A stretch of DNA of 64,000 bases from Parasphingorhabdus sp. SCSIO 66989. GTDB lineage: Bacteria > Pseudomonadota > Alphaproteobacteria > Sphingomonadales > Sphingomonadaceae. The stretch covers positions 2,889,501 through 2,953,500 of the forward strand of contig NZ_CP136594.1 of assembly GCF_032852305.1 (NCBI RefSeq). The letters are read 5' to 3'. Positions within the stretch are counted from its first letter, which is position 1. Each line of letters opens with the position of its first letter. Below are positions 1 through 64,000 of the stretch, one piece after another. The translations under genes and the position numbers were made by a program. The notes under the pieces are model-generated. The model had not been told where the DNA came from and ran no database searches. It was given only the letters and a program-made list of their open reading frames with translations.

Positions 1-1242
1 GAGCTCATGGCGCTGGCGGTCAACGAGGCGAAGAAAACCATTCCCGATGCGCTTGGTGAAGTGCGCGAGGCGGTCGACTTCTGCCGCTATTATGCCGCCG
101 AAGCGCGGGCCAAATTGCAGCCGATTGAACTGCCCGGCCCGACCGGCGAGCAGAATATGCTGCGCATGGGCGGGCGCGGTGTCTGGGGCTGTATCGCGCC
201 ATGGAACTTCCCGCTGGCGATCTTTCTGGGACAGGTCACCGCCGCATTGGTCAGCGGCAATTGTGTGATTGCCAAACCGGCACCACAAACCCCGCGCATT
301 GCCGCTTATGCAGTCAAATTGGCGCATCAGGCGGGTATCCCCGAAGCGGTGCTACAACTGCTGGTCGGTGGTGCAGAAGAAGGCGCGGCTTTGGTCGATC
401 ATCATGGCATCGCCGGAATTGCTTTCACCGGTTCGGTCCCCACCGGCAAAGCGATTGCCCGCGCGCTGGTGGCTGATGATGACCGCCCGATTGTGCCGCT
501 GATCGCCGAGACGGGCGGACTCAACGCGATGATTGTCGATTCCACTGCGCTCCCTGAGCAGGTGGTGCGCGATGTGGTGATTTCCGGCTTCCAGTCAGCG
601 GGGCAACGCTGCTCGGCTTTGCGTCTGCTGCTGCTGCAAGAGGATATCGCCGAACGAACCCTGACCATGCTCAAAGGCGCGATGGATGCGTTGGTGGTTG
701 GCGATCCCGGCGATCCGCGCAGCGATGTTGGGCCGGTGATTGACCAGGCGGCCTATGACAAGTTGATGGCTTATCGGGACAGTGTCTCGGACCGGATTAT
801 CAAGACCATCGATGTGCCAGAAGACGGCTTTTTTGTGCCGCCGACGCTGATCCAGCTCGATTCCATGGATGATCTCAATACCGAATGGTTCGGCCCGATC
901 ATCCATGTCGCGACCTGGAAGGCGGAGAAGCTCACCGAAACCATCCATCGCATCAATGCCAAGGGTTTTGGCCTCACCATGGGGCTGCACAGCCGCGTTG
1001 CACGTGCGGCCAATATTGTCGAGGCACGGGCCAAGGTTGGCAACCTTTATGTCAATCGCTCGATGATCGGTGCAATTGTCGGCAGCCAGCCCTTTGGCGG
1101 CGAAGGCCTGTCAGGAACCGGCCCCAAGGCTGGCGGCCCGCATTATCTGCCGCGCTTCTGCGCCGAGCGGGTGACTTCAACCGACACCACCAGCGCCGGC
1201 GGCAATGCCAGCCTGCTCAGCCTGGAGGACGAAGATTTGTGA
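1..1242 (+). CDS. putA: PutA, C-terminal part (L-glutamate gamma-semialdehyde dehydrogenase domain), 5' truncated by window
   Basis: The open frame runs in from the window edge (codons Glu-Leu precede the first Met), so this is the 3' end of a longer gene. It is an aldehyde dehydrogenase domain of the bifunctional proline-utilisation enzyme, which oxidises glutamate semialdehyde from proline to glutamate with NAD+. Counting from the first Met, the PWNFPL motif is at 65-70, the NAD-contacting Lys in AKPAPQTP at 90, the general-base Glu in AETGG at 168 and the catalytic Cys in SAGQRCSA at 202. The missing N-terminal part would hold the FAD-dependent proline dehydrogenase. A stand-alone 1-pyrroline-5-carboxylate dehydrogenase is less likely, because the ETGGLNAMIVDSTALPEQVV stretch is typical of PutA. 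Confidence 0.9.
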   Translation, partial: ELMALAVNEAKKTIPDALGEVREAVDFCRYYAAEARAKLQPIELPGPTGEQNMLRMGGRGVWGCIAPWNFPLAIFLGQVTAALVSGNCVIAKPAPQTPRIAAYAVKLAHQAGIPEAVLQLLVGGAEEGAALVDHHGIAGIAFTGSVPTGKAIARALVADDDRPIVPLIAETGGLNAMIVDSTALPEQVVRDVVISGFQSAGQRCSALRLLLLQEDIAERTLTMLKGAMDALVVGDPGDPRSDVGPVIDQAAYDKLMAYRDSVSDRIIKTIDVPEDGFFVPPTLIQLDSMDDLNTEWFGPIIHVATWKAEKLTETIHRINAKGFGLTMGLHSRVARAANIVEARAKVGNLYVNRSMIGAIVGSQPFGGEGLSGTGPKAGGPHYLPRFCAERVTSTDTTSAGGNASLLSLEDEDL

Positions 1243-1248
1243 GCCGAA

Positions 1249-2586
1249 TTAAGAAGCGCTGCGCTGTTCCTCGGTCATCTGTCGCAATGTTTCCAACGCG
1301 GCCTTGAGCGCGGCATCGACCTCTTCCACCTGATTAGCCATCACAGGCTCAGCCAAAGGCCCGGCCAGTTTTTCGGCCATTACCGGTTCGGTAATTTCCT
1401 CAGCTGGTTCGTCAATGGCATCTTGGGGTATAGCCTCTTCTGGGCCAGGAGCCATAGCATCGGCGTCTAAGATTTCTTCATCATCAACAACCGCTTGCAG
1501 GACGATGTCCTCTGCTGCCGGTGGGGCTTGGGTACTTTCTGGACTGGTTAGCGGAACAACATCCGCGACTTCGCGCTCCTCATTGGTATCCGCCAGTTGA
1601 TCCAGCCCCCGCTCCAAACGCGCAATAAGCTCATCTATGGTCAGTTCAGAAAGTTCAGTCTTTCCATTGGCTTTCGTGGCCAGATCGGCCTCGCCATCCA
1701 GCGTGCCCAAGGCATCATGATCAGCATCTGAGAAGGCTTCGTTCGTGAACTCTTCTTGTTGATCAGCATCACGGCCCAGAAACGCCGCCAAACCTGCTGC
1801 TTGAACAGCGAGGTGGTCATTAACTGGCACTTCTGCGGACTCCTCTACCAACGGCTCGAGCGTCTCCTGGCTCTGAACCACAGGCTCTACTGTGTCTGGT
1901 ACATCTTCTGCTATGCGCTGGGGTTGTTCTGGTTGCTTAACCACCAGCGGTTCGCTGTCATCGCTATTCTCCCCGCGCAGCAGTTCAACGGGCAGAAGGT
2001 TCTTGAGCCGATCACTGACTGCAGGCTTGCCTTTTGGCTTATCATTTTCGGTAACGGCAACAGCTTCGCGTTCTTCTTCGGTCAGATCACGACCGGCGAG
2101 CAACGGCGCACGCACCGGGGCATCGGGATGACTATCGGCGCGCCGGGTGCGCGGCAATTCTCTCAGATCATGTACATCAGCATCAGCATCATCGACATCC
2201 ACACTGCCATAGCTGAACGGCAGGAAGCTGCGGATGCGCTCGGCGATACCCAACTTCGGCTTATCGTCGATGTCGTCATAGTACATTTCCGGAGCAAAAT
2301 CGTCTTCTTCATCCTCTTCAACGAGCATCGAGAACAGCACCGAGCAGACACCCATGGTGAACAGGGCAGTGGCGATGGCTATGGCTATGCGCGCGGTCAT
2401 GCCCAAAGGTGGTGCCGCCGCGGGGATCATCTCATTCAGACCTGTAGCGAGGATAGCCGCCTCAAACAGGCTGTTATGAATCACCAGCGTGATTAGTCCT
2501 GCAACCAGGCCAATTAGCGCCGCCAGTGGCAGTGCGCCAAAGCGATCAATCAGGTCTGTCGTTTTCTTGGCAATAGTGTTCGCCAT
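1249..2586 (-). CDS. Unrecognised acidic protein with N-terminal membrane segments
   Basis: I do not recognise this 445-residue protein. Two hydrophobic segments near residues 18-45 and 60-90 should anchor it in the inner membrane. The remaining roughly 350 residues are hydrophilic, very rich in Asp, Glu, Ala, Pro and Val, and low in predicted fold. The start at 2586 was chosen because AGGACAAGAG precedes it at good spacing; an upstream in-frame Met at 2628 has no such site. It is convergent with putA (6 bp apart) and lies downstream of, and on the same strand as, the glycosyltransferase gene. The translation fits a real gene in length and codon use, but no catalytic motif is visible. Confidence 0.65.
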   Translation of the reverse strand: MANTIAKKTTDLIDRFGALPLAALIGLVAGLITLVIHNSLFEAAILATGLNEMIPAAAPPLGMTARIAIAIATALFTMGVCSVLFSMLVEEDEEDDFAPEMYYDDIDDKPKLGIAERIRSFLPFSYGSVDVDDADADVHDLRELPRTRRADSHPDAPVRAPLLAGRDLTEEEREAVAVTENDKPKGKPAVSDRLKNLLPVELLRGENSDDSEPLVVKQPEQPQRIAEDVPDTVEPVVQSQETLEPLVEESAEVPVNDHLAVQAAGLAAFLGRDADQQEEFTNEAFSDADHDALGTLDGEADLATKANGKTELSELTIDELIARLERGLDQLADTNEEREVADVVPLTSPESTQAPPAAEDIVLQAVVDDEEILDADAMAPGPEEAIPQDAIDEPAEEITEPVMAEKLAGPLAEPVMANQVEEVDAALKAALETLRQMTEEQRSAS

Positions 2587-2646
2587 AATCTCTTGTCCTA
2601 ACGGCTCATTATCAGCCCAGCGTGCCAATAGACTGTAACGGCATCT

Positions 2647-3912
2647 TCATGCCGCCTGTTCCAGCCCTTGCTCTTCCGTTTGTCCTAGCAGCTTTCGGTA
2701 AACGGGAAGATAACGCTCTATATTGCTGTACCAATTGCGTTTTTCTTCAACAAATGTCCGCGCATGCCATTTTCGCTCCGACCAGGCTGCACGATTATCG
2801 AGCAGATCGCCCAAGGCCTGGGCACAGTCTTGCGGATCATCTGCATTGAACAGTGTCCCCGTTTTGCCATGGTCGATCAGCTCTTTATGCCCACCAACAT
2901 CGGACGCCGCGACCAGCCGGTTTTGCGCCATCGCTTCCAAGGGTTTCAATGGTGTCACCAGATCGGTCAGCCGCATCGCCTTTCGCGGATAGGCGAGAAT
3001 ATCGATCAGGCTATAATAGCGCTCAACCTCCTCATGTGGCACGCGCCCGGCAAAGTGGATATTAGCCGCCACCGGCGATGCCTCGGCCTGCGCTCTGAGC
3101 TTCGCCTCCATTGGACCACCCCCGACCAGCAGCAGCTGAGCCTCGGGGTGACGCTCAGCCAGATACGGCATCGCTGCGATCAGATCATCCAGCCCCTCAT
3201 AGTCATAGAAGCTGCCGATAAAGCCGATAACCGGCCGCTGCTCGCCGCCAGCATCGAGTGCAAGCGCGTCCGCCAGCGCATGGTCACGCGGCGGCGCCTT
3301 GCCGAACAGCGCCATATCCACACCATTGGGAACGACAACCAGATCGCTTGGCGCAATCACGCCGCGCGCCAGCAAATCGCGCCTCAGCCCGTCACAGATA
3401 ACTGCGACCGCATCGGCTCCCGCAATCACATGATTCTCCAATTGCCGGGTCAGCCAATAGCGCGCGCTGGTGCGGCTGCCGGTACCATTGCCAATCGCGG
3501 CATCTTCCCAAAAGGCACGGATTTCATAGACCAGAGGTAGCTCGCATTGCCGCGCGGCGCGCAACGCCGCCAGCCCGTTCAGCGCGGGTGAATGGGCGTG
3601 CAGGACATCGGGACGCCATGTTTGCACTTTCTCGACAATCCGCTCGGCCAGCATCTGCGTTTCACGCCATTCGCGCAAGGGTGATGGCCCAGAAACATCA
3701 CCAGCGGTGCGGTAGAAGTCGAGCCCGTCAATCACTTCATGCGCCGGCGGTGCACCGGCCTCTGCCACACTGCGATTGTGCCGCACCCCGGTCAGGCCCG
3801 CGACCGCGAGCCCGGCAGCAATCTGCGCCTTCATGATCGCTCTGGTGCGGAAACAATATCCACTATGGAGTGGAAGGCTGTGATCCAATATATGCAGAAT
3901 GCGCATGGTCAT
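2647..3912 (-). CDS. Glycosyltransferase family 4, exosortase-A-associated type
   Basis: A 421-residue GT-B retaining glycosyltransferase. The N-terminal Rossmann half starts MRILHILDHSLPLHSGY; the donor-binding half carries GFIGSFYDYEGLDDLIAA, the GGGP turn and the terminal motif region MRLTDLVTPLKPLEAMAQ, in which the second Glu normally contacts the sugar nucleotide. The DHSLPLHSGY opening is what I know from glycosyltransferases of exosortase A (PEP-CTERM) gene clusters, which build surface polysaccharide. It diverges from the O-ligase-like gene of the same system at 4192. ATG codons at 3912 and 3906 are both possible; neither has a strong Shine-Dalgarno. A 7-bp inverted repeat (3911-3917 with 3926-3932) covers the start region. 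Sugar specificity cannot be told. Confidence 0.85.
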   Translation of the reverse strand: MTMRILHILDHSLPLHSGYCFRTRAIMKAQIAAGLAVAGLTGVRHNRSVAEAGAPPAHEVIDGLDFYRTAGDVSGPSPLREWRETQMLAERIVEKVQTWRPDVLHAHSPALNGLAALRAARQCELPLVYEIRAFWEDAAIGNGTGSRTSARYWLTRQLENHVIAGADAVAVICDGLRRDLLARGVIAPSDLVVVPNGVDMALFGKAPPRDHALADALALDAGGEQRPVIGFIGSFYDYEGLDDLIAAMPYLAERHPEAQLLLVGGGPMEAKLRAQAEASPVAANIHFAGRVPHEEVERYYSLIDILAYPRKAMRLTDLVTPLKPLEAMAQNRLVAASDVGGHKELIDHGKTGTLFNADDPQDCAQALGDLLDNRAAWSERKWHARTFVEEKRNWYSNIERYLPVYRKLLGQTEEQGLEQAA

Positions 3913-4020
3913 TTCAGCTTAATGCCTGAAATTGCTTAACACGTCATCAACTGAGATGGGTTAGGGAGAGATATTTACAGCCAGTGGCATCTTGTGAACA
4001 TAGGCGATACTATATCCATT

Positions 4021-4188
4021 ATGGTAGATACATTCTCAATCTTGCTCACCCATGCGCTGATAGCGCTGGCCGGATGGCGGATCATCCACCGCGATGATCT
4101 GGACCGTGAGGATCCGCCAGAGCAGGACGCGGAACCTGCGGGATTCAATCTGCGTCGCAACCGCCAGCACCGCGATCAGGGAAGCTGA
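4021..4188 (+). CDS. Candidate small membrane protein upstream of the O-ligase gene
   Basis: A 55-residue reading frame from ATG 4021 (or 64 residues from GTG 3994) ending 3 bp before the O-ligase start codon. Residues 5-22 form one hydrophobic helix, followed by a strongly charged tail (RDDLDREDPPEQD). The tight spacing suggests translational coupling with the next gene. I do not recognise a family. Support is its position, the helix-plus-charged-tail pattern and codon use; against it are its short length and the lack of a clear ribosome binding site. Confidence 0.45.
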   Translation: MVDTFSILLTHALIALAGWRIIHRDDLDREDPPEQDAEPAGFNLRRNRQHRDQGS

Positions 4189-4191
4189 GCT

Positions 4192-5559
4192 GTGCGTGAT
4201 CTCTTCTTCACCGGATTTCTTGGTCTGCTGATCATGTATGGCTTAAAACGGCCGTTTCTGTTCGTGCTGACCTATGCCTATATCGACATTATCGCGCCAC
4301 AACGGATGAGCTATTATCTGCTGAACTCTGTGCCGATATCGCTGATTGTCTTCGTCCTGGCCTTTCTTGGCTATTGGATTGCCGACGACAAACGTGACAG
4401 CCGTTTTTCCGCGCGCCAAGCGATGATGACGCTGCTGCTGCTCTATTGTGCCTATACCACATTCAGCCTGGCGGACTTTCCCGCAGAAGCGAGCGAAAAA
4501 TGGGATTGGGTCTGGAAAGCTCTGGTTTTTGCCATATTCCTGCCCCTGACGCTCAGGACCAAGTTACGGTTGGAGGCGCTGGCGCTGTTTCTCGTCCTCT
4601 CTGTCGGCACGCTGATCATAACTGGCGGCATCAAAACAGCGGCAGGTGGCGGTGGCTATGGCGTCCTCCAACTGCTGGTTGAAGACAATAGCGGCCTTTA
4701 TGAAGGCTCAATCATCTCCTGTGTGGCTATCACCATCATTCCATTGGTGCTTTGGTTATCCAAGCATGGCACGGTGTTCCCGCCCGATTGGCGGGTCAAG
4801 GCATTTGCCTATGCACTGATATTTGCCTGTCTGCTGATTCCCATCGGTACCCAGGCACGAACAGGTCTGGTCTGCATTGCCGCCCTGGCCGTGCTGATGC
4901 TGCGTTTCAATCGTTATCGCTTTGTTTATGCCGGCCTCGCCGTCGCTGCGGGGATCATGGCCGTGCCGCTACTGCCGCAAAGCTATACCGATCGCATGGC
5001 CACAATTCAGGACCATCGCTCCGATGAATCGGCATCAACCCGTGTTGCGGTGTGGATGTGGACGCTGGATTATGTGAAAGACAGGCCGTTGGGCGGCGGT
5101 TTTGAAGCCTATCGCGGCAACAGCCTCAAGGTAGAACGGGTAGAAACCAATCAGACTGGCGCGCGTACCTCAATCGAGGTTGAAGAATATGTCGACTCCA
5201 GCCGCGCCTATCACAGCAGCTATTTCGAAATGTTGGGAGAACAGGGCTTTCCCGGCCTGATCCTGTGGCTGGGTATCATGGGCGGTGGCATTGTCCGCAT
5301 GGAGATGGTGCGGCGGCGCTATGCCAAACAACATAAGCCGGGCGAAGAATGGGTCGCGCCTTTTGCTCTGGCGCTACAAAATGGTCAGATCATCTATATG
5401 GTCGGCTCGCTTTTCGTCGGCATCGCTTTTCAGCCCTTTATCTATATGCTGGTGGCGATGCAGATCGGACTCGATACCTATCTGGACCGGCGCCGCAAGG
5501 AAGCCGCCTTCCGCCCAATACTGCAACGCTCGCGCAAGCTGGCGCAGCCCGCTGAATAG
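4192..5559 (+). CDS. O-antigen ligase/polymerase-like membrane protein, exosortase-A-associated
   Basis: A 455-residue polytopic inner-membrane protein with about ten hydrophobic segments and a large periplasmic loop near residues 270-345. It matches the Wzy/WaaL-like family found with exosortase A (putative O-glycosylation ligase, PEP_O_lig type), recognisable from the opening MRDLFFTGFLGLLIMYGLKRPF and the conserved stretch ASTRVAVWMWTLDYVKDRPL. The family is thought to polymerise or ligate glycan in the periplasm. It starts at GTG 4192, preceded by AGGGA. It sits head-to-head with the exosortase-type glycosyltransferase, but no exosortase (EpsH) or PEP-CTERM substrate gene is in the window. 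Confidence 0.87.
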   Translation: MRDLFFTGFLGLLIMYGLKRPFLFVLTYAYIDIIAPQRMSYYLLNSVPISLIVFVLAFLGYWIADDKRDSRFSARQAMMTLLLLYCAYTTFSLADFPAEASEKWDWVWKALVFAIFLPLTLRTKLRLEALALFLVLSVGTLIITGGIKTAAGGGGYGVLQLLVEDNSGLYEGSIISCVAITIIPLVLWLSKHGTVFPPDWRVKAFAYALIFACLLIPIGTQARTGLVCIAALAVLMLRFNRYRFVYAGLAVAAGIMAVPLLPQSYTDRMATIQDHRSDESASTRVAVWMWTLDYVKDRPLGGGFEAYRGNSLKVERVETNQTGARTSIEVEEYVDSSRAYHSSYFEMLGEQGFPGLILWLGIMGGGIVRMEMVRRRYAKQHKPGEEWVAPFALALQNGQIIYMVGSLFVGIAFQPFIYMLVAMQIGLDTYLDRRRKEAAFRPILQRSRKLAQPAE

Positions 5560-5623
5560 AGCGGGGCGTTTCTCGCGCGCGACAGGGCTTGTGCTTTGTA
5601 AAATGACTGACTAGGTCGCGGCC

Positions 5624-6793
5624 ATGCAATTCCACTTTCTCGCTGCCGCCGACCCCGGTCTGTCTGATGCGCTGGACCCTGATGTGCTGGCGCGTATGTG
5701 GGGCAAGATTGAGAGCTGGTTTTATCAGCATTACAGCGAAATCCTCATCGCATTTCTGATCGGCAGCGCCATTTATCTGGCGTTGCGTTTCTTGCGGGTG
5801 CGGGCGCGCACCTTTGCCGAAACCCGCGCCGATTGCCATTCTTTCCCTGCAATAGTCGGGCGCACGCTGAGTAAGACCGGGGCTTTCTTTCTGCTGCTCG
5901 TTTCCATTCGGCTGGTCACTCGCTTCGCCGCCACCCCCGAAGCGATTGAGCGCGTCATCACCTTTCTGTTCACCATCGCAGCGGTCATCCAGTCAGCGAT
6001 ATGGCTGCGCGAAATCGCTATCGGCCTTTTGGAACGCCGCGCCAGTGACAGCGCCGGGCAAGGATCGGAAACACTGGGCAATGCGCTCGCGCTAATCCGC
6101 ATTTTGATCACCATTGCGCTGTTCACGGTCGCGGCCATGGTGATTTTGGACAATCTCGGCGTCAACATTACCGGTTTGGTCGCCGGCCTTGGTATAGGCG
6201 GCATAGCGGTCGGTCTGGCGGCACAAGGTATTTTCTCTGATCTGTTCGCTGCGCTGTCGATCATCTTCGACAAGCCGTTCAAACGCGGTGAGTTTATTGG
6301 CTATGATGACACGATCGCCAAGGTCGAGAAAATTGGCCTTAAAAGCACGCGGCTCCGCTCTTTAACGGGTGAAGAGGTGATCATCTCCAACACCAATTTG
6401 CTCGACAAGGAGATTGTCAATTACACCCGGCTTGAGCGCCGCCGCACCCGCTTTGCCATTGGCGTTGTGTATCAGACACCACCAGACCAGGCGCGACAAA
6501 TCCCCGGCATGTTGCGGATGATCGTCGAGGATCATGGCGCGGAATTTGTCCGTTCCGGCTTTGTCGGCTTTGGCAGCAGCTCGATCGACTTTGAGATCGA
6601 GTTCGACATTCACAATCCGGACTATGAATTTGTCTATAACAAGCGCCACGCCATCGGCCTGGAAATCCTCCAGCGTTTCAATGAAAAAGGCCTGGAATTC
6701 GCCTATCCGACCCAGACAACCTTCACCGCCGCACCCGATGGCAAGATGGTCATGCCCTATCCCAAAGACGGGTTTACCGTGAAGCCGGAATAG
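5624..6793 (+). CDS. MscS-family mechanosensitive ion channel
   Basis: 389 residues. Four or five N-terminal transmembrane helices are followed by the pore-lining helix with the glycine/alanine pattern GLVAGLGIGGIAVGLAAQGIFSDLFAALSI (about 183-212) and the beta domain beginning FDKPFKRGEFIGYDDTIAKVEKIGLKSTRLRS. This is the diagnostic MscS core; the channel opens under membrane tension to release solutes during osmotic downshock. The C-terminal cytoplasmic domain is complete, ending near residue 380. ATG at 5624. It stands alone as a transcription unit after the O-ligase gene (64 bp gap). Confidence 0.92.
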   Translation: MQFHFLAAADPGLSDALDPDVLARMWGKIESWFYQHYSEILIAFLIGSAIYLALRFLRVRARTFAETRADCHSFPAIVGRTLSKTGAFFLLLVSIRLVTRFAATPEAIERVITFLFTIAAVIQSAIWLREIAIGLLERRASDSAGQGSETLGNALALIRILITIALFTVAAMVILDNLGVNITGLVAGLGIGGIAVGLAAQGIFSDLFAALSIIFDKPFKRGEFIGYDDTIAKVEKIGLKSTRLRSLTGEEVIISNTNLLDKEIVNYTRLERRRTRFAIGVVYQTPPDQARQIPGMLRMIVEDHGAEFVRSGFVGFGSSSIDFEIEFDIHNPDYEFVYNKRHAIGLEILQRFNEKGLEFAYPTQTTFTAAPDGKMVMPYPKDGFTVKPE

Positions 6794-6894
6794 GCCGCTT
6801 ATCACCGCGTAATATCTGCCATTCTGCCCCTTGCGTCCTTGGCTCTGCTGCGGCACTAGAGTTGCAAACAGAAACGCAAACGGAGGATGCTAGA

Positions 6895-7353
6895 ATGACC
6901 GCGATTACCCCACAGCAAATGCTCGAGAAGAAGGGTGAAAGCCTTGGCTCATCGGAATGGATTTTGGTCGATCAGGAGATGATCAACAAATTCGCCGATG
7001 CCACCGGCGACCACCAGTTCATCCATGTTGATGAAGAAAAAGCCAAGCTGACACCCTTTGGCGGCACCATCGCCCATGGTTTTTTGAGCCTGTCGCTGTT
7101 CCCGGTGATGATGGCCAAGTCCGATTGCCCGCGCGTCGATGGCGTAAAAATGGGCGTCAACTATGGCGGCAACAAAACCCGTTTCCTCGCCCCGGTCCGC
7201 GCCGGCAAGCGTGTGCGCGGCCATTTCAAGCTGCTCGACCTCGAAGAAAAACGCCCCGGCCAGTGGCAACAGACACTGGAGTTCACCGTAGAGATTGAAG
7301 GCGAGGACAAGCCCGCCCTAATGGCCGAGTGGATCAGCCAGTTTTTTGTTTGA
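6895..7353 (+). CDS. MaoC-family (R)-hydratase-like hot-dog protein
   Basis: 152 residues with a single hot-dog fold. The hydratase-2 motif is clear: FADATGDHQFIHVDEEKAKLTPFGGTIAHGFLSLSLFP, with the Asp and His of ATGDHQFIH as likely catalytic residues. Such enzymes hydrate or dehydrate enoyl-CoA thioesters. The start at ATG 6895 follows GGAGG at ideal spacing; an in-frame upstream codon at 6862 lacks one. It is on the same strand as a thiolase gene 500 bp downstream, so a shared acyl-CoA role is plausible, but a GxxExxY element separates them. The exact substrate is unknown. Confidence 0.87.
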   Translation: MTAITPQQMLEKKGESLGSSEWILVDQEMINKFADATGDHQFIHVDEEKAKLTPFGGTIAHGFLSLSLFPVMMAKSDCPRVDGVKMGVNYGGNKTRFLAPVRAGKRVRGHFKLLDLEEKRPGQWQQTLEFTVEIEGEDKPALMAEWISQFFV

Positions 7354-7361
7354 ATTTAGAC

Positions 7362-7807
7362 TCACGCAAAGACGCTAAGACGCAAAGGGTCTTAGGTGGA
7401 AAGTCCTCTTGAAAATCTCGCCCGCATAGCTGTGGATGCAGGATTTCATATCCATAAAGAGCTCGGACCGGGGCTGTTGGAAACTGTGTATGAAACAGTG
7501 CTTGCGGGCGAGCTTGAACGAAGAGGTCTTAGGGTCGACCGGCAAAAGCCGGTCGAAATAAAGTATAAGGGGATTGTGCATGCTGAGGGATTTCGCGCCG
7601 ACCTCCTTATCGAGAACAGCCTGCTAGTCGAATTGAAATCGGTTGAAAGGCTACAACCTGTCCACGGCAAACAAGTGCTTACCTATCTTCGTTTGCTCGA
7701 TTTGCCACTTGGCCTCTTGATGAACTTTGGAGCAGCTACATTCAAAGAAGGTATAAAGCGCATCGTCAACAAGCACGACAACTTTGCGTCTTAGCGTCTT
7801 TGCGTGA
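7362..7807 (+). mobile_element. 446-bp element with perfect 26-bp terminal inverted repeats enclosing a GxxExxY gene
   Basis: The left arm (7362-7387) is TC followed by octamers ACGCAAAG, ACGCTAAG, ACGCAAAG. The right arm (7782-7807) is its exact reverse complement. The gene at 7396-7794 occupies about 89 percent of the element: its GTG start is 8 bp inside the left arm, the last octamer plus GG supplies an AAAGGG ribosome binding site, and its stop codon lies inside the right arm. After the right arm comes TC then six A. No target-site duplication is apparent. Three gene-less relatives occur in this window. Mobility is an inference from this architecture. Confidence 0.75.
7396..7794 (+). CDS. 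GxxExxY protein, PD-(D/E)XK nuclease-like
   Basis: 132 residues. The family signature GLLETVY is at 26-32. A PD-(D/E)XK-like core is visible: Asp69 in FRADLLIENS, then Glu79-Leu-Lys81 in LLVELKS, and a QxxxY pair at Gln93/Tyr97, the arrangement of RecB-type nuclease folds. The family has no established function that I know of. The GTG start is preceded by AAAGGG, contributed by the terminal repeat, and the final codons (NFAS and TAG) are encoded by the opposite repeat, so gene and repeats form one unit. It lies between maoC and thiolase genes and does not look part of their operon. Confidence 0.85.
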   Translation: MESPLENLARIAVDAGFHIHKELGPGLLETVYETVLAGELERRGLRVDRQKPVEIKYKGIVHAEGFRADLLIENSLLVELKSVERLQPVHGKQVLTYLRLLDLPLGLLMNFGAATFKEGIKRIVNKHDNFAS

Positions 7808-7852
7808 TCAAAAAAGCGTAATCATACGAACTGAAGAAAAGGAGAATTCCCC

Positions 7853-9031
7853 ATGCGTGATGCAGTTATTGTTTCCACCGCCCGTACCCCGATCGGCAAG
7901 GCCTATCGTGGCGGGTTCAACAACACCGCTGGCCCGACCCTGGGCAGCCATTCGCTGACCGCCGCGATTGAGCGCGCCGGCGTTGAAGGCGGCGAAGTGC
8001 AGGATTGTGTCTGGGGCAGCGCGCTGCAACAGGGCACACAGGGCGGCAATCTGGGCCGCAATGTCGCATTGCGCTCGGGCCTGCCAATCTCGGTCAGCGG
8101 CATGACCATTGACCGCCAATGTTCATCCGGCATGATGGCCATTGCCACCGCCGCCAAGCAGGTAGTTGTCGACAATATGGATATCGTCGCCGCCGGTGGT
8201 CAGGAGTCGATCAGTCTGGTGCAGACCCCGGAAATGCGGGTTTCGCCGGATAAGGAACTGGTGGCGATGCATAACGATATCTACATGTCGATGCTGGAAA
8301 CCGCCGAGGTGGTCGCCGACCGCTATTCCATCAGCCGCGAAGTCATGGACGAATATTCACTGCAGTCGCAGATGCGCACCGCAGCGGCGCAGGAAGCGGG
8401 TCATTTCGACGACGAGATCGTCCCGATCACCACCAAAATGATGTACAAGAACAAAGAAACCGGTGAGGTTTCCGAGCAGGAGGTCACCATCACCAAGGAT
8501 GAGGGCAACCGCCCGACAACAACGCTGGAAGGTCTGCAGGGCCTGCAGCCAGTGCTCGGCCCGGACAAGACCATCACCGCCGGTAATGCCAGCCAGCTTT
8601 CCGATGGCTCCTCCGCCTCTATCGTCATGGAAGCCAAGGTTGCCGAGAAGCGCGGCCTGGCCCCGCTTGGCCGCTATGTCGGCATGGCGGTTGCCGGTAC
8701 CAAGCCCGATGAAATGGGCATCGGCCCGGTCTATGCCGTCCCGGCTCTGCTCGAGCGCTTCAACCTGAAGATGGACGATATCGGCCTGTGGGAACTCAAT
8801 GAAGCATTTGCGGTGCAGGTGCTCTATTGCCGCGACAAGCTGGGTATCCCTGATGAGCTGCTCAATGTGAATGGCGGTTCGATTTCCATCGGTCACCCCT
8901 ATGGCATGACCGGCGCACGCTGTGTCGGCCACGCGCTGATCGAAGGCAAACGCCGCGGTGCCAAGCATGTCGTCGTCACCATGTGCGTAGGCGGCGGCAT
9001 GGGCGCGGCTGGGCTTTTCGAGGTATTGTAA
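7853..9031 (+). CDS. Acetyl-CoA C-acyltransferase (thiolase)
   Basis: 392 residues, normal thiolase length. The acylated Cys is at 90 (DRQCSSGMM), the [10 protein letters not shown] histidine near 348 and the second Cys near 378 in [10 protein letters not shown], so the active site is complete. It cleaves 3-ketoacyl-CoA in beta-oxidation or condenses acyl-CoAs. ATG at 7853 follows an AAAAGGAG site. No hydroxyacyl-CoA dehydrogenase partner is adjacent. Transcription probably ends at the hairpin at 9041-9075. The degradative or biosynthetic direction cannot be settled from sequence. Confidence 0.93.
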
Positions 9032-9040
9032 GAGTAGTAC

Positions 9041-9075
9041 AAAAAAGGCGGGGAGCTCATGCTCCCCACCTCTTT
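9041..9075. terminator. Bidirectional rho-independent terminator
   Basis: Stem GGGGAGC (9050-9056), loop TCAT, stem GCTCCCC (9061-9067), with six A on the left and a T-rich run on the right. It lies between the convergent thiolase and XRE-regulator genes and can serve both. Confidence 0.8.
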
Positions 9076-9297
9076 TCATTCACTGCCCTCATCCCAGCTA
9101 AACACCGCATCCAAAGGCTGACCAAAGGTCCGCGCGATGCGGAAGGCGGTTTCCAGCGTTGGCGAATATTTGCCCTGCTCAATCGCGGCGATGGTCTGGC
9201 GGGTGACGCCAACCTTCGCGCCAAGCTCTGCCTGAGTCATCTGGTCTGCATCGAACCGCAAACGGCGGATGCTGTTGCTAAAGGGTGGTCGCGCCAT
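9076..9297 (-). CDS. Small XRE-family transcriptional regulator
   Basis: 73 residues, almost entirely one helix-turn-helix domain: MTQAELGAKVGVTRQTIAAIEQGKYSPTLETAFRIARTFG. This is the compact Cro/C1-type regulator commonly paired with a membrane protein. The start at 9297 gives the standard short form; the upstream frame to 9390 overlaps the preceding gene. It lies 5 bp downstream of the four-helix membrane protein gene, so the two are cotranscribed. The likely role is autoregulation with its partner; the signal is unknown. Confidence 0.88.
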   Translation of the reverse strand: MARPPFSNSIRRLRFDADQMTQAELGAKVGVTRQTIAAIEQGKYSPTLETAFRIARTFGQPLDAVFSWDEGSE

Positions 9298-9302
9298 CGC
9301 TC

Positions 9303-9722
9303 TTAGCCCTGACGATATTGCCAGATTTTGGCACCATAGCGGATCGCCTCGGACACTACGATCACCGCCAATATCGCGTTCAATATCCAAAACAGACCTG
9401 CCCCCAGATGCACGCTGAACACCGCGATGATAACGCCGATCAGCAATATAAAATAGGCGATGCTGGTAGCGCGATTGCTTACCATCTGGTCGCGCTCGTC
9501 GCGGTTCGCATGCGCATCCTCTCGCGCCATAATCGCAATCGCTGAGGTTGCGATTATCATGACAACAACCACGCCAACCACGACGACAATCAGCAGCCCG
9601 ATAAAATAATCAAGCGAAACCGTGTCGGTACTCGCGGCGTAGATCAGGCTGGAAAAATAGGCACCAAAGCCCCCGATGATAGTCAGCAAAGCCGCCCAGG
9701 CTATCTTCTCATGGAATGGCAT
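9303..9722 (-). CDS. Four-helix membrane protein partnered with XRE regulator
   Basis: 139 residues with four hydrophobic segments (about 8-30, 40-65, 90-108, 112-130) and a charged loop AREDAHANRDERDQM between the second and third. The start at 9722 is preferred over 9728 and 9755 because AAAGGA then sits 7 bp upstream. It is the first gene of a two-gene operon with the XRE regulator. This pairing is common in bacteria, but I can assign no function. Confidence 0.75.
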   Translation of the reverse strand: MPFHEKIAWAALLTIIGGFGAYFSSLIYAASTDTVSLDYFIGLLIVVVVGVVVVMIIATSAIAIMAREDAHANRDERDQMVSNRATSIAYFILLIGVIIAVFSVHLGAGLFWILNAILAVIVVSEAIRYGAKIWQYRQG

Positions 9723-9871
9723 ATGCATATCCTTTCTAACACCATGTCGAATCAATCTACCTTTATGTTAGATATATTTAACATTATGGCAAGTTTTTAT
9801 GACATAGCGGAACTATGCACTGCGCGGAAAACCACACAGGCCACACTTATTTCTCTTGTTTTTTCTGAGGT

Positions 9872-10438
9872 TTAGCCACGTTGAAAAACGATCACGGGGT
9901 CATCGCTATGTATGCGCTCGCCGACCCTAATAAAGCCATGCCGTTCGGCCAAGCGGATAGACGGTAGATTGTCCGGTGTAATGATGCAGACCAGCGGCAC
10001 AGCCAAATGGGTGTCGGCCCAATCCAGCGCCGCGGTTAGAGCCTCACTGGCATAGCCTTGTCCATGTACTTCGCTGTCGAACAACCATGATGCCTCGGGC
10101 CAGGAGACACCAAAGCGGCCCGGCTCAGCCGGCCCCGGCAATGGCGGCGAAAAATCCCGCTGATAATCGGCTAAAGCAACATCACCGATCAGTTGCCCAC
10201 CTTCGCGCCGCTCCACCGCCCACACGCCATGGCCCAAAAGCGGCCATAGGCCGGAAGCATAGGCAAATTTCTGCCATAGCTGGCTACGGCTCTGCGGTTC
10301 AGTTGAGATATGCTTCACCACCTCGGGCTTGTTCCGGATACCGCAAAAGGCGTCAAAGTCTGCGCGTTCAAAAGCGCGCAGGATCAAACGGTCGGTAACA
10401 ATACGCGGAGCAGTGACGGGCCTGTCTGTACCACCCAT
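9872..10438 (-). CDS. GNAT-family N-acetyltransferase (RimJ/RimL-like)
   Basis: 188 residues. It begins with the RimL-type pattern TDRLILRAFERADFDAF, and the acetyl-CoA-binding motif appears as WLFDSEVHGQGYASEALTAALDWAD (about 113-137), followed by NLPSIRLAERHGFIRVGE. Acceptor substrate is unknown: protein N-termini, amino acids and antibiotics are all used in this family. It follows the dipeptide epimerase gene by 9 bp on the same strand, so the two form an operon, which hints at a peptidoglycan-peptide or amino-acid substrate, though that is only inference. Confidence 0.88.
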   Translation of the reverse strand: MGGTDRPVTAPRIVTDRLILRAFERADFDAFCGIRNKPEVVKHISTEPQSRSQLWQKFAYASGLWPLLGHGVWAVERREGGQLIGDVALADYQRDFSPPLPGPAEPGRFGVSWPEASWLFDSEVHGQGYASEALTAALDWADTHLAVPLVCIITPDNLPSIRLAERHGFIRVGERIHSDDPVIVFQRG

Positions 10439-10447
10439 AACGCCGCT

Positions 10448-11419
10448 CTAGGCAGGAGGGTGGATCATGCCACCGCTATAGGTGAAGCCGCCCTCACGAT
10501 CCTTTTTCAACAGCGCAGGAGCGTCGAGATCAACCCAGTCCGCCTTTTGCGCTAGGGCAAAGGCCGGCGCTGCGCCGAGGCTGGTGCAGAGCATGGTGCC
10601 GACCATGGTTTTCAGATCCCGCATCCGCGCCTTTTCCATCAGGTTCAGCGCCTCGGTCAGGCCACCGGTCTTGTCGAGCTTGATATTCACCACGCCAAAG
10701 CAGCCTTCAACCCGGTCAAGGTCTTCGCTGGTGTGGCAGCTTTCATCGGCGCAGAACGGCACCGGTGTTTCCACCGCCATCAGCTCATCCTCAAAGCCGG
10801 CAGAAACCGGCTGTTCGATCAGCTCCACGCCATATTGTGCGGTGCCGATGGCCATGCTCAAAATATCAATCTCGTCCCAGCTCTCATTGGCATCGGCGAT
10901 GATCCGCGCGCCCGGTGCACCGGCATGAACCGCCGCCAGCCGCGCCATATCGTTTTCGCCATTCAGCTTAACCTTGAGCAGCTGATAGCCCGCCTCAACC
11001 GCCTTGGCGGCATCAGCCTGCATCTGCTCCGGCTCGCCCAAAGAAATGGTAAAGGCGGTTACCAGCGGCTTGGGTTCGGGCAGGCCCGCCAATTGCCACA
11101 AGGGCTTGCCGCTTGCCTTGCTCTCCAAATCCCAAAGGGCGGAATCGAGCGCATTGCGCGCCGCGCCTTCCATCATCGATTCCAGCAAATCCTCGCGGCT
11201 GATCGGGCGATTTTGCTTGGTGCGCATCTCAATCGCCTCGACGCACAGCTCGGCTGTCTCGCCTTCATAATAGATCGGCGTGCCTTCGCCCCGGCCAATA
11301 TGTGTGCCGTCGGTAACCTCGCAAACGACGAGATCAACATCGGTCTTGCTGCCACGGGCAATGGTGAACGCGTTGTCGAGCGTCCAGCGTTCTACGGTTG
11401 CAGATTTGAGTGTAATCAT
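10448..11419 (-). CDS. Dipeptide epimerase, enolase superfamily (L-Ala-D/L-Glu epimerase type)
   Basis: 323 residues, muconate-lactonising subgroup of the enolase superfamily. Catalytic lysines are in LLKVKLNG (KxK) and NIKLDKTGG; metal ligands are the Asp of ADANESW, the Glu of ELIEQPV and the Asp of FCADES. Members epimerise L-Ala-D-Glu released in murein recycling. Two-gene operon with the downstream GNAT gene. Substrate specificity among dipeptides is not readable from sequence, so I leave the symbol blank. Confidence 0.87.
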   Translation of the reverse strand: MITLKSATVERWTLDNAFTIARGSKTDVDLVVCEVTDGTHIGRGEGTPIYYEGETAELCVEAIEMRTKQNRPISREDLLESMMEGAARNALDSALWDLESKASGKPLWQLAGLPEPKPLVTAFTISLGEPEQMQADAAKAVEAGYQLLKVKLNGENDMARLAAVHAGAPGARIIADANESWDEIDILSMAIGTAQYGVELIEQPVSAGFEDELMAVETPVPFCADESCHTSEDLDRVEGCFGVVNIKLDKTGGLTEALNLMEKARMRDLKTMVGTMLCTSLGAAPAFALAQKADWVDLDAPALLKKDREGGFTYSGGMIHPPA

Positions 11420-11488
11420 GCGCGGTGATGTAGGGGATTCAGCCGGATGGGAAAAGGCCTAAAGAAAACCCTTGCATATATTTTCGTC

Positions 11489-11508
11489 ATCCCCGCGAAG
11501 GCGGGGAT
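11489..11508. repeat. Short GC hairpin repeat
   Basis: ATCCCCGC, loop GAAG, GCGGGGAT. The core recurs at 62421-62436 with loop GCAG. It is a common intergenic palindrome in alphaproteobacterial genomes. Here it lies upstream of the 65-bp inverted-repeat element. Confidence 0.7.
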
Positions 11509-11535
11509 CAGGCTTCTGAATTAGGAAAGCATTTC

Positions 11536-11600
11536 TCACGCGGAGGCGCGGAGACGCGGAGGATTTACTTTTTTCTCCGCGTGTCCGCGCCTCCGCGTGA
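11536..11600. repeat. 65-bp gene-less member of the 26-bp-TIR element family
   Basis: The left arm (11536-11561) is TC plus octamers ACGCGGAG, GCGCGGAG, ACGCGGAG. The right arm (11575-11600) is its reverse complement with one mismatch. Only 13 bp separate the arms, so the whole element can fold into one long hairpin. It is followed by TTC and seven A. It has the same 2 + 3x8 layout as the GxxExxY element at 7362 but no coding capacity. Confidence 0.8.
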
Positions 11601-11603
11601 TTC

Positions 11604-11656
11604 AAAAAAAGCCCTGGCCCCGCGTTGACCTTCGGTCGCCTGCGGCTCGCGGGGCC
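11604..11656 (-). terminator. Rho-independent terminator downstream of phaZ
   Basis: On the minus strand, a 9-bp GC stem (11648-11656 with 11616-11624) containing an inner hairpin is followed by AGGGC and seven T. It lies 24 bp beyond the phaZ stop codon. Its T-run directly abuts the 65-bp inverted-repeat element. Confidence 0.65.
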
Positions 11657-11679
11657 GACAATGGCCGGGTATTTAACTA

Positions 11680-12903
11680 CTAACCATTATGCTCCAATAT
11701 CCACTCCTCAACAACAGGAGCGATTTTGGTGCGCCATTTGCTGCCGTTGAAAATGCCGTAATGGCCGACATTCTCCACCAGATCGTAGAATTTATAGCTT
11801 TCATCCAGCGCCGGTGTGAGATGCAGCGCGGCGCGGGTCTGGCCGATGCCGCTGATATCGTCGCGTTCGCCTTCAATCGCCAACAGGCCGATATCGTGGA
11901 TCGCGCCGAGATCAATCCGCGTGCCGCGATGCATCATCTCGCCGCGTGGCAACAGGTGCCGCTGGAACACATGATCGACCGTCTGCAGATAAAACTCCGC
12001 CGTCATGTCACAGACCGCGCGATATTCATCGTAAAAATCCTTGGTCGCGGTCGCGCTTTCGCCGTCGCCATCGACAAGATGGCGGAACATCTCCCAATGG
12101 CTGAGCATATGGTTGCCGAGATTCATCGACATAAAGCCCGCCAGCTGCAGGAAACCGGGATAAACGCGGCGGCCACCGCCGGGATATTGCATCGGCACGG
12201 TGGTAATCGCGTTCTGCTCAAACCAGCTATGCGGCCGTTGCATCGCCATCTGGTTGACCGATGTCGGCGCCTCGCGGGTATCAATCGGGCCTCCCATCAT
12301 GGTCAAGGTCCGGGGGCGGCAATCATGGTCTTCGCCCGACATCACCGCAGCAGCGGCAAAGCACGGCACCGAAGGCTGGCACACCGCCAGCATATGCGCA
12401 CCGGGGCCGATATGCTCCAGAAACGCGATGACATAGTCAATATAGTCATCAAGATCGAAAGAACCCTCGGCCAAGGGCACCTGCCGCGCATCACGCCAGT
12501 CAGTGATAAACACCTCATGCCGCGGGATCATCCGCTCCACCGTGCCGCGCAGCAGCGTCGCGAAATGGCCTGACATTGGTGCGGTAATCAGCAGTCGCGG
12601 TGCATTGTCGGGCAATGCGGCATGGCGGAAACGCTTAAGCTGGCCAAAGGGCAGTTGCAGCACGATATCTTCGGTTACCGGCTGCGGCTTTCCATCGACA
12701 TCCACGCTCTCAATGCCAAAGGCTGGCTTGCCGCGCGGGGCCGAGGCGTGGGCGAACACGTCCAATGCATGGGCTAATGCAGGTCCGCCACCGATATAGG
12801 ACAGTGGATTGGCGGGATTATTGAGAAATTGTGCGCTCATATTCGCCCAGGCACTTGCGCTCGCCAGCATGGAGCGCTGCATTTCATAGGCGTGATAGAT
12901 CAT
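11680..12903 (-). CDS. phaZ: Intracellular polyhydroxyalkanoate depolymerase
   Basis: 407 residues, the size of intracellular PhaZ. Alpha/beta-hydrolase fold with a Cys nucleophile in the lipase-like box AVCQPSVP (about residue 172-179); the extracellular depolymerases have Ser there. Other conserved stretches are ITAPMSGHFATLLRGTVE, FITDWRDARQVP and the terminal VENVGHYGIFNGSKWR, holding the catalytic His. It releases hydroxyacyl monomers from PHA granules. A good AAGGA site precedes ATG 12903. It is a single gene ending at a terminator; no phaC or phasin is in the window. Confidence 0.92.
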   Translation of the reverse strand: MIYHAYEMQRSMLASASAWANMSAQFLNNPANPLSYIGGGPALAHALDVFAHASAPRGKPAFGIESVDVDGKPQPVTEDIVLQLPFGQLKRFRHAALPDNAPRLLITAPMSGHFATLLRGTVERMIPRHEVFITDWRDARQVPLAEGSFDLDDYIDYVIAFLEHIGPGAHMLAVCQPSVPCFAAAAVMSGEDHDCRPRTLTMMGGPIDTREAPTSVNQMAMQRPHSWFEQNAITTVPMQYPGGGRRVYPGFLQLAGFMSMNLGNHMLSHWEMFRHLVDGDGESATATKDFYDEYRAVCDMTAEFYLQTVDHVFQRHLLPRGEMMHRGTRIDLGAIHDIGLLAIEGERDDISGIGQTRAALHLTPALDESYKFYDLVENVGHYGIFNGSKWRTKIAPVVEEWILEHNG

Positions 12904-13103
12904 AAATGTTCCTTGCGACGCGGAGGGCCGACGGCATTGATGCTTCGTTTTCGGCTTTGCCCCGCCTGTTAATCCAAGATTCTAGCCGTTTTTGCCGCAT
13001 TGCACAACCAGCGGGCGTCTCGCCTGTTGATATAGCGCGACTATCGCCAAATTAGATACCAAATCGGTTGAGCCTGTCGAACCGGGCTGCTAGCGCACTT
13101 GCC

Positions 13104-14921
13104 ATGGCAAAAAACACCGACGGCGACGATAAGTCCGGTCGTTCGATCCGAAAATTAGGCAATTTGACGCTGCTTTGGCGGCATGCGACCCGCTACCCCA
13201 AGCAGATCCTTTTCGCCGGCATAGCCCTATTGGTGGCGGCGCTGGGCACATTGGCAATCCCGCGCCAATTACAGAAAGTCGTCGATGACGGCTTTGCCGC
13301 TTTGGGTACAAATGCCGCCGATATTGCGCCGTTTTTTCACTATCTGTTGCTGATTGTCGTGGTGCTGGCCGTGGCCACAGCGCTGCGTTTTTACTTTGTC
13401 TCATGGCTTGGAGAGCGCGTGGTCGCGGATATCCGGTTGGCGGTGCAGCGCAATCTGTTGCGCCAGTCGCCGGGCTTTTTCGAGGAGAACCGGCCATCGG
13501 AAATCGCTTCGCGCATGACTGCCGATACTGCGATTGTCGAGCAGATTGTCGGCACCACCGTATCGGTCGCTTTGCGCAATCTCGTCGTCGGTATCGGCGG
13601 GATTATCTATCTGTTCTATCTCGCACCACAGCTTACTGCCTATCTGCTGATCGGTATTCCGCTGATTATTGTTCCTATTGTCATCATTGGTCGCAAGCTG
13701 GAGAATGTCTCCAAATCGAGCCAGGATCGCGTCGCCGATGTCGGCGCGACGACAACTGAAACGCTGGGCGCGATGAAGATCGTACAAGCTTTCGGTCAGC
13801 AGGAGCGCGAGGCAGAACGCTTTGCCGGATCGGTCGAACGCACCTTTGAGACCGCGAAAAAGCGCATCAAACTGCGGTCGCTGCTGACCTTGGTAATTAT
13901 TACGCTTATCTTTGGGGCGATTACCGGGATTATGTGGCAAGGCGCAGTCGATGTTGTCGAAGGTCGATTGACCGGTGGTACCATCGCGGCGTTTATCTTT
14001 GCCGGGGTGCTAGTCGCGGGTTCCTTTGGCGCACTGACTGAGGTCTATGGCGACCTGCTGCGCGCCGCCGGAGCTTCTTCGCGGCTGAATGAGTTGCTCA
14101 ACGCCGAACCCGATATTGCTGCTCCTGCCAAGCCGGTGGACCTGCCATTGCCACCGCGTGGGCAACTGAGTTTCCAAAAGGTCACCTTCCGCTATCCGAC
14201 GCGGCAGGACATTCCCGCGATTGAGGATTTCAGCCTGACCGTGGCACCGGGCGAGACAGTGGCAATTGTCGGCCCCTCAGGCGCGGGCAAATCCACGATA
14301 TTCCAACTGGCACAGCGTTTCTATGACCCCGAAGCGGGGACTATCCGTATCGATGGCGTTGCCCTGCCCTCAGCTGACCCGGCAGATGTGCGCGAACGCA
14401 TGGCCTATGTGCCGCAGGAGAGTGTGCTGTTCGCAGCCTCGGCGCGTGACAATCTGCGCTATGGCAACTGGAACGCGAGTGACGAGGAAATCTGGGCCGC
14501 AGCCGAAGCCGCCAATGCCGCCGAGTTTATCCGCGCTCTTCCTGAAGGCCTGGACAGCTATCTCGGTGAAGCGGGGACGCGGCTGTCCGGCGGCCAGCGA
14601 CAGCGCATCTCTATAGCCCGCGCACTGCTACGTAATGCGCCGATATTATTGCTCGACGAGGCGACATCCGCGCTCGATGCCGAGAGCGAACAGTTAGTGC
14701 AGCAGGCCTTTGACCGTCTGATGGAAAACCGCACCACATTGGTCATCGCCCACCGCCTCGCCACCATCCGTGCCGCCGACCGCATCGTGGTGATGGATGA
14801 GGGGCGGATAGTTGAGGAGGGCAATCATACCGAGCTCAGTGCGAGCCAAGGGCTCTATGCGCGCTTGGCGAGCCTGCAATTTGATATGCCTCCACGTGCC
14901 GAAGCGGTAGCCGCTAAGTAA
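13104..14921 (+). CDS. ABC exporter, fused membrane and ATPase domains
   Basis: 605 residues from ATG 13104. Six transmembrane helices (about 30-310) are followed by a nucleotide-binding domain with Walker A GPSGAGKST (near 390), signature LSGGQRQR (near 494), Walker B ILLLDEATSALD (near 514) and the H-loop IAHRLAT. This is the half-transporter type that works as a homodimer (MsbA/BmrA-like) to export lipids or drugs. A frame extension to TTG 13068 exists, but that stretch resembles a common intergenic repeat (TTGAGCCTGTCGAA), so ATG 13104 is preferred. Substrate unknown. Confidence 0.9.
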   Translation: MAKNTDGDDKSGRSIRKLGNLTLLWRHATRYPKQILFAGIALLVAALGTLAIPRQLQKVVDDGFAALGTNAADIAPFFHYLLLIVVVLAVATALRFYFVSWLGERVVADIRLAVQRNLLRQSPGFFEENRPSEIASRMTADTAIVEQIVGTTVSVALRNLVVGIGGIIYLFYLAPQLTAYLLIGIPLIIVPIVIIGRKLENVSKSSQDRVADVGATTTETLGAMKIVQAFGQQEREAERFAGSVERTFETAKKRIKLRSLLTLVIITLIFGAITGIMWQGAVDVVEGRLTGGTIAAFIFAGVLVAGSFGALTEVYGDLLRAAGASSRLNELLNAEPDIAAPAKPVDLPLPPRGQLSFQKVTFRYPTRQDIPAIEDFSLTVAPGETVAIVGPSGAGKSTIFQLAQRFYDPEAGTIRIDGVALPSADPADVRERMAYVPQESVLFAASARDNLRYGNWNASDEEIWAAAEAANAAEFIRALPEGLDSYLGEAGTRLSGGQRQRISIARALLRNAPILLLDEATSALDAESEQLVQQAFDRLMENRTTLVIAHRLATIRAADRIVVMDEGRIVEEGNHTELSASQGLYARLASLQFDMPPRAEAVAAK

Positions 14922-14992
14922 ATGCTGAGGGCTTAGGAGCAACGCCTTGCCTGTGCGACACTTTGTTATCTCTCCCTCATAGGAGGCAATAT

Positions 14993-15151
14993 TCACGCGG
15001 AGACGCGAAGGCGCGGAGGGAGCATAGTTAGCAAGCATTCTCTTTGATTATCTTGGCGTGCTTTGCATAGATATGCACTTCCATGGTCTCAGGTCGCCTG
15101 ACACTCATTGTAGCGAGCCTATCTTCTCCGCGCCTTCGCGTCTCCGCGTGA
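14993..15151. repeat. 159-bp gene-less member of the 26-bp-TIR element family
   Basis: Perfect 26-bp inverted arms (14993-15018 and 15126-15151): TC plus octamers ACGCGGAG, ACGCGAAG, GCGCGGAG. The 107-bp interior has no open frame but includes small palindromes. The right arm is followed by AAC, five A and the exbD terminator. It fills most of the 304-bp gap between the ABC exporter and exbD genes. Confidence 0.8.
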
Positions 15152-15154
15152 AAC

Positions 15155-15188
15155 AAAAAGGGCTGCATCTTGCGATGCAACCCTTTTC
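15155..15188 (-). terminator. Terminator of the tonB-exbB-exbD-exbD operon
   Basis: On the minus strand, an 11-bp stem with one mismatch (15175-15185 with 15158-15168), six-base loop, then five T. It lies about 40 bp beyond the last exbD stop codon and its T-run abuts the 159-bp inverted-repeat element. Confidence 0.75.
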
Positions 15189-15225
15189 CTATTTTCTGAG
15201 TTTGATCGATCAGGTCAAACCAGTG

Positions 15226-15660
15226 TCAGCCCTCGGTAAAGACGCGATATTGCTCATTACCGACGAAACCGAATTTCGTCACTTGGGCGACCTTAATTGA
15301 CCGCAGTACCTGATTAACCCGCTCATAGCGTGCAACCGCATCAGGCTGGAACTGTAGTTCCGGTTCCACATCCATCGCCATTGACCGCGCCAGCAATTCT
15401 TCGACCTGGCTGAGGCTAACTGCCTCGCCATTCCACAACAGGGAATCATCGGGTGAAACAATCAGCTTGTTCCGCACCGGGTCAACCGGAGGGACATTCT
15501 GACTGTCGTCCGGTTGTGGCAGGTCCAGCTTCACCGCGTGCATTTGCGGCGGGATGGTAATGATGAACATGATCAGCAACACGAGCATAACGTCGATCAA
15601 CGGCGTCGTGTTCATATCCATCATTGGACTGCCGTCGTCTTTACCACCACTCATTGCCAT
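15226..15660 (-). CDS. exbD: ExbD/TolR-family biopolymer transport protein (second copy)
   Basis: 144 residues. The single N-terminal helix with its essential Asp appears as MNTTPLIDVMLVLLIMFIITIP, the hallmark of ExbD/TolR, and the periplasmic domain extends to the C-terminus. With ExbB it converts proton-motive force into movement of TonB. Last gene of tonB-exbB-exbD-exbD, 72 bp after the first exbD. A second, divergent ExbD in the same operon is frequent in sphingomonads and xanthomonads, which have many TonB-dependent receptors. Confidence 0.9.
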   Translation of the reverse strand: MAMSGGKDDGSPMMDMNTTPLIDVMLVLLIMFIITIPPQMHAVKLDLPQPDDSQNVPPVDPVRNKLIVSPDDSLLWNGEAVSLSQVEELLARSMAMDVEPELQFQPDAVARYERVNQVLRSIKVAQVTKFGFVGNEQYRVFTEG

Positions 15661-15732
15661 AACAGGCTCTCCTTAAACTCTTGTCGCTTCAGCGACGGGC
15701 CGAAGACCAAGCTCCGGCACTCACAGGCTTTG

Positions 15733-16254
15733 TCAGCCTCCGGTATTGGGTTCAGAAATAAAGCCAACCTTCGGGAAGCCCGAAGCCTGCATGATGAAAA
15801 TCGCGCCACCGATGCAGCGATAAGGCACATCGACGTCCCCACGAATATGCGCCTCGGGCACATCTTCGGGCTCAATATTTTCAATGCCACCACGATCTTC
15901 GACGAATTTTTCGATATAATCCGTCGCCCATTCCTGCAATTCGGTCGATGAAACGGGGGTAACATTGCGGTAGACGCGGCACTCGCCACCCTGCGAAGCC
16001 CCCTCATAACCGGCATCACCCGGGCTACGACCAGAAGAATCGGTGGACGTTACCGACAACAGAACATTTTCAGCCTTGGTTTCATTAGGCTCATATTCCT
16101 GTATCGGCAGTTCGAGGTTCTCAATCGTCTGAATCGCCACCGGGATGGCGATAAGGAAGATAATGAGGAGAACGAGCATAACATCCACAAGTGGTGTGGT
16201 GTTAATGTCGGACATCGGCGTTTCCGCGCCGTCGCCTCCCATACTGATTGCCAT
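15733..16254 (-). CDS. exbD: ExbD/TolR-family protein with enlarged periplasmic domain (first copy)
   Basis: 173 residues from ATG 16254 (AGGATT upstream); the frame extension to 16290 is rejected for lack of a site. It has the ExbD helix MSDINTTPLVDVMLVLLIIFLIAIP with the proton-handling Asp. The periplasmic part is longer than the paralogue at 15226: an insertion of about 45 residues around 65-125 carries one Cys (GGECRVYRN), and another lies later in PYRCIGG, so a disulfide is possible. Third gene of the operon. Confidence 0.88.
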   Translation of the reverse strand: MAISMGGDGAETPMSDINTTPLVDVMLVLLIIFLIAIPVAIQTIENLELPIQEYEPNETKAENVLLSVTSTDSSGRSPGDAGYEGASQGGECRVYRNVTPVSSTELQEWATDYIEKFVEDRGGIENIEPEDVPEAHIRGDVDVPYRCIGGAIFIMQASGFPKVGFISEPNTGG

Positions 16255-16364
16255 AACGTAATCCTGTTTCCAGCTTTTGCCTAACGTCATGAAAGATCAT
16301 GACGGTCAGCTTATGGAATATTGGCTACGGCCCGCATAGTGCGGGCCGTCTCCGATATTGTCAG

Positions 16365-17156
16365 TTACTTCTTGCCTGCAGGCGTTGTGGTCGCAGCAGG
16401 CTTGGCAGCGGCTGGCTTAGCAGCAGGCGCTGGCTTCTTGGCCGCAGCAGGAGCCGCAGTCTCTGGAACAACCTTACCGTCAGAAGCGATATAGGCGAGC
16501 AGATCGGTCGAGAATGAGTGCAGGCTCTCCGCGATCCGCTTGTTGCGGCTTTGCAACCAGTTATAGGCAAGCACAGCAGGCACAGCGACGAGCAGACCAA
16601 AGGCGGTCATAATCAGCGCCTCACCAACCGGGCCGGCAACGTCACCAATAGCTGCCGATCCCTTGGCACCAATTTTGATCAGTGCGCGGTAAATACCAAC
16701 AACCGTACCGAACAGACCGATAAACGGAGCCGTAGCACCCACGGTTGCGAGGAACGGCAGTCCGCCGGCCAGCTTGGCATTGATGCTGTCTTCCGAGCGG
16801 GTCAGCGAACCGTGCAGCCAATCATGTGCTTCCATAGGATCGGTGAGCTTGGCATGCTCTTCATCAGCCTGAATAGCATCGTCAACGAGCTGCTTATAGG
16901 CAGAGTTCTTTTCCAGCTTGGCCGTACCTTCACGAAGTGACTTGGTACGCCAGAACGAACGGTTGGCTTCTTTTCCCTGCTTCATCACCTTGTTCTGCTC
17001 GAACAGCTTTACCAGCAGAATATAAAGCGAGAAAAACAGCATAATGGCCAAGATACCAGCGGTAGTCCAAGCAACCGGGCCACCTTCTTCCATCGCCTGC
17101 ATAAAGCCAAATTCGGTTTTTGGAACTTCAGCAGCTGCCAAAAATTCAATAATCAT
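16365..17156 (-). CDS. exbB: ExbB/TolQ/MotA-family proton channel
   Basis: 263 residues with three transmembrane helices: one near 28-50 and two in the conserved core LPFLATVGATAPFIGLFGTVVGIYRAL and GEALIMTAFGLLVAVPAVLAYNW. This is the ExbB/TolQ channel that forms a pentamer round ExbD and powers TonB. The last 35 residues are a low-complexity Ala/Pro/Lys tail not needed for the fold. Second gene of the operon, 86 bp after tonB. Confidence 0.92.
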   Translation of the reverse strand: MIIEFLAAAEVPKTEFGFMQAMEEGGPVAWTTAGILAIMLFFSLYILLVKLFEQNKVMKQGKEANRSFWRTKSLREGTAKLEKNSAYKQLVDDAIQADEEHAKLTDPMEAHDWLHGSLTRSEDSINAKLAGGLPFLATVGATAPFIGLFGTVVGIYRALIKIGAKGSAAIGDVAGPVGEALIMTAFGLLVAVPAVLAYNWLQSRNKRIAESLHSFSTDLLAYIASDGKVVPETAAPAAAKKPAPAAKPAAAKPAATTTPAGKK

Positions 17157-17242
17157 CGTATCTTCCTCTCAGAAAATTTGCGCCCAACCCACCATCAAGG
17201 CCGGGCAAATCAACCATAAACTTCAATGTGTTGCGCCAAGCA

Positions 17243-17920
17243 TCATTGTGGAATCTGCCAACGCACCGCGAACGGATAGGTCCCCGTTATTGGGTTATCC
17301 TGCGGGTCCAGTGCAGGGCGGAAGCGAGCACGACGCTTAACATTCTTACATGTCGCCGCATCAAGATCGCTGTGACCACTGGAGCCCGTCACTGCACAAT
17401 CCGACACGCGACCATTTGCACCCACGGTCAGACGAACGCGCGTTGTTCCCTCACGACCCTCACGCAAAGCCCGTGACGGATAGTCATTGGTATTCGCCCA
17501 GCTACCACGATTGTTGCGTGGCTCAGGGTTAGGACGCTTTGACACCGGCGGAGGCGGTGGAGGCGGGGCTGCTGGGCCAGGATCAGGCACAGGCGCGGCC
17601 TGCTCCGTCGGCACAAACGAATCAGGAATTTCCTGCTGCGTCTGGATCGGCGGCGGAGGCGCCGGAAGCTGAATTGGCGGCGGAGGCGTCACAATTGGTG
17701 GCGGCTCAGCCTGTTTCTCGGGTTCTGGTGGCGGTTCCTCTTCTTCAGGTTCCGGCACTTCTTCTTCAATGTCGATGACTTCGGTCGTATCAAGGATCTT
17801 CTTGCCGGTAACGACTTCGAAGCCTTTGATAAGCGCATAGGTTAGCGCGACCATGGTCAAAGCAACGATAATTGCGGAAACAATTCTGTTTCCGGTCATA
17901 TCCTGATCAACATACGCCAT
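17243..17920 (-). CDS. tonB: TonB energy transducer
   Basis: 225 residues. An N-terminal anchor helix (about 14-37) is followed by a long acidic and Pro-rich spacer (about 45-135, with many EP, PPP and PPPP runs) that crosses the periplasm, then a C-terminal TonB domain beginning about 145 (YPSRALREGREGTTRVRLTVGANGRVSDCAVTGSSGH). It links the ExbB-ExbD motor to outer-membrane receptors for iron chelates, vitamins or glycans. First gene of the operon, whose promoter should be in 17921-18100. No TonB-dependent receptor is in the window. Confidence 0.93.
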   Translation of the reverse strand: MAYVDQDMTGNRIVSAIIVALTMVALTYALIKGFEVVTGKKILDTTEVIDIEEEVPEPEEEEPPPEPEKQAEPPPIVTPPPPIQLPAPPPPIQTQQEIPDSFVPTEQAAPVPDPGPAAPPPPPPPVSKRPNPEPRNNRGSWANTNDYPSRALREGREGTTRVRLTVGANGRVSDCAVTGSSGHSDLDAATCKNVKRRARFRPALDPQDNPITGTYPFAVRWQIPQ

Positions 17921-18229
17921 TCAGTAAAGCACTCCCTTTAGCTTAAGCATGTTCGTTTAGAGGGGCGATTTATCACAGCCAAACGCCCTGTTCGGCCATA
18001 TGCGAACCGTGGTGACAAATATCACTCTACCCCCTGCAATACAGCATCACATACTGACTGTGTTTAACGCCCACCCGCAATATTTTTGTTTTCTTGTTAT
18101 GCGCATGCTTTAACGACAGTGAGCGAGGCAGGCAATCGCTTTCATAAATTCATATCGGATTAACCCTGTCACAGTCACGTTCTGAACATTACCAAATCCG
18201 ATTGTGCAGTGCAAAAAGGTTTCGAGCTT
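17921..18229. other. Divergent intergenic region, tonB operon / secreted protein
   Basis: 309 bp without a gene, AT-richer than its surroundings. It must hold promoters in both directions. I see an 8-bp inverted repeat ATCGGATT/AATCCGAT near 18153 and 18197, about 36 bp apart, but no recognisable Fur box or riboswitch. Confidence 0.4.
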
Positions 18230-19045
18230 ATGCGTCCCGGCTTTTTGATTATTCTAGGATTAGCGCTGTTTTTCGTTGCAAATCATGGCGCTGCTCAATC
18301 GCCTTCGACATCATCGGGCTTGAGCTATGCCAAGTTGGCGCAACTGAGTGATAATTCTGATATCATCGCGTCAGCGCGTGTAAAACGAGCCATTACATTG
18401 CCGCCAGAGCGTGCTCCGAATGTCGCAATCGGCAATGTCCGAATCTATGTAGAAGCCGAAATTCTCGGTTTGATCCGCGGTCAGGGCGGATTGCCCGAAT
18501 CGATTCGCTATCTGGTGGATATGCCGCTTGATGCTCGTGGCAAAGCGCCAAAGATCAAGAAAAAGTCCTTCTTGTTGTTCGCCCGGCGCGGCGGTTCCCC
18601 TGCCGAGCTGCAACTGCTGGGGCCAGATGCACAGCAACCATGGTCACAGACGCTCAATGATCGTGTCCGCGCCATTACACAGCAGTTGCTGGCAGCCGAC
18701 GCACCACCCGTCATTACCGGGGTAAAAGAGGCCTTTCACGTCCCCGGTAATCTGCAAGGCGAAGGCGAAACCCAGATTTTTCTCAACACCCCCAATGGTG
18801 ACCCAGTCTCGATCTCGATTCTGCGGCGGCCGCGGCAAACGCCGGTCTGGGCGGTATCGCTAAGCGAGATTGTCGACGCTTCGGCAACGCGGCCCCGACG
18901 CGACACGCCTTTATGGTACCGCCTTGCCTGCGGGTTGCCGCGTGAGATCCCCGATGATGTGCTGTTCTCCGCCGACAACCGTGCCAATATGATAGCGCGG
19001 GAGGACTATTCGCTGGTGCTGCGCGATTTGGGGCCGTGCGAATAG
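18230..19045 (+). CDS. Unrecognised secreted protein
   Basis: 271 residues from ATG 18230, chosen over GTG 18209 because AAAAAGG then lies upstream. An N-terminal signal peptide is clear (LIILGLALFFVANHGAAQS, cleavage after AAQ). The mature part begins with a beta-rich stretch AKLAQLSDNSDIIASARVKRAI and has no catalytic motif I know; two Cys near the C-terminus could bond. It ends 14 bp from the convergent nucleotidyltransferase gene. Function unknown. Confidence 0.75.
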   Translation: MRPGFLIILGLALFFVANHGAAQSPSTSSGLSYAKLAQLSDNSDIIASARVKRAITLPPERAPNVAIGNVRIYVEAEILGLIRGQGGLPESIRYLVDMPLDARGKAPKIKKKSFLLFARRGGSPAELQLLGPDAQQPWSQTLNDRVRAITQQLLAADAPPVITGVKEAFHVPGNLQGEGETQIFLNTPNGDPVSISILRRPRQTPVWAVSLSEIVDASATRPRRDTPLWYRLACGLPREIPDDVLFSADNRANMIAREDYSLVLRDLGPCE

Positions 19046-19059
19046 CGCCCGCGCCAAGC

Positions 19060-19896
19060 TCAGAGCTTGCGCTTCGCCAGCAACTCCTCGCACACATCAT
19101 AAGTGCGTTGATTATCGACATCGACGGCATAGGCACCATCATCATAGACATGCGCAGTGATTTTAACGCCGAACCGGCGTGACAGCGTACCCATAATCTG
19201 GTCGAGTGACCACCAGCCCAGCTTGAACCGAATCAGATTGAGAATGCCAAAGGCCTGGGCGATCCGGCCACGGGTCTTGATAAACTGCCCACCTTGGCGA
19301 AACGCCTCAGCCGCACGCATCGCATGGGCGTTGCCGAGCCAATAGGCATTGCAATTGGCGATAGCGACATCACGAAACTCATAGAACTTCCGTTGCCCTT
19401 CGGGATGCGCCGCCAGGATATCCTCACGCCGCGCAACGGCCAGAACCGCCCCGGAACCGGTAGCGATGCCATGATCGTGAATTTCACGCAGCGATTCCGG
19501 TGTCGCCAGCACATTATCGCCGGTGGTGATCAGCAGCGGGAAGCGGTTCCCGGATTCGGCCACCGCCGCTTCGACGCTCTCGACAATTCCCGCCTGCGCC
19601 TCACATATAGTAAGCCGCCCGGCTTTTTTGAGCGCAACCACGGCGGGAAGGTCGGCAATCACTTCCGGATCATGGATCGAGATGATGATAAGATTGTCCG
19701 GCCACGCCTCGCCTGCGGCTTCCAATACCCATTGCAGCAATGGCTTGCCTTGTATGGGCACGCGGCATTTATGGCTGACCCCGGCCTTTTCGGCCAAGGG
19801 GTCGAGCTTACCGTCGCGCTTGCCAGCGAGGATAAGTAGGGTTGGACTATTGGCTGCCGCCGCCGCGGCAGATGAAGGGGTTTGGGCTGTCGCCAT
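19060..19896 (-). CDS. MobA-like NTP transferase domain protein
   Basis: 278 residues. The N-terminus LLILAGKRDGKLDPLAEKAGVSHKCRVPIQGKPLLQWVLEA follows the nucleotidyltransferase pattern (phosphate loop, then Lys-Pro-Leu for the base), but the loop reads LAGKRDGK instead of LAGGxSxRMG. ITTGDNVLATPE fits the metal-binding TGD segment. It likely activates a sugar or alcohol phosphate with CTP or GTP; which one is not clear. Good AGGAAA site before ATG 19896. The Ala-rich first 16 residues look dispensable. Confidence 0.75.
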   Translation of the reverse strand: MATAQTPSSAAAAAANSPTLLILAGKRDGKLDPLAEKAGVSHKCRVPIQGKPLLQWVLEAAGEAWPDNLIIISIHDPEVIADLPAVVALKKAGRLTICEAQAGIVESVEAAVAESGNRFPLLITTGDNVLATPESLREIHDHGIATGSGAVLAVARREDILAAHPEGQRKFYEFRDVAIANCNAYWLGNAHAMRAAEAFRQGGQFIKTRGRIAQAFGILNLIRFKLGWWSLDQIMGTLSRRFGVKITAHVYDDGAYAVDVDNQRTYDVCEELLAKRKL

Positions 19897-20077
19897 GATA
19901 TTTCCTAATGATGTTTCTGCTCCGCTGGCACATCATCGCGCTGCGGGCATGACTATGGTGCGGCATATAGTAAGCAAGGGCCGCAACGTAAACCTTGCCG
20001 GGCAACGCGTTTAGCGCTGGCAATTCGCATCGACCAAGTTAGACAGGCCGAATCATATAAAGAAACGGGACAATCAC

Positions 20078-21388
20078 ATGGCATCGCGCACTCTCTCTAT
20101 CGGCATTGTCGGCCTTGGCACGGTCGGCACCGGGGTCATTCGGCTGATCGAGGAAAATGCGATGTTGATTGCCCGCCGTTCGGGCCAGACCATCAGCATC
20201 GGCGCGATCACTGCACGTGACCGCAATAAGGATCGCGGCGTTGACTTGAGGGGCTATCGCTGGGTCGATGATATGCTGGAAATGGCTGATGACCCTGAAC
20301 TCGATATCATTGTCGAGCTGATCGGCGGCAGCGATGGCCCTGCCCTGACTTTGGCCAAGAAGGCGCTGACCAATGGCAAGTCCTTGGTCACGGCCAACAA
20401 GGCCATGATCGCGCATCATGGATTAGAACTAGCGGAACTCGCCGAAACCAATGGCGCCGCCCTACATTATGAGGCGGCGGTGGCTGGTGGCATCCCGGCA
20501 ATTAAAGGCGTGCGCGAGGGCACGGCGGCGAACCGCATCGAACGCATTTACGGTATCTTGAATGGGACCAGTAATTATATCCTCTCGACCATGGAAACCA
20601 GTGGCCGCGATTTTGATGATGTCCTCGCCGAAGCACAGGCGCTGGGCTATGCCGAGGCGGATCCCAGCTTTGACATTGATGGTGTTGATGCCGCGCATAA
20701 GCTTTCCATTCTCGCCAGCCTGGCCTTTGCCAGCCGTCTCGATTTCGATGCGGTGGCTACTGAAGGCATTCGCGCCATACAGGCGGCCGATATCGCCCAG
20801 GCTGATGCGCTGGGCTATCGTATCCGCTTGCTCGGTCTGGCTGAACGCCATGATGGCGATAAGGCAAGCGAGCTGTTCCAACGCGTCCACCCCTATCTGG
20901 TGCCCAAAAGCCATCCGCTCGCCAATGTCGATGGCTCAACCAATGCCGTCGTGGCCGAAGGCAATTTCTCCGGGCGGCTATTGTTTCAGGGTGCTGGCGC
21001 AGGCGACGGACCAACCGCCTCGGCAGTCGTCGCCGATATTATCGCCATTGCCCGCGGCGAACTGTCGCCCGCCTTTGCCATGCCAGTCAAAGCGCTGGAA
21101 CCATGCGCCCCGGCAGAGTCCGGCCATCGCATCGGCCGCGCCTATCTGCGCTTTCAGGTTGCAGACAAGCCGGGCGTGCTCGCCGAGATCACCGCGGCCC
21201 TGCGTGATGCCGATGTCTCCATCGAAAGCCTGATCCAGAAAGAGCGCAGCCCAAATGATGCAGTGCTGGTCGCAATGGTGACGCATGAATGTGCCGAAAG
21301 TCAGGTCAATGCGACACTCGATGCACTGGCCGGTTCGTCAAGCCTTTTGGGCGAGCCCATGGTTATCCATATATTGGGTGATGAATAA
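20078..21388 (+). CDS. hom: Homoserine dehydrogenase
   Basis: 436 residues, normal for the ACT-containing form. NAD(P)-binding GIVGLGTVGTGV at the N-terminus, catalytic Lys in VTANKAMIAHHG, substrate motif YGILNGTSNYILSTME, and a C-terminal ACT domain (about 355-430: FQVADKPGVLAEITAALRDADVSIESLIQ) for threonine feedback. It reduces aspartate semialdehyde to homoserine, leading to threonine and methionine. Stands alone here, without thrB or thrC. Confidence 0.95.
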   Translation: MASRTLSIGIVGLGTVGTGVIRLIEENAMLIARRSGQTISIGAITARDRNKDRGVDLRGYRWVDDMLEMADDPELDIIVELIGGSDGPALTLAKKALTNGKSLVTANKAMIAHHGLELAELAETNGAALHYEAAVAGGIPAIKGVREGTAANRIERIYGILNGTSNYILSTMETSGRDFDDVLAEAQALGYAEADPSFDIDGVDAAHKLSILASLAFASRLDFDAVATEGIRAIQAADIAQADALGYRIRLLGLAERHDGDKASELFQRVHPYLVPKSHPLANVDGSTNAVVAEGNFSGRLLFQGAGAGDGPTASAVVADIIAIARGELSPAFAMPVKALEPCAPAESGHRIGRAYLRFQVADKPGVLAEITAALRDADVSIESLIQKERSPNDAVLVAMVTHECAESQVNATLDALAGSSSLLGEPMVIHILGDE

Positions 21389-21459
21389 CAGCAGATGGAC
21401 CTATCCGCTTCATGATATCGGCAAGAATAGGGTTATCTGATGGATAAACGAGGCTCAAA

Positions 21460-22782
21460 ATGCATGTACTGACTGGTCGCCATATTAATAAAGCTGCAAA
21501 AAGCCTTCTATCAATCATAGCGTTAGCATCCCTTCCTCTCCCATTGGCAGCACAGGAAACGCAGCAAGAAAACGAGGCCTCTGAATGTGATGAATGGGCT
21601 GCAAGCGACAGTGCCTGGCAAGACATAGAGCAGGCACTACGCGAGAATTATGCCTATCTAGATCGCGTATCGGATCATGATGCTTTGCTCGAGAATACGG
21701 GCCGAAACGCAGAGAAAGCGGACAGTCTTGCTGAGCTCTCAATCATAGTAGAAAACCTTGGCTATGCATTTCGCGACAGTCATTTCCATGTGAGTCCCGC
21801 ACCGCCTGTCGAGCGCGCATGGATACCCACGGGAACTGACCTATGGGCTGCTCGAAATGAACTTGGGAAGTTCATGCTCATTGATGTCAAAGCAGACAGC
21901 GATGCTTATGCCAAAGGTCTGCGTCCGGGAATGGAAATTCTGTCGATTGGCGGAGAGCCCACAGCCGATGCCGTCGCGAAATTGCTTGAGCCTGTCACCC
22001 AATCGCCTTCAGCCGAGCAGCTGGACTATGCAGTGAACGTACTTCTCTCCGGGTTTACCAACACCGATCGCTCCATAGCTGTCAGGCAACCGGATACGAC
22101 CGCCCGCTTGGTGACTTTGGCAAAGGGGTTATCCAGCTATAAGCGCCCCAAGGAACCTGTAACCTTCAAAGCCATGGGAGAAACAGCCTATTTCCGTTTC
22201 AACAACCAGCTTGGTGAAAACCGCACCATTGCAGCTTTTGATACGCTAATGGGGGAACATGCCGATGCCGCCGCTTTCATTATTGATCTCCGTGATACAC
22301 CAAGCGGCGGAAATACCACCGTCGCCCGCGCAATAATGGGGCATTTTGTGCAGCAAGAAGCTCCGTATCAGCAGCATATCAATGCTTATGAAAACGACTT
22401 TCTCGGCGTCAAGCGGCTGCAGGTAGAATATGTTTTTCCCCGCCAACCCAATCCCTCGGTTCCCGTGGTTGTTCTGGCTGGTCGCTGGACCGGCAGTGTT
22501 GGTGAGGCCATTGCGATGGGCATGGATTCTGCCGCAAATGCGTATAGCATTGGCACCGATCTTGGTGATTTGCTGGGGACACTCAACAATCATACACTGC
22601 CTAATGGCTGCATGACACTGAACTTTGCCTATGACCGATTGATGCATGCAGATGGCACGAGACGCGAGAACTGGATGCCTGACCAGATACTGACAAGTGG
22701 TGAAACTGATGCTGCAGGAAAAGATCCTGCTTTATCTGCGGCATATGAATATCTTGCGTCACGCAATATTCAAACCCGATAA
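21460..22782 (+). CDS. Secreted S41-family (C-terminal-processing-like) peptidase
   Basis: 440 residues with a signal peptide (ALASLPLPLAAQ). A PDZ-like region is seen at about 145-175 (DAYAKGLRPGMEILSIGGEPTAD), and the S41 fold shows YFRFNNQLGENRTIAAFD, FIIDLRDTPSGGN and the nucleophile region VLAGRWTGSVGEAIAMGMD, where Ser sits in the SVGE turn. The Lys of the Ser-Lys dyad is not obvious, so activity may be altered. G+C is a little lower than in neighbours. It is followed after 14 bp by a 2-oxoglutarate oxygenase gene, possibly in one operon. Confidence 0.75.
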   Translation: MHVLTGRHINKAAKSLLSIIALASLPLPLAAQETQQENEASECDEWAASDSAWQDIEQALRENYAYLDRVSDHDALLENTGRNAEKADSLAELSIIVENLGYAFRDSHFHVSPAPPVERAWIPTGTDLWAARNELGKFMLIDVKADSDAYAKGLRPGMEILSIGGEPTADAVAKLLEPVTQSPSAEQLDYAVNVLLSGFTNTDRSIAVRQPDTTARLVTLAKGLSSYKRPKEPVTFKAMGETAYFRFNNQLGENRTIAAFDTLMGEHADAAAFIIDLRDTPSGGNTTVARAIMGHFVQQEAPYQQHINAYENDFLGVKRLQVEYVFPRQPNPSVPVVVLAGRWTGSVGEAIAMGMDSAANAYSIGTDLGDLLGTLNNHTLPNGCMTLNFAYDRLMHADGTRRENWMPDQILTSGETDAAGKDPALSAAYEYLASRNIQTR

Positions 22783-22796
22783 GCATATGCTGTGTC

Positions 22797-23462
22797 ATGA
22801 CACTGAAATCCAACACCCGCAAACTCGCAAAACTTGGCAAGCAGGTCAGTGATCGGCTGAACCGTAACGCGCGTGTCTATCGTTTTGAGACCAACAAAGC
22901 ACAGGTTTACAGCATGTGTGGCTTCCTGCCCGCCGATGACTGCCGGATGCTGGTCCGTATGATCGATCAGGATGCTGTGCCTTCAACATTATATGATGCT
23001 TCTGAAGACAACGAGTTTCGCACCAGTTCAAGCTGCAACTTCTCAAGACATGACCCGGAAATCCAGCGGATTACCCAACGCATATCCGGGCTTCTCGGTA
23101 TTGATACTGGCTATGGTGAGACGATTCAGGGGCAGCGTTATCAGGTCGGACAGCAATTCAAGATGCATCACGACTTTTTCCATGAGCGCACCAGCTATTG
23201 GGAGAGGGAAATGTCCCGTTCCGGTCAACGCACCTGGACGGCCATGGTCTATCTCAATCAGCCTGAAGGCGGCGGCGAGACCCATTTTCCCCATCTCGGC
23301 TTTGGCGTGGTGCCGCAAGCGGGTACATTGCTCGCCTGGAACAATCTCAGCCCGGAAGGCAAGCCCAATGGCTACACCGCCCATATCGGCGCACCGGTGA
23401 CCGCGGGGACGAAATACATCATCACCAACTGGTTTCGCGAACGCCCTTGGGCAGACGATTAA
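22797..23462 (+). CDS. 2-oxoglutarate/Fe(II) oxygenase, prolyl 4-hydroxylase-like
   Basis: 221 residues. Iron ligands are His124 and Asp126 (KMHHDFF) and His196 (YTAHIG); the 2-oxoglutarate-binding Lys is 206 (GTKYIITNWFRERPW). The jelly-roll stretch AMVYLNQPEGGGETHFPHLG matches the prolyl 4-hydroxylase alpha-subunit domain. Bacterial members hydroxylate prolyl residues in proteins or small peptides; the substrate is unknown. 14 bp after the S41-like gene. Confidence 0.9.
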   Translation: MTLKSNTRKLAKLGKQVSDRLNRNARVYRFETNKAQVYSMCGFLPADDCRMLVRMIDQDAVPSTLYDASEDNEFRTSSSCNFSRHDPEIQRITQRISGLLGIDTGYGETIQGQRYQVGQQFKMHHDFFHERTSYWEREMSRSGQRTWTAMVYLNQPEGGGETHFPHLGFGVVPQAGTLLAWNNLSPEGKPNGYTAHIGAPVTAGTKYIITNWFRERPWADD

Positions 23463-23621
23463 TCGTTGATCATCTCGAACCCCTAACTTGAGAACTTAAA
23501 ACGATATATCATTACGTATAGTAAACATCGACCAACGGTCCTGATGGTTCGGCTGACGCATTTGCCCGGTCGACCCCGAAGACGTAGAATCGGCGCAAAT
23601 TTCTACAAAGGGATCAAGATC

Positions 23622-25472
23622 ATGCGCATGACCATGTTGCTCGCCACCTCCACTATTGCTCTAGCGGTATCCGCGCCGGGCAGTGCCTTTGCCAACACTG
23701 CGGCGCCCGAGGCCATCGCTGCAGCCGATGCCATGATTGACAGTCATGAAGACCAGACCGAAGGCGAGAAGCTGCGCGCCATTTTTTCTGCCGATGACCA
23801 GGCCAATCTGAAGCGCAATCCGCTCTTTGCTCTGTTCCGCGGCGATATGCGTTATGCGGATCAATTTGGCGACTATATTTCTGACGCCTATAATGAAGCC
23901 GAGAAGAAAGCCGCCGAAGACAATCTGGCGGCGCTGGCCGCGATCGACACCACGAAACTCAACAGCGTCGATGCGATTGCCTATCAGGTGTTCAAGCGCA
24001 ATCAGGAATCCTCGCTGAAAGGCTATTCCGACGAGATTTTACCACTCACCATCGTCCGCCCGCTCAACCATTTCTCCGGCTTTCACACCTTCTATCCGAC
24101 ATTCGCCTCAGGCAAGGGAGCCGCGCCGTTCAAGACGGTGACCGATTATGAGAATAATCTGAAACGGCATCGGGGCTTTATCCGCCTGATGGATGCCAGC
24201 ATCGAGCGCTTCAAACAGGGCGAAGAATCGGGCGTTTTTGAAACCAAGCTGACCATTCGCAATGTTATTGAGCAGCTCGATACCCAGCTTGCGCAGGCGC
24301 CGGAGGAAAGCCCCTATTACGGCCCGATAAACAGCTTTCCCGAGGACTTTAGCGAAGCCGATAAGGAGCGCCTGACCGCCGAATATCGCGATATCATCAC
24401 CAAGGGTATCTATCCGGTCTATACCCGGATGCGCGACTATCTGCGCGATGACTATCTGCCGCAAGCGCGCGATGGCGTTGGCCTCTCTTATATGAAAGGC
24501 GGCGACAGGATGTACCAACATCTGCTCGAACAGACGACCACCCTGCCGCTCACCGCCAATGAGATTCACGAGCTTGGCCTCAGCGAAGTCGCACGCATCA
24601 CCACCGAGATGGAAGCGATCAAGAATGAGGTCGCGTTTGATGGCACGTTGAAAGAGTTTTTCGACTTCATCCGCACCGACCCGCAGTTCAAACCGGAAAG
24701 CCGCGAGGCTCTGACTCAGGCCTATTATGATCTTGGCAAAAAGGTCGATGCGGTGATCGAAACCCAGTTCAAGGTGATCCCCAAAACGCCGCTGGAAATC
24801 CGCCCTTATGAGCCGTTCCGCGAGAAGTTTCAGGCAGGTGGTTCCTATCAGTCGGGCACGCCTGATGGCTCACGCCCCGGTATCTTCTATTTCAACGCCT
24901 ATGATCTGCCCAGCCGAACTACGCCGGGCCAGACCACGCTGTATCTGCATGAGGGTGCACCAGGCCACCACTTCCAGATCAGCCTGGCGCAGGAGAATGA
25001 TGACCTGCCCGCCTTTATGCGCTTTGGCGGCAACACCGCCTATGTTGAAGGCTGGGCGCTTTATTCGGAGAAGCTGGGCTTCCCCATGGGCCTGTTTGAC
25101 GACCCGTATCAGCGGCTTGGCCATCTCGACGACGAGATGCTGCGCGCGATGCGGCTGGTCGTCGATACCGGGCTGCATTCCAAAGGCTGGACCCGCGAAC
25201 AGGCGATCCAATATATGCTCGACAATTCCTCCATGGGCGAGACCGACGCCACTGCCGAGGTCGAGCGCTATATCGCCATTCCGTCCCAGGCGGTCGCCTA
25301 TAAGATCGGCGCGCTGACCATCCAGCGGCTGAAAAAAGAAGCACAGGCCGAACTGGGTGACAGGTTCGATCCACGTGAATTTCACGACCAGATACTCAAC
25401 ACCGGGGCGCTGCCGATGAGTGTGCTGGAAGCGAAGATCAAGGACTGGGTGGAAAGCGTGAAGACGTCCTGA
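23622..25472 (+). CDS. Secreted DUF885-family protein, likely metallopeptidase
   Basis: 616 residues from ATG 23622, preceded by AAAGGGA; 26 upstream in-frame codons are rejected. The signal peptide ends at AFA. The conserved core LYLHEGAPGHHFQISLAQE contains an HExxxHH-like arrangement, followed by YVEGWALYSEKLG, whose Glu is expected to complete the metal site. This is the DUF885 pattern, related to zinc carboxypeptidase-like folds. Substrate unknown. It stands alone; a large palindromic repeat follows. Confidence 0.88.
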   Translation: MRMTMLLATSTIALAVSAPGSAFANTAAPEAIAAADAMIDSHEDQTEGEKLRAIFSADDQANLKRNPLFALFRGDMRYADQFGDYISDAYNEAEKKAAEDNLAALAAIDTTKLNSVDAIAYQVFKRNQESSLKGYSDEILPLTIVRPLNHFSGFHTFYPTFASGKGAAPFKTVTDYENNLKRHRGFIRLMDASIERFKQGEESGVFETKLTIRNVIEQLDTQLAQAPEESPYYGPINSFPEDFSEADKERLTAEYRDIITKGIYPVYTRMRDYLRDDYLPQARDGVGLSYMKGGDRMYQHLLEQTTTLPLTANEIHELGLSEVARITTEMEAIKNEVAFDGTLKEFFDFIRTDPQFKPESREALTQAYYDLGKKVDAVIETQFKVIPKTPLEIRPYEPFREKFQAGGSYQSGTPDGSRPGIFYFNAYDLPSRTTPGQTTLYLHEGAPGHHFQISLAQENDDLPAFMRFGGNTAYVEGWALYSEKLGFPMGLFDDPYQRLGHLDDEMLRAMRLVVDTGLHSKGWTREQAIQYMLDNSSMGETDATAEVERYIAIPSQAVAYKIGALTIQRLKKEAQAELGDRFDPREFHDQILNTGALPMSVLEAKIKDWVESVKTS

Positions 25473-25478
25473 GCATAT

Positions 25479-25682
25479 CCTCCCCTTTAGGGGAGGGGGA
25501 CCAGCCGGAGCTTTAGCGAAGGCTGGTGGAGGGGCACCCTCGGCATGATCCAAACCCTCTGAAGATGAGAGGCGCTTGGCCTGAGTGATTTGCGACTTTG
25601 CCAATGTAGCGGCCTATTGACTATTCTGCCTGTGCCCCTCCACCAGCTTCGCTGGTTCCCCTCCCCGTCCCGGGGAGGATCG
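25479..25682. repeat. Inverted pair of REP-like units
   Basis: A 48-60-bp unit (25479-25539, containing CCTCCCC, GGGGAGGGG, ACCAGC and GGTGGAGGGGCAC) is repeated in inverse orientation at 25633-25682, with about 93 bp between. Each unit also has its own small hairpins. This is a composite of intergenic palindromic repeats filling the gap between two genes. No coding frame. Confidence 0.75.
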
Positions 25683-25725
25683 GCTAACCCCTTGCGGTAA
25701 TATGGCGCGCGACTAGAACAGAGCG

Positions 25726-26871
25726 ATGCGCATTTCTGTTCTTCTGGCCGCCACCGCCCTCGCCTCGCTTTCGCTGAACGCCTGCAAGCGGATCGATCTT
25801 GAGCAGCAAGAAGCCGAAGCCGGCACCGCCGCCATCCCCGAACCGCGCGCCGATGTCCTCACCGACCGCTTCGCCAGTTTCGCGCTGGCCTGTGTGCATA
25901 AGCAATATCCCAACAAGATCAGCCATGTGCTCGACAGCGAAGCCGATGTCGCCGCGCCGCGTGATCTTTACCCCGCCTTTTATGGCTGTTTTGACTGGCA
26001 CAGCTCGGTGCATGGCCATTGGCTGCTGGTGCGTATCCTTAAAACTGATCCCGATAGCCCCGGCGGCGAGGCGATGCGCGAGGCGATCATCACCGCGCTC
26101 GACCGCAGCTTCACCGAGGACAATATCGGAGGCGAACTCGCCTATTATCAAGGTGAAGATCGCGGCAGTTTTGAGCGGCCCTATGGCATTGCCTGGTATC
26201 TGCAACTGGTTGCCGAACTGCATGAAAGCGATGAGCCCAAGCTGCGCGAATACCGCCAGACCCTCGCACCGCTGGAGGACGCGATTGTCGCGCAAATCAT
26301 GCAATGGCTGCCCAAGCTCGCCTATCCGATACGGCTCGGCACCCATAACCAAACCGCCTTCGCCTTTGGCCTGATGCTCGACTATGCCCGCACCGTCGAG
26401 AACAGCGCGCTGGAAAAGGCGCTGACCGACAAGGCGCTGGAATTCCATAAAGACGATGTGAACTGCCCGCTTGCCTATGAGCCATCGGGTGAGGACTTCC
26501 TCTCGCCCTGTCTGATGGAGGCAGACCTTATGCGGCGGGTGATGCCGCAAGCCGAATACAGTGCATGGCTCAGCCGCTTCCTGCCCACCATCCCCACCGA
26601 TGGTTCCGCCAATTGGCTAGAACCCGGCGTGGTGCGCGATGCCAGCGATGGCAAGCTGGTGCACCTTGATGGCGTCAACCTGTCGCGCGCCTGGGCATTG
26701 GAGGGCATTGCCTCCGCCCTGCCCGACAATGACCCGCGCGCCGCCGCGCTCACCGCAGCCGCCAAACTGCACAAGGAAACCGGCATCGCCGCGGTCAGCG
26801 ATGAGCATTATTCGGGCAGCCACTGGCTCGCCAGCTTTGCCACTTATCTTGAAACAAGGCGCGGCCTATGA
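25726..26871 (+). CDS. DUF2891-family lipoprotein
   Basis: 381 residues. The N-terminal signal LASLSLNACKR has a lipobox-like end with Cys20, so the protein is probably lipid-anchored. The body matches the DUF2891 family as I know it: YPAFYGCFDWHSSVHGHW, GIAWYLQL, YPIRLGTHNQTAFAFGLMLDY, EPSGEDFLSPCLMEADLM, EHYSGSHWLASFATYL. The alpha-helical repeats and conserved His and Trp suggest a carbohydrate-active or lyase-like toroid, but no activity is established. The stop overlaps the argE start (ATGA). Confidence 0.85.
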   Translation: MRISVLLAATALASLSLNACKRIDLEQQEAEAGTAAIPEPRADVLTDRFASFALACVHKQYPNKISHVLDSEADVAAPRDLYPAFYGCFDWHSSVHGHWLLVRILKTDPDSPGGEAMREAIITALDRSFTEDNIGGELAYYQGEDRGSFERPYGIAWYLQLVAELHESDEPKLREYRQTLAPLEDAIVAQIMQWLPKLAYPIRLGTHNQTAFAFGLMLDYARTVENSALEKALTDKALEFHKDDVNCPLAYEPSGEDFLSPCLMEADLMRRVMPQAEYSAWLSRFLPTIPTDGSANWLEPGVVRDASDGKLVHLDGVNLSRAWALEGIASALPDNDPRAAALTAAAKLHKETGIAAVSDEHYSGSHWLASFATYLETRRGL

Positions 26872-28070
26872 CCTCCTCTCCCCTGCTCACCTCGGCGCTG
26901 GAAATCCTTGAAAAGCTGATCAGCTTTGACACCACCTCGCGCGGCTCCAATCTTGAGCTGATCGCCTGGGTCGAGGACTATCTGGCGCAACATGGCGTCA
27001 GCGCCAGCCGCGTCGCCAATACGCCCGGCGAAGATGGCGTTAAAAAAGCCAATCTCTTCGCCACTATCGGCCCCGAAGTTCCCGGCGGTGTGATCCTCTC
27101 AGGCCATAGCGATGTCGTGCCGGTCGATGGCCAGCCCTGGACCAGCGACCCATGGACGATGACGCCGCGCGAAGTGGAAGGCGAAGACCGGCTCTATGGC
27201 CGCGGCACCGCCGATATGAAAGGCTTTCTCGCGCTGGCGCTCGCCACCGTGCCGCTGTTCGTCAAGGGGAGCAAACCCGTCCATCTCGCGATCAGCTATG
27301 ATGAGGAAGTTGGCTGTCAAGGCGCCCCGGCGATGATCGCGCGGCTGGCCGAGACCATCGCGCCGCCGCTCTGCGCGATTATCGGCGAGCCGAGCCTGAT
27401 GCAGCCGATCAGCGGGCATAAGGGCATCAATGTCTATGAGGTGCATGTCACCGGCAAGGAGGCGCATAGCAGCCTGCCGCATCTCGGCGTCTCGGCGACC
27501 ATGGTGGCGGTCGATCTGATGGCCGAACTGCGCGAACTGGCGCTGGCGCTGGAGGGCAATCCGCCTGCGGGCTCCGGCTTTGTCCCGCCGCATGCAACGC
27601 TGACCATCGGCACGATCCAGGGCGGCACCGCGGCCAATATCTTGGCGCGCGAATGCCGCTTTACCTTTGATCTGCGCTGCCCGCCCGGCATCACCGCCGA
27701 GGAAGTGCTGGTCCCCTTCCGCGCCGACATAGCCCGCGCCGACGCCGCGATAGGCGCGCAATGTTCAGAGGGCGGCGTGACCCTCACCCAAATCGCCAAC
27801 GCCCCGCCGCTGGCACCGACAGAACACAACCCCGCCGAAACCCTGGCCCGCAGCCTCAGCCCCGCGGTAAAACCCGGCGATAACAGCCCCGCCGGCCAAG
27901 TCTCCTACGCCGCCGAGGCCGGCCAGTTCCAGCAAGCCGGCTTCCCCACCATCATCTGCGGCCCCGGCTCCATAGAACAAGCGCACCAGCCGGACGAATG
28001 GATCGCAGTCGAGCAAATGGCGCAGGGGGTTATGTTTATGGAGCGATTGGCGGCGGAGTTGGGAAAATAG
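26868..28070 (+). CDS. argE: Acetylornithine deacetylase-type M20 peptidase
   Basis: 400 residues, M20 fold. Metal ligands: His in LSGHSDVVPVDGQPW, Asp in YGRGTADMKGF, Glu pair in SYDEEVGCQG, Glu in IIGEPSLMQP and a late His in IEQAHQPDEW. The pattern is that of proteobacterial ArgE, which removes acetate from N-acetylornithine in arginine synthesis; other M20 amidohydrolases with the same motifs cannot be fully excluded. ATG overlaps the previous stop by 4 bp. No other arg gene is adjacent. Confidence 0.88.
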   Translation: MTSSPLLTSALEILEKLISFDTTSRGSNLELIAWVEDYLAQHGVSASRVANTPGEDGVKKANLFATIGPEVPGGVILSGHSDVVPVDGQPWTSDPWTMTPREVEGEDRLYGRGTADMKGFLALALATVPLFVKGSKPVHLAISYDEEVGCQGAPAMIARLAETIAPPLCAIIGEPSLMQPISGHKGINVYEVHVTGKEAHSSLPHLGVSATMVAVDLMAELRELALALEGNPPAGSGFVPPHATLTIGTIQGGTAANILARECRFTFDLRCPPGITAEEVLVPFRADIARADAAIGAQCSEGGVTLTQIANAPPLAPTEHNPAETLARSLSPAVKPGDNSPAGQVSYAAEAGQFQQAGFPTIICGPGSIEQAHQPDEWIAVEQMAQGVMFMERLAAELGK

Positions 28071-28265
28071 CCTGCGACCGCAACTCGCCATTACAAATAG
28101 TGCCTAGCTGCACGCCATGCTTTGCGGTTTAGAGACCGTCAGGCTCTCACACAATCCTCGGTAAGCTACAAATGGCTGAATATCAAATTTGTTCCAACGT
28201 GCAAAACTGATCGGAGCATCCGTTCTACAGCGAAGGGCTAACGGTCCCATTTCACCGGAAAAATC

Positions 28266-28910
28266 TCAGCTAGGCGGCGCGTCTTCTGCTGTGGGTGGCA
28301 CCGTAAGGCTGTCATCTGATCCGGGATTATCTGGCGTCAATTGCACATCGCTGCCCGCCGCCTGTGCAGCCGCGGCTTCTTCCGCTTCGCGCTGTTTGCG
28401 ATAGGCCTCCAGCTCGGACTGGCGCTCCAGCTCGGCAGCTTCGACCAGCGCGGCTTCTTCATCAATACGCGACAAGCGTTCCTGGCGCGCTTGCTCGATT
28501 AGACGGCCTGCCTGGACATCGGCATTGTTACGCTGTGCCGAATAATAATTGTTGATCAACTGGGTGGTACAGCCGGTGAACCCGCCAACACCAACAGGGG
28601 AACAACTGTTCGTTCCCGTTGCGCCAACGGTTTCAAGCGATTGCACCCGCAACGCCCAAGCCTGGTTTTTCGGGTCATTCGGGTCACCGCGCAGATTGGG
28701 TGGAATGCGATAACGCTCTGACTCATCAAAGCGGACGCAAACCACAATCTCGTCCGCATCAACCGAAGGCTCACACTCATCATCGCCATAAACGGGCTTT
28801 TGTACGATCCGTTCGGCGACATCGGCGGGAACCTCGGACTGCGCCCATGCCGGAATTGGCGCGGCAATCAGGCCGAATGTGGCTGCAACAATAAGTGGAC
28901 CCTTGGGCAT
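28266..28910 (-). CDS. Unrecognised secreted protein with coiled-coil C-terminus
   Basis: 214 residues from ATG 28910, preceded by CGGAG; the GTG at 28925 is rejected. Signal peptide VAATFGLIAAPIPAWAQS. The mature part has a Cys-containing segment (DDECEPSVDADEIVVCVRFDESERYRIPPNLR) and a pair in NSCSPVGVGGFTGCTTQ, then a charged helical stretch (about 135-190, ARQERLSRIDEEAALVEAAELERQSE) likely forming a coiled coil. The C-VR-ES-RYRIP segment is a common feature of sphingomonad exported proteins. Function unknown. Confidence 0.75.
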   Translation of the reverse strand: MPKGPLIVAATFGLIAAPIPAWAQSEVPADVAERIVQKPVYGDDECEPSVDADEIVVCVRFDESERYRIPPNLRGDPNDPKNQAWALRVQSLETVGATGTNSCSPVGVGGFTGCTTQLINNYYSAQRNNADVQAGRLIEQARQERLSRIDEEAALVEAAELERQSELEAYRKQREAEEAAAAQAAGSDVQLTPDNPGSDDSLTVPPTAEDAPPS

Positions 28911-29043
28911 ATCAATCTCCGTCACGCGGCCTGCAAGGCCGGACCGGGAATGGTCCCGGCATGTTCCTTATGGCGATTAGGCGAATGTGGCTGAATGATT
29001 GGTGAAAGCCCCCGCCTCTCGCTTAAAAGGCATTTGGCGCAAT

Positions 29044-29562
29044 TCAGACGCGCTTGGCAAGGGCAATCGCGGCACGACATCCAAGACGGATCATTCCGGT
29101 CATCAGCGGATAAGCAGGTGCCTGCTCAGCGCCCTGCTCCAGCGCCTCATGCTTGTGCTCCAGCTCTTCCTCGCGGAATTTGGCTATGGCTTCGGACAAT
29201 TCCGGGTCTGCGTCGCCCAGTTCATCAAGCTGATCCTGATAATGTTTGTCGATCTCGGTCTCGACCGCGACGGTGCAGGCCATAGCGGCTTCCGGGCCAA
29301 TCAGCGCGGTTGCGGCACCTAAACCGAAACCCGCTACATCCCAGAAGGGCTGTAAAGCCGTTGGGCGCACGCCGCGCTCGACAATCAGCTTGTCAAAAAA
29401 TTCGCGATGCACCTTTTCCTGCTCTGCCATACCAGCGATAGCGCGCGCCGAAGGGTGGCGATTGCCCATGACCGCGAGCTGCCCCTCATAAATCCGGGTC
29501 GCGCCAAATTCTCCCGCCTGATCGACACGGATCATCGAGTCTATTTCCGCCTTATCCGCCAT
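29044..29562 (-). CDS. coq7: Demethoxyubiquinone hydroxylase Coq7
   Basis: 172 residues, di-iron ferritin-like fold. Ligand motifs are in order: Glu in DQAGEFGATRIYEG, ExxH in EQEKVHREFF, Glu in VAVETEIDKHY and ExxH in REEELEHKHEA. It hydroxylates demethoxyubiquinone in ubiquinone synthesis. It follows dsbB by 3 bp, and that follows the ctp gene, so these three form one minus-strand operon. Confidence 0.94.
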   Translation of the reverse strand: MADKAEIDSMIRVDQAGEFGATRIYEGQLAVMGNRHPSARAIAGMAEQEKVHREFFDKLIVERGVRPTALQPFWDVAGFGLGAATALIGPEAAMACTVAVETEIDKHYQDQLDELGDADPELSEAIAKFREEELEHKHEALEQGAEQAPAYPLMTGMIRLGCRAAIALAKRV

Positions 29563-29565
29563 ATA

Positions 29566-30045
29566 TCATGCACCCTTGCTGCTGCGCGCCATCATGAAGA
29601 TGATAATAGCGCCAAAGACCGAGAAGAGGAAGTTAAAGCCCGCCAGGGAGATACCGAACACGCTCCACGGTGCAGTGTCACAACGCACTATCGGCGCATC
29701 CATGATCGCATCGAGTGTCTGCGCCGCGTCCAACCCCTGCTCAAAGCCGGATGCGCAAGAGGTGATCCCTTCCCACCAGCCATATTCCACCCCGGCGTGG
29801 AAACCACCAATGGTACCTGAAATCAGGATAGCGAGAGCAGCGAGCAATGTCAGCGGTCGAGCCATCACCGAGCGGTTCAGCACCAGCGCCAATCCGCCCA
29901 ACACAATGGCGGCATAGTGCGGCCAGCGTTGCCACATGCACATTTCACACGGGAAAAGACCAAAGCCATATTCGCTGATCAGCGCACCCGCAATAAGTCC
30001 CAATGGCAGCACAAATGCCAGCAGGCTCGCCCATTTATTGCTCAT
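29566..30045 (-). CDS. dsbB: Disulfide bond formation protein B
   Basis: 159 residues with four transmembrane helices. The first redox pair is Cys33/Cys36 (FPCEMCMW) and the second Cys97/Cys122 in the periplasmic loop. DsbB reoxidises DsbA and passes electrons to ubiquinone, which fits its position next to the ubiquinone gene coq7. Start ATG 30045; 3 bp from coq7 and 30 bp after ctp. Confidence 0.93.
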   Translation of the reverse strand: MSNKWASLLAFVLPLGLIAGALISEYGFGLFPCEMCMWQRWPHYAAIVLGGLALVLNRSVMARPLTLLAALAILISGTIGGFHAGVEYGWWEGITSCASGFEQGLDAAQTLDAIMDAPIVRCDTAPWSVFGISLAGFNFLFSVFGAIIIFMMARSSKGA

Positions 30046-30075
30046 GGGTATCCTTCAATTCGCGCAGTAATACGG

Positions 30076-31437
30076 TCAGTTCTTGCGCGTGTTACCACCG
30101 GTGCGCGCAGCCAGACGCGCGCTGGCCTCTGTGGTGCGGCCAATGGTTTCCAGCGCATAATGCAGTTGAAAGTCCTCTACGCCCTTCTCTTCCAGCTCTT
30201 CAGCGCTGGTCGAGAAACGCGGATCTTCAACGGTATCATCTTCAAGCACATCATCATCAATATCGACTTCATTGATCAGATGACCACGCAGATCGGATTC
30301 GCGGAAACGGATACGCGTCTTGTAATCCGGGTCGGACAATTGCGGCACAACAATATCGGGGCGAATACCGCCCTCCTGCACCGATTTGCCATTGGGCGTG
30401 AAGTAACGCGCCGTAGTGAGTTTCAGCGCAGTGGTGCGCGACAGAGGCTGCAGCGTCTGCACCGAGCCTTTACCAAAGGTCTGGTTACCCATGATCAGCG
30501 CGCGATTATGATCCTTCAGCGCACCGGCCACGATTTCCGAAGCCGAGGCAGAACCAGCATCGACCAGTACAATCACCGGCAAATTGCGGGCATAGTCGCC
30601 GGGCCGCGCAAAGAAGCGCTCAATATCGCCCTTGCGCCGACCGCGTTGGGAAACAATTTCGCCTTTGTCCAGGAAGACGTCACTCACCGCCACAGCCTCA
30701 TCAAGCAGGCCGCCCGGATTGGAGCGCAGATCAAGCACGATACCATCAGGCTTGCCACCCAGCTTTTCTTCAATATCGCTGATCGCATTGCGCACATCCG
30801 CACCAACATCGGCGGTAAAGCTGGAAATGCTGATGACGCCAATATTGTCTTCAATCTCCCAGGTCACCGGGGTGAGTTCAATAATCGCACGGGTGATATC
30901 GACATCAAAAGGCTTGTCACGACCGGGGCGGACAATGGTGAGGTTGATCGTTGTGCCCGCCTCGCCGCGCATCTGATCAACCGCCTCGTCCAGCGTGCCG
31001 CCAAAGATCAGCTTGCCATCGAGATGGGTGATAAAGTCGCCAGCCTTGATACCGGCCTTGAACGCCGGGGTGTCCTTGGTCGGCGCGATGACCTTTACCG
31101 CACCATCCTGCATCGTCACCGAGAGGCCAAGGCCGCCATAGGACCCTTCGGTCTGGGTGCGTAGATTCTCAAAATCATGCGCATCGAGAAAGGAACTGTG
31201 CGGATCAAGGCTGGAGAGCATACCATCAATCGCGCCGCGCATCAGGTCTTCTTCGGTCACCTCATCGACATAGTCCATGCGAACACGTTGCAGCACGGTG
31301 AGAAACTCTTCCATCCCGTCATAGGATTTCGCATCCACTGCGGAAATAGCCGCTGTAGTCGCTGGAATGGTCGCCAAGGCGGTGACCAGCAGCGAAGCGC
31401 CAATAAGATTGGATGAGAAAAGACGAGAGGCAGCCAT
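30076..31437 (-). CDS. Carboxy-terminal processing protease, S41A
   Basis: 453 residues from ATG 31437 (AAGGA upstream). An N-terminal signal or anchor is followed by a PDZ domain (about 95-175: GLGLSVTMQDGAVKVIAPTKDTPAFKAGIKAGDFITHLDGK) and the S41 catalytic core. The Ser nucleophile is in DAGSASASEIVAGALKD near 298 and the Lys in TFGKGSVQTL near 321. It trims periplasmic or envelope proteins and, in relatives, murein hydrolases. First gene of the ctp-dsbB-coq7 unit. Confidence 0.92.
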   Translation of the reverse strand: MAASRLFSSNLIGASLLVTALATIPATTAAISAVDAKSYDGMEEFLTVLQRVRMDYVDEVTEEDLMRGAIDGMLSSLDPHSSFLDAHDFENLRTQTEGSYGGLGLSVTMQDGAVKVIAPTKDTPAFKAGIKAGDFITHLDGKLIFGGTLDEAVDQMRGEAGTTINLTIVRPGRDKPFDVDITRAIIELTPVTWEIEDNIGVISISSFTADVGADVRNAISDIEEKLGGKPDGIVLDLRSNPGGLLDEAVAVSDVFLDKGEIVSQRGRRKGDIERFFARPGDYARNLPVIVLVDAGSASASEIVAGALKDHNRALIMGNQTFGKGSVQTLQPLSRTTALKLTTARYFTPNGKSVQEGGIRPDIVVPQLSDPDYKTRIRFRESDLRGHLINEVDIDDDVLEDDTVEDPRFSTSAEELEEKGVEDFQLHYALETIGRTTEASARLAARTGGNTRKN

Positions 31438-31671
31438 CAAACAAGTCCTTTGCGATTCATTATGCCGTGCGCATGGTTACAATATCGCATATTCCGCGCC
31501 CAAACGCATGACCATCATGCGCTAAAGTTGCGAAATTGCCAAATCCGTTAACCGCAATTATCATTGCGCATGTGTCAACAGGTCTGACAGCAATATAATA
31601 ACCTACAGGATATGGTATCCCGCATATGAACCTGCAATGAGCAAAATTGTATCAAATCCGCTCAAGGAGCG

Positions 31672-32832
31672 TCAGGCAACATGGGTCTGGTCGTTCTGCC
31701 AAGGCTCGGTAGAGACAATCCAACCGCCGCCGAGGACGCGATCACCAGCATAGACCACCGCCGCCTGACCTGGTGCCACACCATATTCCGGCTTAAGGAA
31801 GCGGATGACATTGCCATCCATGCGCCCAGGAACCGGTCTGGAAAGCGAACGCACTTTGACGGTCAGCTCTTCATGCGCGTCCTCATCAGGCGCTCCGCCA
31901 ATCCAGTTCACATCGCGGATTGCAGCAGCCTGCACAGCCAACGCGATTTTCGGGCCGACAATCACCTGCTGCTTGGCCGCATCAAGACGGATGACATAAA
32001 GCGGCTCAGGCTGGCCGCCAATCTCCAGACCTCTACGCTGGCCCACGGTATAGTGGATCAGCCCCTTATGCTGGCCCATAACCCGGCCATCAATATGAAC
32101 GATATCGCCGACAGTCTCGGCTTCGGGCCGCACCTTGCGAACAATGCGCGCATAATCGCCATCGGGGACGAAGCAGATATCCTGACTATCGGGCTTCAGC
32201 GCCACGACAAGTCCCATTTCTTTAGCAATCTCGCGCACCACCGGCTTGGGCATATCGCCCAGCGGGAAGCGCAGATAGTCAATCTGTTCATCGGTGGTGG
32301 CAAACAGGAAATAGCTCTGGTCGCGCGCCGGATCAAAGGCGCGATGCAGTTGCGCCCGGCCATCTTCGCCGACAACACGGCGGACATAATGACCGGTGGC
32401 CAGACAATCGGCACCCAGATCACGCGCCATCTTGAGCAGGTCAGTGAACTTCACCCCCATATTGCACTGGATACACGGGATCGGCGTCCGCCCGGCGAGA
32501 TATTCATCGGCAAAATTGTCGATCACAGAATCGCGAAAGCGGCTTTCGTGATCAAAGACATAATGCGCAATGCCCAGTCGCTCGGCGACAGCCCGCGCAT
32601 CCCGGATATCCTGCCCGGCACAGCAGGAGCCGGTGCGATTCACCGCCTCGCCATGATCATAGAGCTGCAAGGTAATGCCAATCGTCTCTGCGCCACTGGC
32701 CGCAGCCAAAGCGGCGACCACGGACGAATCCACCCCACCCGACATCGCAACCACGATGCGCTTGCCGGACAGGTCTTCGCCCAGCTGGAAATCAGCCTGC
32801 TGCCTTATCATTGGTGAGAGAGTGTCAACCAT
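31672..32832 (-). CDS. mnmA: tRNA-specific 2-thiouridylase MnmA
   Basis: 386 residues from ATG 32832. PP-loop [12 protein letters not shown], catalytic Cys in [14 protein letters not shown], second Cys in [12 protein letters not shown]. It thiolates U34 of tRNA Glu, Gln and Lys. The frame is open to 32910, and an ATG also occurs at 32811; none of the three starts has a convincing Shine-Dalgarno, so the start is uncertain by up to 33 codons. Single gene. Confidence 0.92.
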
Positions 32833-33051
32833 GCGCGCCACATAGGGTGATTCTGCCAGATTTGCCAGTATTTGCGTGAATCGCGGTCGCCAGATGCCGG
32901 TTGGAGCCATTAAATCAGCTTTTCACAGGCTCGGCGCGCAAAGAGACTGCGCCATTCTGATGGGGTCGGCAAGACAAAATTAACCAAGACTAATCAGCCG
33001 TCAATGCCGCTTTTACCGGACTTTAGAGAGTGCCGATATATAGGCTGATAC

Positions 33052-33441
33052 ATGGATATGAACTTCCCCCATAAGCGGCCAGCGCATTGGCCGCATGATC
33101 CGGCGCTTGCCGAGACACGGCGAGAATTGCGTCCGGTGACCTATGCCGAGCTGATTGCGCTGTCACATTCCGCCATATCCGTGGCAGGTCAGTCCAATTT
33201 GGGCGTATCCGCTATTGGCCAAAGCGCCGCAAAGTCGCATCATTCATCAGATATTGAGGCAAAAGCATCGGAAACCGATGATTGGCAATGGCCCCGAAGG
33301 ATCGAAATGCTGGGCAAAGGCAATGTATCCATTGCGGCCCGGCCTGATCAGGGAATGGGCAGTTTCGCCGATGCTGTTCAACCTTTGCCTCCGGGGGATG
33401 ACATAGAGCAGAGTGATGCAGCGAGAGGGCAAAGCAACTGA
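33052..33441 (+). CDS. Unrecognised small hydrophilic protein
   Basis: 129 residues, no hydrophobic segment, no known motif. The N-terminal third (PHDPALAETRRELRPVTYAELIALSHSAISVAGQSN) looks helical and better conserved in character than the rest. It lies 116 bp upstream of sciP on the same strand. Codon use is consistent with coding, but the evidence is mainly length and position. Confidence 0.5.
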   Translation: MDMNFPHKRPAHWPHDPALAETRRELRPVTYAELIALSHSAISVAGQSNLGVSAIGQSAAKSHHSSDIEAKASETDDWQWPRRIEMLGKGNVSIAARPDQGMGSFADAVQPLPPGDDIEQSDAARGQSN

Positions 33442-33557
33442 CGTAAAGGGTTACCATCCTGTTTACCTTGCGCATTTAGCATCTGGCAAAGGCTGGAACG
33501 TATAGAATGGCGGACAAGAAAACGGGGCATGATGATGAGAATGAGATTGAGGACCGC

Positions 33558-33857
33558 ATGATTGAGAATCAGAAAATAAAGCCGGACCGGGTCATCGGGC
33601 CTTTGGGCGAACCGCTGACGCTGGACACGCTTCCCCCGCGCGATACCCGTCGCTGGGTGGTTCGGCGCAAGGCTGAGGTGGTCGCTGCGGTCAATGGTGG
33701 ACTGCTTACCATTGATGAAGTGTGCGAGCGCTATGATCTCACTCTGGAAGAATTTGCCTCATGGCAGCGCGCGGTTGACCGTTCGGGAATGCCGGGCCTG
33801 CGCGTCACCCGCATTCAGCATTATCGCGACCTCTACGAACGGCAGCAGAAATACTGA
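33558..33857 (+). CDS. sciP: SciP-like CtrA inhibitor (DUF1153)
   Basis: 99 residues from ATG 33558, which has GAGG 6 bp upstream and gives the family's usual length; an in-frame ATG at 33507 would add 17 acidic residues. The DUF1153 helix-turn-helix is clear: DRVIGPLGEPLTLDTLPP, RWVVRRKAEVVAAVNGGLLTIDEVCERYDLTLEEFASWQRAVDR, and RVTRIQHYRDLY. In Caulobacter SciP restrains CtrA-dependent transcription through the cell cycle. A TTAC-rich stretch at 33451-33470 is only loosely like a CtrA box. Confidence 0.88.
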   Translation: MIENQKIKPDRVIGPLGEPLTLDTLPPRDTRRWVVRRKAEVVAAVNGGLLTIDEVCERYDLTLEEFASWQRAVDRSGMPGLRVTRIQHYRDLYERQQKY

Positions 33858-34185
33858 AGAATAACTAGGGTCAGGATGCATGACTTGGATCTCAAGCTCC
33901 AACTCCCTCCAATAGCTTAGAAGCAATGCGCATATGCGCGTCCTATAATCAGGTTTTACATGCCAACCTGATCCTGCACCTCTTTCCCAGAACCATCTGA
34001 AAAATATATGGCTTTTCGCGACTCAGTGGCTGAATGGCTGGTGCAACGCTATAATGGTGCCACTGGCTTGGGCGTTGTCCATTGCCTGAAACCAGCCATT
34101 CTGGCAAAGGCGCGACGTCTTTGGCCTGTCATCATAGATCGCTATGATGTTTTCAGGCTCTTCAGATAAGCAGAGGGACACAAAA
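33858..34185. other. Intergenic region with two inverted repeats
   Basis: 328 bp without a credible gene. 33948-33972 holds an 8-bp inverted repeat (ATCAGGTT/AACCTGAT, 9-base loop) that could end sciP transcription. 34032-34101 holds a perfect 11-bp repeat (GAATGGCTGGT with ACCAGCCATTC) enclosing a second 6-bp pair (CAACGC/GCGTTG), a plausible structured leader for the next gene. Confidence 0.5.
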
Positions 34186-34449
34186 ATGGGTTGGATTGTT
34201 GCAATTATCGTAGGCGGTATCTCAGGCTGGTTGGCCAGCATGGTGATGAACCGCGATGCCAGTATGGGCATTTTCTGGAACGTCGTGGTCGGCATTATTG
34301 GCTCGAGCATCGGCAATTGGGTCGGCGGCTTTTTCGGTTTCGGTGGCACGATTCAGCAGTTCTCCCTAAGTGGCCTGTTCACCTCCTTTGTCGGCGCCGT
34401 CATTCTGCTGGGTGTGCTGAACCTGATCCAGCGCGGCAAGGTTCGCTAA
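34186..34449 (+). CDS. GlsB/YeaQ/YmgE-family membrane protein
   Basis: 87 residues with three glycine-rich hydrophobic helices: WIVAIIVGGISGWLASMVM, FWNVVVGIIGSSIGNWVGGFFGF and LFTSFVGAVILLGVLNLI. This is the transglycosylase-associated/GlsB family, often stress-induced; no enzyme activity is shown. Start ATG 34186 with GAGGGA upstream. Confidence 0.9.
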   Translation: MGWIVAIIVGGISGWLASMVMNRDASMGIFWNVVVGIIGSSIGNWVGGFFGFGGTIQQFSLSGLFTSFVGAVILLGVLNLIQRGKVR

Positions 34450-34494
34450 AACGCGACCACCGGCGAATCTCGCCAGGGAAACACAAGCCTAAAA

Positions 34495-34530
34495 CGCCTG
34501 GGCCGGATATGCCGCGCCCGGGCGCTTTTG
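34495..34530 (+). terminator. Rho-independent terminator
   Basis: Stem CGCCTGGGC (34495-34503) pairs with GCCCGGGCG (34516-34524, one G-U), followed by CTTTT. It lies 45 bp after the GlsB-type gene. Confidence 0.6.
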
Positions 34531-34673
34531 CGTGTCACATCGGTGAAAATGCAGAAAATTGTCGTTCCGCAAGACAAACAAGGCGATCTCTTCGACAAGT
34601 GGCATGGGGCGGAATTGCATCGCCAGTGCTCGCGGCATATTACGAACCTAGGATGAACAGCAATCTTGCACAC

Positions 34674-34697
34674 GGTGCATTATTGAGATAATACACT
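34674..34697. promoter_or_regulatory. Operator GGTG-N16-CACT over the RND operon promoter
   Basis: Imperfect palindrome with half-sites GTGCATT (34675-34681) and AATACAC (34690-34696) spaced 8 bp. A promoter candidate, -35 TTGCAC (34666-34671), 17-bp spacer, -10 TAATAC (34689-34694), is covered by it, as expected for repression. The same spacing and half-sites occur at 40628-40651. I recall GGTG-N16-CACC as the operator form of some YtrA-type GntR regulators; that match is from memory. No such regulator is encoded in this window. Confidence 0.55.
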
Positions 34698-34807
34698 ATA
34701 GGAAATGCGAAGATAGCTGTCCGGTTCATCAGGGAGTTATGAACCGGCAAGCCCAACCCCTAATCACCGGGTGAGGGCTGCATAGATGCAATTGAGAGAA
34801 GTGCTGA

Positions 34808-36043
34808 ATGAAACACGAGACCAAGATTAGCGGCGAGCGTATTGAAACGCCGGTCGAGTCACCGCTTCACGATGTGGAACAGGACGAGTTGAAGGGCTCT
34901 AGCGGTCGTCGCAATCTAATCATTGCGGCTATTGTTGCCGCGGCTGTGATCATCGGCGGCATCGTGTATTTTTCAGGCACCGGCGCGGGAGAGACGAGTG
35001 TCGCCGCGGGTGCGGATGAGGGCAGCAGCCAGGCTGTGACGGTTGTCGTTCCGGGCAGCAGCACGGTGGAGCGGGTTATCAACGCCACTGGCACTTTTGC
35101 CGCGCGCCGCGAAATGCCGATTGGCGTCGCCGGGGAAGGCGGCCAGGTGATCCGCGTTCTGGTTGAACCTGGCACATGGGTCAAACAGGGCCAGGCGCTG
35201 GCGATTATCGACAAAGCCGTCCAGAATCAGCAGTCGCGCGCGCTTGCCGCAGAGATCGGCGTCGCCGAAGCTGATCTTCAACTGGCGCAAAACCAGCTTG
35301 AACGCGCCAAGCAGCTTGTCGGACGTGGTTTTATCTCGCAGGCGGATGTTGACCAGCGCACCGCAACCCGCGATCAGGCTATTGCACGGCTGGAAGTCGC
35401 CAAGGCGCGGTTGCGCGAACGGCAAGCCGCCAATGCCCGTTTGAACATCGTCGCGCCTGCCAGCGGACTGGTGCTGGAACGTAATGTCGAGCCGGGTCAG
35501 GTTGTCGGCGCAGGATCGGGCGTCTTGTTCCGTATGGCTGCAGGCGGCGAGATGGAATTGCGGGCCCAGCTAAGTGAGAGCGATCTTGCCGGGCTGTCCA
35601 ACGGTGTCACAGCCAAGGTTACCCCGACCGGTACGAGTAAGAGCTTTGAAGGTCAGGTCTGGCAGGTTGCACCGATTATCTCTGAACAATCGCGTCAGGG
35701 TATCGCCCGGATTGCCTTGCCTTATGATCCGGCGATACGACCGGGCGGTTTTGGCAGCGTGGCGATTGTTAGCGGCGCGACGGATTCTCCGGTGCTGCCG
35801 GAATCGGCGATCCAGAGCGATGCCAAAGGCGCCTATGTCTATATCGTCAGCAAGGATAACAAGGTTGAACGCCGCGATATTGAAACCGGTGGCGTGAATG
35901 CCAGCGGTATCACCGTCACCTCGGGCTTGGCCGGCAATGAGAAGGTCGTGCTCTATGCCGCCGGTTTCCTTAACCCTGGTGAGACCGTCAATCCGCAAGT
36001 GCGCGGAAACGAGCAGGTCGCCTCGGCAGGCAATGGTGGGTAA
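34808..36043 (+). CDS. RND efflux periplasmic adaptor (membrane fusion protein)
   Basis: 411 residues. A cytoplasmic start, one membrane helix (37-57), then a lipoyl half-motif (GQVIRVLVEPGTWVKQGQALAIID), a coiled-coil hairpin (about 140-205), the second lipoyl half (NIVAPASGLVLERNVEPGQVV) and beta-barrel and membrane-proximal domains. It connects the inner-membrane pump with an outer-membrane channel. First gene of an operon with the RND permease (51 bp) and DUF445. Promoter and operator lie at 34666-34697. Confidence 0.93.
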   Translation: MKHETKISGERIETPVESPLHDVEQDELKGSSGRRNLIIAAIVAAAVIIGGIVYFSGTGAGETSVAAGADEGSSQAVTVVVPGSSTVERVINATGTFAARREMPIGVAGEGGQVIRVLVEPGTWVKQGQALAIIDKAVQNQQSRALAAEIGVAEADLQLAQNQLERAKQLVGRGFISQADVDQRTATRDQAIARLEVAKARLRERQAANARLNIVAPASGLVLERNVEPGQVVGAGSGVLFRMAAGGEMELRAQLSESDLAGLSNGVTAKVTPTGTSKSFEGQVWQVAPIISEQSRQGIARIALPYDPAIRPGGFGSVAIVSGATDSPVLPESAIQSDAKGAYVYIVSKDNKVERRDIETGGVNASGITVTSGLAGNEKVVLYAAGFLNPGETVNPQVRGNEQVASAGNGG

Positions 36044-36094
36044 AGTTGGGCAGCGCAGCAATGCCACGGCTAACCAGTTGATTGGGACAGGACA

Positions 36095-39000
36095 ATGAAT
36101 TTTCGTAACATCTCCGCATGGTCCATCCGCAACCCGGTGATCCCGCTGGTATTCTTCACCATGTTGCTGCTGGCTGGAATGCTCAGCTTTGCGCGCATGG
36201 ACGTTGTCAACAACCCCGATGTTGAGTTTCCTGCGGTCAATGTCACCATAACCCAACCCGGTGCCGCACCAACAGAGATTGAAAACCAGATTACGCAACG
36301 GGTGGAGTCAACCGTGCGCTCGATCAGCGGCGTGCGACAGATCACCTCTACGGCCAGCGAGAGCGTTTCCAACACCAGTGTCGAATTTGTCGTAGGCACC
36401 GACCCCAATGATGCGGTGTCAGAGGTCAAAAACGCGGTGGACTCGATCAGGGGAAGTCTGCCTGATGGCATTCAGGAGCCGTTTGTCAGCAAGATCGAGA
36501 TCGCCGGCGGTTTTCTCGGCATCTTCGCGGTTGAAGCCGATGATATGACCATCGAACAGCTGAGCTGGTTTGTCGATGACACTGTTTCAAAGCGGCTGCT
36601 CAAGATTAACGGCATGGCCGAAGTGGACCGCTTTGGTGGCGTAGATCGCGAGATTCAGGTGATCGTCGATCCAGCCAAGATGCAGTCGCTCGGCGTGACC
36701 GCCAGCCAGATCAACAATGTGCTGCGCCAGGTCAATCTCAATGCTGCTGGCGGGCGGGTCGAAGTCGGCGGCGCCGAGCAATCGGTGCGCGTGCTAGGCA
36801 ACTCCAAGGACGCCTATGAGCTGTCACAGACTCAGATCAGCCTGCTCAATGGAACGACCATCAAGCTCTCCGATGTCGCCACCGTCCGTGACGGCTTTGC
36901 CGAACGAACATCGATCAGCAAGGTGAAGGACAAGGAGGTCGTCAATTTCTCCATGTCGCGCGCCAAAGGCGCGTCCGATGTGTCGACCTATGAAGAGGCA
37001 CTGGAAGAAATAGCCAAGATTGAGGCGGAAAACCCGGGTATCAAATTCATCAAGCTGTTCAACACCGTCAAATATACGCAAGATCAATATGAAAGCTCTA
37101 TCGCCGCTATGGTTGAAGGCGCGATATTGGCGGTTGTTGTTGTCTTCTTCTTCCTTCGTGACTGGCGCGCGACCATTATCTCCGCTGTTGCGATCCCGCT
37201 GTCTGCCATTCCGACTTTCTGGTTTATGGATTTGCTCGACTTCAATCTTAACCAGCTTTCACTGCTGGCTTTGGGCTTGGTCGCCGGCGTGCTTGTCGAT
37301 GACGCGATTGTGGAGATCGAGAATATCGTACGCCATATGCGGATGGGCAAATCGGCCTATCAAGCCTCTATCGACGCGGCGGATGAAATCGGCCTGGCAG
37401 TTGTTGCCACCTCTTTCTGTATCGTCGCTGTGTTCCTTCCGGTTGGCCTGATGCCAGGCATTTCCGGGCAGTTCTTCAAAAACTTCGGTATTACCGTAGT
37501 TGTCTCGGTACTGATGTCGCTGGCGGTTGCGCGCATGATAACGCCGCTTATGGCGGCTTATTTCCTTAAGGCAAAGGGCCATGCCGAACATGGCGAAGGT
37601 CCATTGATGGACCGCTATATGGGAATTTTGCGCTGGACCCTCGACAACAGCGCTGCGCAGCGCTTCAAGGCTGCCGGTGACCCTGATGCCGGTTGGTTTG
37701 CGCGACTGCCACGTCGCATCGGGGCTCGCTTTCTTGACCATCGCATGTGGATGATGGGCCTCGGTGTCTTGGCATTTCTCCTTACGCTTGTGCTTTTCGC
37801 CGTCACGCCGCAACAGTTCCAACCGACCACCAACTCTGACAACAGTCAGATCACTATTAGTGTGGTACCGGGAACCACTCTTCAACAGAAAGAACAGATT
37901 GTCGATTCGGTAGCGGAGCTGATGTATGAGCAACCGGAAGTCGAAATGGCGCTGAAACGCGTCCGTTCCGGTAGCGAAAGCAGCATCTTCATTACGCTGA
38001 AAAAAGATCGTGAAAAAACTTCGATTGAATGGGAGCGCAATCTTGCACCGGTACTCGCCAAGATTCCCGATGCGCGCGTTCGCTTCCAGTCGCAATCAGG
38101 CGGTTTTGGCAGCGGCCGTGATATCACCGTGCTGCTTTCGGGCTCTGACCCGGATGTGCTGCAAAAAGCGGCAGCCGATCTGGTCGAGCAGATGAAAGGG
38201 CTCGATACCCTCGTCGCTCCCCGTGTTGAGGGCGATATGAGGCGCCCGGAAATCATCATCGAGCCAAGAACCGAATTGGCAGCGGAACTGGGTATCACCA
38301 CCGCAGCGCTCAGCCAGACAATCCGCATCGCAACACTGGGTGAGATCGAGCAGAATATTGCCCAATTCTCATTGTCCGACAGGCAAATTCCCATTCGTGT
38401 GATGCTGCCGCAGTCTTCACGACAGGACCTTTCAACAATCGAGAATCTGCCCGTGCCGACTGCTACAGGCGGCTCGGTTCCACTTAGCCGTGTCGCCGAT
38501 ATCAGCTATGGCGCGGGCCCCACGTCCATCCAGCGCTTCAATCAGAGCCGCCGTGTCCTGATCGGAGCCGATCTGGCCAAGGGGATTGTGACCGGAACGG
38601 CGCAGCAACAGATCGACAATTTGCCGGTTATGAAGAATCTGCCGACCGGTGTCAGCACTGCACCAGTAGGGGATGCGGAATGGCAGCAGGAGCTGGCAGA
38701 AAACTTCATCATCGCGCTGGTGTCTGGCGTGTTTCTGGTGTTTGCCGTTCTGGTGCTGCTCTACAAACGCCTGATGTCGCCACTCGTGAATATGTGCTCG
38801 CTCGCGCTGGCACCGCTAGGTGGCATCTTCCTAGTCTGGGCCGTTGGCCAGCCACTTTCCATGCCTGTGATGATCGGGGTGTTGATGTTGCTCGGCATTG
38901 TGTCGAAAAACTCGATCCTGCTGATCGACTTTGCGATTGAGGAAATGGCGACGGGCACCGACAAATTCGCCGCCATTGTCGAGGCAGGACATAAGCGTGC

Positions 39001-39301
39001 GCAGCCTATCGTGATGACCACCGTCGCGATGACCGCCGGTATGGTTCCCACTGCCCTGTCGCTATCCGGCGATGGCGCCTGGCGCGCGCCTATGGGTACG
39101 GTGGTGATTGGCGGCCTGATCATGTCGACGCTGCTCACGCTGCTGATCGTTCCTGCTGGCTTCAGCCTCGCCGACGGGGTTGAGAAGCGCATGGGCCCAT
39201 GGCTACGGCGCAAATTGCTGACCTATAATCCGGGTGATGCCAAGCCTGCCAGAACAGGGGATGACAGCAGCGGCTCACCGGGTATACAACCCGCCGAGTG
39301 A
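36095..39301 (+). CDS. RND efflux pump permease
   Basis: 1068 residues, twelve transmembrane helices with two large periplasmic loops (about 35-335 and 565-870). Helix 4 carries the proton-relay acidic pair in LVAGVLVDDAIVEIENI, and the helix 10-12 block shows GIVSKNSILLIDFAIEE with its Lys. It is a full-length AcrB/MexB-like pump of the subgroup with shorter docking motifs. Substrates unknown. No outer-membrane factor gene follows, so it must borrow a TolC-like channel. Its stop codon overlaps the DUF445 start (GTGA). Confidence 0.94.
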   Translation: MNFRNISAWSIRNPVIPLVFFTMLLLAGMLSFARMDVVNNPDVEFPAVNVTITQPGAAPTEIENQITQRVESTVRSISGVRQITSTASESVSNTSVEFVVGTDPNDAVSEVKNAVDSIRGSLPDGIQEPFVSKIEIAGGFLGIFAVEADDMTIEQLSWFVDDTVSKRLLKINGMAEVDRFGGVDREIQVIVDPAKMQSLGVTASQINNVLRQVNLNAAGGRVEVGGAEQSVRVLGNSKDAYELSQTQISLLNGTTIKLSDVATVRDGFAERTSISKVKDKEVVNFSMSRAKGASDVSTYEEALEEIAKIEAENPGIKFIKLFNTVKYTQDQYESSIAAMVEGAILAVVVVFFFLRDWRATIISAVAIPLSAIPTFWFMDLLDFNLNQLSLLALGLVAGVLVDDAIVEIENIVRHMRMGKSAYQASIDAADEIGLAVVATSFCIVAVFLPVGLMPGISGQFFKNFGITVVVSVLMSLAVARMITPLMAAYFLKAKGHAEHGEGPLMDRYMGILRWTLDNSAAQRFKAAGDPDAGWFARLPRRIGARFLDHRMWMMGLGVLAFLLTLVLFAVTPQQFQPTTNSDNSQITISVVPGTTLQQKEQIVDSVAELMYEQPEVEMALKRVRSGSESSIFITLKKDREKTSIEWERNLAPVLAKIPDARVRFQSQSGGFGSGRDITVLLSGSDPDVLQKAAADLVEQMKGLDTLVAPRVEGDMRRPEIIIEPRTELAAELGITTAALSQTIRIATLGEIEQNIAQFSLSDRQIPIRVMLPQSSRQDLSTIENLPVPTATGGSVPLSRVADISYGAGPTSIQRFNQSRRVLIGADLAKGIVTGTAQQQIDNLPVMKNLPTGVSTAPVGDAEWQQELAENFIIALVSGVFLVFAVLVLLYKRLMSPLVNMCSLALAPLGGIFLVWAVGQPLSMPVMIGVLMLLGIVSKNSILLIDFAIEEMATGTDKFAAIVEAGHKRAQPIVMTTVAMTAGMVPTALSLSGDGAWRAPMGTVVIGGLIMSTLLTLLIVPAGFSLADGVEKRMGPWLRRKLLTYNPGDAKPARTGDDSSGSPGIQPAE

Positions 39302-40593
39302 CGTCAGTTAGCAATACCGGCTTCTCCGGGGGGCAAGTTCCGGCACAGGAGGATCGCGCGCGGCGAATGCGTATCGTCGCGACATCTTTGCTATTGCTGA
39401 TGGCGCTGGTGTTTATCGGTGCCCTGCAACTGGAAGCGCAGCATCCGGCATGGGGCTATGTCGTCGCTTTTTCAGAGGCGGCCTTGGTCGGCGGTCTTGC
39501 CGACTGGTTTGCCGTTACTGCGCTGTTCCGTCATCCGCTCGGCCTGCCGATCCCGCACACCGCGATCATCCCCAATAACAAGGACCGCATCGCCACCACC
39601 ATGGCCGGGTTTCTGCGCAGTAACTTTCTGATTCCCAAGGTGATGGCGCGGCGTATGCGCAATATGAATGTCGCGGCGGCGGCCGGGCGTTTTCTTATTC
39701 GTGAGCATGAGGGTGATGCTGTTGGCGAGAGCGCGATGCGGTTGGGGCTCTCCAGCCTGTTCGCCGATGTGATGGAGTCGCTGGACAATGACAAGCTCGG
39801 CGGCATCGTCAAAAGCGCTCTACGCCAGCAACTGACGACGCTGCAGATCGCGCCGCTGCTTGGTCAGATATTGAAAGCCTCGATCGCCGATGGCCGTCAT
39901 CGCCCGCTGATCGACAGCTTCATCCTCTGGGGCGCCCGTACATTAGAGGCCAATGAGCATCTGATCCGCGATATGGTGCATGAAAAGGCCAACACGATCA
40001 TGCGCTGGACCGGGCTGGATGACCGGCTCGCCAATGGTGTTGTCGATGGTCTCTATAAGCTGCTCACAGAGGTCGCCGATGATCCTGAGCACCCCTTACG
40101 CGAAAAGGTCGAAGAAGGCCTAGCGACGCTGGCCGATGACCTGATCAACGACCCGAAAATGCACCAGCGCGTTGCCGATATCAAAGCCGAGGTTATCTCC
40201 AATCCCGCTATGGGCCGCTGGATCGACGGCCTGTGGGAGCGCGGTCGCACCGCCCTGCTCACCGCCGCACGCGACCCTGATCGTTCGCTCTCTGGCCAGT
40301 TCAGCCAGAGCCTCGAACAGGTCGGCGACGCCCTGATGCAAGAAGGCGAGTTGCAGATACAGGTCAACCGCTTCGCCCGCCGCACCTTGGTCGGCGTCGC
40401 CACCCGTTATGGCGACCAGATTGTCCGCCTCATATCGGAAACCGTACGCGGCTGGGACACGCGCACCCTGACCGCGCGGGTAGAAGGGGCGGTAGGTCGC
40501 GATCTGCAGTTTATCCGCATCAACGGCACGCTGGTTGGCGGCCTGGTTGGCCTGACCATTCACGGGATATTGCAACTGGCAAAGTCTTTTTAG
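39298..40593 (+). CDS. DUF445-family membrane protein
   Basis: 431 residues from GTG 39298 (overlapping the RND stop); ATG 39367 with AGGAGG 13 bp upstream is the alternative. N-terminal hydrophobic helices (about 26-75) include the family motif EAALVGGLADWFAVTALFRHPLGLPIPHTAIIPNNKDRI, followed by a long helical region and a C-terminal helix (GTLVGGLVGLTIHGILQLA). DUF445 proteins have no settled role. Overlap with the pump gene suggests coupled expression. Confidence 0.9.
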   Translation: MTSVSNTGFSGGQVPAQEDRARRMRIVATSLLLLMALVFIGALQLEAQHPAWGYVVAFSEAALVGGLADWFAVTALFRHPLGLPIPHTAIIPNNKDRIATTMAGFLRSNFLIPKVMARRMRNMNVAAAAGRFLIREHEGDAVGESAMRLGLSSLFADVMESLDNDKLGGIVKSALRQQLTTLQIAPLLGQILKASIADGRHRPLIDSFILWGARTLEANEHLIRDMVHEKANTIMRWTGLDDRLANGVVDGLYKLLTEVADDPEHPLREKVEEGLATLADDLINDPKMHQRVADIKAEVISNPAMGRWIDGLWERGRTALLTAARDPDRSLSGQFSQSLEQVGDALMQEGELQIQVNRFARRTLVGVATRYGDQIVRLISETVRGWDTRTLTARVEGAVGRDLQFIRINGTLVGGLVGLTIHGILQLAKSF

Positions 40594-40619
40594 GCAAACC
40601 GACACAACGACTTGCACAG

Positions 40620-40659
40620 ACAAATCAGGTGTATTAGTAATACAATACACCTGATTTGT
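40620..40659. promoter_or_regulatory. Palindromic operator upstream of CPBP protease gene
   Basis: A perfect 16-bp inverted repeat with an 8-base centre (arms 40620-40635 and 40644-40659). Within it lies GGTG-N16-CACC (40628-40651) with half-sites GTGTATT and AATACAC, the same geometry as at 34674. A second palindrome GTATTA-G-TAATAC (40631-40643) is nested in it. TTGCAC at 40612-40617 could be the -35, placing the palindrome over the -10. No T-run follows, so a terminator is unlikely. Confidence 0.6.
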
Positions 40660-40673
40660 GAAAGGGCCTCATC

Positions 40674-41384
40674 TTGCCTGCAGAAATACAGCCACTCGAA
40701 ACACCACAGCAAAAAACCGGCCGATGGCATCTCGGCGCACTGGGTGACTTGCTCATCGTGATGGCGGTGCTGGTTGGAGTGAAGCAGTCGCTCTTGCCTT
40801 TCACCTATCTCTATGCCGGCCCCGCCTCGACAACCAGCGCGATGATCGTCGCCACCTATTTGCTATGGCGTCGCGGTTCAAGCTGGAAGGCGTTGGGTTT
40901 CAAATGGCCGGAAAGCTGGTGGAAAATCGCCGCTTTAACGCTTCTATCCATGGTCGCATTTGTTGCGGCCACCGGGTCCATGCAGTTTGTTGCCGACCAC
41001 TTCTTTGAAAAAGTCGGCACAAGCGGTCGCTTTGATCATGTCGAAGGCAATTTATGGGCCTATATAGGGATCATGGCCTTGGTCTGGACGCATGGCTCAT
41101 TCTTCGAGGAGCTGCTTTTCAGAGCCTTTATCATTGACCGATCAAGCAGCTTTTTGGGCGGTGGGCTAAGGGCGGACCTTATCGCCGTGCTGTTCTCTTC
41201 CGTCTTCTTTGGCTATCGGCACTATTATTATCAGGGCATTTATGGTGCGCTCGTTACCGGAGCAGCAGGCCTGGCATTCGCCCTGATCTATATCTGGGTT
41301 GGCCGCAAAAACATCCTGCCGCTGATCTTCGCCCATGGCGCTATTAACTCGCTGGCGCAGACATTGCGCTATTTGGGGAATTAG
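40674..41384 (+). CDS. CPBP-family intramembrane metalloprotease
   Basis: 236 residues, about six to eight membrane helices. The CPBP (Rce1-like) motifs are present: EExxxR in SFFEELLFRAFII, the FxxxH region in VFFGYRHYYYQG and the final HxxxN in FAHGAINSLAQ. Members cleave membrane-bound or prenylated peptides, or act in bacteriocin immunity. The start is TTG 40674 with AAAGGG upstream. Single gene under the palindromic operator at 40620-40659. Confidence 0.87.
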   Translation: MPAEIQPLETPQQKTGRWHLGALGDLLIVMAVLVGVKQSLLPFTYLYAGPASTTSAMIVATYLLWRRGSSWKALGFKWPESWWKIAALTLLSMVAFVAATGSMQFVADHFFEKVGTSGRFDHVEGNLWAYIGIMALVWTHGSFFEELLFRAFIIDRSSSFLGGGLRADLIAVLFSSVFFGYRHYYYQGIYGALVTGAAGLAFALIYIWVGRKNILPLIFAHGAINSLAQTLRYLGN

Positions 41385-41424
41385 CCAGCAGGATCAGCAC
41401 TGGGCTGCCTGGCCAGAAGAACTG

Positions 41425-41649
41425 CTAGGCAAAGCTGGCCTGGCCTTCCTGAATGCCCTCGGTCTCGCCAGACTGGGACGCTGGAGCAGTGGCACCATCC
41501 GCCTCTTTGGGTGACATGGAGTAGATAATGGCAAAAGTCATGCGCAGCACTCCAGCGGCGGTTACCCCGGTGCTTTGATGGCCGGTGGGGCCGGCTGCAT
41601 AGATGATGATTGCCGTGACAAAACCCAGCAATGCAATCAGCAACTTCAT
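41425..41649 (-). CDS. Small membrane or exported protein, unrecognised
   Basis: 74 residues; residues 2-19 are hydrophobic (KLLIALLGFVTAIIIYAA), then a polar part rich in Gly, Ala and Glu. ATG 41649 has GCGGAG at proper spacing, which is the main support for a real gene. No motif is recognisable. It converges with the CPBP gene. Confidence 0.6.
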   Translation of the reverse strand: MKLLIALLGFVTAIIIYAAGPTGHQSTGVTAAGVLRMTFAIIYSMSPKEADGATAPASQSGETEGIQEGQASFA

Positions 41650-41821
41650 TATTGCTTCTCCGCGAATTACGGAGAAACACCTATGTGCCTAACCAACTGG
41701 CCCTGTGACATGCCGCATAGGTCATGCCGTTTTAGGGTGGATTTACAGATTGTTACTCAAAATATCCCAGAGATACTGAGTTTTATATCAAGCAACACAG
41801 CGTGAAGAGCCAAAGGACTGT

Positions 41822-44800
41822 CTATCCGCGCTGGAGCAGCATCCGCGCCTGATTGGCGATCTGCGCCAGCATCGAGACGCTGGGCGGGACCGAGAGTTGG
41901 GCGCGTTTTACCAAGCGACGGAATTGGGTAATGCGATCAGCATTGGCCGCGATCCAGCCCTGTGCATGCGCAACCGGATCATCGGCCTCAGCAAGAAAAT
42001 CGCGGCGCATCTGCTGAAAATCGCGGGCCATGCCGGAGACCAGCAACCGCTCCCATGGGTCGGTCGGACTCATCCGCGCTGCGGTCATCTGCACCCAGTC
42101 GAGTGCCAGGGCAGATCCAAGATCAGAAAAGGCGCGGGTGACGATATCGGGCGCGATTCCCGATTGCAGCGAAAGCTGGGCGAGGCCAACTGCACCATCC
42201 ATCTTGAACAACCATGCAATCAGCGCTGCCATTTCTTTCGGCGCGCCGTCGCTGCATAGCGATTCTTCGAGCTCATGGTGCTGGCTGCGTGACTCAGCGC
42301 TGAGCAACTCGTCCACCTTGTCAGACAGCTTGGCCACTGGCGCGGCGAATTGCTCGACGATCGTACCCGGCAATGTTGTTGCACTGGTCTGGCGGATAAT
42401 ATCCGCCATTTGCGAGCGCAGCGCCAAGGCCGCGCGATCAAACAGCATCAACCGCACCTGCTCATCCATCGGGGCTTTATCCAGCTTCTCCCAGAGGCTG
42501 GTCATATCGAACAGCCGTTCCGCCGCGACAAAGGCGATGGCGACATGGCCGAGCGAACAGCCTTCTTCTTCCGCCAGGGCCATCGGATGGATAATGCCCA
42601 ATCGGTTGATAATGCGATTGGCCAGCTTGGTGGCAATCAACTCTTTACGCAGCTGGTGCCCTGTGATCTGGTCGGCAAAATCCTGCTGCATCGCCTCTGG
42701 GAAGGCAGCCAGCAGTTCGGGCTCCATTGAAGGATCATCGGCAATCGGGCTGGCTTCAATCGCGTCCTGCAGGCTGAGCTTGGCGGTCGACAACAGCACC
42801 GCCAGTTCAGGCCGGGTCAGGCCTTGATCATCGGCGATACGGCGTTTCAGCGTATCATTATCGGCAATGCCCTCAACCTCGCGGTCGAGCCGTCCCATTT
42901 CCTCGAACGACTCAATCAACCGGATATAGGACGGCAGCGTATCGGCACCGCCGCTCTCGGCAATGGACAGGCCGAGCGCCTGAAAACGATTATCCGCCAG
43001 TACCAGATCGGCGACTGCATCGGTCATACTTTCCAGCAGGCTGTTGCGGTCGTCGGTGGACAGCGCTCCGGCGCGCACCGCCTGTCCCAGTGCAATCTTG
43101 ATGTTGACCTCATTGTCCGAGCAATCAACGCCGGCGCTATTGTCGATAAAGTCGGTATTGACCCGACCACCATCGAGCGAAAAGGCGATACGACCCGCCT
43201 GGGTAATGCCGAGATTGGCGCCCTCGCCTATCACCTTGCAGCGCAGATCTTCAGCATTGACGCGAAGGACATCATTGGCGGGGTCACCTACGTCGAGATT
43301 ATTCTCATGCGCCGCCTTGATATAGGTGCCGATACCACCAAACCATAGCAGATCAGCCTCGGACTTGAGAATGGCGGTGATCAACGCATCCGGTTCAATC
43401 TCATCCTGCTCCAGACCCAGGAGCGTCTGTATCTCGGGTGTCAGCGTCAGCGATTTTTGTGAACGCGAGAACACTGCACCGCCCTTGGAAATCAGTTTGG
43501 CATCATAGTCCTCCCAGCTCGAACGCGGCAGATCAAACAGTCGCTTGCGCTCTACCCAGCTTTTCGCCGGGATGGGGTCAGGATCGATAAAGATATTGCG
43601 ATGGTCAAAGGCGGCGACCAGCTTGATCGCCTTGGAGAGCAGCATGCCGTTGCCGAAGACATCGCCCGACATATCGCCGCAGCCGATGACATTGACCGGC
43701 TGGCTCTGCACATCCACGCCCATTTCCAGGAAGTGACGCTGCACCGAGACCCAGGCACCACGTGCGGTGATACCCATGGCCTTATGGTCATAGCCTTGGC
43801 TGCCGCCGCTGGCGAAGGCATCACCCAGCCAGAAACCGGCCTCTTCGGCAATACCATTGGCGGTGTCGGAGAAGGTCGCCGTGCCTTTGTCGGCGGCGAC
43901 CACGAAATAGGGGTCCACACCATCACGGACATGCACGCCGTCAGGATGGACCACTTCGCCATCGACAATATTGTCGGTGATCGAGAGCAGCGAGCGGATA
44001 AATTTCTTATACGCCTCTTTGCCCGCCGCGGCCCAGGCATCGCGATCACGCGCCGGATCGGGGAGCGATTTGGCGAAAAAGCCGCCTTTGGCACCGGTCG
44101 GCACAATCACCGCGTTCTTGACGCGCTGCGCTTTCATCAGGCCGAGAATCTCGGTACGGAAGTCATCGCGCCGGTCAGACCAACGCAGGCCGCCACGTGC
44201 CACGGCACCGGCACGCAAATGCACACCTTCAACGCTCGGCGCATAGACGAAAATCTCGCGCCAGGGCAGCGGCTTGGGAAGACCCGGCACTTTGGCGCTT
44301 TCAATCTTGAACGCCAGAACCGCATTGTTGCCCGACGCAAAAGCATTGGTGCGCAAGATTGCGAGGATCAGGTCACGAAGCAGACGCAGAAGGCGGTCAT
44401 CATCAATAGCCGACACCTGCGTCAGCCCGCTACGGATAGACCGCTGCGCCAGTTCCTCAGCCTTTTCACGGTCCTTGTCGAAAGTCGGGTCATGCCGGGC
44501 GCGGAACAGCACCATCAGTGCGCTGGTCACCTGCGGCGCATCGCGCAGCGCATCGACAAAGGTGCCAAGACCATAAGGCATACCGGTCTGACGCAAATAA
44601 CGGAACCATGCGCGCAGCAGAATCACATCATCTGCGGTCAGGCCATTGATCGTGATCAGCTGATTAAAGCCATCATCCTCGGCGCGGCCATCAAGCACAT
44701 TGGCGATAGCGTCTTCGAGCAGCTTCGCGCGCTCCAATATCGTCTCGGGTTTAACCATGCCCTGCGCTACCAGCGTGAAATCATGGATATAGCCAAGCTC

Positions 44801-46507
44801 ACCATCGGCCAGCGGCGTTGGCACCTCTTCGGCCACATCAAAACCGAAATGCTCCAGCACTGGGACCGCTTCGGACAGCGCAATGGACCCGCGCACATTG
44901 TAGAGCTTTAGATGCAGACCGTTAGTCGCATCATCGGACACCGCATAAAGCCGTGCCGACCGGCGATTATCATCGTCCAGCGCATGGAGCCGCAAGATAT
45001 CGGTCGCCGCTTCCTGCGCGCCGCATTCCATGCGGTAACTTGCGGGAAAGGCCTCGGCATAGCGGCTTGCCAAGGCGGCAGCGCGGCTTTCATCGCCCAA
45101 TTCACCCAGAGCATTTTCCACCTCGGGCAGCCAACCACGCACCATATCCTTCAACTGCGCATCCAGTTTCGCGCCATCAGGGACACGACCATTGTCACGC
45201 AGATCAAGCACATAGCGAAGCATTGCCACCTGGCCGTCTTCCAACGAGATGGTCCAACTCAGCGTCTTGGCATTGGCAGCTTCGGTGAGCATCTTCTCAA
45301 TCGCGATCCGGCGACCAGTCGAAACCTCATCACGCGGCAGCCAGACAAAGGCGAACAAATGCCGTTCAAGCGAGGATTCAATCGTAATCAGCTTGGGCCG
45401 GGGCCGATCCGCCAGCGACATAAAGGTCAGCGCCGCGCGCTCAATGTCTTCTGTCTTGAAAGCGATCAATAGGTCATGCGGCAGTGAGGTCAGCGCATGC
45501 GCCAGCGCCTTGCCGGCATGTCCCGACGAATCAAAGCCGAACTTGTCATTGATTGTCTTGAGATGCGCGCGCAGCAGCGGCACCTTGTCCGGCGCGGTGA
45601 CCAAAGCGGCGCTGGTCCAGATGCCGCAATGCACCGAAAGGCCGGTGATCTTGCCATCTGCGCGCAGCGGCAGGATGACCAAGTCCATCGGCACCCGGCG
45701 ATGCACGGTGGAGAGCCGGTTGGATTTGACGATCAGCGGCACCGAACCGCCATTCTCAAACCATTGCACCGCTTTGCGATAATTGGCCTCGGCGAGTACA
45801 GGCTCGGATGATACGCGAACAAAGCCTTTGGCATCACGAATGCTACTGTCCAGATCCCAGATATGATGCGCCAACTGGGTCATATTGCGATCAATAAACC
45901 AGCGCAGCAGCGCAGCCCCCTCAGGATCGGCAATATTCTCCGCATCGGCGGACATGGCATGTTGCAGCAAAGGCCAGTCCTGCACCGTTGCGCGAACGTC
46001 GGCCAACATTTGCTCGACTGCGCTGTGCAGTTGCTTGCGCACCTTGGCATCGGCGCGCTGCATCTCGATATAGACAATCGATTCTTGCCGTTCGCCCGAC
46101 GCGTCGCGTGACATGATCTCGGTCAGATTGCCCTCATCATCACGGCGCACCGACAGTACCGGGTGAATGATGCGGTGAATATCGAGACCTGCCGCGCTCA
46201 CCTCATTGGCAATAGAGTCGACCAGGAACGGCATGTCGCGGTTGATCACCGCCATGCGCATTGTCCGTCGGCCATCGCCACTAGCATCGGTGTCGATAGC
46301 AATAGCTGGCTTGGCACGCTCCCGATGCATCATTGTAGTCAGCGCAAACTGCGCCGCCTCGCGTGAAGCGTCATCGTTGAACCCGTCATTCTCGCCGGGC
46401 AAAGCGCCTTGCGAAAAAGCCTCCTGCAAAGCGCCTAGAAGGGCATCATTTTGCGGTTGGTCAGTCGAAGTGGAAAGGGAAGCATCGTCAGAGATGGCAT
46501 GGGACAT
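41822..46507 (-). CDS. NAD-specific glutamate dehydrogenase, large (about 180 kDa) type
   Basis: 1561 residues, the usual size of the large bacterial NAD-GDH (the GdhZ/GDH2 class). The N-terminal half holds ACT-like regulatory regions (NRDMPFLVDSIANEVSAAGLDIHRIIHPV). The catalytic part, about 690-1150, includes APSVEGVHLRAGAVARGGLRWSDRRDDFRTEILGLMKAQRVKNAVIVPTGAKGGF, with catalytic Lys in PTGAKGGF, and GCGDMSGDVFGNGMLLS for NAD binding. It deaminates glutamate to 2-oxoglutarate, complementing PutA, which makes glutamate from proline. Single gene. Confidence 0.95.
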   Translation of the reverse strand: MSHAISDDASLSTSTDQPQNDALLGALQEAFSQGALPGENDGFNDDASREAAQFALTTMMHRERAKPAIAIDTDASGDGRRTMRMAVINRDMPFLVDSIANEVSAAGLDIHRIIHPVLSVRRDDEGNLTEIMSRDASGERQESIVYIEMQRADAKVRKQLHSAVEQMLADVRATVQDWPLLQHAMSADAENIADPEGAALLRWFIDRNMTQLAHHIWDLDSSIRDAKGFVRVSSEPVLAEANYRKAVQWFENGGSVPLIVKSNRLSTVHRRVPMDLVILPLRADGKITGLSVHCGIWTSAALVTAPDKVPLLRAHLKTINDKFGFDSSGHAGKALAHALTSLPHDLLIAFKTEDIERAALTFMSLADRPRPKLITIESSLERHLFAFVWLPRDEVSTGRRIAIEKMLTEAANAKTLSWTISLEDGQVAMLRYVLDLRDNGRVPDGAKLDAQLKDMVRGWLPEVENALGELGDESRAAALASRYAEAFPASYRMECGAQEAATDILRLHALDDDNRRSARLYAVSDDATNGLHLKLYNVRGSIALSEAVPVLEHFGFDVAEEVPTPLADGELGYIHDFTLVAQGMVKPETILERAKLLEDAIANVLDGRAEDDGFNQLITINGLTADDVILLRAWFRYLRQTGMPYGLGTFVDALRDAPQVTSALMVLFRARHDPTFDKDREKAEELAQRSIRSGLTQVSAIDDDRLLRLLRDLILAILRTNAFASGNNAVLAFKIESAKVPGLPKPLPWREIFVYAPSVEGVHLRAGAVARGGLRWSDRRDDFRTEILGLMKAQRVKNAVIVPTGAKGGFFAKSLPDPARDRDAWAAAGKEAYKKFIRSLLSITDNIVDGEVVHPDGVHVRDGVDPYFVVAADKGTATFSDTANGIAEEAGFWLGDAFASGGSQGYDHKAMGITARGAWVSVQRHFLEMGVDVQSQPVNVIGCGDMSGDVFGNGMLLSKAIKLVAAFDHRNIFIDPDPIPAKSWVERKRLFDLPRSSWEDYDAKLISKGGAVFSRSQKSLTLTPEIQTLLGLEQDEIEPDALITAILKSEADLLWFGGIGTYIKAAHENNLDVGDPANDVLRVNAEDLRCKVIGEGANLGITQAGRIAFSLDGGRVNTDFIDNSAGVDCSDNEVNIKIALGQAVRAGALSTDDRNSLLESMTDAVADLVLADNRFQALGLSIAESGGADTLPSYIRLIESFEEMGRLDREVEGIADNDTLKRRIADDQGLTRPELAVLLSTAKLSLQDAIEASPIADDPSMEPELLAAFPEAMQQDFADQITGHQLRKELIATKLANRIINRLGIIHPMALAEEEGCSLGHVAIAFVAAERLFDMTSLWEKLDKAPMDEQVRLMLFDRAALALRSQMADIIRQTSATTLPGTIVEQFAAPVAKLSDKVDELLSAESRSQHHELEESLCSDGAPKEMAALIAWLFKMDGAVGLAQLSLQSGIAPDIVTRAFSDLGSALALDWVQMTAARMSPTDPWERLLVSGMARDFQQMRRDFLAEADDPVAHAQGWIAANADRITQFRRLVKRAQLSVPPSVSMLAQIANQARMLLQRG

Positions 46508-46675
46508 GGGGAGAAAGCCTCGGGCGGTCTGAAGTGGTCCTAAAACGCCCTATGCGCCTTTTCTCCCAGCACCTCAAGCACCGAAAAGGTCCACGAAACA
46601 AAGTAACACTATTTCAGTATTTTACCGCACTAATCAGGTGCAGCATTGACCGCAATTGATATGGTCTTGCAGTGT

Positions 46676-48196
46676 TCAACCCGCGACCTTGCGCACCACA
46701 TGATCGGTCACCTTATCGTCGGCCAATGCGGCGACAATAACTATCCTGCCAGCAGCATTGCGCCGCGCTACCAGAACCGCAAATTCGCTTTCTCCCGGAT
46801 CGACGGAATCAAGCGGCAATTCAGGAGCTTCGCGCAAGCTGGAATAGGCAGAGGCCAGCGCCTGTTCGGGGTCGGTGCCGACAGCCGCAACGGGCCGACG
46901 CTGACGCCGCTCGGCACGCACCACGCCTTTCAGGCCGCCATCATAGCTTTTGAGATACTCAGGAAGCGCGCCCAGCGAAAGTTGCTGACGATGCGCATGG
47001 CTAAGTGCCGTCGCATATTCCGTAAGCCGTGTTTTGTCATAATCCGCGCCGAACACCAGCTTGACTATGGGCGTCATCGGGGCGCGATCCTGTTGGATTA
47101 TGCCGGCATTATCGAGAATCACCGCCAGCGCATTCGGTTCGCGCGCGGCCACCAGCGATACATCATAGGCGCGGCCAATGGCCCGATAAAGCGCGGCACG
47201 GCTGCGATTCTCGGATTGCAGTGCTTTCAGCGCCAGATTGCGCGCATCATCAAGCCAGTCTTCCAATCCCGCATCGGCATCAGGCGCGGCGGGCTCGTTA
47301 TCCGCAGGCACAAACTCATCAGCTTCGCTTTCCTGATCCACGGTCAACCCGAAATCGACAGCCTCGGTATGCAAGAGTTCAGCAGACGCTGTCACCGAAA
47401 AGGCAAGAGAATCGCGGCGGATAGGGATTGATCCCATGGACGCGGCGGGCGTTTCAATATCGGCTTTAGCCTTATGCGCAACCGGATGGCCAAAAGCGAC
47501 ATCGGGTAAATCTATCGAGCTGTGAGCTGTTTCATCCTCATCGGGCCAGATTGGGGTATCAAAACCTACATCAGCATTGGCATCCAGCACCTGCTCAACT
47601 TCCAGCATCAGCGCGTCAGTGCTGGCCTGATCGGCCACCGTTTTCCAATTTATCACGCCAAGGACGAAATCAATGCTGTCATCATCCGAGGAGAATGGCA
47701 GCAATATGCCACGATACAGCACCGTCACATCACGTTGATTGACAAACTCCGCCTCAAAGCCAATCGGCGCCTGATTGGCGAGAATTTCCATATAATGGTC
47801 GGTAATGCGCGAGAGCAGTGAACGCCCGGGAATATCGGCAACATAGCCTATATCGTCGGCAACGCCGGATTCCTCGGCGACGGCTGTCCCGATATGCGAG
47901 ATTGCGGGATTATCGATTCCCGAAGTAAAGTCGAGCAGGACGCTGTTCGGTGCGAAATCATCCAGCCGGTCAAGATCAAGGTCATCGATAGACGGAAAGG
48001 AACGATCACCCAGCAGCATTACCCAATGATTATAGGCGCGCACATGCATCCGGCGCTCATCATTGCCGAATCGGTGTGCCGGTTCCATCACCGCGTCATC
48101 ATCTCCGTCACCCGCAATATCGCCGTGCGGTTTCGTCGCGACATCATAGTCCGCGCCGTCCTCATCGGGTCGATCAAATCCGTGGTGATTGTCCAT
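46676..48196 (-). CDS. PAS_5-like domain protein
   Basis: 506 residues. The first 190 residues resemble the alphaproteobacterial PAS_5 domain (WVMLLGDRSFPSIDDLDLDRLDDFAPNSVLLDFT, then IPGRSLLSRITDHYMEILANQAPIGFEAEFVNQRDVTVLYRGILLPFSSDD), a likely ligand- or signal-sensing module. The middle (200-330) is acidic and low complexity. The C-terminal 170 residues are helical, with no output domain such as kinase or GGDEF. The regulatory role is therefore inferred only. Confidence 0.7.
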   Translation of the reverse strand: MDNHHGFDRPDEDGADYDVATKPHGDIAGDGDDDAVMEPAHRFGNDERRMHVRAYNHWVMLLGDRSFPSIDDLDLDRLDDFAPNSVLLDFTSGIDNPAISHIGTAVAEESGVADDIGYVADIPGRSLLSRITDHYMEILANQAPIGFEAEFVNQRDVTVLYRGILLPFSSDDDSIDFVLGVINWKTVADQASTDALMLEVEQVLDANADVGFDTPIWPDEDETAHSSIDLPDVAFGHPVAHKAKADIETPAASMGSIPIRRDSLAFSVTASAELLHTEAVDFGLTVDQESEADEFVPADNEPAAPDADAGLEDWLDDARNLALKALQSENRSRAALYRAIGRAYDVSLVAAREPNALAVILDNAGIIQQDRAPMTPIVKLVFGADYDKTRLTEYATALSHAHRQQLSLGALPEYLKSYDGGLKGVVRAERRQRRPVAAVGTDPEQALASAYSSLREAPELPLDSVDPGESEFAVLVARRNAAGRIVIVAALADDKVTDHVVRKVAG

Positions 48197-48386
48197 AACT
48201 GCCCCACTGCATATGCTCGGTCGGTCCCCTTTTCGCGCAATAGAGTAAATCCTGAGTTAACGCAGATGCATATCTGCGCGGAAAGCGTATTGCGAGAGCC
48301 AGAAAGACGCGAGGGACTTGCGCACAAAGACAGGTGCTGGTAACGGCCTCGCCCAGCATCCAGACATGTCTGGCAGCAACCGGTTA

Positions 48387-48462
48387 GCCGCTTTAGCTCA
48401 GTTGGTAGAGCACATCATTCGTAATGATGGGGTCACGTGTTCGAGTCACGTAAGCGGCACCA
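48387..48462 (+). tRNA. tRNA-Thr (anticodon CGT)
   Basis: A full 76-nt cloverleaf including encoded CCA: acceptor GCCGCTT with AAGCGGC, D-arm GCTC/GAGC, anticodon loop TTCGTAA (anticodon CGT, reading ACG), T-arm ACGTG-TTCGAGT-CACGT, discriminator A. It lies alone between the divergent PAS_5 gene and the acyl-CoA dehydrogenase gene. I see no integrated element at its 3' end. Confidence 0.95.
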
Positions 48463-48518
48463 TTTGCAATTTAAGCGTTTTCCCGCCTTGCATTACACCC
48501 ACATTGCCGGTGCACATA

Positions 48519-50258
48519 CTATGCAGCCAGTTCTTCCGCGCTTAGTGCGTAAAGCAAGTCTGCACCACCCATGGCTGACGCCTTCAGGCCCAGCGCTTCG
48601 GGGACCATATGGTCGCAATAATAGCGGGTAGTGACCAGCTTGGCCTTTAGGAACGCGCTGTCGCCCTCTCCGGCGTCGAGACGCTCCTGCGCCACGCGGT
48701 GTTGCTTCGCCATCAGCGCGCCCGATGTTGCCACCGCCATCATCGTCATAAAGGCATAGCTGCCCGCCAGCCGTTCATCGACCGACGCACCCAGCATCCA
48801 GTTGGTAACCTCCTGGCACGCCGCGACCAGCTCGGCGACGTGCGCCTCATTGCCCGCAATATCGCGTAGTTCGTCGAGAAACTCCTTCATCGCCTCGCCG
48901 CCACGCATGGCCAGTTTGCGGCCAACTAGATCGGCGGCCTGAATGCCATTGGTGCCTTCATAGATCGGCATGATGCGGGCATCGCGATAATGCTGCGCGG
49001 CACCGGTTTCCTCGACAAAGCCCATGCCGCCGTGAATCTGCACACCGAGTGACGCGATCTCTATGCCGAGATCGGTGCCATAGCCCTTGGCCAGCGGGGT
49101 GAGGATATCGACCTTTTCCTGCGCGCCGTCCATTCCGAGCGTTGCGCGATCAACCTGCCCCGCGGCAAAATAGAGCAAAGCCCGCGCCGCTTCGGTGCCT
49201 GCCTTCATCCGCAGCAACATGCGGCGGACATCGGGATGCTCGACAATCGCTACCGGGTCACGGCTGTCGCCACCGGCGCGTGCCGATTGCACCCGCTCTT
49301 GCGCATAGTAAAGCGCCTGTTGCGTTGCGCGCTCGGCAATCTCGACGCCCTGCAGCCCGACATTGAGCCGGGCATTGTTCATCATGGTGAACATCGCGCG
49401 GATGCCGCCAAATTCGCCACCGATCAGCTCGCCAATGCACTCGCCGCGCTCGCCATATTGCAGCACACAGGTGGGCGAGGCATGGATGCCGAGCTTGTGC
49501 TCGATCGAGACGGTTTCGATATCCTGCTCCTTGCCCGGCGTGCCATCGTCATTAAGCTGATATTTCGGCACCAGAAACAGCGAGATACCTTTGGTCCCCG
49601 GAGGCGCATCGGGAGTGCGCGCCAGAACCAGATGGATGATATTGTCGGCCATGTCATGATCGCCAAAGGTGATATAAATCTTCTGGCCCTTGATCTGATA
49701 TTTGCCATCTCCCAGCGGCGTCGCGGTGGTACGCAGCGCGCCGACATCGCTGCCCGCCTGTGGTTCGGTGAGGTTCATCGTGCCCGGCCATTCGCCGGAG
49801 ATCAGCTTGGGCAGATAGCGTTCCTTCTGCTCCTCACTGCCATGGTGTTCGAGCGCCTCAATCGCGCCGACCGAGAGCATGGGGCACAGGGTAAAGGCCA
49901 TATTCGCCGCGCCGAGCGAGTCCAGCGAGACCGTCGCCAGCGCAAAGGGCAGGCCCTGCCCGCCATGATCGGGCGTGGCGCACAGGCTGTTCCACCCGGC
50001 CTCGACATAGCCCTTATAGGCTTGCTTGAAGCCTTCAGGCATAACCACCCGGCCATCGACCAGCTTGGCACCGACTTCATCGCCTACGCGATTGAGCGGC
50101 GCAAATTCGCCCTCGGCAAATTGGCCGACGCCTTCAACAATGGCTTGCACCAGATCGGCGTCTGCCTCGGCAAAACGGTCATGGTTCGCCAGTTCGGCAA
50201 TATTGGTGGCGGTCTCCAGCGCGAAAAGCTGGTCCTTGGTCGGCGCGGTGAAAGTCAT
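48519..50258 (-). CDS. Acyl-CoA dehydrogenase (extended C-terminus)
   Basis: 579 residues, the longer FadE-like class with an extra C-terminal domain. FAD- and substrate-binding stretches are WPGTMNLTEPQAGSDVGALRTTA and ITFGDHDM; the catalytic Glu is in MPIYEGTNGIQAADLVGRKL (about 420-440). It makes trans-2-enoyl-CoA in fatty-acid oxidation. Its promoter region (50259-50312) is shared with the divergent Sua5-type gene. Confidence 0.92.
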   Translation of the reverse strand: MTFTAPTKDQLFALETATNIAELANHDRFAEADADLVQAIVEGVGQFAEGEFAPLNRVGDEVGAKLVDGRVVMPEGFKQAYKGYVEAGWNSLCATPDHGGQGLPFALATVSLDSLGAANMAFTLCPMLSVGAIEALEHHGSEEQKERYLPKLISGEWPGTMNLTEPQAGSDVGALRTTATPLGDGKYQIKGQKIYITFGDHDMADNIIHLVLARTPDAPPGTKGISLFLVPKYQLNDDGTPGKEQDIETVSIEHKLGIHASPTCVLQYGERGECIGELIGGEFGGIRAMFTMMNNARLNVGLQGVEIAERATQQALYYAQERVQSARAGGDSRDPVAIVEHPDVRRMLLRMKAGTEAARALLYFAAGQVDRATLGMDGAQEKVDILTPLAKGYGTDLGIEIASLGVQIHGGMGFVEETGAAQHYRDARIMPIYEGTNGIQAADLVGRKLAMRGGEAMKEFLDELRDIAGNEAHVAELVAACQEVTNWMLGASVDERLAGSYAFMTMMAVATSGALMAKQHRVAQERLDAGEGDSAFLKAKLVTTRYYCDHMVPEALGLKASAMGGADLLYALSAEELAA

Positions 50259-50312
50259 CGGTTGAGATTATCCCGTAGAATCATTGAAAGTTCGGGGCTA
50301 TGGCGGCCCGTG

Positions 50313-51278
50313 ATGGTGGAAACTAGTGCAGATAAACCGGAAATCCTAGCCTTTAGTGACGATGCGATTGCCCGTGTTGTCGAGGCTTTACAAGCGGATC
50401 AACCGGTCGCCCTGCCGACCGAGACGGTCTATGGCCTGGCCGCCAATGCCGCATCCGCGGATGCCGTAGCGGCGATCTATCGCGCCAAGGGACGGCCCGA
50501 TTTCAATCCGCTGATCGTGCATGTGCCGGATGTCTCTGCCGCGCGAACCATTACGCACTTCAATGCCATGGCGGAAACGCTTGCCAAGGCCTTTTGGCCC
50601 GGCCCGCTGACGATGGTTTTGCCACTCAGCGATAATGGGCGCGCCAAGATTACACCAGCCGTAACAGCGGGACTGGATACCATTGCCCTACGCTGCCCCG
50701 CGCATCGGGCGATGCAGACGATATTGCATGGTTCCAGCCTGCTGCTGGCCGCCCCTTCGGCCAATCGCAGCGGCGCGATCAGCCCAACCGCAGCCGCGCA
50801 TGTTGCCACCAGTTTGCAGGACCGGATCGATTTGGTGCTTGATGATGGCCCATGCAGCGCGGGTGTGGAATCCACCATTGTTGGGGTGACAGGTGATGGC
50901 TGGCGCATATTGCGGCCCGGCCCGATAGCGGCGCAGGTGATAATTGATCTACTGGGCATCGAGCCGATTATAGCGAGCGATGACAAACACATCACCGCAC
51001 CGGGTCAAATGGCCAGTCATTATGCGCCCACCAAGCCTTTGCAACTGGCGACAACCGTATCCACAGCGGACCAATGGCTGATCGGATTTGGAGAGATTGC
51101 AGGCGACGACACCCTGTCCGCCAGAGGTGATTTGGCCGAAGCGGCAGCGCGTTTATATGCCGCGTTGCACCGAGCCGATGCCAGTGATCGAAAGCGCATT
51201 GGCATTGCGCCAATACCCGATAGCGGAATCGGGACCGCTATCAATGATCGCCTGCGCCGCGCAGCATCAAAGCACTGA
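50313..51278 (+). CDS. Threonylcarbamoyl-AMP synthase, Sua5 type
   Basis: 321 residues from ATG 50313. YrdC domain: ALPTETVYGLAANA (near 32-45), YRAKGRPDFNPLIVHV, FWPGPLTMVLPL, PSANRSGAISPT and VESTIVGV. A C-terminal Sua5 domain (about 215-320) makes this the long form. It makes the threonylcarbamoyl-AMP used for t6A37 in ANN-decoding tRNAs. The frame stays open upstream to 49236, but that part is antisense to the acyl-CoA dehydrogenase and is not coding. Confidence 0.92.
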   Translation: MVETSADKPEILAFSDDAIARVVEALQADQPVALPTETVYGLAANAASADAVAAIYRAKGRPDFNPLIVHVPDVSAARTITHFNAMAETLAKAFWPGPLTMVLPLSDNGRAKITPAVTAGLDTIALRCPAHRAMQTILHGSSLLLAAPSANRSGAISPTAAAHVATSLQDRIDLVLDDGPCSAGVESTIVGVTGDGWRILRPGPIAAQVIIDLLGIEPIIASDDKHITAPGQMASHYAPTKPLQLATTVSTADQWLIGFGEIAGDDTLSARGDLAEAAARLYAALHRADASDRKRIGIAPIPDSGIGTAINDRLRRAASKH

Positions 51279-51400
51279 TATTTTGATATAATTAGAGCAC
51301 CGCCCATAGCGTTGCCGAGACGCTGAACGGCTTGTTACATTTGTTTACCTCAGGCAAGTTGGGATGCTGCTATAGCGAGCGCGAGCAACAGTTCGTCTGT

Positions 51401-51490
51401 CTTAGGGTCGCTCTCTAACGGGGGCAGAGAGGCAGGCGAATGGGGCGGTTCGGGGGCCATATCCCTCATATGGTCCCCGAACATGCGTCC
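51401..51490 (+). other. Candidate structured RNA or leader upstream of aqpZ
   Basis: The 293-bp gap before aqpZ contains two adjacent hairpins. CTCTCT/AGAGAG encloses AACGGGGGC at about 51412-51432. A 14-bp stem, TTCGGGGGCCATAT (51449-51462) with ATATGGTCCCCGAA (51468-51481), has one G-U pair and a 5-base loop CCCTC, with GGCGG and CCGCC flanking it. No T-run follows, so it is not a standard terminator. I recognise no known RNA family. Confidence 0.4.
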
Positions 51491-51571
51491 GCCAATCTTT
51501 GCTTGGATAGATCATCCATCCTGTCTAACGCATATCGCAACATTCTGGCTGCAAAAGGGGTAGATTGAACC

Positions 51572-52261
51572 ATGACTCAACGTGCACTTGCGGAATTACT
51601 CGGAACATTCTGGTTGGTATTTGGCGGCTGTGGCAGCGCCATTTTGGCAGCCGCTTTTCCCGATGTGGGCATTGGCCTGCTCGGCGTATCCTTTGCCTTC
51701 GGCCTTACTGTTCTGACCATGGCCTATGCCATTGGCCATATCTCCGGTTGCCACCTCAATCCAGCGGTTACGCTGGGTCTGGTTGCTGGCGGGCGGTTCC
51801 CGATGAAGGAAGCGCCGGTCTATATTATCGCACAAGTCATCGGGGCTATTCTCGCCGCCGCTGCCCTATTCTCCATCGCCAATGGTGCCGAAGGCTTTAG
51901 CGGTGGGCTTGCCACCAACGGTTTTGGCGAGCATTCGCCCGGCGGCTATAATATGATGGCCGGTCTGATCGCCGAGGTGATCCTGACTGCCTTCTTCCTG
52001 ATGATCATCATGGGTGCCACAGATGGGCGCGCACCGGCAGGCTTTGCACCTATTGCCATTGGCCTAGGCCTCACGCTGATCCACCTGATCAGCATTCCGG
52101 TTACCAACACCTCGGTTAACCCCGCGCGCAGCACCGGTCCGGCGCTGCTCGAAGGTGGTATTGCACTGCAGCAGCTCTGGCTGTTCTGGGTCGCGCCAAT
52201 TGTCGGCGGCGTGCTCGGCGCGATTGCCTATCGCGTTATCGGCGGCAGCGACGACAGCTAA
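51572..52261 (+). CDS. aqpZ: Aquaporin Z
   Basis: 229 residues, six membrane helices. The two NPA boxes are [11 protein letters not shown] (Asn63) and [13 protein letters not shown] (near 177), with GHISGCH and NPARS typical of the water-selective AqpZ, not the glycerol facilitators. ATG 51572 has AGGGGT upstream. A strong terminator follows. Confidence 0.95.
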
Positions 52262-52283
52262 GACCAGGAACCGATCCACGAAC

Positions 52284-52319
52284 AAAAAAGGGGCGGGGAG
52301 TTACTCCCCGCCCTTTCTT
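52284..52319. terminator. Bidirectional rho-independent terminator
   Basis: Perfect 10-bp stem GGGCGGGGAG (52291-52300) and CTCCCCGCCC (52304-52313), loop TTA, with six A on the left and TTTCTT on the right. It serves aqpZ and the convergent lipoprotein gene. Confidence 0.85.
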
Positions 52320-52341
52320 GTATCTGTCTGGACTCAAGTGA

Positions 52342-52674
52342 CTATCGCGGCTCGCTCAATATACGCTGAATTTCGTTATTCACTGCGGGCAGTTCATCAC
52401 AGGCGTCATCATCGCCATCAGCGCAGTCTTCTTGCAGCTTGTCGCGTTCGCGCGAGAGTTTGCCGAGCCTTTCCTCACGCTCCCGCATAGCTCGGCCCCG
52501 CTTCTCATCTGCCTCTGACTGGCTTTCGGTAACAGCATCGACACCCGCCCCAACTGCCTTGACCGGCAGGGTGACAACACCCACAGCCGTATCGGCGACG
52601 GCCTTGGCGAGGCAGCCGGAGAGCATCATCGCAGCAAGCGGCGCAATGATCAGGCCGGATGGAATTTTGACCAC
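52342..52674 (-). CDS. Small lipoprotein with charged helical C-terminus
   Basis: 110 residues from GTG 52674, with AAGGAG 7 bp upstream. Lipobox MMLSGC (Cys21) indicates lipid attachment. The segment AVADTAVGVVTLPVKAVGAGVDAVTESQSEADEKRGR resembles a small family of sphingomonad lipoproteins I have seen annotated only as DUF proteins; the tail is a charged helix with two Cys (EDCADGDDDACDE). Function unknown. Confidence 0.75.
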   Translation of the reverse strand: MVKIPSGLIIAPLAAMMLSGCLAKAVADTAVGVVTLPVKAVGAGVDAVTESQSEADEKRGRAMREREERLGKLSRERDKLQEDCADGDDDACDELPAVNNEIQRILSEPR

Positions 52675-52749
52675 AATATTACTCCTTTTGCCTCGCCTGA
52701 TATCAAGCGAGAGATGGCTATTGGCTGAACTGCCCGGGCAGGGTGCAAG

Positions 52750-53616
52750 CTATTCTTCAAGCAGAGCCTTTGCCATTGCCCGCACTTCCTCGGCCATATC
52801 AGGACGCTCCAGCGCCAACGCCAAATTGGCTTCGATATAGCCTGTCTTCGAGCCACAATCATAGCGCCTGCCATCAAAGGTTACCGCATGGAAAGGCTGA
52901 TTGCCGATCATCTGGGCCATCGCATCGGTTAGCTGAATTTCGCCGCCAGCCCCGGCTTCCTGGTGTTCCAAGGTGCGCATGACTTCGGGTTGCAGGATAT
53001 AGCGCCCCGACACGATGAGATTGGACGGAGCATCTTCGCGCTTGGGTTTTTCGACCAGCCCTGTCACCTCGGTCAGATTGCCTTCAGCCTTACCCGGTGC
53101 AATCACACCATAGCTGGAGACCTTCTCTTCGGGCACTTCCAGCACACTGACGAGATTGCCGCCGGTGCCCTGATAGGCGTCAACCATCTGCTTCATGCAG
53201 CCGGGTGAGCCATGCATGAACTCATCCGGCAGGAATACGGCAAAAGGCTCATCGCCGACAATATCACGCGCGCACCAAACCGCATGGCCCAGCCCCAACG
53301 GCTCCTGCTGGCGGACATAGGCACAGTTACCGGGGCCCAGCCGGGTCGGCTCCAGCACCGACAGATCCTTGCCACGCTCGGTCATGGTGTTTTCCAGCTC
53401 GAAGGCGATATCAAAATGATCCTCAATCGCGCTTTTGCCGCGACCGGTGACAAAGATCATCTGCTCGATACCGGCCTCAACCGCTTCATCTACGGCATAT
53501 TGGATAAGCGGGCGATCGACCACAGGCAGCATCTCTTTGGGGATGGCCTTGGTCGCAGGCAGAAAACGTGTGCCAAGACCGGCGACGGGAAATACCGCCT
53601 TGCGAATGGGCTTCAT
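52750..53616 (-). CDS. galU: UTP-glucose-1-phosphate uridylyltransferase
   Basis: 288 residues. Nucleotide-binding FPVAGLGTRFLPATKAIPKEMLPVVDRPLIQYAV, the DEFMHG and VEKPKREDAPSNLIVSGRYI stretches and ALLEE end are those of GalU. It makes UDP-glucose for exopolysaccharide, LPS and glycolipids, and so feeds glycosyltransferases such as that at 2647. GAGG upstream of ATG 53616. Single gene. Confidence 0.95.
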   Translation of the reverse strand: MKPIRKAVFPVAGLGTRFLPATKAIPKEMLPVVDRPLIQYAVDEAVEAGIEQMIFVTGRGKSAIEDHFDIAFELENTMTERGKDLSVLEPTRLGPGNCAYVRQQEPLGLGHAVWCARDIVGDEPFAVFLPDEFMHGSPGCMKQMVDAYQGTGGNLVSVLEVPEEKVSSYGVIAPGKAEGNLTEVTGLVEKPKREDAPSNLIVSGRYILQPEVMRTLEHQEAGAGGEIQLTDAMAQMIGNQPFHAVTFDGRRYDCGSKTGYIEANLALALERPDMAEEVRAMAKALLEE

Positions 53617-53685
53617 GAAAGACCTCTTATAATTGCATTGGTCTCATGGCTAACCGGTAGCGCCTGCCTCTGCAAGTTTAGCGGC

Positions 53686-54219
53686 CTATGACTTTACCCG
53701 ATTGGCAAAACTCTTTCGCAGCTTTTGCAGCTTGGGCGGGATAGTGGCGAGGCAATAGGGGTTACGCTGGCCCTCGCCTTCCCAATATTCCTGATGATAG
53801 TCCTCGGCAGAATACCAGGTGCTGGGCTCCTCAATTGTGGTGACAATCGGCTGCGGCCAATCCGATGCCGCGCGCGTCTTGCCTGCCTCGGCTTCTGCAC
53901 GCTGCGCATCGTCCAGCGGGAACAGCGCCGAGCGATATTGGGTGCCGACATCATTGCCCTGACGATTGAGCTGCGTCGGATCATGGGTGGCGAAGAAGAT
54001 ATCCAGCACTTCGCCATAGCTGATCACATCATCGTCAAAAGTAACGCGGATCGCCTCGGCATGGCCGGTGCGGCCTGAACAGACCTGACGATAGGTCGGG
54101 TTTTCGGTCTCACCGCCAATATAGCCACTCTCGACCTTGCTGACCCCGATGACATCATTGAACACCGCCTCGGTGCACCAGAAACATCCGCCTGCCAATA
54201 TCGCTGTCTGTTCGCTCAT
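53686..54219 (-). CDS. msrA: Peptide-methionine (S)-S-oxide reductase
   Basis: 177 residues from ATG 54219 (AGGAT upstream); the frame to 54267 is not used. Catalytic Cys12 in LAGGCFWCTEAVF, then GVSKVESGYIGGETENPTYRQVCSGRTGHAEAIRVTFD and SAEDYHQEYWEGEGQRNPYC. It repairs oxidised methionine using thioredoxin. Alone between galU and the second RND operon. Confidence 0.95.
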   Translation of the reverse strand: MSEQTAILAGGCFWCTEAVFNDVIGVSKVESGYIGGETENPTYRQVCSGRTGHAEAIRVTFDDDVISYGEVLDIFFATHDPTQLNRQGNDVGTQYRSALFPLDDAQRAEAEAGKTRAASDWPQPIVTTIEEPSTWYSAEDYHQEYWEGEGQRNPYCLATIPPKLQKLRKSFANRVKS

Positions 54220-54294
54220 AATGATTATCCTGTGCTGTGTTAGCACTCTAGATAGGATTACCGGCAAGTCCGCTCAAGCAATCATTGACCGCTG

Positions 54295-57200
54295 CTAGGC
54301 CGGAGCCGCCTCGCTCTTGGTATCGCCACTATCATCGGTATCCCCGGCATGGCGGGCGATCAGCAGGTACATTACCGGCGTGATGATCCGCGACAGCACG
54401 GTGGACGAAATAAGCCCGCCGATAATCACCCAGGCAAGCGGGCCGTAGAGCGAGCCACCGGCAATCGCCAATGGGCTGAGCCCGCCTACAGCGGTGACCG
54501 ATGTCAACAATACCGGCAGGAAGCGCACTTCACCCGCGCGCTCAATCGCCTCGCGCAAAGGCATCCCCTGATCACGCAGCTGGGCGGTGAAATCGACCAG
54601 CAGGATCGAGTTTTTAATCTCGATACCCACCAGCGCGACAAAGCCGATGATCGCCATATAGGAGAGCGAATTGCCGGTAAGCAGCAAGGCAATCAGACCG
54701 CCAAAAGTGCCGAGCGGGATCACCCCGGCGACCACGATAGTCTCGCGGAAACGGCCAAATTCGGCGACCAGAACCGCAAAGATACCGAAAAGGGCAATGA
54801 CGATGATCGGTCCGAAGCCGGAAAAGGTATTGCCAATCGCCTCGGTCTCGCCACCGACCAAGATGCGATAACCTTGGGCGAAGTCCACCTCCTTCTCGAT
54901 CCGCTGCAGCGCATCACGGGTGACGTTGGTGACCAACACATCGGGCTCGACATTGGCGGTGACAGTAACGGTACGCTCCTGCTGATAGCGCGCAATCTGT
55001 GGCGGCACCGCCTCCAGCTTGGGGCTGGATATCTGGGTCAGCGGCACCGGATCGCCGGTTCGGGTCGCGACATAAACAGTGTCGAGTGCAGAAACCGGCT
55101 GGTTATTCGCCAGCGGCAAGCGCACTGTCACCGGATAGCTGTCTCCCTCACTGTCACGGAAGGTCGCCGCCTGCTCACCACGCAACGCCAGACGCAGGGC
55201 GCGCCTTGGCTCTCCCACCGGGATATTGAGCAGCGCCGCCTTGCGCTCATCCAATCCCAAATTTAGGTCGATGCGATTGGTGCTGACCGGATTGATGACA
55301 TCGCGCGCGCCCGGCGTATTGCGCAATATCTGCTCAATCTCTCCGGCATATTCGCGCAGCGTCTCCAGATCATCGCCGACAATTCTGAGCTCAATCGGAG
55401 CGGCAACCGGCGCGCCATTCTGGAACAGCTCGACATTGATGCGCGCACCGGGGATGGCGTCAAATTGCTCACGCAAACGGGCAATCATGTCGGGGCTGGT
55501 CTTGGGGTTCCATTCATCCAGCACCACCAGCGTCTCGCCATAATTGGTGCGCTGGCGATTGGAGAACACATTGTAGAAGACCTGGGGATTATCGGCACCG
55601 ACATTCTCGGCGCGCGCGATAATCGATTCTTCCTTGGCCAGGATGGTGTTGATCTGCTTGGTGATCCGGTCGGTACGGTCGAGGCTGCTGCCTTCTTCCG
55701 ACTCCACCGTCACCAGAAAATAGCTGGTGTCGGCATAGGGAAACAGGCTGAAACCGATTACCGGGATCAACCCGAAAGCCGAGATACACAGCGCCATCGC
55801 GCCCCAGAATGTCATCCGCGGATTATCCAGCGCGCGGTGCAATATCGGGTTATAGAAGCGCTCAATCTGATGCGTCAGCCAGCGCAGCAGTGCATTGCCT
55901 TCCGGATCCTCATTGCGCGACAATATGCGGCTGGCGAGAAACGGAATGATGGTGAGCGAGACCACCAGCGACGCCGCTACGGTGTATATGATCGCAAAGA
56001 TGAAGGAGCGGGTAAACTCCCCCGCCCCCTCAGGCAGAAACAGCAAGGGCGCAAAGGCGAAGATCAGCACCCCTGTGGATCCCAACACGGCGGGCGTAAT
56101 CTCCTTGGTGGCATCGATCGCGGCGATACTTCGTCGCTTGCCCATGCGCAAATGGCGGGCGATATTCTCGGTCACCACAATCGAGTCATCGACCAGCAGA
56201 CCGAGCGCGACAATAAAGCCGGCAATGGTCAACTGGCTGAGATTATAGCCCGAGGCATCAATCGCCAACAGGCCCGACGCCAGCGATAGCGGGATCGAGA
56301 TCATCACAATCACCGATGCGCGCCAGCCAAGCGGCAACAGGGTGAAGATCACCAGGGTCACCGCGATGGTGAAGTCGCGGGTCAACTCGCTCAGCCGCTT
56401 TTCAATATCGCGGCTCTGGTCGAATATCTGTTCCAGCTTCATATCCGGCGGCAGGAACTGTTTCTGCTGGTCAAGCTCGGCGATAATCTGCTCGCGCAGG
56501 CGGATCACATCGACGCCATCCTTTTGTCGGATGGTAACAAACACGCTGCGCTTGCCGTTGAACCGGGCGCGATAGAGCTGCTCGCTATTGCCCCAATAGA
56601 CCTCGGCGACATCATCCACCGTCAACGTTGCGCCATTGGCGGCGCGGACCGGTAATTGGCGGATAGTATCAAGATCGCGAAACGCGCCGCCTGCCTCGAC
56701 ATTGAAGCGCCGTTCACCGCTCTGCACCGCGCCGGGCGGCAATTCCGCACCCCCGGCGCGCAGCGCATCGGCAACGGCTGTTGGCGTGATGCTGAGCTCG
56801 GCCAACCGGCCGGGCTCAATCGCCACTTCGACTTCCGGCTGGGGCAGGCCATCAATATCCACCCCCCTGATGCCGGGATAGCGCACCAACGCGTCCTGCA
56901 GATCACCGGCATATTTCTCCATCCGCCGCCAGCTTGCGGTATCGCTCATCAATGCCAGTTGCAGCACCGCGGATTCGGTGGTGCGCACCTTGCGATAGTC
57001 GAGGCTCAGCAACCCCTCAGGCAACTGATCGCGGATCGCGCCGACCTCGCGCACCACATCATCAAAATATTTGTCAGCGTCACCACCCCAGTCAAACTGG
57101 GCGCGGATGACCGATTGCCCATCATAGCTGGTCGAGTTGATTTCATCGATATCATCCAGACCCTGCAGCACCTCCTCAATTGGCTTGGCAACCGTCTCTT

Positions 57201-57378
57201 CCAGATCAGCTGCATCGGCGCCGGGTTGAGCGGCGACAATGGTGACGACCGGAATGGGAAAATGCGGATCGACCGAGCGGGTGATGGTGAGCAGCGAGCT
57301 GACACCCAGCGCCGCCAGCAACAGAAACATCACCAGCGACAATTGCCAGCGGCCAATGGTGAAGGCGGCAGGACTCAT
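54295..57378 (-). CDS. RND efflux pump permease (second system)
   Basis: 1027 residues, AcrB-like topology. The helix-4 acidic residues are in FIVALGLLVDDSIVVTENIARHLRMG; further conserved blocks are DAADLEETVAKPIEEVLQGLDDIDEINSTS and GIEIKNSILLVDFTAQLRDQG. It differs strongly from the pump at 36095, so they are not a recent duplication. It follows its adaptor gene (51 bp). No outer-membrane channel gene nearby. Substrates unknown. Confidence 0.93.
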   Translation of the reverse strand: MSPAAFTIGRWQLSLVMFLLLAALGVSSLLTITRSVDPHFPIPVVTIVAAQPGADAADLEETVAKPIEEVLQGLDDIDEINSTSYDGQSVIRAQFDWGGDADKYFDDVVREVGAIRDQLPEGLLSLDYRKVRTTESAVLQLALMSDTASWRRMEKYAGDLQDALVRYPGIRGVDIDGLPQPEVEVAIEPGRLAELSITPTAVADALRAGGAELPPGAVQSGERRFNVEAGGAFRDLDTIRQLPVRAANGATLTVDDVAEVYWGNSEQLYRARFNGKRSVFVTIRQKDGVDVIRLREQIIAELDQQKQFLPPDMKLEQIFDQSRDIEKRLSELTRDFTIAVTLVIFTLLPLGWRASVIVMISIPLSLASGLLAIDASGYNLSQLTIAGFIVALGLLVDDSIVVTENIARHLRMGKRRSIAAIDATKEITPAVLGSTGVLIFAFAPLLFLPEGAGEFTRSFIFAIIYTVAASLVVSLTIIPFLASRILSRNEDPEGNALLRWLTHQIERFYNPILHRALDNPRMTFWGAMALCISAFGLIPVIGFSLFPYADTSYFLVTVESEEGSSLDRTDRITKQINTILAKEESIIARAENVGADNPQVFYNVFSNRQRTNYGETLVVLDEWNPKTSPDMIARLREQFDAIPGARINVELFQNGAPVAAPIELRIVGDDLETLREYAGEIEQILRNTPGARDVINPVSTNRIDLNLGLDERKAALLNIPVGEPRRALRLALRGEQAATFRDSEGDSYPVTVRLPLANNQPVSALDTVYVATRTGDPVPLTQISSPKLEAVPPQIARYQQERTVTVTANVEPDVLVTNVTRDALQRIEKEVDFAQGYRILVGGETEAIGNTFSGFGPIIVIALFGIFAVLVAEFGRFRETIVVAGVIPLGTFGGLIALLLTGNSLSYMAIIGFVALVGIEIKNSILLVDFTAQLRDQGMPLREAIERAGEVRFLPVLLTSVTAVGGLSPLAIAGGSLYGPLAWVIIGGLISSTVLSRIITPVMYLLIARHAGDTDDSGDTKSEAAPA

Positions 57379-57429
57379 GCGGCGAGCCTAATCACGGCTA
57401 TGCTCATGCGGTGGCACCTGTAGCGGCGA

Positions 57430-58641
57430 TCACTGCCCGGCCCCGCTTGCCGCTTTGGCTGCAGAGGCCTTGGCCGCAGAAGCCTTAGGGCGCGCCGATT
57501 TGGCCACCGCCACCAGATCGCCCGAATGAACATCCTGATGCCCGGTAACGATGATGCGCTCGCCCGGCTTCAGCCCGGTATTGATCGTGATCCGGTCATC
57601 CAGCACATTGCCTATACTTACATTACGCGCCTCGGCTTTCAGCGCCTTTTGGCCACCCTCGGCCTTCACCTCTTTCAGCACATAGACAAAGCCCTCATCG
57701 GCGCGCACATCGAACAGCGCCTCGGGCGGTATGGTCATCTGGTTAGAGACCCGTGTCTTCGGCATGGTGACATAGGCGGTGCCGATCTGGCCTGAACGCA
57801 GGCCGGGATTGGCGGGCAGCGCAAAGCTGACGGTGAAGGTGCCCGAAAGCGTATCGGCACGGCCATCAATATCGCGGATCTGCGCCTCAATCTCTTCATT
57901 GCCGAGCGCGGCGAGACGGATTTTCGCGGGCATGCCGATGCTGAGCTCGGCAACATCGCTGTCAATTACCGGCACCTCAAACACCATGCCGCGCGCCGCT
58001 TCGCCCAGGATCAATACCGCCGTGCCCGGCTGGACAATCTGCCCCGGCTCCGCATTGCGCGCCAGGATGACGCCGCTGGAAGGCGCGATAATCTGGGAGG
58101 TTTCGCGGGCAAATCCGGCCGAGCTGACCGCCGCGCGCGCCGCCTTGGCCGCCGCTTCGGACTGGTCGAGCCGGGCGCGTGTCACCCAGCCCTGGTCAAA
58201 CAGCTTGGCAATGCGGCCATATTCCGCCTCGGCCCGCTCCAGCTCGGCGCGCGCACTGGCAAGGTCTGCGGTGACGGTGGTGGTATCGAGCGATGCCAGC
58301 AATTCGCCACGCTTGACGCTCTCGCCCGCGACATAGCGGATGGAAGCGATCTTGCCCGGTGTAGTAAACCCCAGCGAGGTCTCCGCCAGATAGCGCACCG
58401 TGCCCGCCGCTTCGAGCACGCGAGTGGTATCGGCAATCTGGACGGCGGTGGTGGTGACCTCAGGACGCGGCTGCTCCTTAGCATCATCCTCTTCGGCCCC
58501 GCCACCGCATGCCGAGAGCATCAGCAAAGCCCCGGCCAGCGCCAGCCGCCCGCCAAGCGAGCCCGACAGCAGCCCGGTCTGTTTTCTCTGCCTAATAATG
58601 GATAATCGCCTCACCTGTAGTCCCTGCTGCATCAAACGCAT
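57430..58641 (-). CDS. RND efflux periplasmic adaptor, lipoprotein type (second system)
   Basis: 403 residues. A basic leader and signal end with lipobox MLSAC (Cys45), so this adaptor is lipid-anchored, unlike the first system's helix-anchored one. It shows the two lipoyl halves (GKIASIRYVAGESVKRGELLASLD and QIIAPSSGVILARNAEPGQIV), a short coiled coil and the beta-barrel domain, with an Ala/Lys-rich tail. Met at 58632 is an alternative start. The promoter region holds the palindrome at 58678-58694. Confidence 0.9.
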   Translation of the reverse strand: MRLMQQGLQVRRLSIIRQRKQTGLLSGSLGGRLALAGALLMLSACGGGAEEDDAKEQPRPEVTTTAVQIADTTRVLEAAGTVRYLAETSLGFTTPGKIASIRYVAGESVKRGELLASLDTTTVTADLASARAELERAEAEYGRIAKLFDQGWVTRARLDQSEAAAKAARAAVSSAGFARETSQIIAPSSGVILARNAEPGQIVQPGTAVLILGEAARGMVFEVPVIDSDVAELSIGMPAKIRLAALGNEEIEAQIRDIDGRADTLSGTFTVSFALPANPGLRSGQIGTAYVTMPKTRVSNQMTIPPEALFDVRADEGFVYVLKEVKAEGGQKALKAEARNVSIGNVLDDRITINTGLKPGERIIVTGHQDVHSGDLVAVAKSARPKASAAKASAAKAASGAGQ

Positions 58642-58677
58642 TGCATGCTATATAGTTGCAGGACTTTTCGCAATACT

Positions 58678-58694
58678 AGTTGCAATGTGCAACT
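58678..58694. promoter_or_regulatory. Palindromic operator of the second RND operon
   Basis: AGTTGCA-ATG-TGCAACT, perfect 7-bp arms, with an additional AGTTGCA half-site at 58654-58660. On the minus strand they overlap a plausible promoter (TTGCGA followed by TATATAG). The form fits a TetR-type repressor. No intact regulator gene is next to it. Confidence 0.5.
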
Positions 58695-58718
58695 TAAAAA
58701 TCGTGCTGGTGGTGGGCG

Positions 58719-58862
58719 ATGGCGAAAAGGCCCCAACTGTCAGGCGCGCTTGACAAAGGTTACAAAGGTTCCGCTCGCGAGGCGCGGAAAGCGGTGCCTG
58801 GGTTGGAGATAGCCAACAGTGTTGGGGTGTTGGAGATGCGAGGCTTTACAAGCCATAAGTGA
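58719..58862 (+). pseudogene. 47-codon frame, possible remnant of a divergent regulator
   Basis: The short frame begins MAKRPQLSGALDKGYKGSARE and sits where a divergent TetR-type regulator of the RND operon would begin, but it ends after 47 codons, before the mobile-element region. No helix-turn-helix is visible, so the remnant idea rests on position and on the operator alone. The rest of 58700-58956 has no recognisable gene. Confidence 0.2.
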
Positions 58863-58956
58863 GAATAGAGCCGGGGTGACAATAGCAGTTGGCCGTGCTG
58901 TAGGACAGAAGACGCTGCGGCGTTATGTGGGAACAACGGTAATGCGGGATTGGGGT

Positions 58957-59024
58957 AATTCGGGGACAGTTTGTTAGCACGCCGGTCTCTTTAAGAACCA
59001 TAGGAGCAAAAACTGTCCCCGGAT
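58957..59024. repeat. GGGGACAGTTT palindrome, left flank of accessory island
   Basis: Arms AATTCGGGGACAGTTT (58957-58972) and AAACTGTCCCCGGATT (about 59008-59023) with one mismatch enclose about 36 bp. Sequences of this type often flank REP-associated tyrosine transposase genes. A matching element at 60672-60743 closes the island. Confidence 0.65.
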
Positions 59025-59066
59025 TACCCTTGCACCGCCCTTTCGACAGATAAGTTGGGGATTTGA

Positions 59067-59997
59067 GAGCCTGATTCGAAAGTATCTCAAGCATAACAGT
59101 ATTTTGCGGTTCTTCGTATAATCATACGGATGGAAGCGATGAGCGCCCATGCGGTTGAGCTTTCGATGGATGTTTCCCAGTCTTTGGCGAGGCGTCGGCA
59201 TCGCCCTAGCCATGCGAAGGTGCGTTCGACGACCCATCGGCGTGGCAGGGCTTGAAAGCCCTTGGTGTGATCGGAGCGCTTGATGATTTCCATGGTCCAC
59301 GCCCCCATGCCAGCCAACGTAACCCCCAGTTTTTGCCCTGCATATCCTCCGTCAGCAAAGACGTGTCGCAACCAGGGGAAGCGGTGGCGAGTTGCCGCCA
59401 GCACATCGACAGCCCCGTCACGGTCTTGAATATCGGCACTGTGGACGAGGACGAAGATCAGGAACCCGCATGTGTCGGTTATGATGTGCCGCTTCCTGCC
59501 TTTCACCTTCTTGCCCGCGTCATAACCCGATATTCCACCGCTCTCGGTGGTTTTCACGCTCTGGCTGTCGATCACGCCAGCACTGGGCGAGGCTTCGCGC
59601 CCCTCGATCTCGCGCAGGTTCATCACCAGCACCATGTTGAGCGTATCGAACAGGCCAGTGTCCCGCCATGCGTAGAAATAGCGCCGTACCGTCGACACTG
59701 GCGGAAAACACTTGGGCAGCAACCTCCATGCACATCCGGCAGAGGCAATATAGAGCAGCGCATTGACCACCTCGCGCATATCCGCCGTCCGCGGCCGACC
59801 ACCACGCCTCGCCGGGGGAATGAACGGCTCCAGCAACATCCACTCCCTATCCGTCATATCCGATGGATATCGCAAACCTTCCCGGCTATGCTCAGCCCGG
59901 GCAATACCAGTCCATGCCATGCTTCACTCCTACTCTTCGCAAAGCAGGTGTGAATCACAAATGGCTGGTATTGTTCAATAACTTTCGGATCAGGCTC
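59067..59997 (-). mobile_element. IS5-family insertion sequence (IS1031-like group)
   Basis: 931 bp. Terminal inverted repeats GAGCCTGATTCGAAAGT (59067-59083) and, reversed, GAGCCTGATCCGAAAGT (59981-59997) differ at one base. The flanking triplets TGA (59064-59066 and 59998-60000) form a 3-bp target duplication of the TNA type expected for this subgroup. One intact transposase gene fills it, so it may still be active. Confidence 0.85.
59087..59920 (-). CDS. IS5-family DDE transposase
   Basis: 277 residues, intact. The N-terminal domain has YPSDMTDREWMLLEPFIPPARRGGRPRTADMREVVNALLYIASAGCAWRLLP. DDE residues: Asp in AGVIDSQSVKTTE, Asp in HVFADGGYAG, Glu in RWVVERTFAWLGRCRRLAKDWE. GGAG precedes ATG 59920. 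It cuts and pastes the surrounding element. Confidence 0.93.
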   Translation of the reverse strand: MAWTGIARAEHSREGLRYPSDMTDREWMLLEPFIPPARRGGRPRTADMREVVNALLYIASAGCAWRLLPKCFPPVSTVRRYFYAWRDTGLFDTLNMVLVMNLREIEGREASPSAGVIDSQSVKTTESGGISGYDAGKKVKGRKRHIITDTCGFLIFVLVHSADIQDRDGAVDVLAATRHRFPWLRHVFADGGYAGQKLGVTLAGMGAWTMEIIKRSDHTKGFQALPRRWVVERTFAWLGRCRRLAKDWETSIESSTAWALIASIRMIIRRTAKYCYA

Positions 59998-60049
59998 TGA
60001 GCTGTCACTGTAATTCGACGGAGATACTGGAAAGAAAGGGCTAAAGACT

Positions 60050-60547
60050 TTGACTGATAGAAATCTAATTTTGGAAGCTATCAATGAAATTGACAATTCT
60101 GTTTTTGATAGGCCTTTTTTAAATGCAAAATTCTCTGTGTCTGAGGATGACATCAAAGAGGTAGAAAGATCTATTTCCATATCTTTTCCACTATCCTATC
60201 GAATGTTTTTGAATTTTTTCGGCAGTGGTGAATTCAGAGGAATGGAAATACGCGGCCTTGTGCCGAATAAACTGTTTCAGGATACTAGTAGTAGTGCACT
60301 AACGCTAAATCGTAATCTACAAAGAGATTTCGATTTTCCTGATGATTTATTCGCCTTTGAAAACCATGATGGAGATGCTGTTTCGTGCCTGATGTTATCT
60401 TGGATAGAGGATGGCGAATGCCCGGTAATACTGTGGGACCATAGCGAGAGTTACGAACGGCAGTTAGCGAGACCTCACATCTTGGCAGAGTCTTTCGGCG
60501 CGTATTTCTTGCATAAGGTGCGTGAGTTGATTGCAGAATTAGACTGA
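60050..60547 (+). CDS. SMI1/KNR4 (SUKH)-family protein, orphan immunity-like
   Basis: 165 residues. The SUKH pattern is visible: VSEDDIKEVERSISISFPLSYRMFLNFFGSGEF, then FENHDGDAVSCLMLSWIEDGECPVILWDH and SFGAYFLHKVRELI. Many bacterial SUKH proteins are immunity proteins for contact-dependent or type VI toxins. The start is TTG 60050 with AAAGAAAGGG upstream. The gene is clearly AT-richer than the window, pointing to transfer. No toxin gene adjoins it; the IS5 copy ends 52 bp before it. Confidence 0.8.
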   Translation: MTDRNLILEAINEIDNSVFDRPFLNAKFSVSEDDIKEVERSISISFPLSYRMFLNFFGSGEFRGMEIRGLVPNKLFQDTSSSALTLNRNLQRDFDFPDDLFAFENHDGDAVSCLMLSWIEDGECPVILWDHSESYERQLARPHILAESFGAYFLHKVRELIAELD

Positions 60548-60580
60548 CGATACATCTTCACCAGTATGGCTCCATATGGG

Positions 60581-60632
60581 TTACGGTGACAAGGGTTACG
60601 AATTATGGTGACAATTTTAAATTACGGTGACA
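60581..60632. repeat. Three degenerate TTACGGTGACA repeats
   Basis: TTACGGTGACA at 60581-60591, ATTATGGTGACA at 60602-60613 and ATTACGGTGACA at 60621-60632. They look like leftover flanks of REP-associated transposase elements. Confidence 0.5.
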
Positions 60633-60671
60633 GTTTACCCAATCCCTAAATTCTCGAGAGGAAGACGCAGG

Positions 60672-60743
60672 GGAATTCGGGGACAGTTTTTGAGAGCTTC
60701 GGTCGCGTTTGAGCGCATTCGCCATGAAACTATCCCCGAATTC
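60672..60743. repeat. GGGGACAGTTT palindrome, right flank of accessory island
   Basis: Arms GGAATTCGGGGACAGTTT (60672-60689) and GAAACTATCCCCGAATTCC (60726-60744) with one mismatch in the shared core. It is the counterpart of 58957-59024 and lies just downstream of crtB. Confidence 0.65.
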
Positions 60744-60764
60744 CGCCTAAAGACCCCAACAAAC

Positions 60765-61721
60765 CTAACGATGCGGCCGCGTCCATAACCCCTTACGCGC
60801 CTCCGCATCCGCATTAGGCCGTGGCGGTTGGGTTGCGCGCCAGCAGCTGCGGATGATCCAGCCGAGTTTCGCCATGCTGGTGGTGACCGTGCGGTGGTCC
60901 CAGGCGCTTTGCCCGCGGGCGCGGACTTCGCGGGCGATATCGCCATAAATGCCTGCCGCTGCCAGCACCGCCCAGCGGGCGCGATAGGGCAGCTTGCGCG
61001 CGCCGATCCGCGCCGAGGCTTCATAGCGTTCTGAATTGTCCGCCAGCCGCTTGGCCAATCGGGTCAGCCCCTCACGAAAGGGCGGCTTCATATGCTGGCC
61101 GGGCGGAATATCCATTTCCGCCAGCCAGTCCATCGGCAGATAACAGCGTCCGACACTGTCATCCTCCTCAATATCCCGGGCAATATTGGCGAGCTGAAAC
61201 GCCATGCCGAGATCACAGGCGCGATCCAGCGTCGCCTCATCCTGCGGATCGACGCCCATAACAATCGCCATCATGCAGCCAACGGCGCCGGCGACATGGT
61301 AGCAATATTGGTAAAGATCATCCTCGCTGCGCGGGCGCCATTCGGCGACATCGAGCGCGAAGCCGTCAATCACATCTTCGGCATAAGGCTTTGGAATGCC
61401 ACATTCCTGCACCACCACGCCGAGACAATCAAAAGAAGCCTCTCCCGTCGGCTCGCCGCGAAACGCCATCGCGGTGCGCTCGCGAATATAGGCGAGCCGC
61501 GCCTCGGCATCATCGACCTCTTTCATGCCATGGCCAAGATCCTGCCCATCGGCGAGATCATCGCATTTGCGGCACCAGGCATAGAGCAACCAAGCCCGTT
61601 CGCGCGTCTCCTGATCGAACAACCGGCTGGCAATGGAGAAGGAGCGTGAGCCCTTGCCGATCACGGTAAAGGCATGGGCCACCAGTTCCTGTCGGTTAAA
61701 GCGGGATCGCGGCGCGTGCAT
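60765..61721 (-). CDS. crtB: Phytoene synthase
   Basis: 318 residues, trans-isoprenyl diphosphate synthase fold. The first Asp-rich region is YAWCRKCDDLADG and the second FQLANIARDIEEDDSVGRCYLP. It condenses two geranylgeranyl diphosphates to phytoene, the entry step to the yellow-orange carotenoids of sphingomonads. Squalene synthases share the fold, but the neighbouring crtI settles the assignment. It follows the LOG gene by 11 bp. Confidence 0.92.
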   Translation of the reverse strand: MHAPRSRFNRQELVAHAFTVIGKGSRSFSIASRLFDQETRERAWLLYAWCRKCDDLADGQDLGHGMKEVDDAEARLAYIRERTAMAFRGEPTGEASFDCLGVVVQECGIPKPYAEDVIDGFALDVAEWRPRSEDDLYQYCYHVAGAVGCMMAIVMGVDPQDEATLDRACDLGMAFQLANIARDIEEDDSVGRCYLPMDWLAEMDIPPGQHMKPPFREGLTRLAKRLADNSERYEASARIGARKLPYRARWAVLAAAGIYGDIAREVRARGQSAWDHRTVTTSMAKLGWIIRSCWRATQPPRPNADAEARKGLWTRPHR

Positions 61722-61732
61722 AAGCCAATTCT

Positions 61733-62314
61733 TTAAAGGTCTTTGGTCTGCATCGCAAAGATTGTCTGGATCGGCTGATAATGCGCCATCTTGTCGACCA
61801 GACCATGGATCGTCGCATCGACCTGCAAAATGCCGCGATGCTGGGGACGAACAAAGCCGACCGCACCCATATGCTCGTTAAACGCGATCAGATGGTCATA
61901 ATAGCCCGCGATATTGAGCAGGCCGACGGGTTTCTGGTGATAGCCCAGCTGGGCCCAGCTGATCGCTTCCCACAGCTCGTCCATCGTGCCAACGCCGCCG
62001 GGAAGGTTGATAAAACCGTCGGACATATCGGTGAACAGCTTTTTGCGCTCATGCATACCGGGGACCACGTGCAGCTCAGAGCACCCGCGATGCGCGACCT
62101 CGGCCTCGACCAACGCTTCGGGAATCACCCCGATGACCTTGCCCCCCGCCTGTAGTGCGCTATCGGCCACCGCGCCCATCAGGCCCAGCCTGCCGCCGCC
62201 ATAAACCACGGTAATCCCGCGCTCGGCAAGCACCTGACCGACCTGTTTGGCGGTTTCGATATAGACCGGATCGGAAGGGGTGGCAGAGCCACAATAAACG
62301 GCGAGGGATTTCAC
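61733..62314 (-). CDS. LOG-family protein (TIGR00730-like)
   Basis: 193 residues. Nucleotide-binding loop VYGGGRLGLMGAVAD and the diagnostic LPGGVGTMDELWEAISWAQLG. The family hydrolyses nucleoside 5'-monophosphates to base and ribose phosphate; some make cytokinins. GTG start 62314 with AGGA upstream. It lies between crtI and crtB on one strand; nothing in its sequence links it to carotenoids. Confidence 0.9.
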   Translation of the reverse strand: MKSLAVYCGSATPSDPVYIETAKQVGQVLAERGITVVYGGGRLGLMGAVADSALQAGGKVIGVIPEALVEAEVAHRGCSELHVVPGMHERKKLFTDMSDGFINLPGGVGTMDELWEAISWAQLGYHQKPVGLLNIAGYYDHLIAFNEHMGAVGFVRPQHRGILQVDATIHGLVDKMAHYQPIQTIFAMQTKDL

Positions 62315-62452
62315 TTTAAGTCCTGTATCATCAGAGTCGAACCGCGCCTCTCTAGCGGCTCATGTACAGCTTGTCGAAGGGGTTTCCTATGTGTTGGCAA
62401 ACACCCGCTCTTTCCGTCGGCCCCGCGCAGGCGGGGCGAGGGCTTTTTTGAC

Positions 62453-62524
62453 TCACACAAAGACACAAAGCCGCGAAGAGCTACCACCAAGAAGCCGTCT
62501 TTGTGCCTTAGTGGCTTTGTGTGA
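62453..62524. repeat. 72-bp divergent member of the 26-bp-TIR element family
   Basis: The left arm (62453-62478) is TC plus ACACAAAG, ACACAAAG, CCGCGAAG. The right arm (62499-62524), reversed, is TC plus ACACAAAG, CCACTAAG, GCACAAAG. It has the same 2 + 3x8 layout but the arms have drifted. Six T and GAC precede it, after a GC hairpin (62421-62436). It lies in the 295-bp gap between crtI and the LOG gene; no coding frame. Confidence 0.7.
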
Positions 62525-62609
62525 AATAGAATTTTAGCTTCGGCTTCGCCGACTATATCCTGAGCGTCTGCTGCAAGCAGTCAGTCGAAGGGAGGCGTAC
62601 TTCTTTTAA

Positions 62610-64000
62610 TCAAACCATATCCGCAATCATCAAATCCGCCGTTGCTTTCGCACTGCCCACAACCCCCGGTATCCCCGCCCCCGGATGCGTTCCGGCGCCG
62701 ACAAAATAGAGATTGTTGATCACATCATCGCGGTTATGGGTGCGGAAAAAGGCGCTTTGGGTCAATACCGGTTCCAGGCTGAAGGCACTGCCCAGATGCG
62801 CATTCAAATCGCGGCCAAAATCGGCGGGCGTATAGTGGAATTTGGTGACCACCCGCTCATGAATATCGGGGATCAGGCGGCGACCGATTTCATCGAGAAT
62901 GCGATCCGCCAGCTTTGGCCCTTCCTTCTCCCAGTCAATCGGCAATTTGCCCTGATGCGCGACCGGTGCCAGCGCATAGAAGGTGCTGTGCCCTTCCGGC
63001 GCCATGCCCGGATCAGTGACGGTCGGGTGATGCAGATAGAGCGAGAAATCCTCGGGCAAGACGCCGTTGGTATAAATATCATCAAGCAGACCCTTATAGC
63101 GCGGGCCGAACAGGATCATATGGTGCGGGATGCCGGGCCAGGTGCCTTTCAGGCCAAAATGCAGCACGAACAGCGACGGCGAGAATTTCTTGCGCGAAAG
63201 CGCCCTCGCCGCCTTTTTGCCGCGCGGATTATCGCTCAGCAAATCACGATAGCTGTGCATGATATCGGCATTGGTGGCGACGGCATCGAATGTCTGTTCG
63301 CCATGCGCCTCGGTCACCACGCCGGTGGCGCGGTCGCCCTTTGTGGTGATCTGCTGGATCGGCGTGGACAGATGCATAGTGCCGCCAATCCGCTCAAAAT
63401 GGCGCACCATCCCGGCGATGAGCTGGTTGGTGCCGCCCTTGGCGAACCAGACACCGCCCGCCTTTTCCAGCTTGTGGATCAAGGTGTAAATGGCGCTTGT
63501 CTGCATCGGATGACCGCCGACCAGCAAGGTGTGAAAGGACAGCGCCTCGCGCAGCTTCTCGCTCTTCACATAGGAGGAAACGATGGAATAGACCGAGCGC
63601 CAGGCCTGAAACTTCATCAGCCCCGGTGCCGCCTTGATCATCGAGGTGAAGTCGAGAAACGCCTTTGTGCCGAGCTTCAAATAACCTTCATCATGCACGC
63701 CCTCGCTATATTTGAGGAAACGCTCATAGCCCGCGACATCATCGGGGTTGAGCTTGGCGATTTCGGCGCGCAGTTGCTCATCATCATTGGAATAATCAAA
63801 ATTGCTGCCATCGGGCCAGTTGAGGCGGTAAAACGGCATCACCGGGACCAGATCGACATCTTCTGAGATATCGTGCCCGGTCAATTCCCAAAGCTGTTTG
63901 AGGCATGGCGGATCGGTGATCACTGTCGGCCCGGCGTCAAAAATAAAGCCGTCCTTGTTCCAGTGATAGGCACGGCCACCCGGCTTGTCGCGGCCTTCAA
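62610..64000 (-). CDS. crtI: Phytoene desaturase, N-terminus beyond window
   Basis: The frame stays open to the window edge, through DKPGGRAYHWNKDGFIFDAGPTVITDP, the conserved region just after the FAD-binding loop of CrtI, so the real start lies beyond 64000. The C-terminal flavin motif NNLYFVGAGTHPGAGIPGVVGSAKATADLMI is intact. It introduces conjugated double bases' worth of unsaturation, turning phytoene into lycopene or neurosporene. About 463 residues are present; roughly 30 are missing. Confidence 0.94.
   Translation of the reverse strand, partial: EGRDKPGGRAYHWNKDGFIFDAGPTVITDPPCLKQLWELTGHDISEDVDLVPVMPFYRLNWPDGSNFDYSNDDEQLRAEIAKLNPDDVAGYERFLKYSEGVHDEGYLKLGTKAFLDFTSMIKAAPGLMKFQAWRSVYSIVSSYVKSEKLREALSFHTLLVGGHPMQTSAIYTLIHKLEKAGGVWFAKGGTNQLIAGMVRHFERIGGTMHLSTPIQQITTKGDRATGVVTEAHGEQTFDAVATNADIMHSYRDLLSDNPRGKKAARALSRKKFSPSLFVLHFGLKGTWPGIPHHMILFGPRYKGLLDDIYTNGVLPEDFSLYLHHPTVTDPGMAPEGHSTFYALAPVAHQGKLPIDWEKEGPKLADRILDEIGRRLIPDIHERVVTKFHYTPADFGRDLNAHLGSAFSLEPVLTQSAFFRTHNRDDVINNLYFVGAGTHPGAGIPGVVGSAKATADLMIADMV

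Follow-up and report, generated by a model that had tools for sequence, protein, structure and literature searches.

Between positions 7362 and 7807 of the window, the 64,000-nucleotide stretch of the Parasphingorhabdus sp. SCSIO 66989 chromosome analyzed here, a single small GxxExxY gene lies tightly enclosed by two inverted arms.

7362–7387, forward strand: left arm, TCA plus three units, in a perfect 26-bp inverted repeat; homologues have the same unit layout
7365–7371, 7373–7379 and 7381–7387: left-arm units CGCAAAG, CGCTAAG and CGCAAAG, spaced at 8 bp
7384–7389, forward strand: AAAGGG, likely ribosome binding site, a function suggested by the sequence
7396–7794, forward strand: GxxExxY gene, 132 amino acids, predicted PD-(D/E)XK nuclease fold, matching TIGR04256 and PF13366
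7782–7807, reverse strand: right arm, exact reverse complement of the left arm, with the gene's stop codon inside
Protein residues H20, E29, D69, E79-x-K81, Q93 and Y97: conserved residues of the window protein's fold

The arms are 26 nt each and 100% complementary, as the earlier note had them, and the left arm reads TCA-CGCAAAG-A-CGCTAAG-A-CGCAAAG. The gene starts with GTG and stops with TAG at 7792–7794, so the placement of the stop codon within the right arm is also confirmed. The note's proposal that the repeats supply the ribosome binding site stands as to position, since AAAGGG, 5' of the GTG, straddles the inner edge of the left arm; that ribosomes bind there is likely from the sequence. 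The 446 bp described as the element hold as its perfect core and not as a proven boundary, because, if mismatches are allowed, the inverted repeat continues for a few bases beyond it.

The encoded protein is clearly a member of the GxxExxY family. In profile searches it scored 134.4 bits against TIGR04256 (cut-off 35) and 132.9 bits against PF13366 PDDEXK_3 (cut-off 22), and it matched these two profiles only, with no match to a tyrosine (HUH/Y1) transposase. GxxExxY is a widespread annotated family that is not known to have a function, and 5.39 million open-access papers yielded passing mentions only. A sequence search of the PDB with the window protein returned no match, and a fold search was therefore used. 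The AlphaFold (AF2) model has a pLDDT of 93.6, and among PDB folds it comes closest to 4ic1 (SSO0001), a Cas4 nuclease, followed at weaker E-values by LHK-Exo and lambda exonuclease. H20, E29, D69, E79, K81 and Q93 are invariant in the best 80 homologues of a longer list, which together with the model and its fold matches bears out the PD-(D/E)XK-like core of Asp69, Glu79, Lys81 and Gln93 that had been read from the sequence. The translation contains no cysteine, and so no counterpart of the four-cysteine iron-sulphur cluster of Cas4. The model thus has a PD-(D/E)XK nuclease fold with the D and E-x-K residues of an intact active site, and nuclease activity is predicted.

Arms and addresses of the GxxExxY genes

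The 3.27-Mb genome contains eight GxxExxY genes, the other seven 53–64% identical to the window protein, and all eight lie between inverted arms, each with its own variant (CGCAAAG, CACAAAG, CGCGGAG and others). Relatives were numerous in a scan of 84,980 species genomes, and the best 80 of this longer list come from Proteobacteria, Verrucomicrobia, Planctomycetes, Chloroflexi, Cyanobacteria, Acidobacteria, Bacteroidetes and other phyla. An inverted repeat across the gene that beat all 225 shuffled controls was found in 69 of the 75 homologues with enough flank, and nearly all of these repeats share one common architecture; control placements elsewhere in the same loci reached that level in 2.3% of 648 cases. 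Arms were likewise found at 58 of 67 genes in a family-wide sample drawn evenly, without selection for similarity to the window. The 2+3x8 layout that the earlier note saw in the window is therefore general, as TCA plus three 8-bp units (CGCnnAGn, with an arm consensus beginning TCACGC), and the crowd of repeat-free GxxExxY genes that would have spoken against the note's mobile-element reading did not appear. The general form of a unit is C-G/A-C-n-A/G-A-G-n, and its letters differ between genes while mostly agreeing over the six units of one element. Sphingomonads are abundant in both samples, and many of their genes share one address, between fabD and fabG; the counts therefore include events that are not independent of one another, and the breadth of the arms is carried by the spread of phyla rather than by raw counts.

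Comparison with relatives provides good support for mobility of the element DNA. At the window site of the congener G001 the flanking genes are adjacent, with a short spacer and no element, and GxxExxY genes are absent from both congeners, G001 and G002. When the flanks of the other seven copies were joined and searched in relatives, G001 matched straight across the junction for four of them (L011, L012, L014 and L015). One of these sites, L014, which separates two ABC-transporter permease genes, is empty also in G002 and G003. At the fabD-fabG copy (L016) G001 has no gene either, but the spacer has diverged; at L013 other DNA occupies the G001 site, and L010 adjoins a repeated gene. Related genomes thus do hold the locus without the 446 bp, and the same is true of sites of other copies. 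With these empty sites and dispersed copies, the mobile-element layout claimed in the earlier note is upheld as far as the DNA is concerned, and we infer, at a lower level of confidence, that the nuclease itself performs the movement.

A GxxExxY gene is found between fabD and fabG in many sphingomonads (L016, a subset of L115–L169, and L206), so some copies look long resident instead of jumping, this one inside a core operon. A GxxExxY gene also lies behind fabD in a Verrucomicrobiaceae MAG (L130). The flanks of 65 elements gave no sign of a target-site duplication (mean longest direct repeat 2.95, against 2.78 ± 0.11 for random pairing), with a possible GATG duplication at one site only. This leaves no transposase-like footprint and argues against a standard transposase reaction. 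A phage origin was considered and rejected: a search of 50,697 phage records gave no match and IMG/VR one relative, so the gene does not generally belong to phages. On plasmids it turned up in 8 of 72,556 records.

Arm letters and protein residues

The two arms of one element differ at 1.5 of 26 positions, against 4.6 of 26 for arms of different species at fabD-fabG (permutation p 2e-4), and agreement within elements at this shared address means that both arms must have changed together. Letter 2 of the unit (G or A) is common to all six units in 48 of 54 elements (null 11.6, maximum 19), and letter 5 (A or G) in 39 of 54 (null 4.3, maximum 10). Such six-unit agreement would be expected if the units were repeated binding sites for one protein.

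When protein positions were screened for association with the unit letters, residues 105 and 124 stood out; in the AlphaFold model these are placed at the start and the end of two strands. In the discovery set, residue 105 is V with CGCnGAG and mostly L with CGCnAAG (Fisher p 2e-8), and residue 124 is V with CGC and A, I or L with CAC (Fisher p 9e-8); both residues were chosen after inspection of this set. In a further set of 39 non-redundant loci, which share under 80% identity with the first set and among themselves, V105 accompanied G at letter 5 in 15/19 and a residue other than V accompanied A in 19/20 (p 2e-6), while V124 was present with G at letter 2 in 24/32 and with A in 0/7 (p 4e-4). 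Positions 9, 116 and 109, among others, likewise track letter 5, so ancestry contributes to these associations. On a tree of 106 proteins the independent contrasts agree by about 8 to 0 for residue 105 and 8 to 1 for residue 124, on branches that are mostly weakly supported, with three contrasts for each on well-supported ones. The case that the GxxExxY protein reads its own arms rests on this covariation, and we regard it as good and not final.

Gene-less mini-elements and CGTC-tagged repeats

The arms also occur without the gene. A 23-mer of the arm has 32 forward and 32 reverse copies genome-wide at up to 3 mismatches (0 and 0 for a reversed-pattern control), and most of these copies form inverted pairs; a typical mini-element consists of two arms and a spacer of about 22 nt, about 70 bp in all. 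The general arm pattern has 132 matches in this genome against 2 and 0 in the congeners, these being pattern counts from a genome that was searched and sampled by stretches. The window contains the following gene-less elements and neighboring repeats.

11485: start of CGTCATCCCCGCGAAGGCGGGGA, which begins one of the REP-like palindromes between which the next element lies
11536–11600, no strand assigned: CGCGGAG-type mini-element, arms 11536–11561 and 11575–11600, 13-nt spacer
14993–15151, no strand assigned: CGCGGAG-type element of intermediate length, arms 14993–15018 and 15126–15151
62415–62438: CGTC-tagged REP, CGTCGGCCCCGCGCAGGCGGGGC
62453–62524, no strand assigned: CACAAAG-type mini-element (L308), arms 62453–62478 and 62499–62524, adjoining this REP

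Abundance of arms goes with presence of the gene. Beyond two per gene, the median number of arms is 4 in genomes with a GxxExxY gene and 0 in those without (251 family genomes, per-genome counts entered by hand; Mann-Whitney p 6e-8), and within 28 genera having both states arms are up with the gene in 20 and down in 6 (Wilcoxon p 0.001). Some genomes have arms and no gene (for example 27 in G084, 23 in G212 and 22 in G169), as expected of left-over copies or of arms moved by something else, and some have the gene with few or zero arm matches. An origin of the mini-elements by internal deletion from the present gene element is not supported, since their centers are unlike the gene ends. Five mini-elements (L298, L309, L037, L042 and L086) join arms of two letter types, as if halves had been swapped between families. 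In two further cases (L290, G199:C1:1090714-1090779, and L301) the arm pairs point outward instead of inward, with a short spacer.

Many of these elements are nested in a second kind of repeat. Among 32 mini-elements examined, 20 are enclosed by two CGTC-tagged REPs and another 6 adjoin one, so the REP system could account for part of their amplification. This nesting, along with the arms in genomes without the gene, is what would be expected if the arms were ordinary dispersed palindromes moved by some other enzyme, with GxxExxY genes riding between two of them. We consider that explanation improbable, if the best placed of the alternatives. Against it, one arm architecture surrounds GxxExxY genes of many phyla, arms and gene covary, and the link between arms and gene holds within genera. 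Furthermore, one REP pair encloses no arms (L301) and other arms are not bracketed by CGTC REPs (L303 and L304), which indicates two systems, one often inserted in the other. The arms inside REP pairs are of three letter types, matching three different paralogs. Reverse nesting was seen at L306 (G000:C1:3200100-3200420), where another palindrome (GTCAGGGCTGAGCCTGTCGAAG..) lies between CGCGGAG-type arms.

The CGTC-tagged REP has about 79 copies in this genome (G000:C1) and 0 in the five relatives searched, two of them congeners. CGTC REPs have been reported without a dedicated transposase (Di Nocera 2013, PMC3733652). Here, a small GIY-YIG gene (L334, G000:C1:3051696-3051914) is bounded by the same CGTC REP pair. 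Small stand-alone GIY-YIG genes of relatives (L314–L343) likewise have inverted palindromic flanks, many of them CGTC-tagged and gene-specific. Flank repeats above all shuffled controls (maximum 25) were found at 21 of 25 small GIY-YIG genes versus 0 of 5 of UvrC length.

A proposed repeat system with its own candidate nuclease

The explanation that we favor, and hold to be probably correct, is an autonomous repeat system like that of REPINs and RAYTs, driven by a PD-(D/E)XK nuclease that recognizes its own arms. The 446-bp unit would be the autonomous member, one nuclease gene between inverted arms. Its product may bind the three repeated 8-bp units of these arms and cut at or near them, or at a hairpin or cruciform that they form, and if the break were repaired from another copy, the element would be spread or converted. 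Without the gene, the same arms form the mini-elements of about 70 bp, whose spread within the genome of the gene-bearing element resembles that of REPINs accompanying RAYT transposases. The mixed-arm mini-elements fit repair between copies.

If instead the nuclease acted like a homing endonuclease, it would cut the empty allele and be copied in by repair. A small nuclease gene as sole cargo, the lack of target duplication and the recurrent fabD-fabG address all suit such a cycle, as do two-specificity arms within one mini-element, which could come from break repair between copies. The protein nevertheless covaries with sequences inside the element and not with the empty site, and copies lie at unrelated addresses, so we rate this reading as unlikely, slightly more so than passive carriage of the gene; arm-to-arm conversion through cutting of the arms may occur and belongs to the favored model. 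Least likely of all is that the arms serve regulation only, as a long mRNA stem or as operator sites for autoregulation: the left arm does overlap the ribosome binding site and the right arm hold the stop codon, and in 21 of 47 elements the stop is at or beyond the point where the right arm begins, but the arm mismatches show no G-U-compatible excess (35 vs 32; in longer alignments 85 vs 113), a missing wobble-pair signature on which we rejected the stem, an operator needs no matching copy behind the gene, and gene-less arm pairs are numerous and dispersed.

In organization, the nuclease-driven repeat system proposed here appears closest to REPIN/RAYT (TnpA-REP; Bertels and Rainey 2011, PMC3116915; PMC2817692). 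Both have extragenic, dispersed doublets of inverted short repeats and an enzyme gene flanked by the same repeat. The GxxExxY enzyme, however, is of the PD-(D/E)XK type (PF13366) whereas RAYT is a tyrosine HUH transposase, and the repeat consists of three 8-bp units, with no GTAG-type tag at its end, whereas a REP is a GTAG-tagged hairpin. The gene and arms together are also only about 450 bp, in several copies per genome with differing arm letters. Since the tyrosine transposase, which is defining for RAYT, is absent, the GxxExxY system can be said to work like REPIN/RAYT but not to be one. CGTC-tagged REPs (PMC3733652) are similar in forming dispersed inverted doublets, and they enclose most mini-elements here, but they are a separate repeat family, associated here with small GIY-YIG genes. 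With MITEs and insertion sequences the elements share terminal inverted repeats, empty orthologous sites and autonomous as well as gene-less forms, yet they have no DDE/DEDD transposase and no detected target-site duplication. The protein resembles the Cas4, RecB and lambda-exonuclease group of PD-(D/E)XK nucleases in fold, E-x-K and Q..Y motif, but it has 132 amino acids, no iron-sulphur cysteines and a gene bounded by its own repeats. A small nuclease as sole cargo recalls PD-(D/E)XK homing endonucleases, except that the GxxExxY arms are part of the element itself and turn up again at unrelated sites. Within the open-access literature, which our search covered, neither repeats around GxxExxY genes nor the arm sequence was found.

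More broadly, GxxExxY elements may constitute an unrecognized class of self-spreading DNA in many phyla whose sole protein is a PD-(D/E)XK nuclease reading an 8-bp code in its own ends, and, together with the GIY-YIG genes bounded by CGTC REPs, they may indicate that small stand-alone nucleases, and not transposases, are the owners of many palindromic repeats in bacteria; we see the chances of this wider proposition as evenly balanced. If the nuclease-driven explanation is right, the GxxExxY family would gain a function, a target sequence and a testable code of specificity, in which residues 105 and 124 correspond to letters 5 and 2, and the REPIN idea would be extended to a different enzyme class. 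It would also hint at enzymes for seemingly enzyme-less repeats, such as the CGTC REPs that bound small GIY-YIG nuclease genes.
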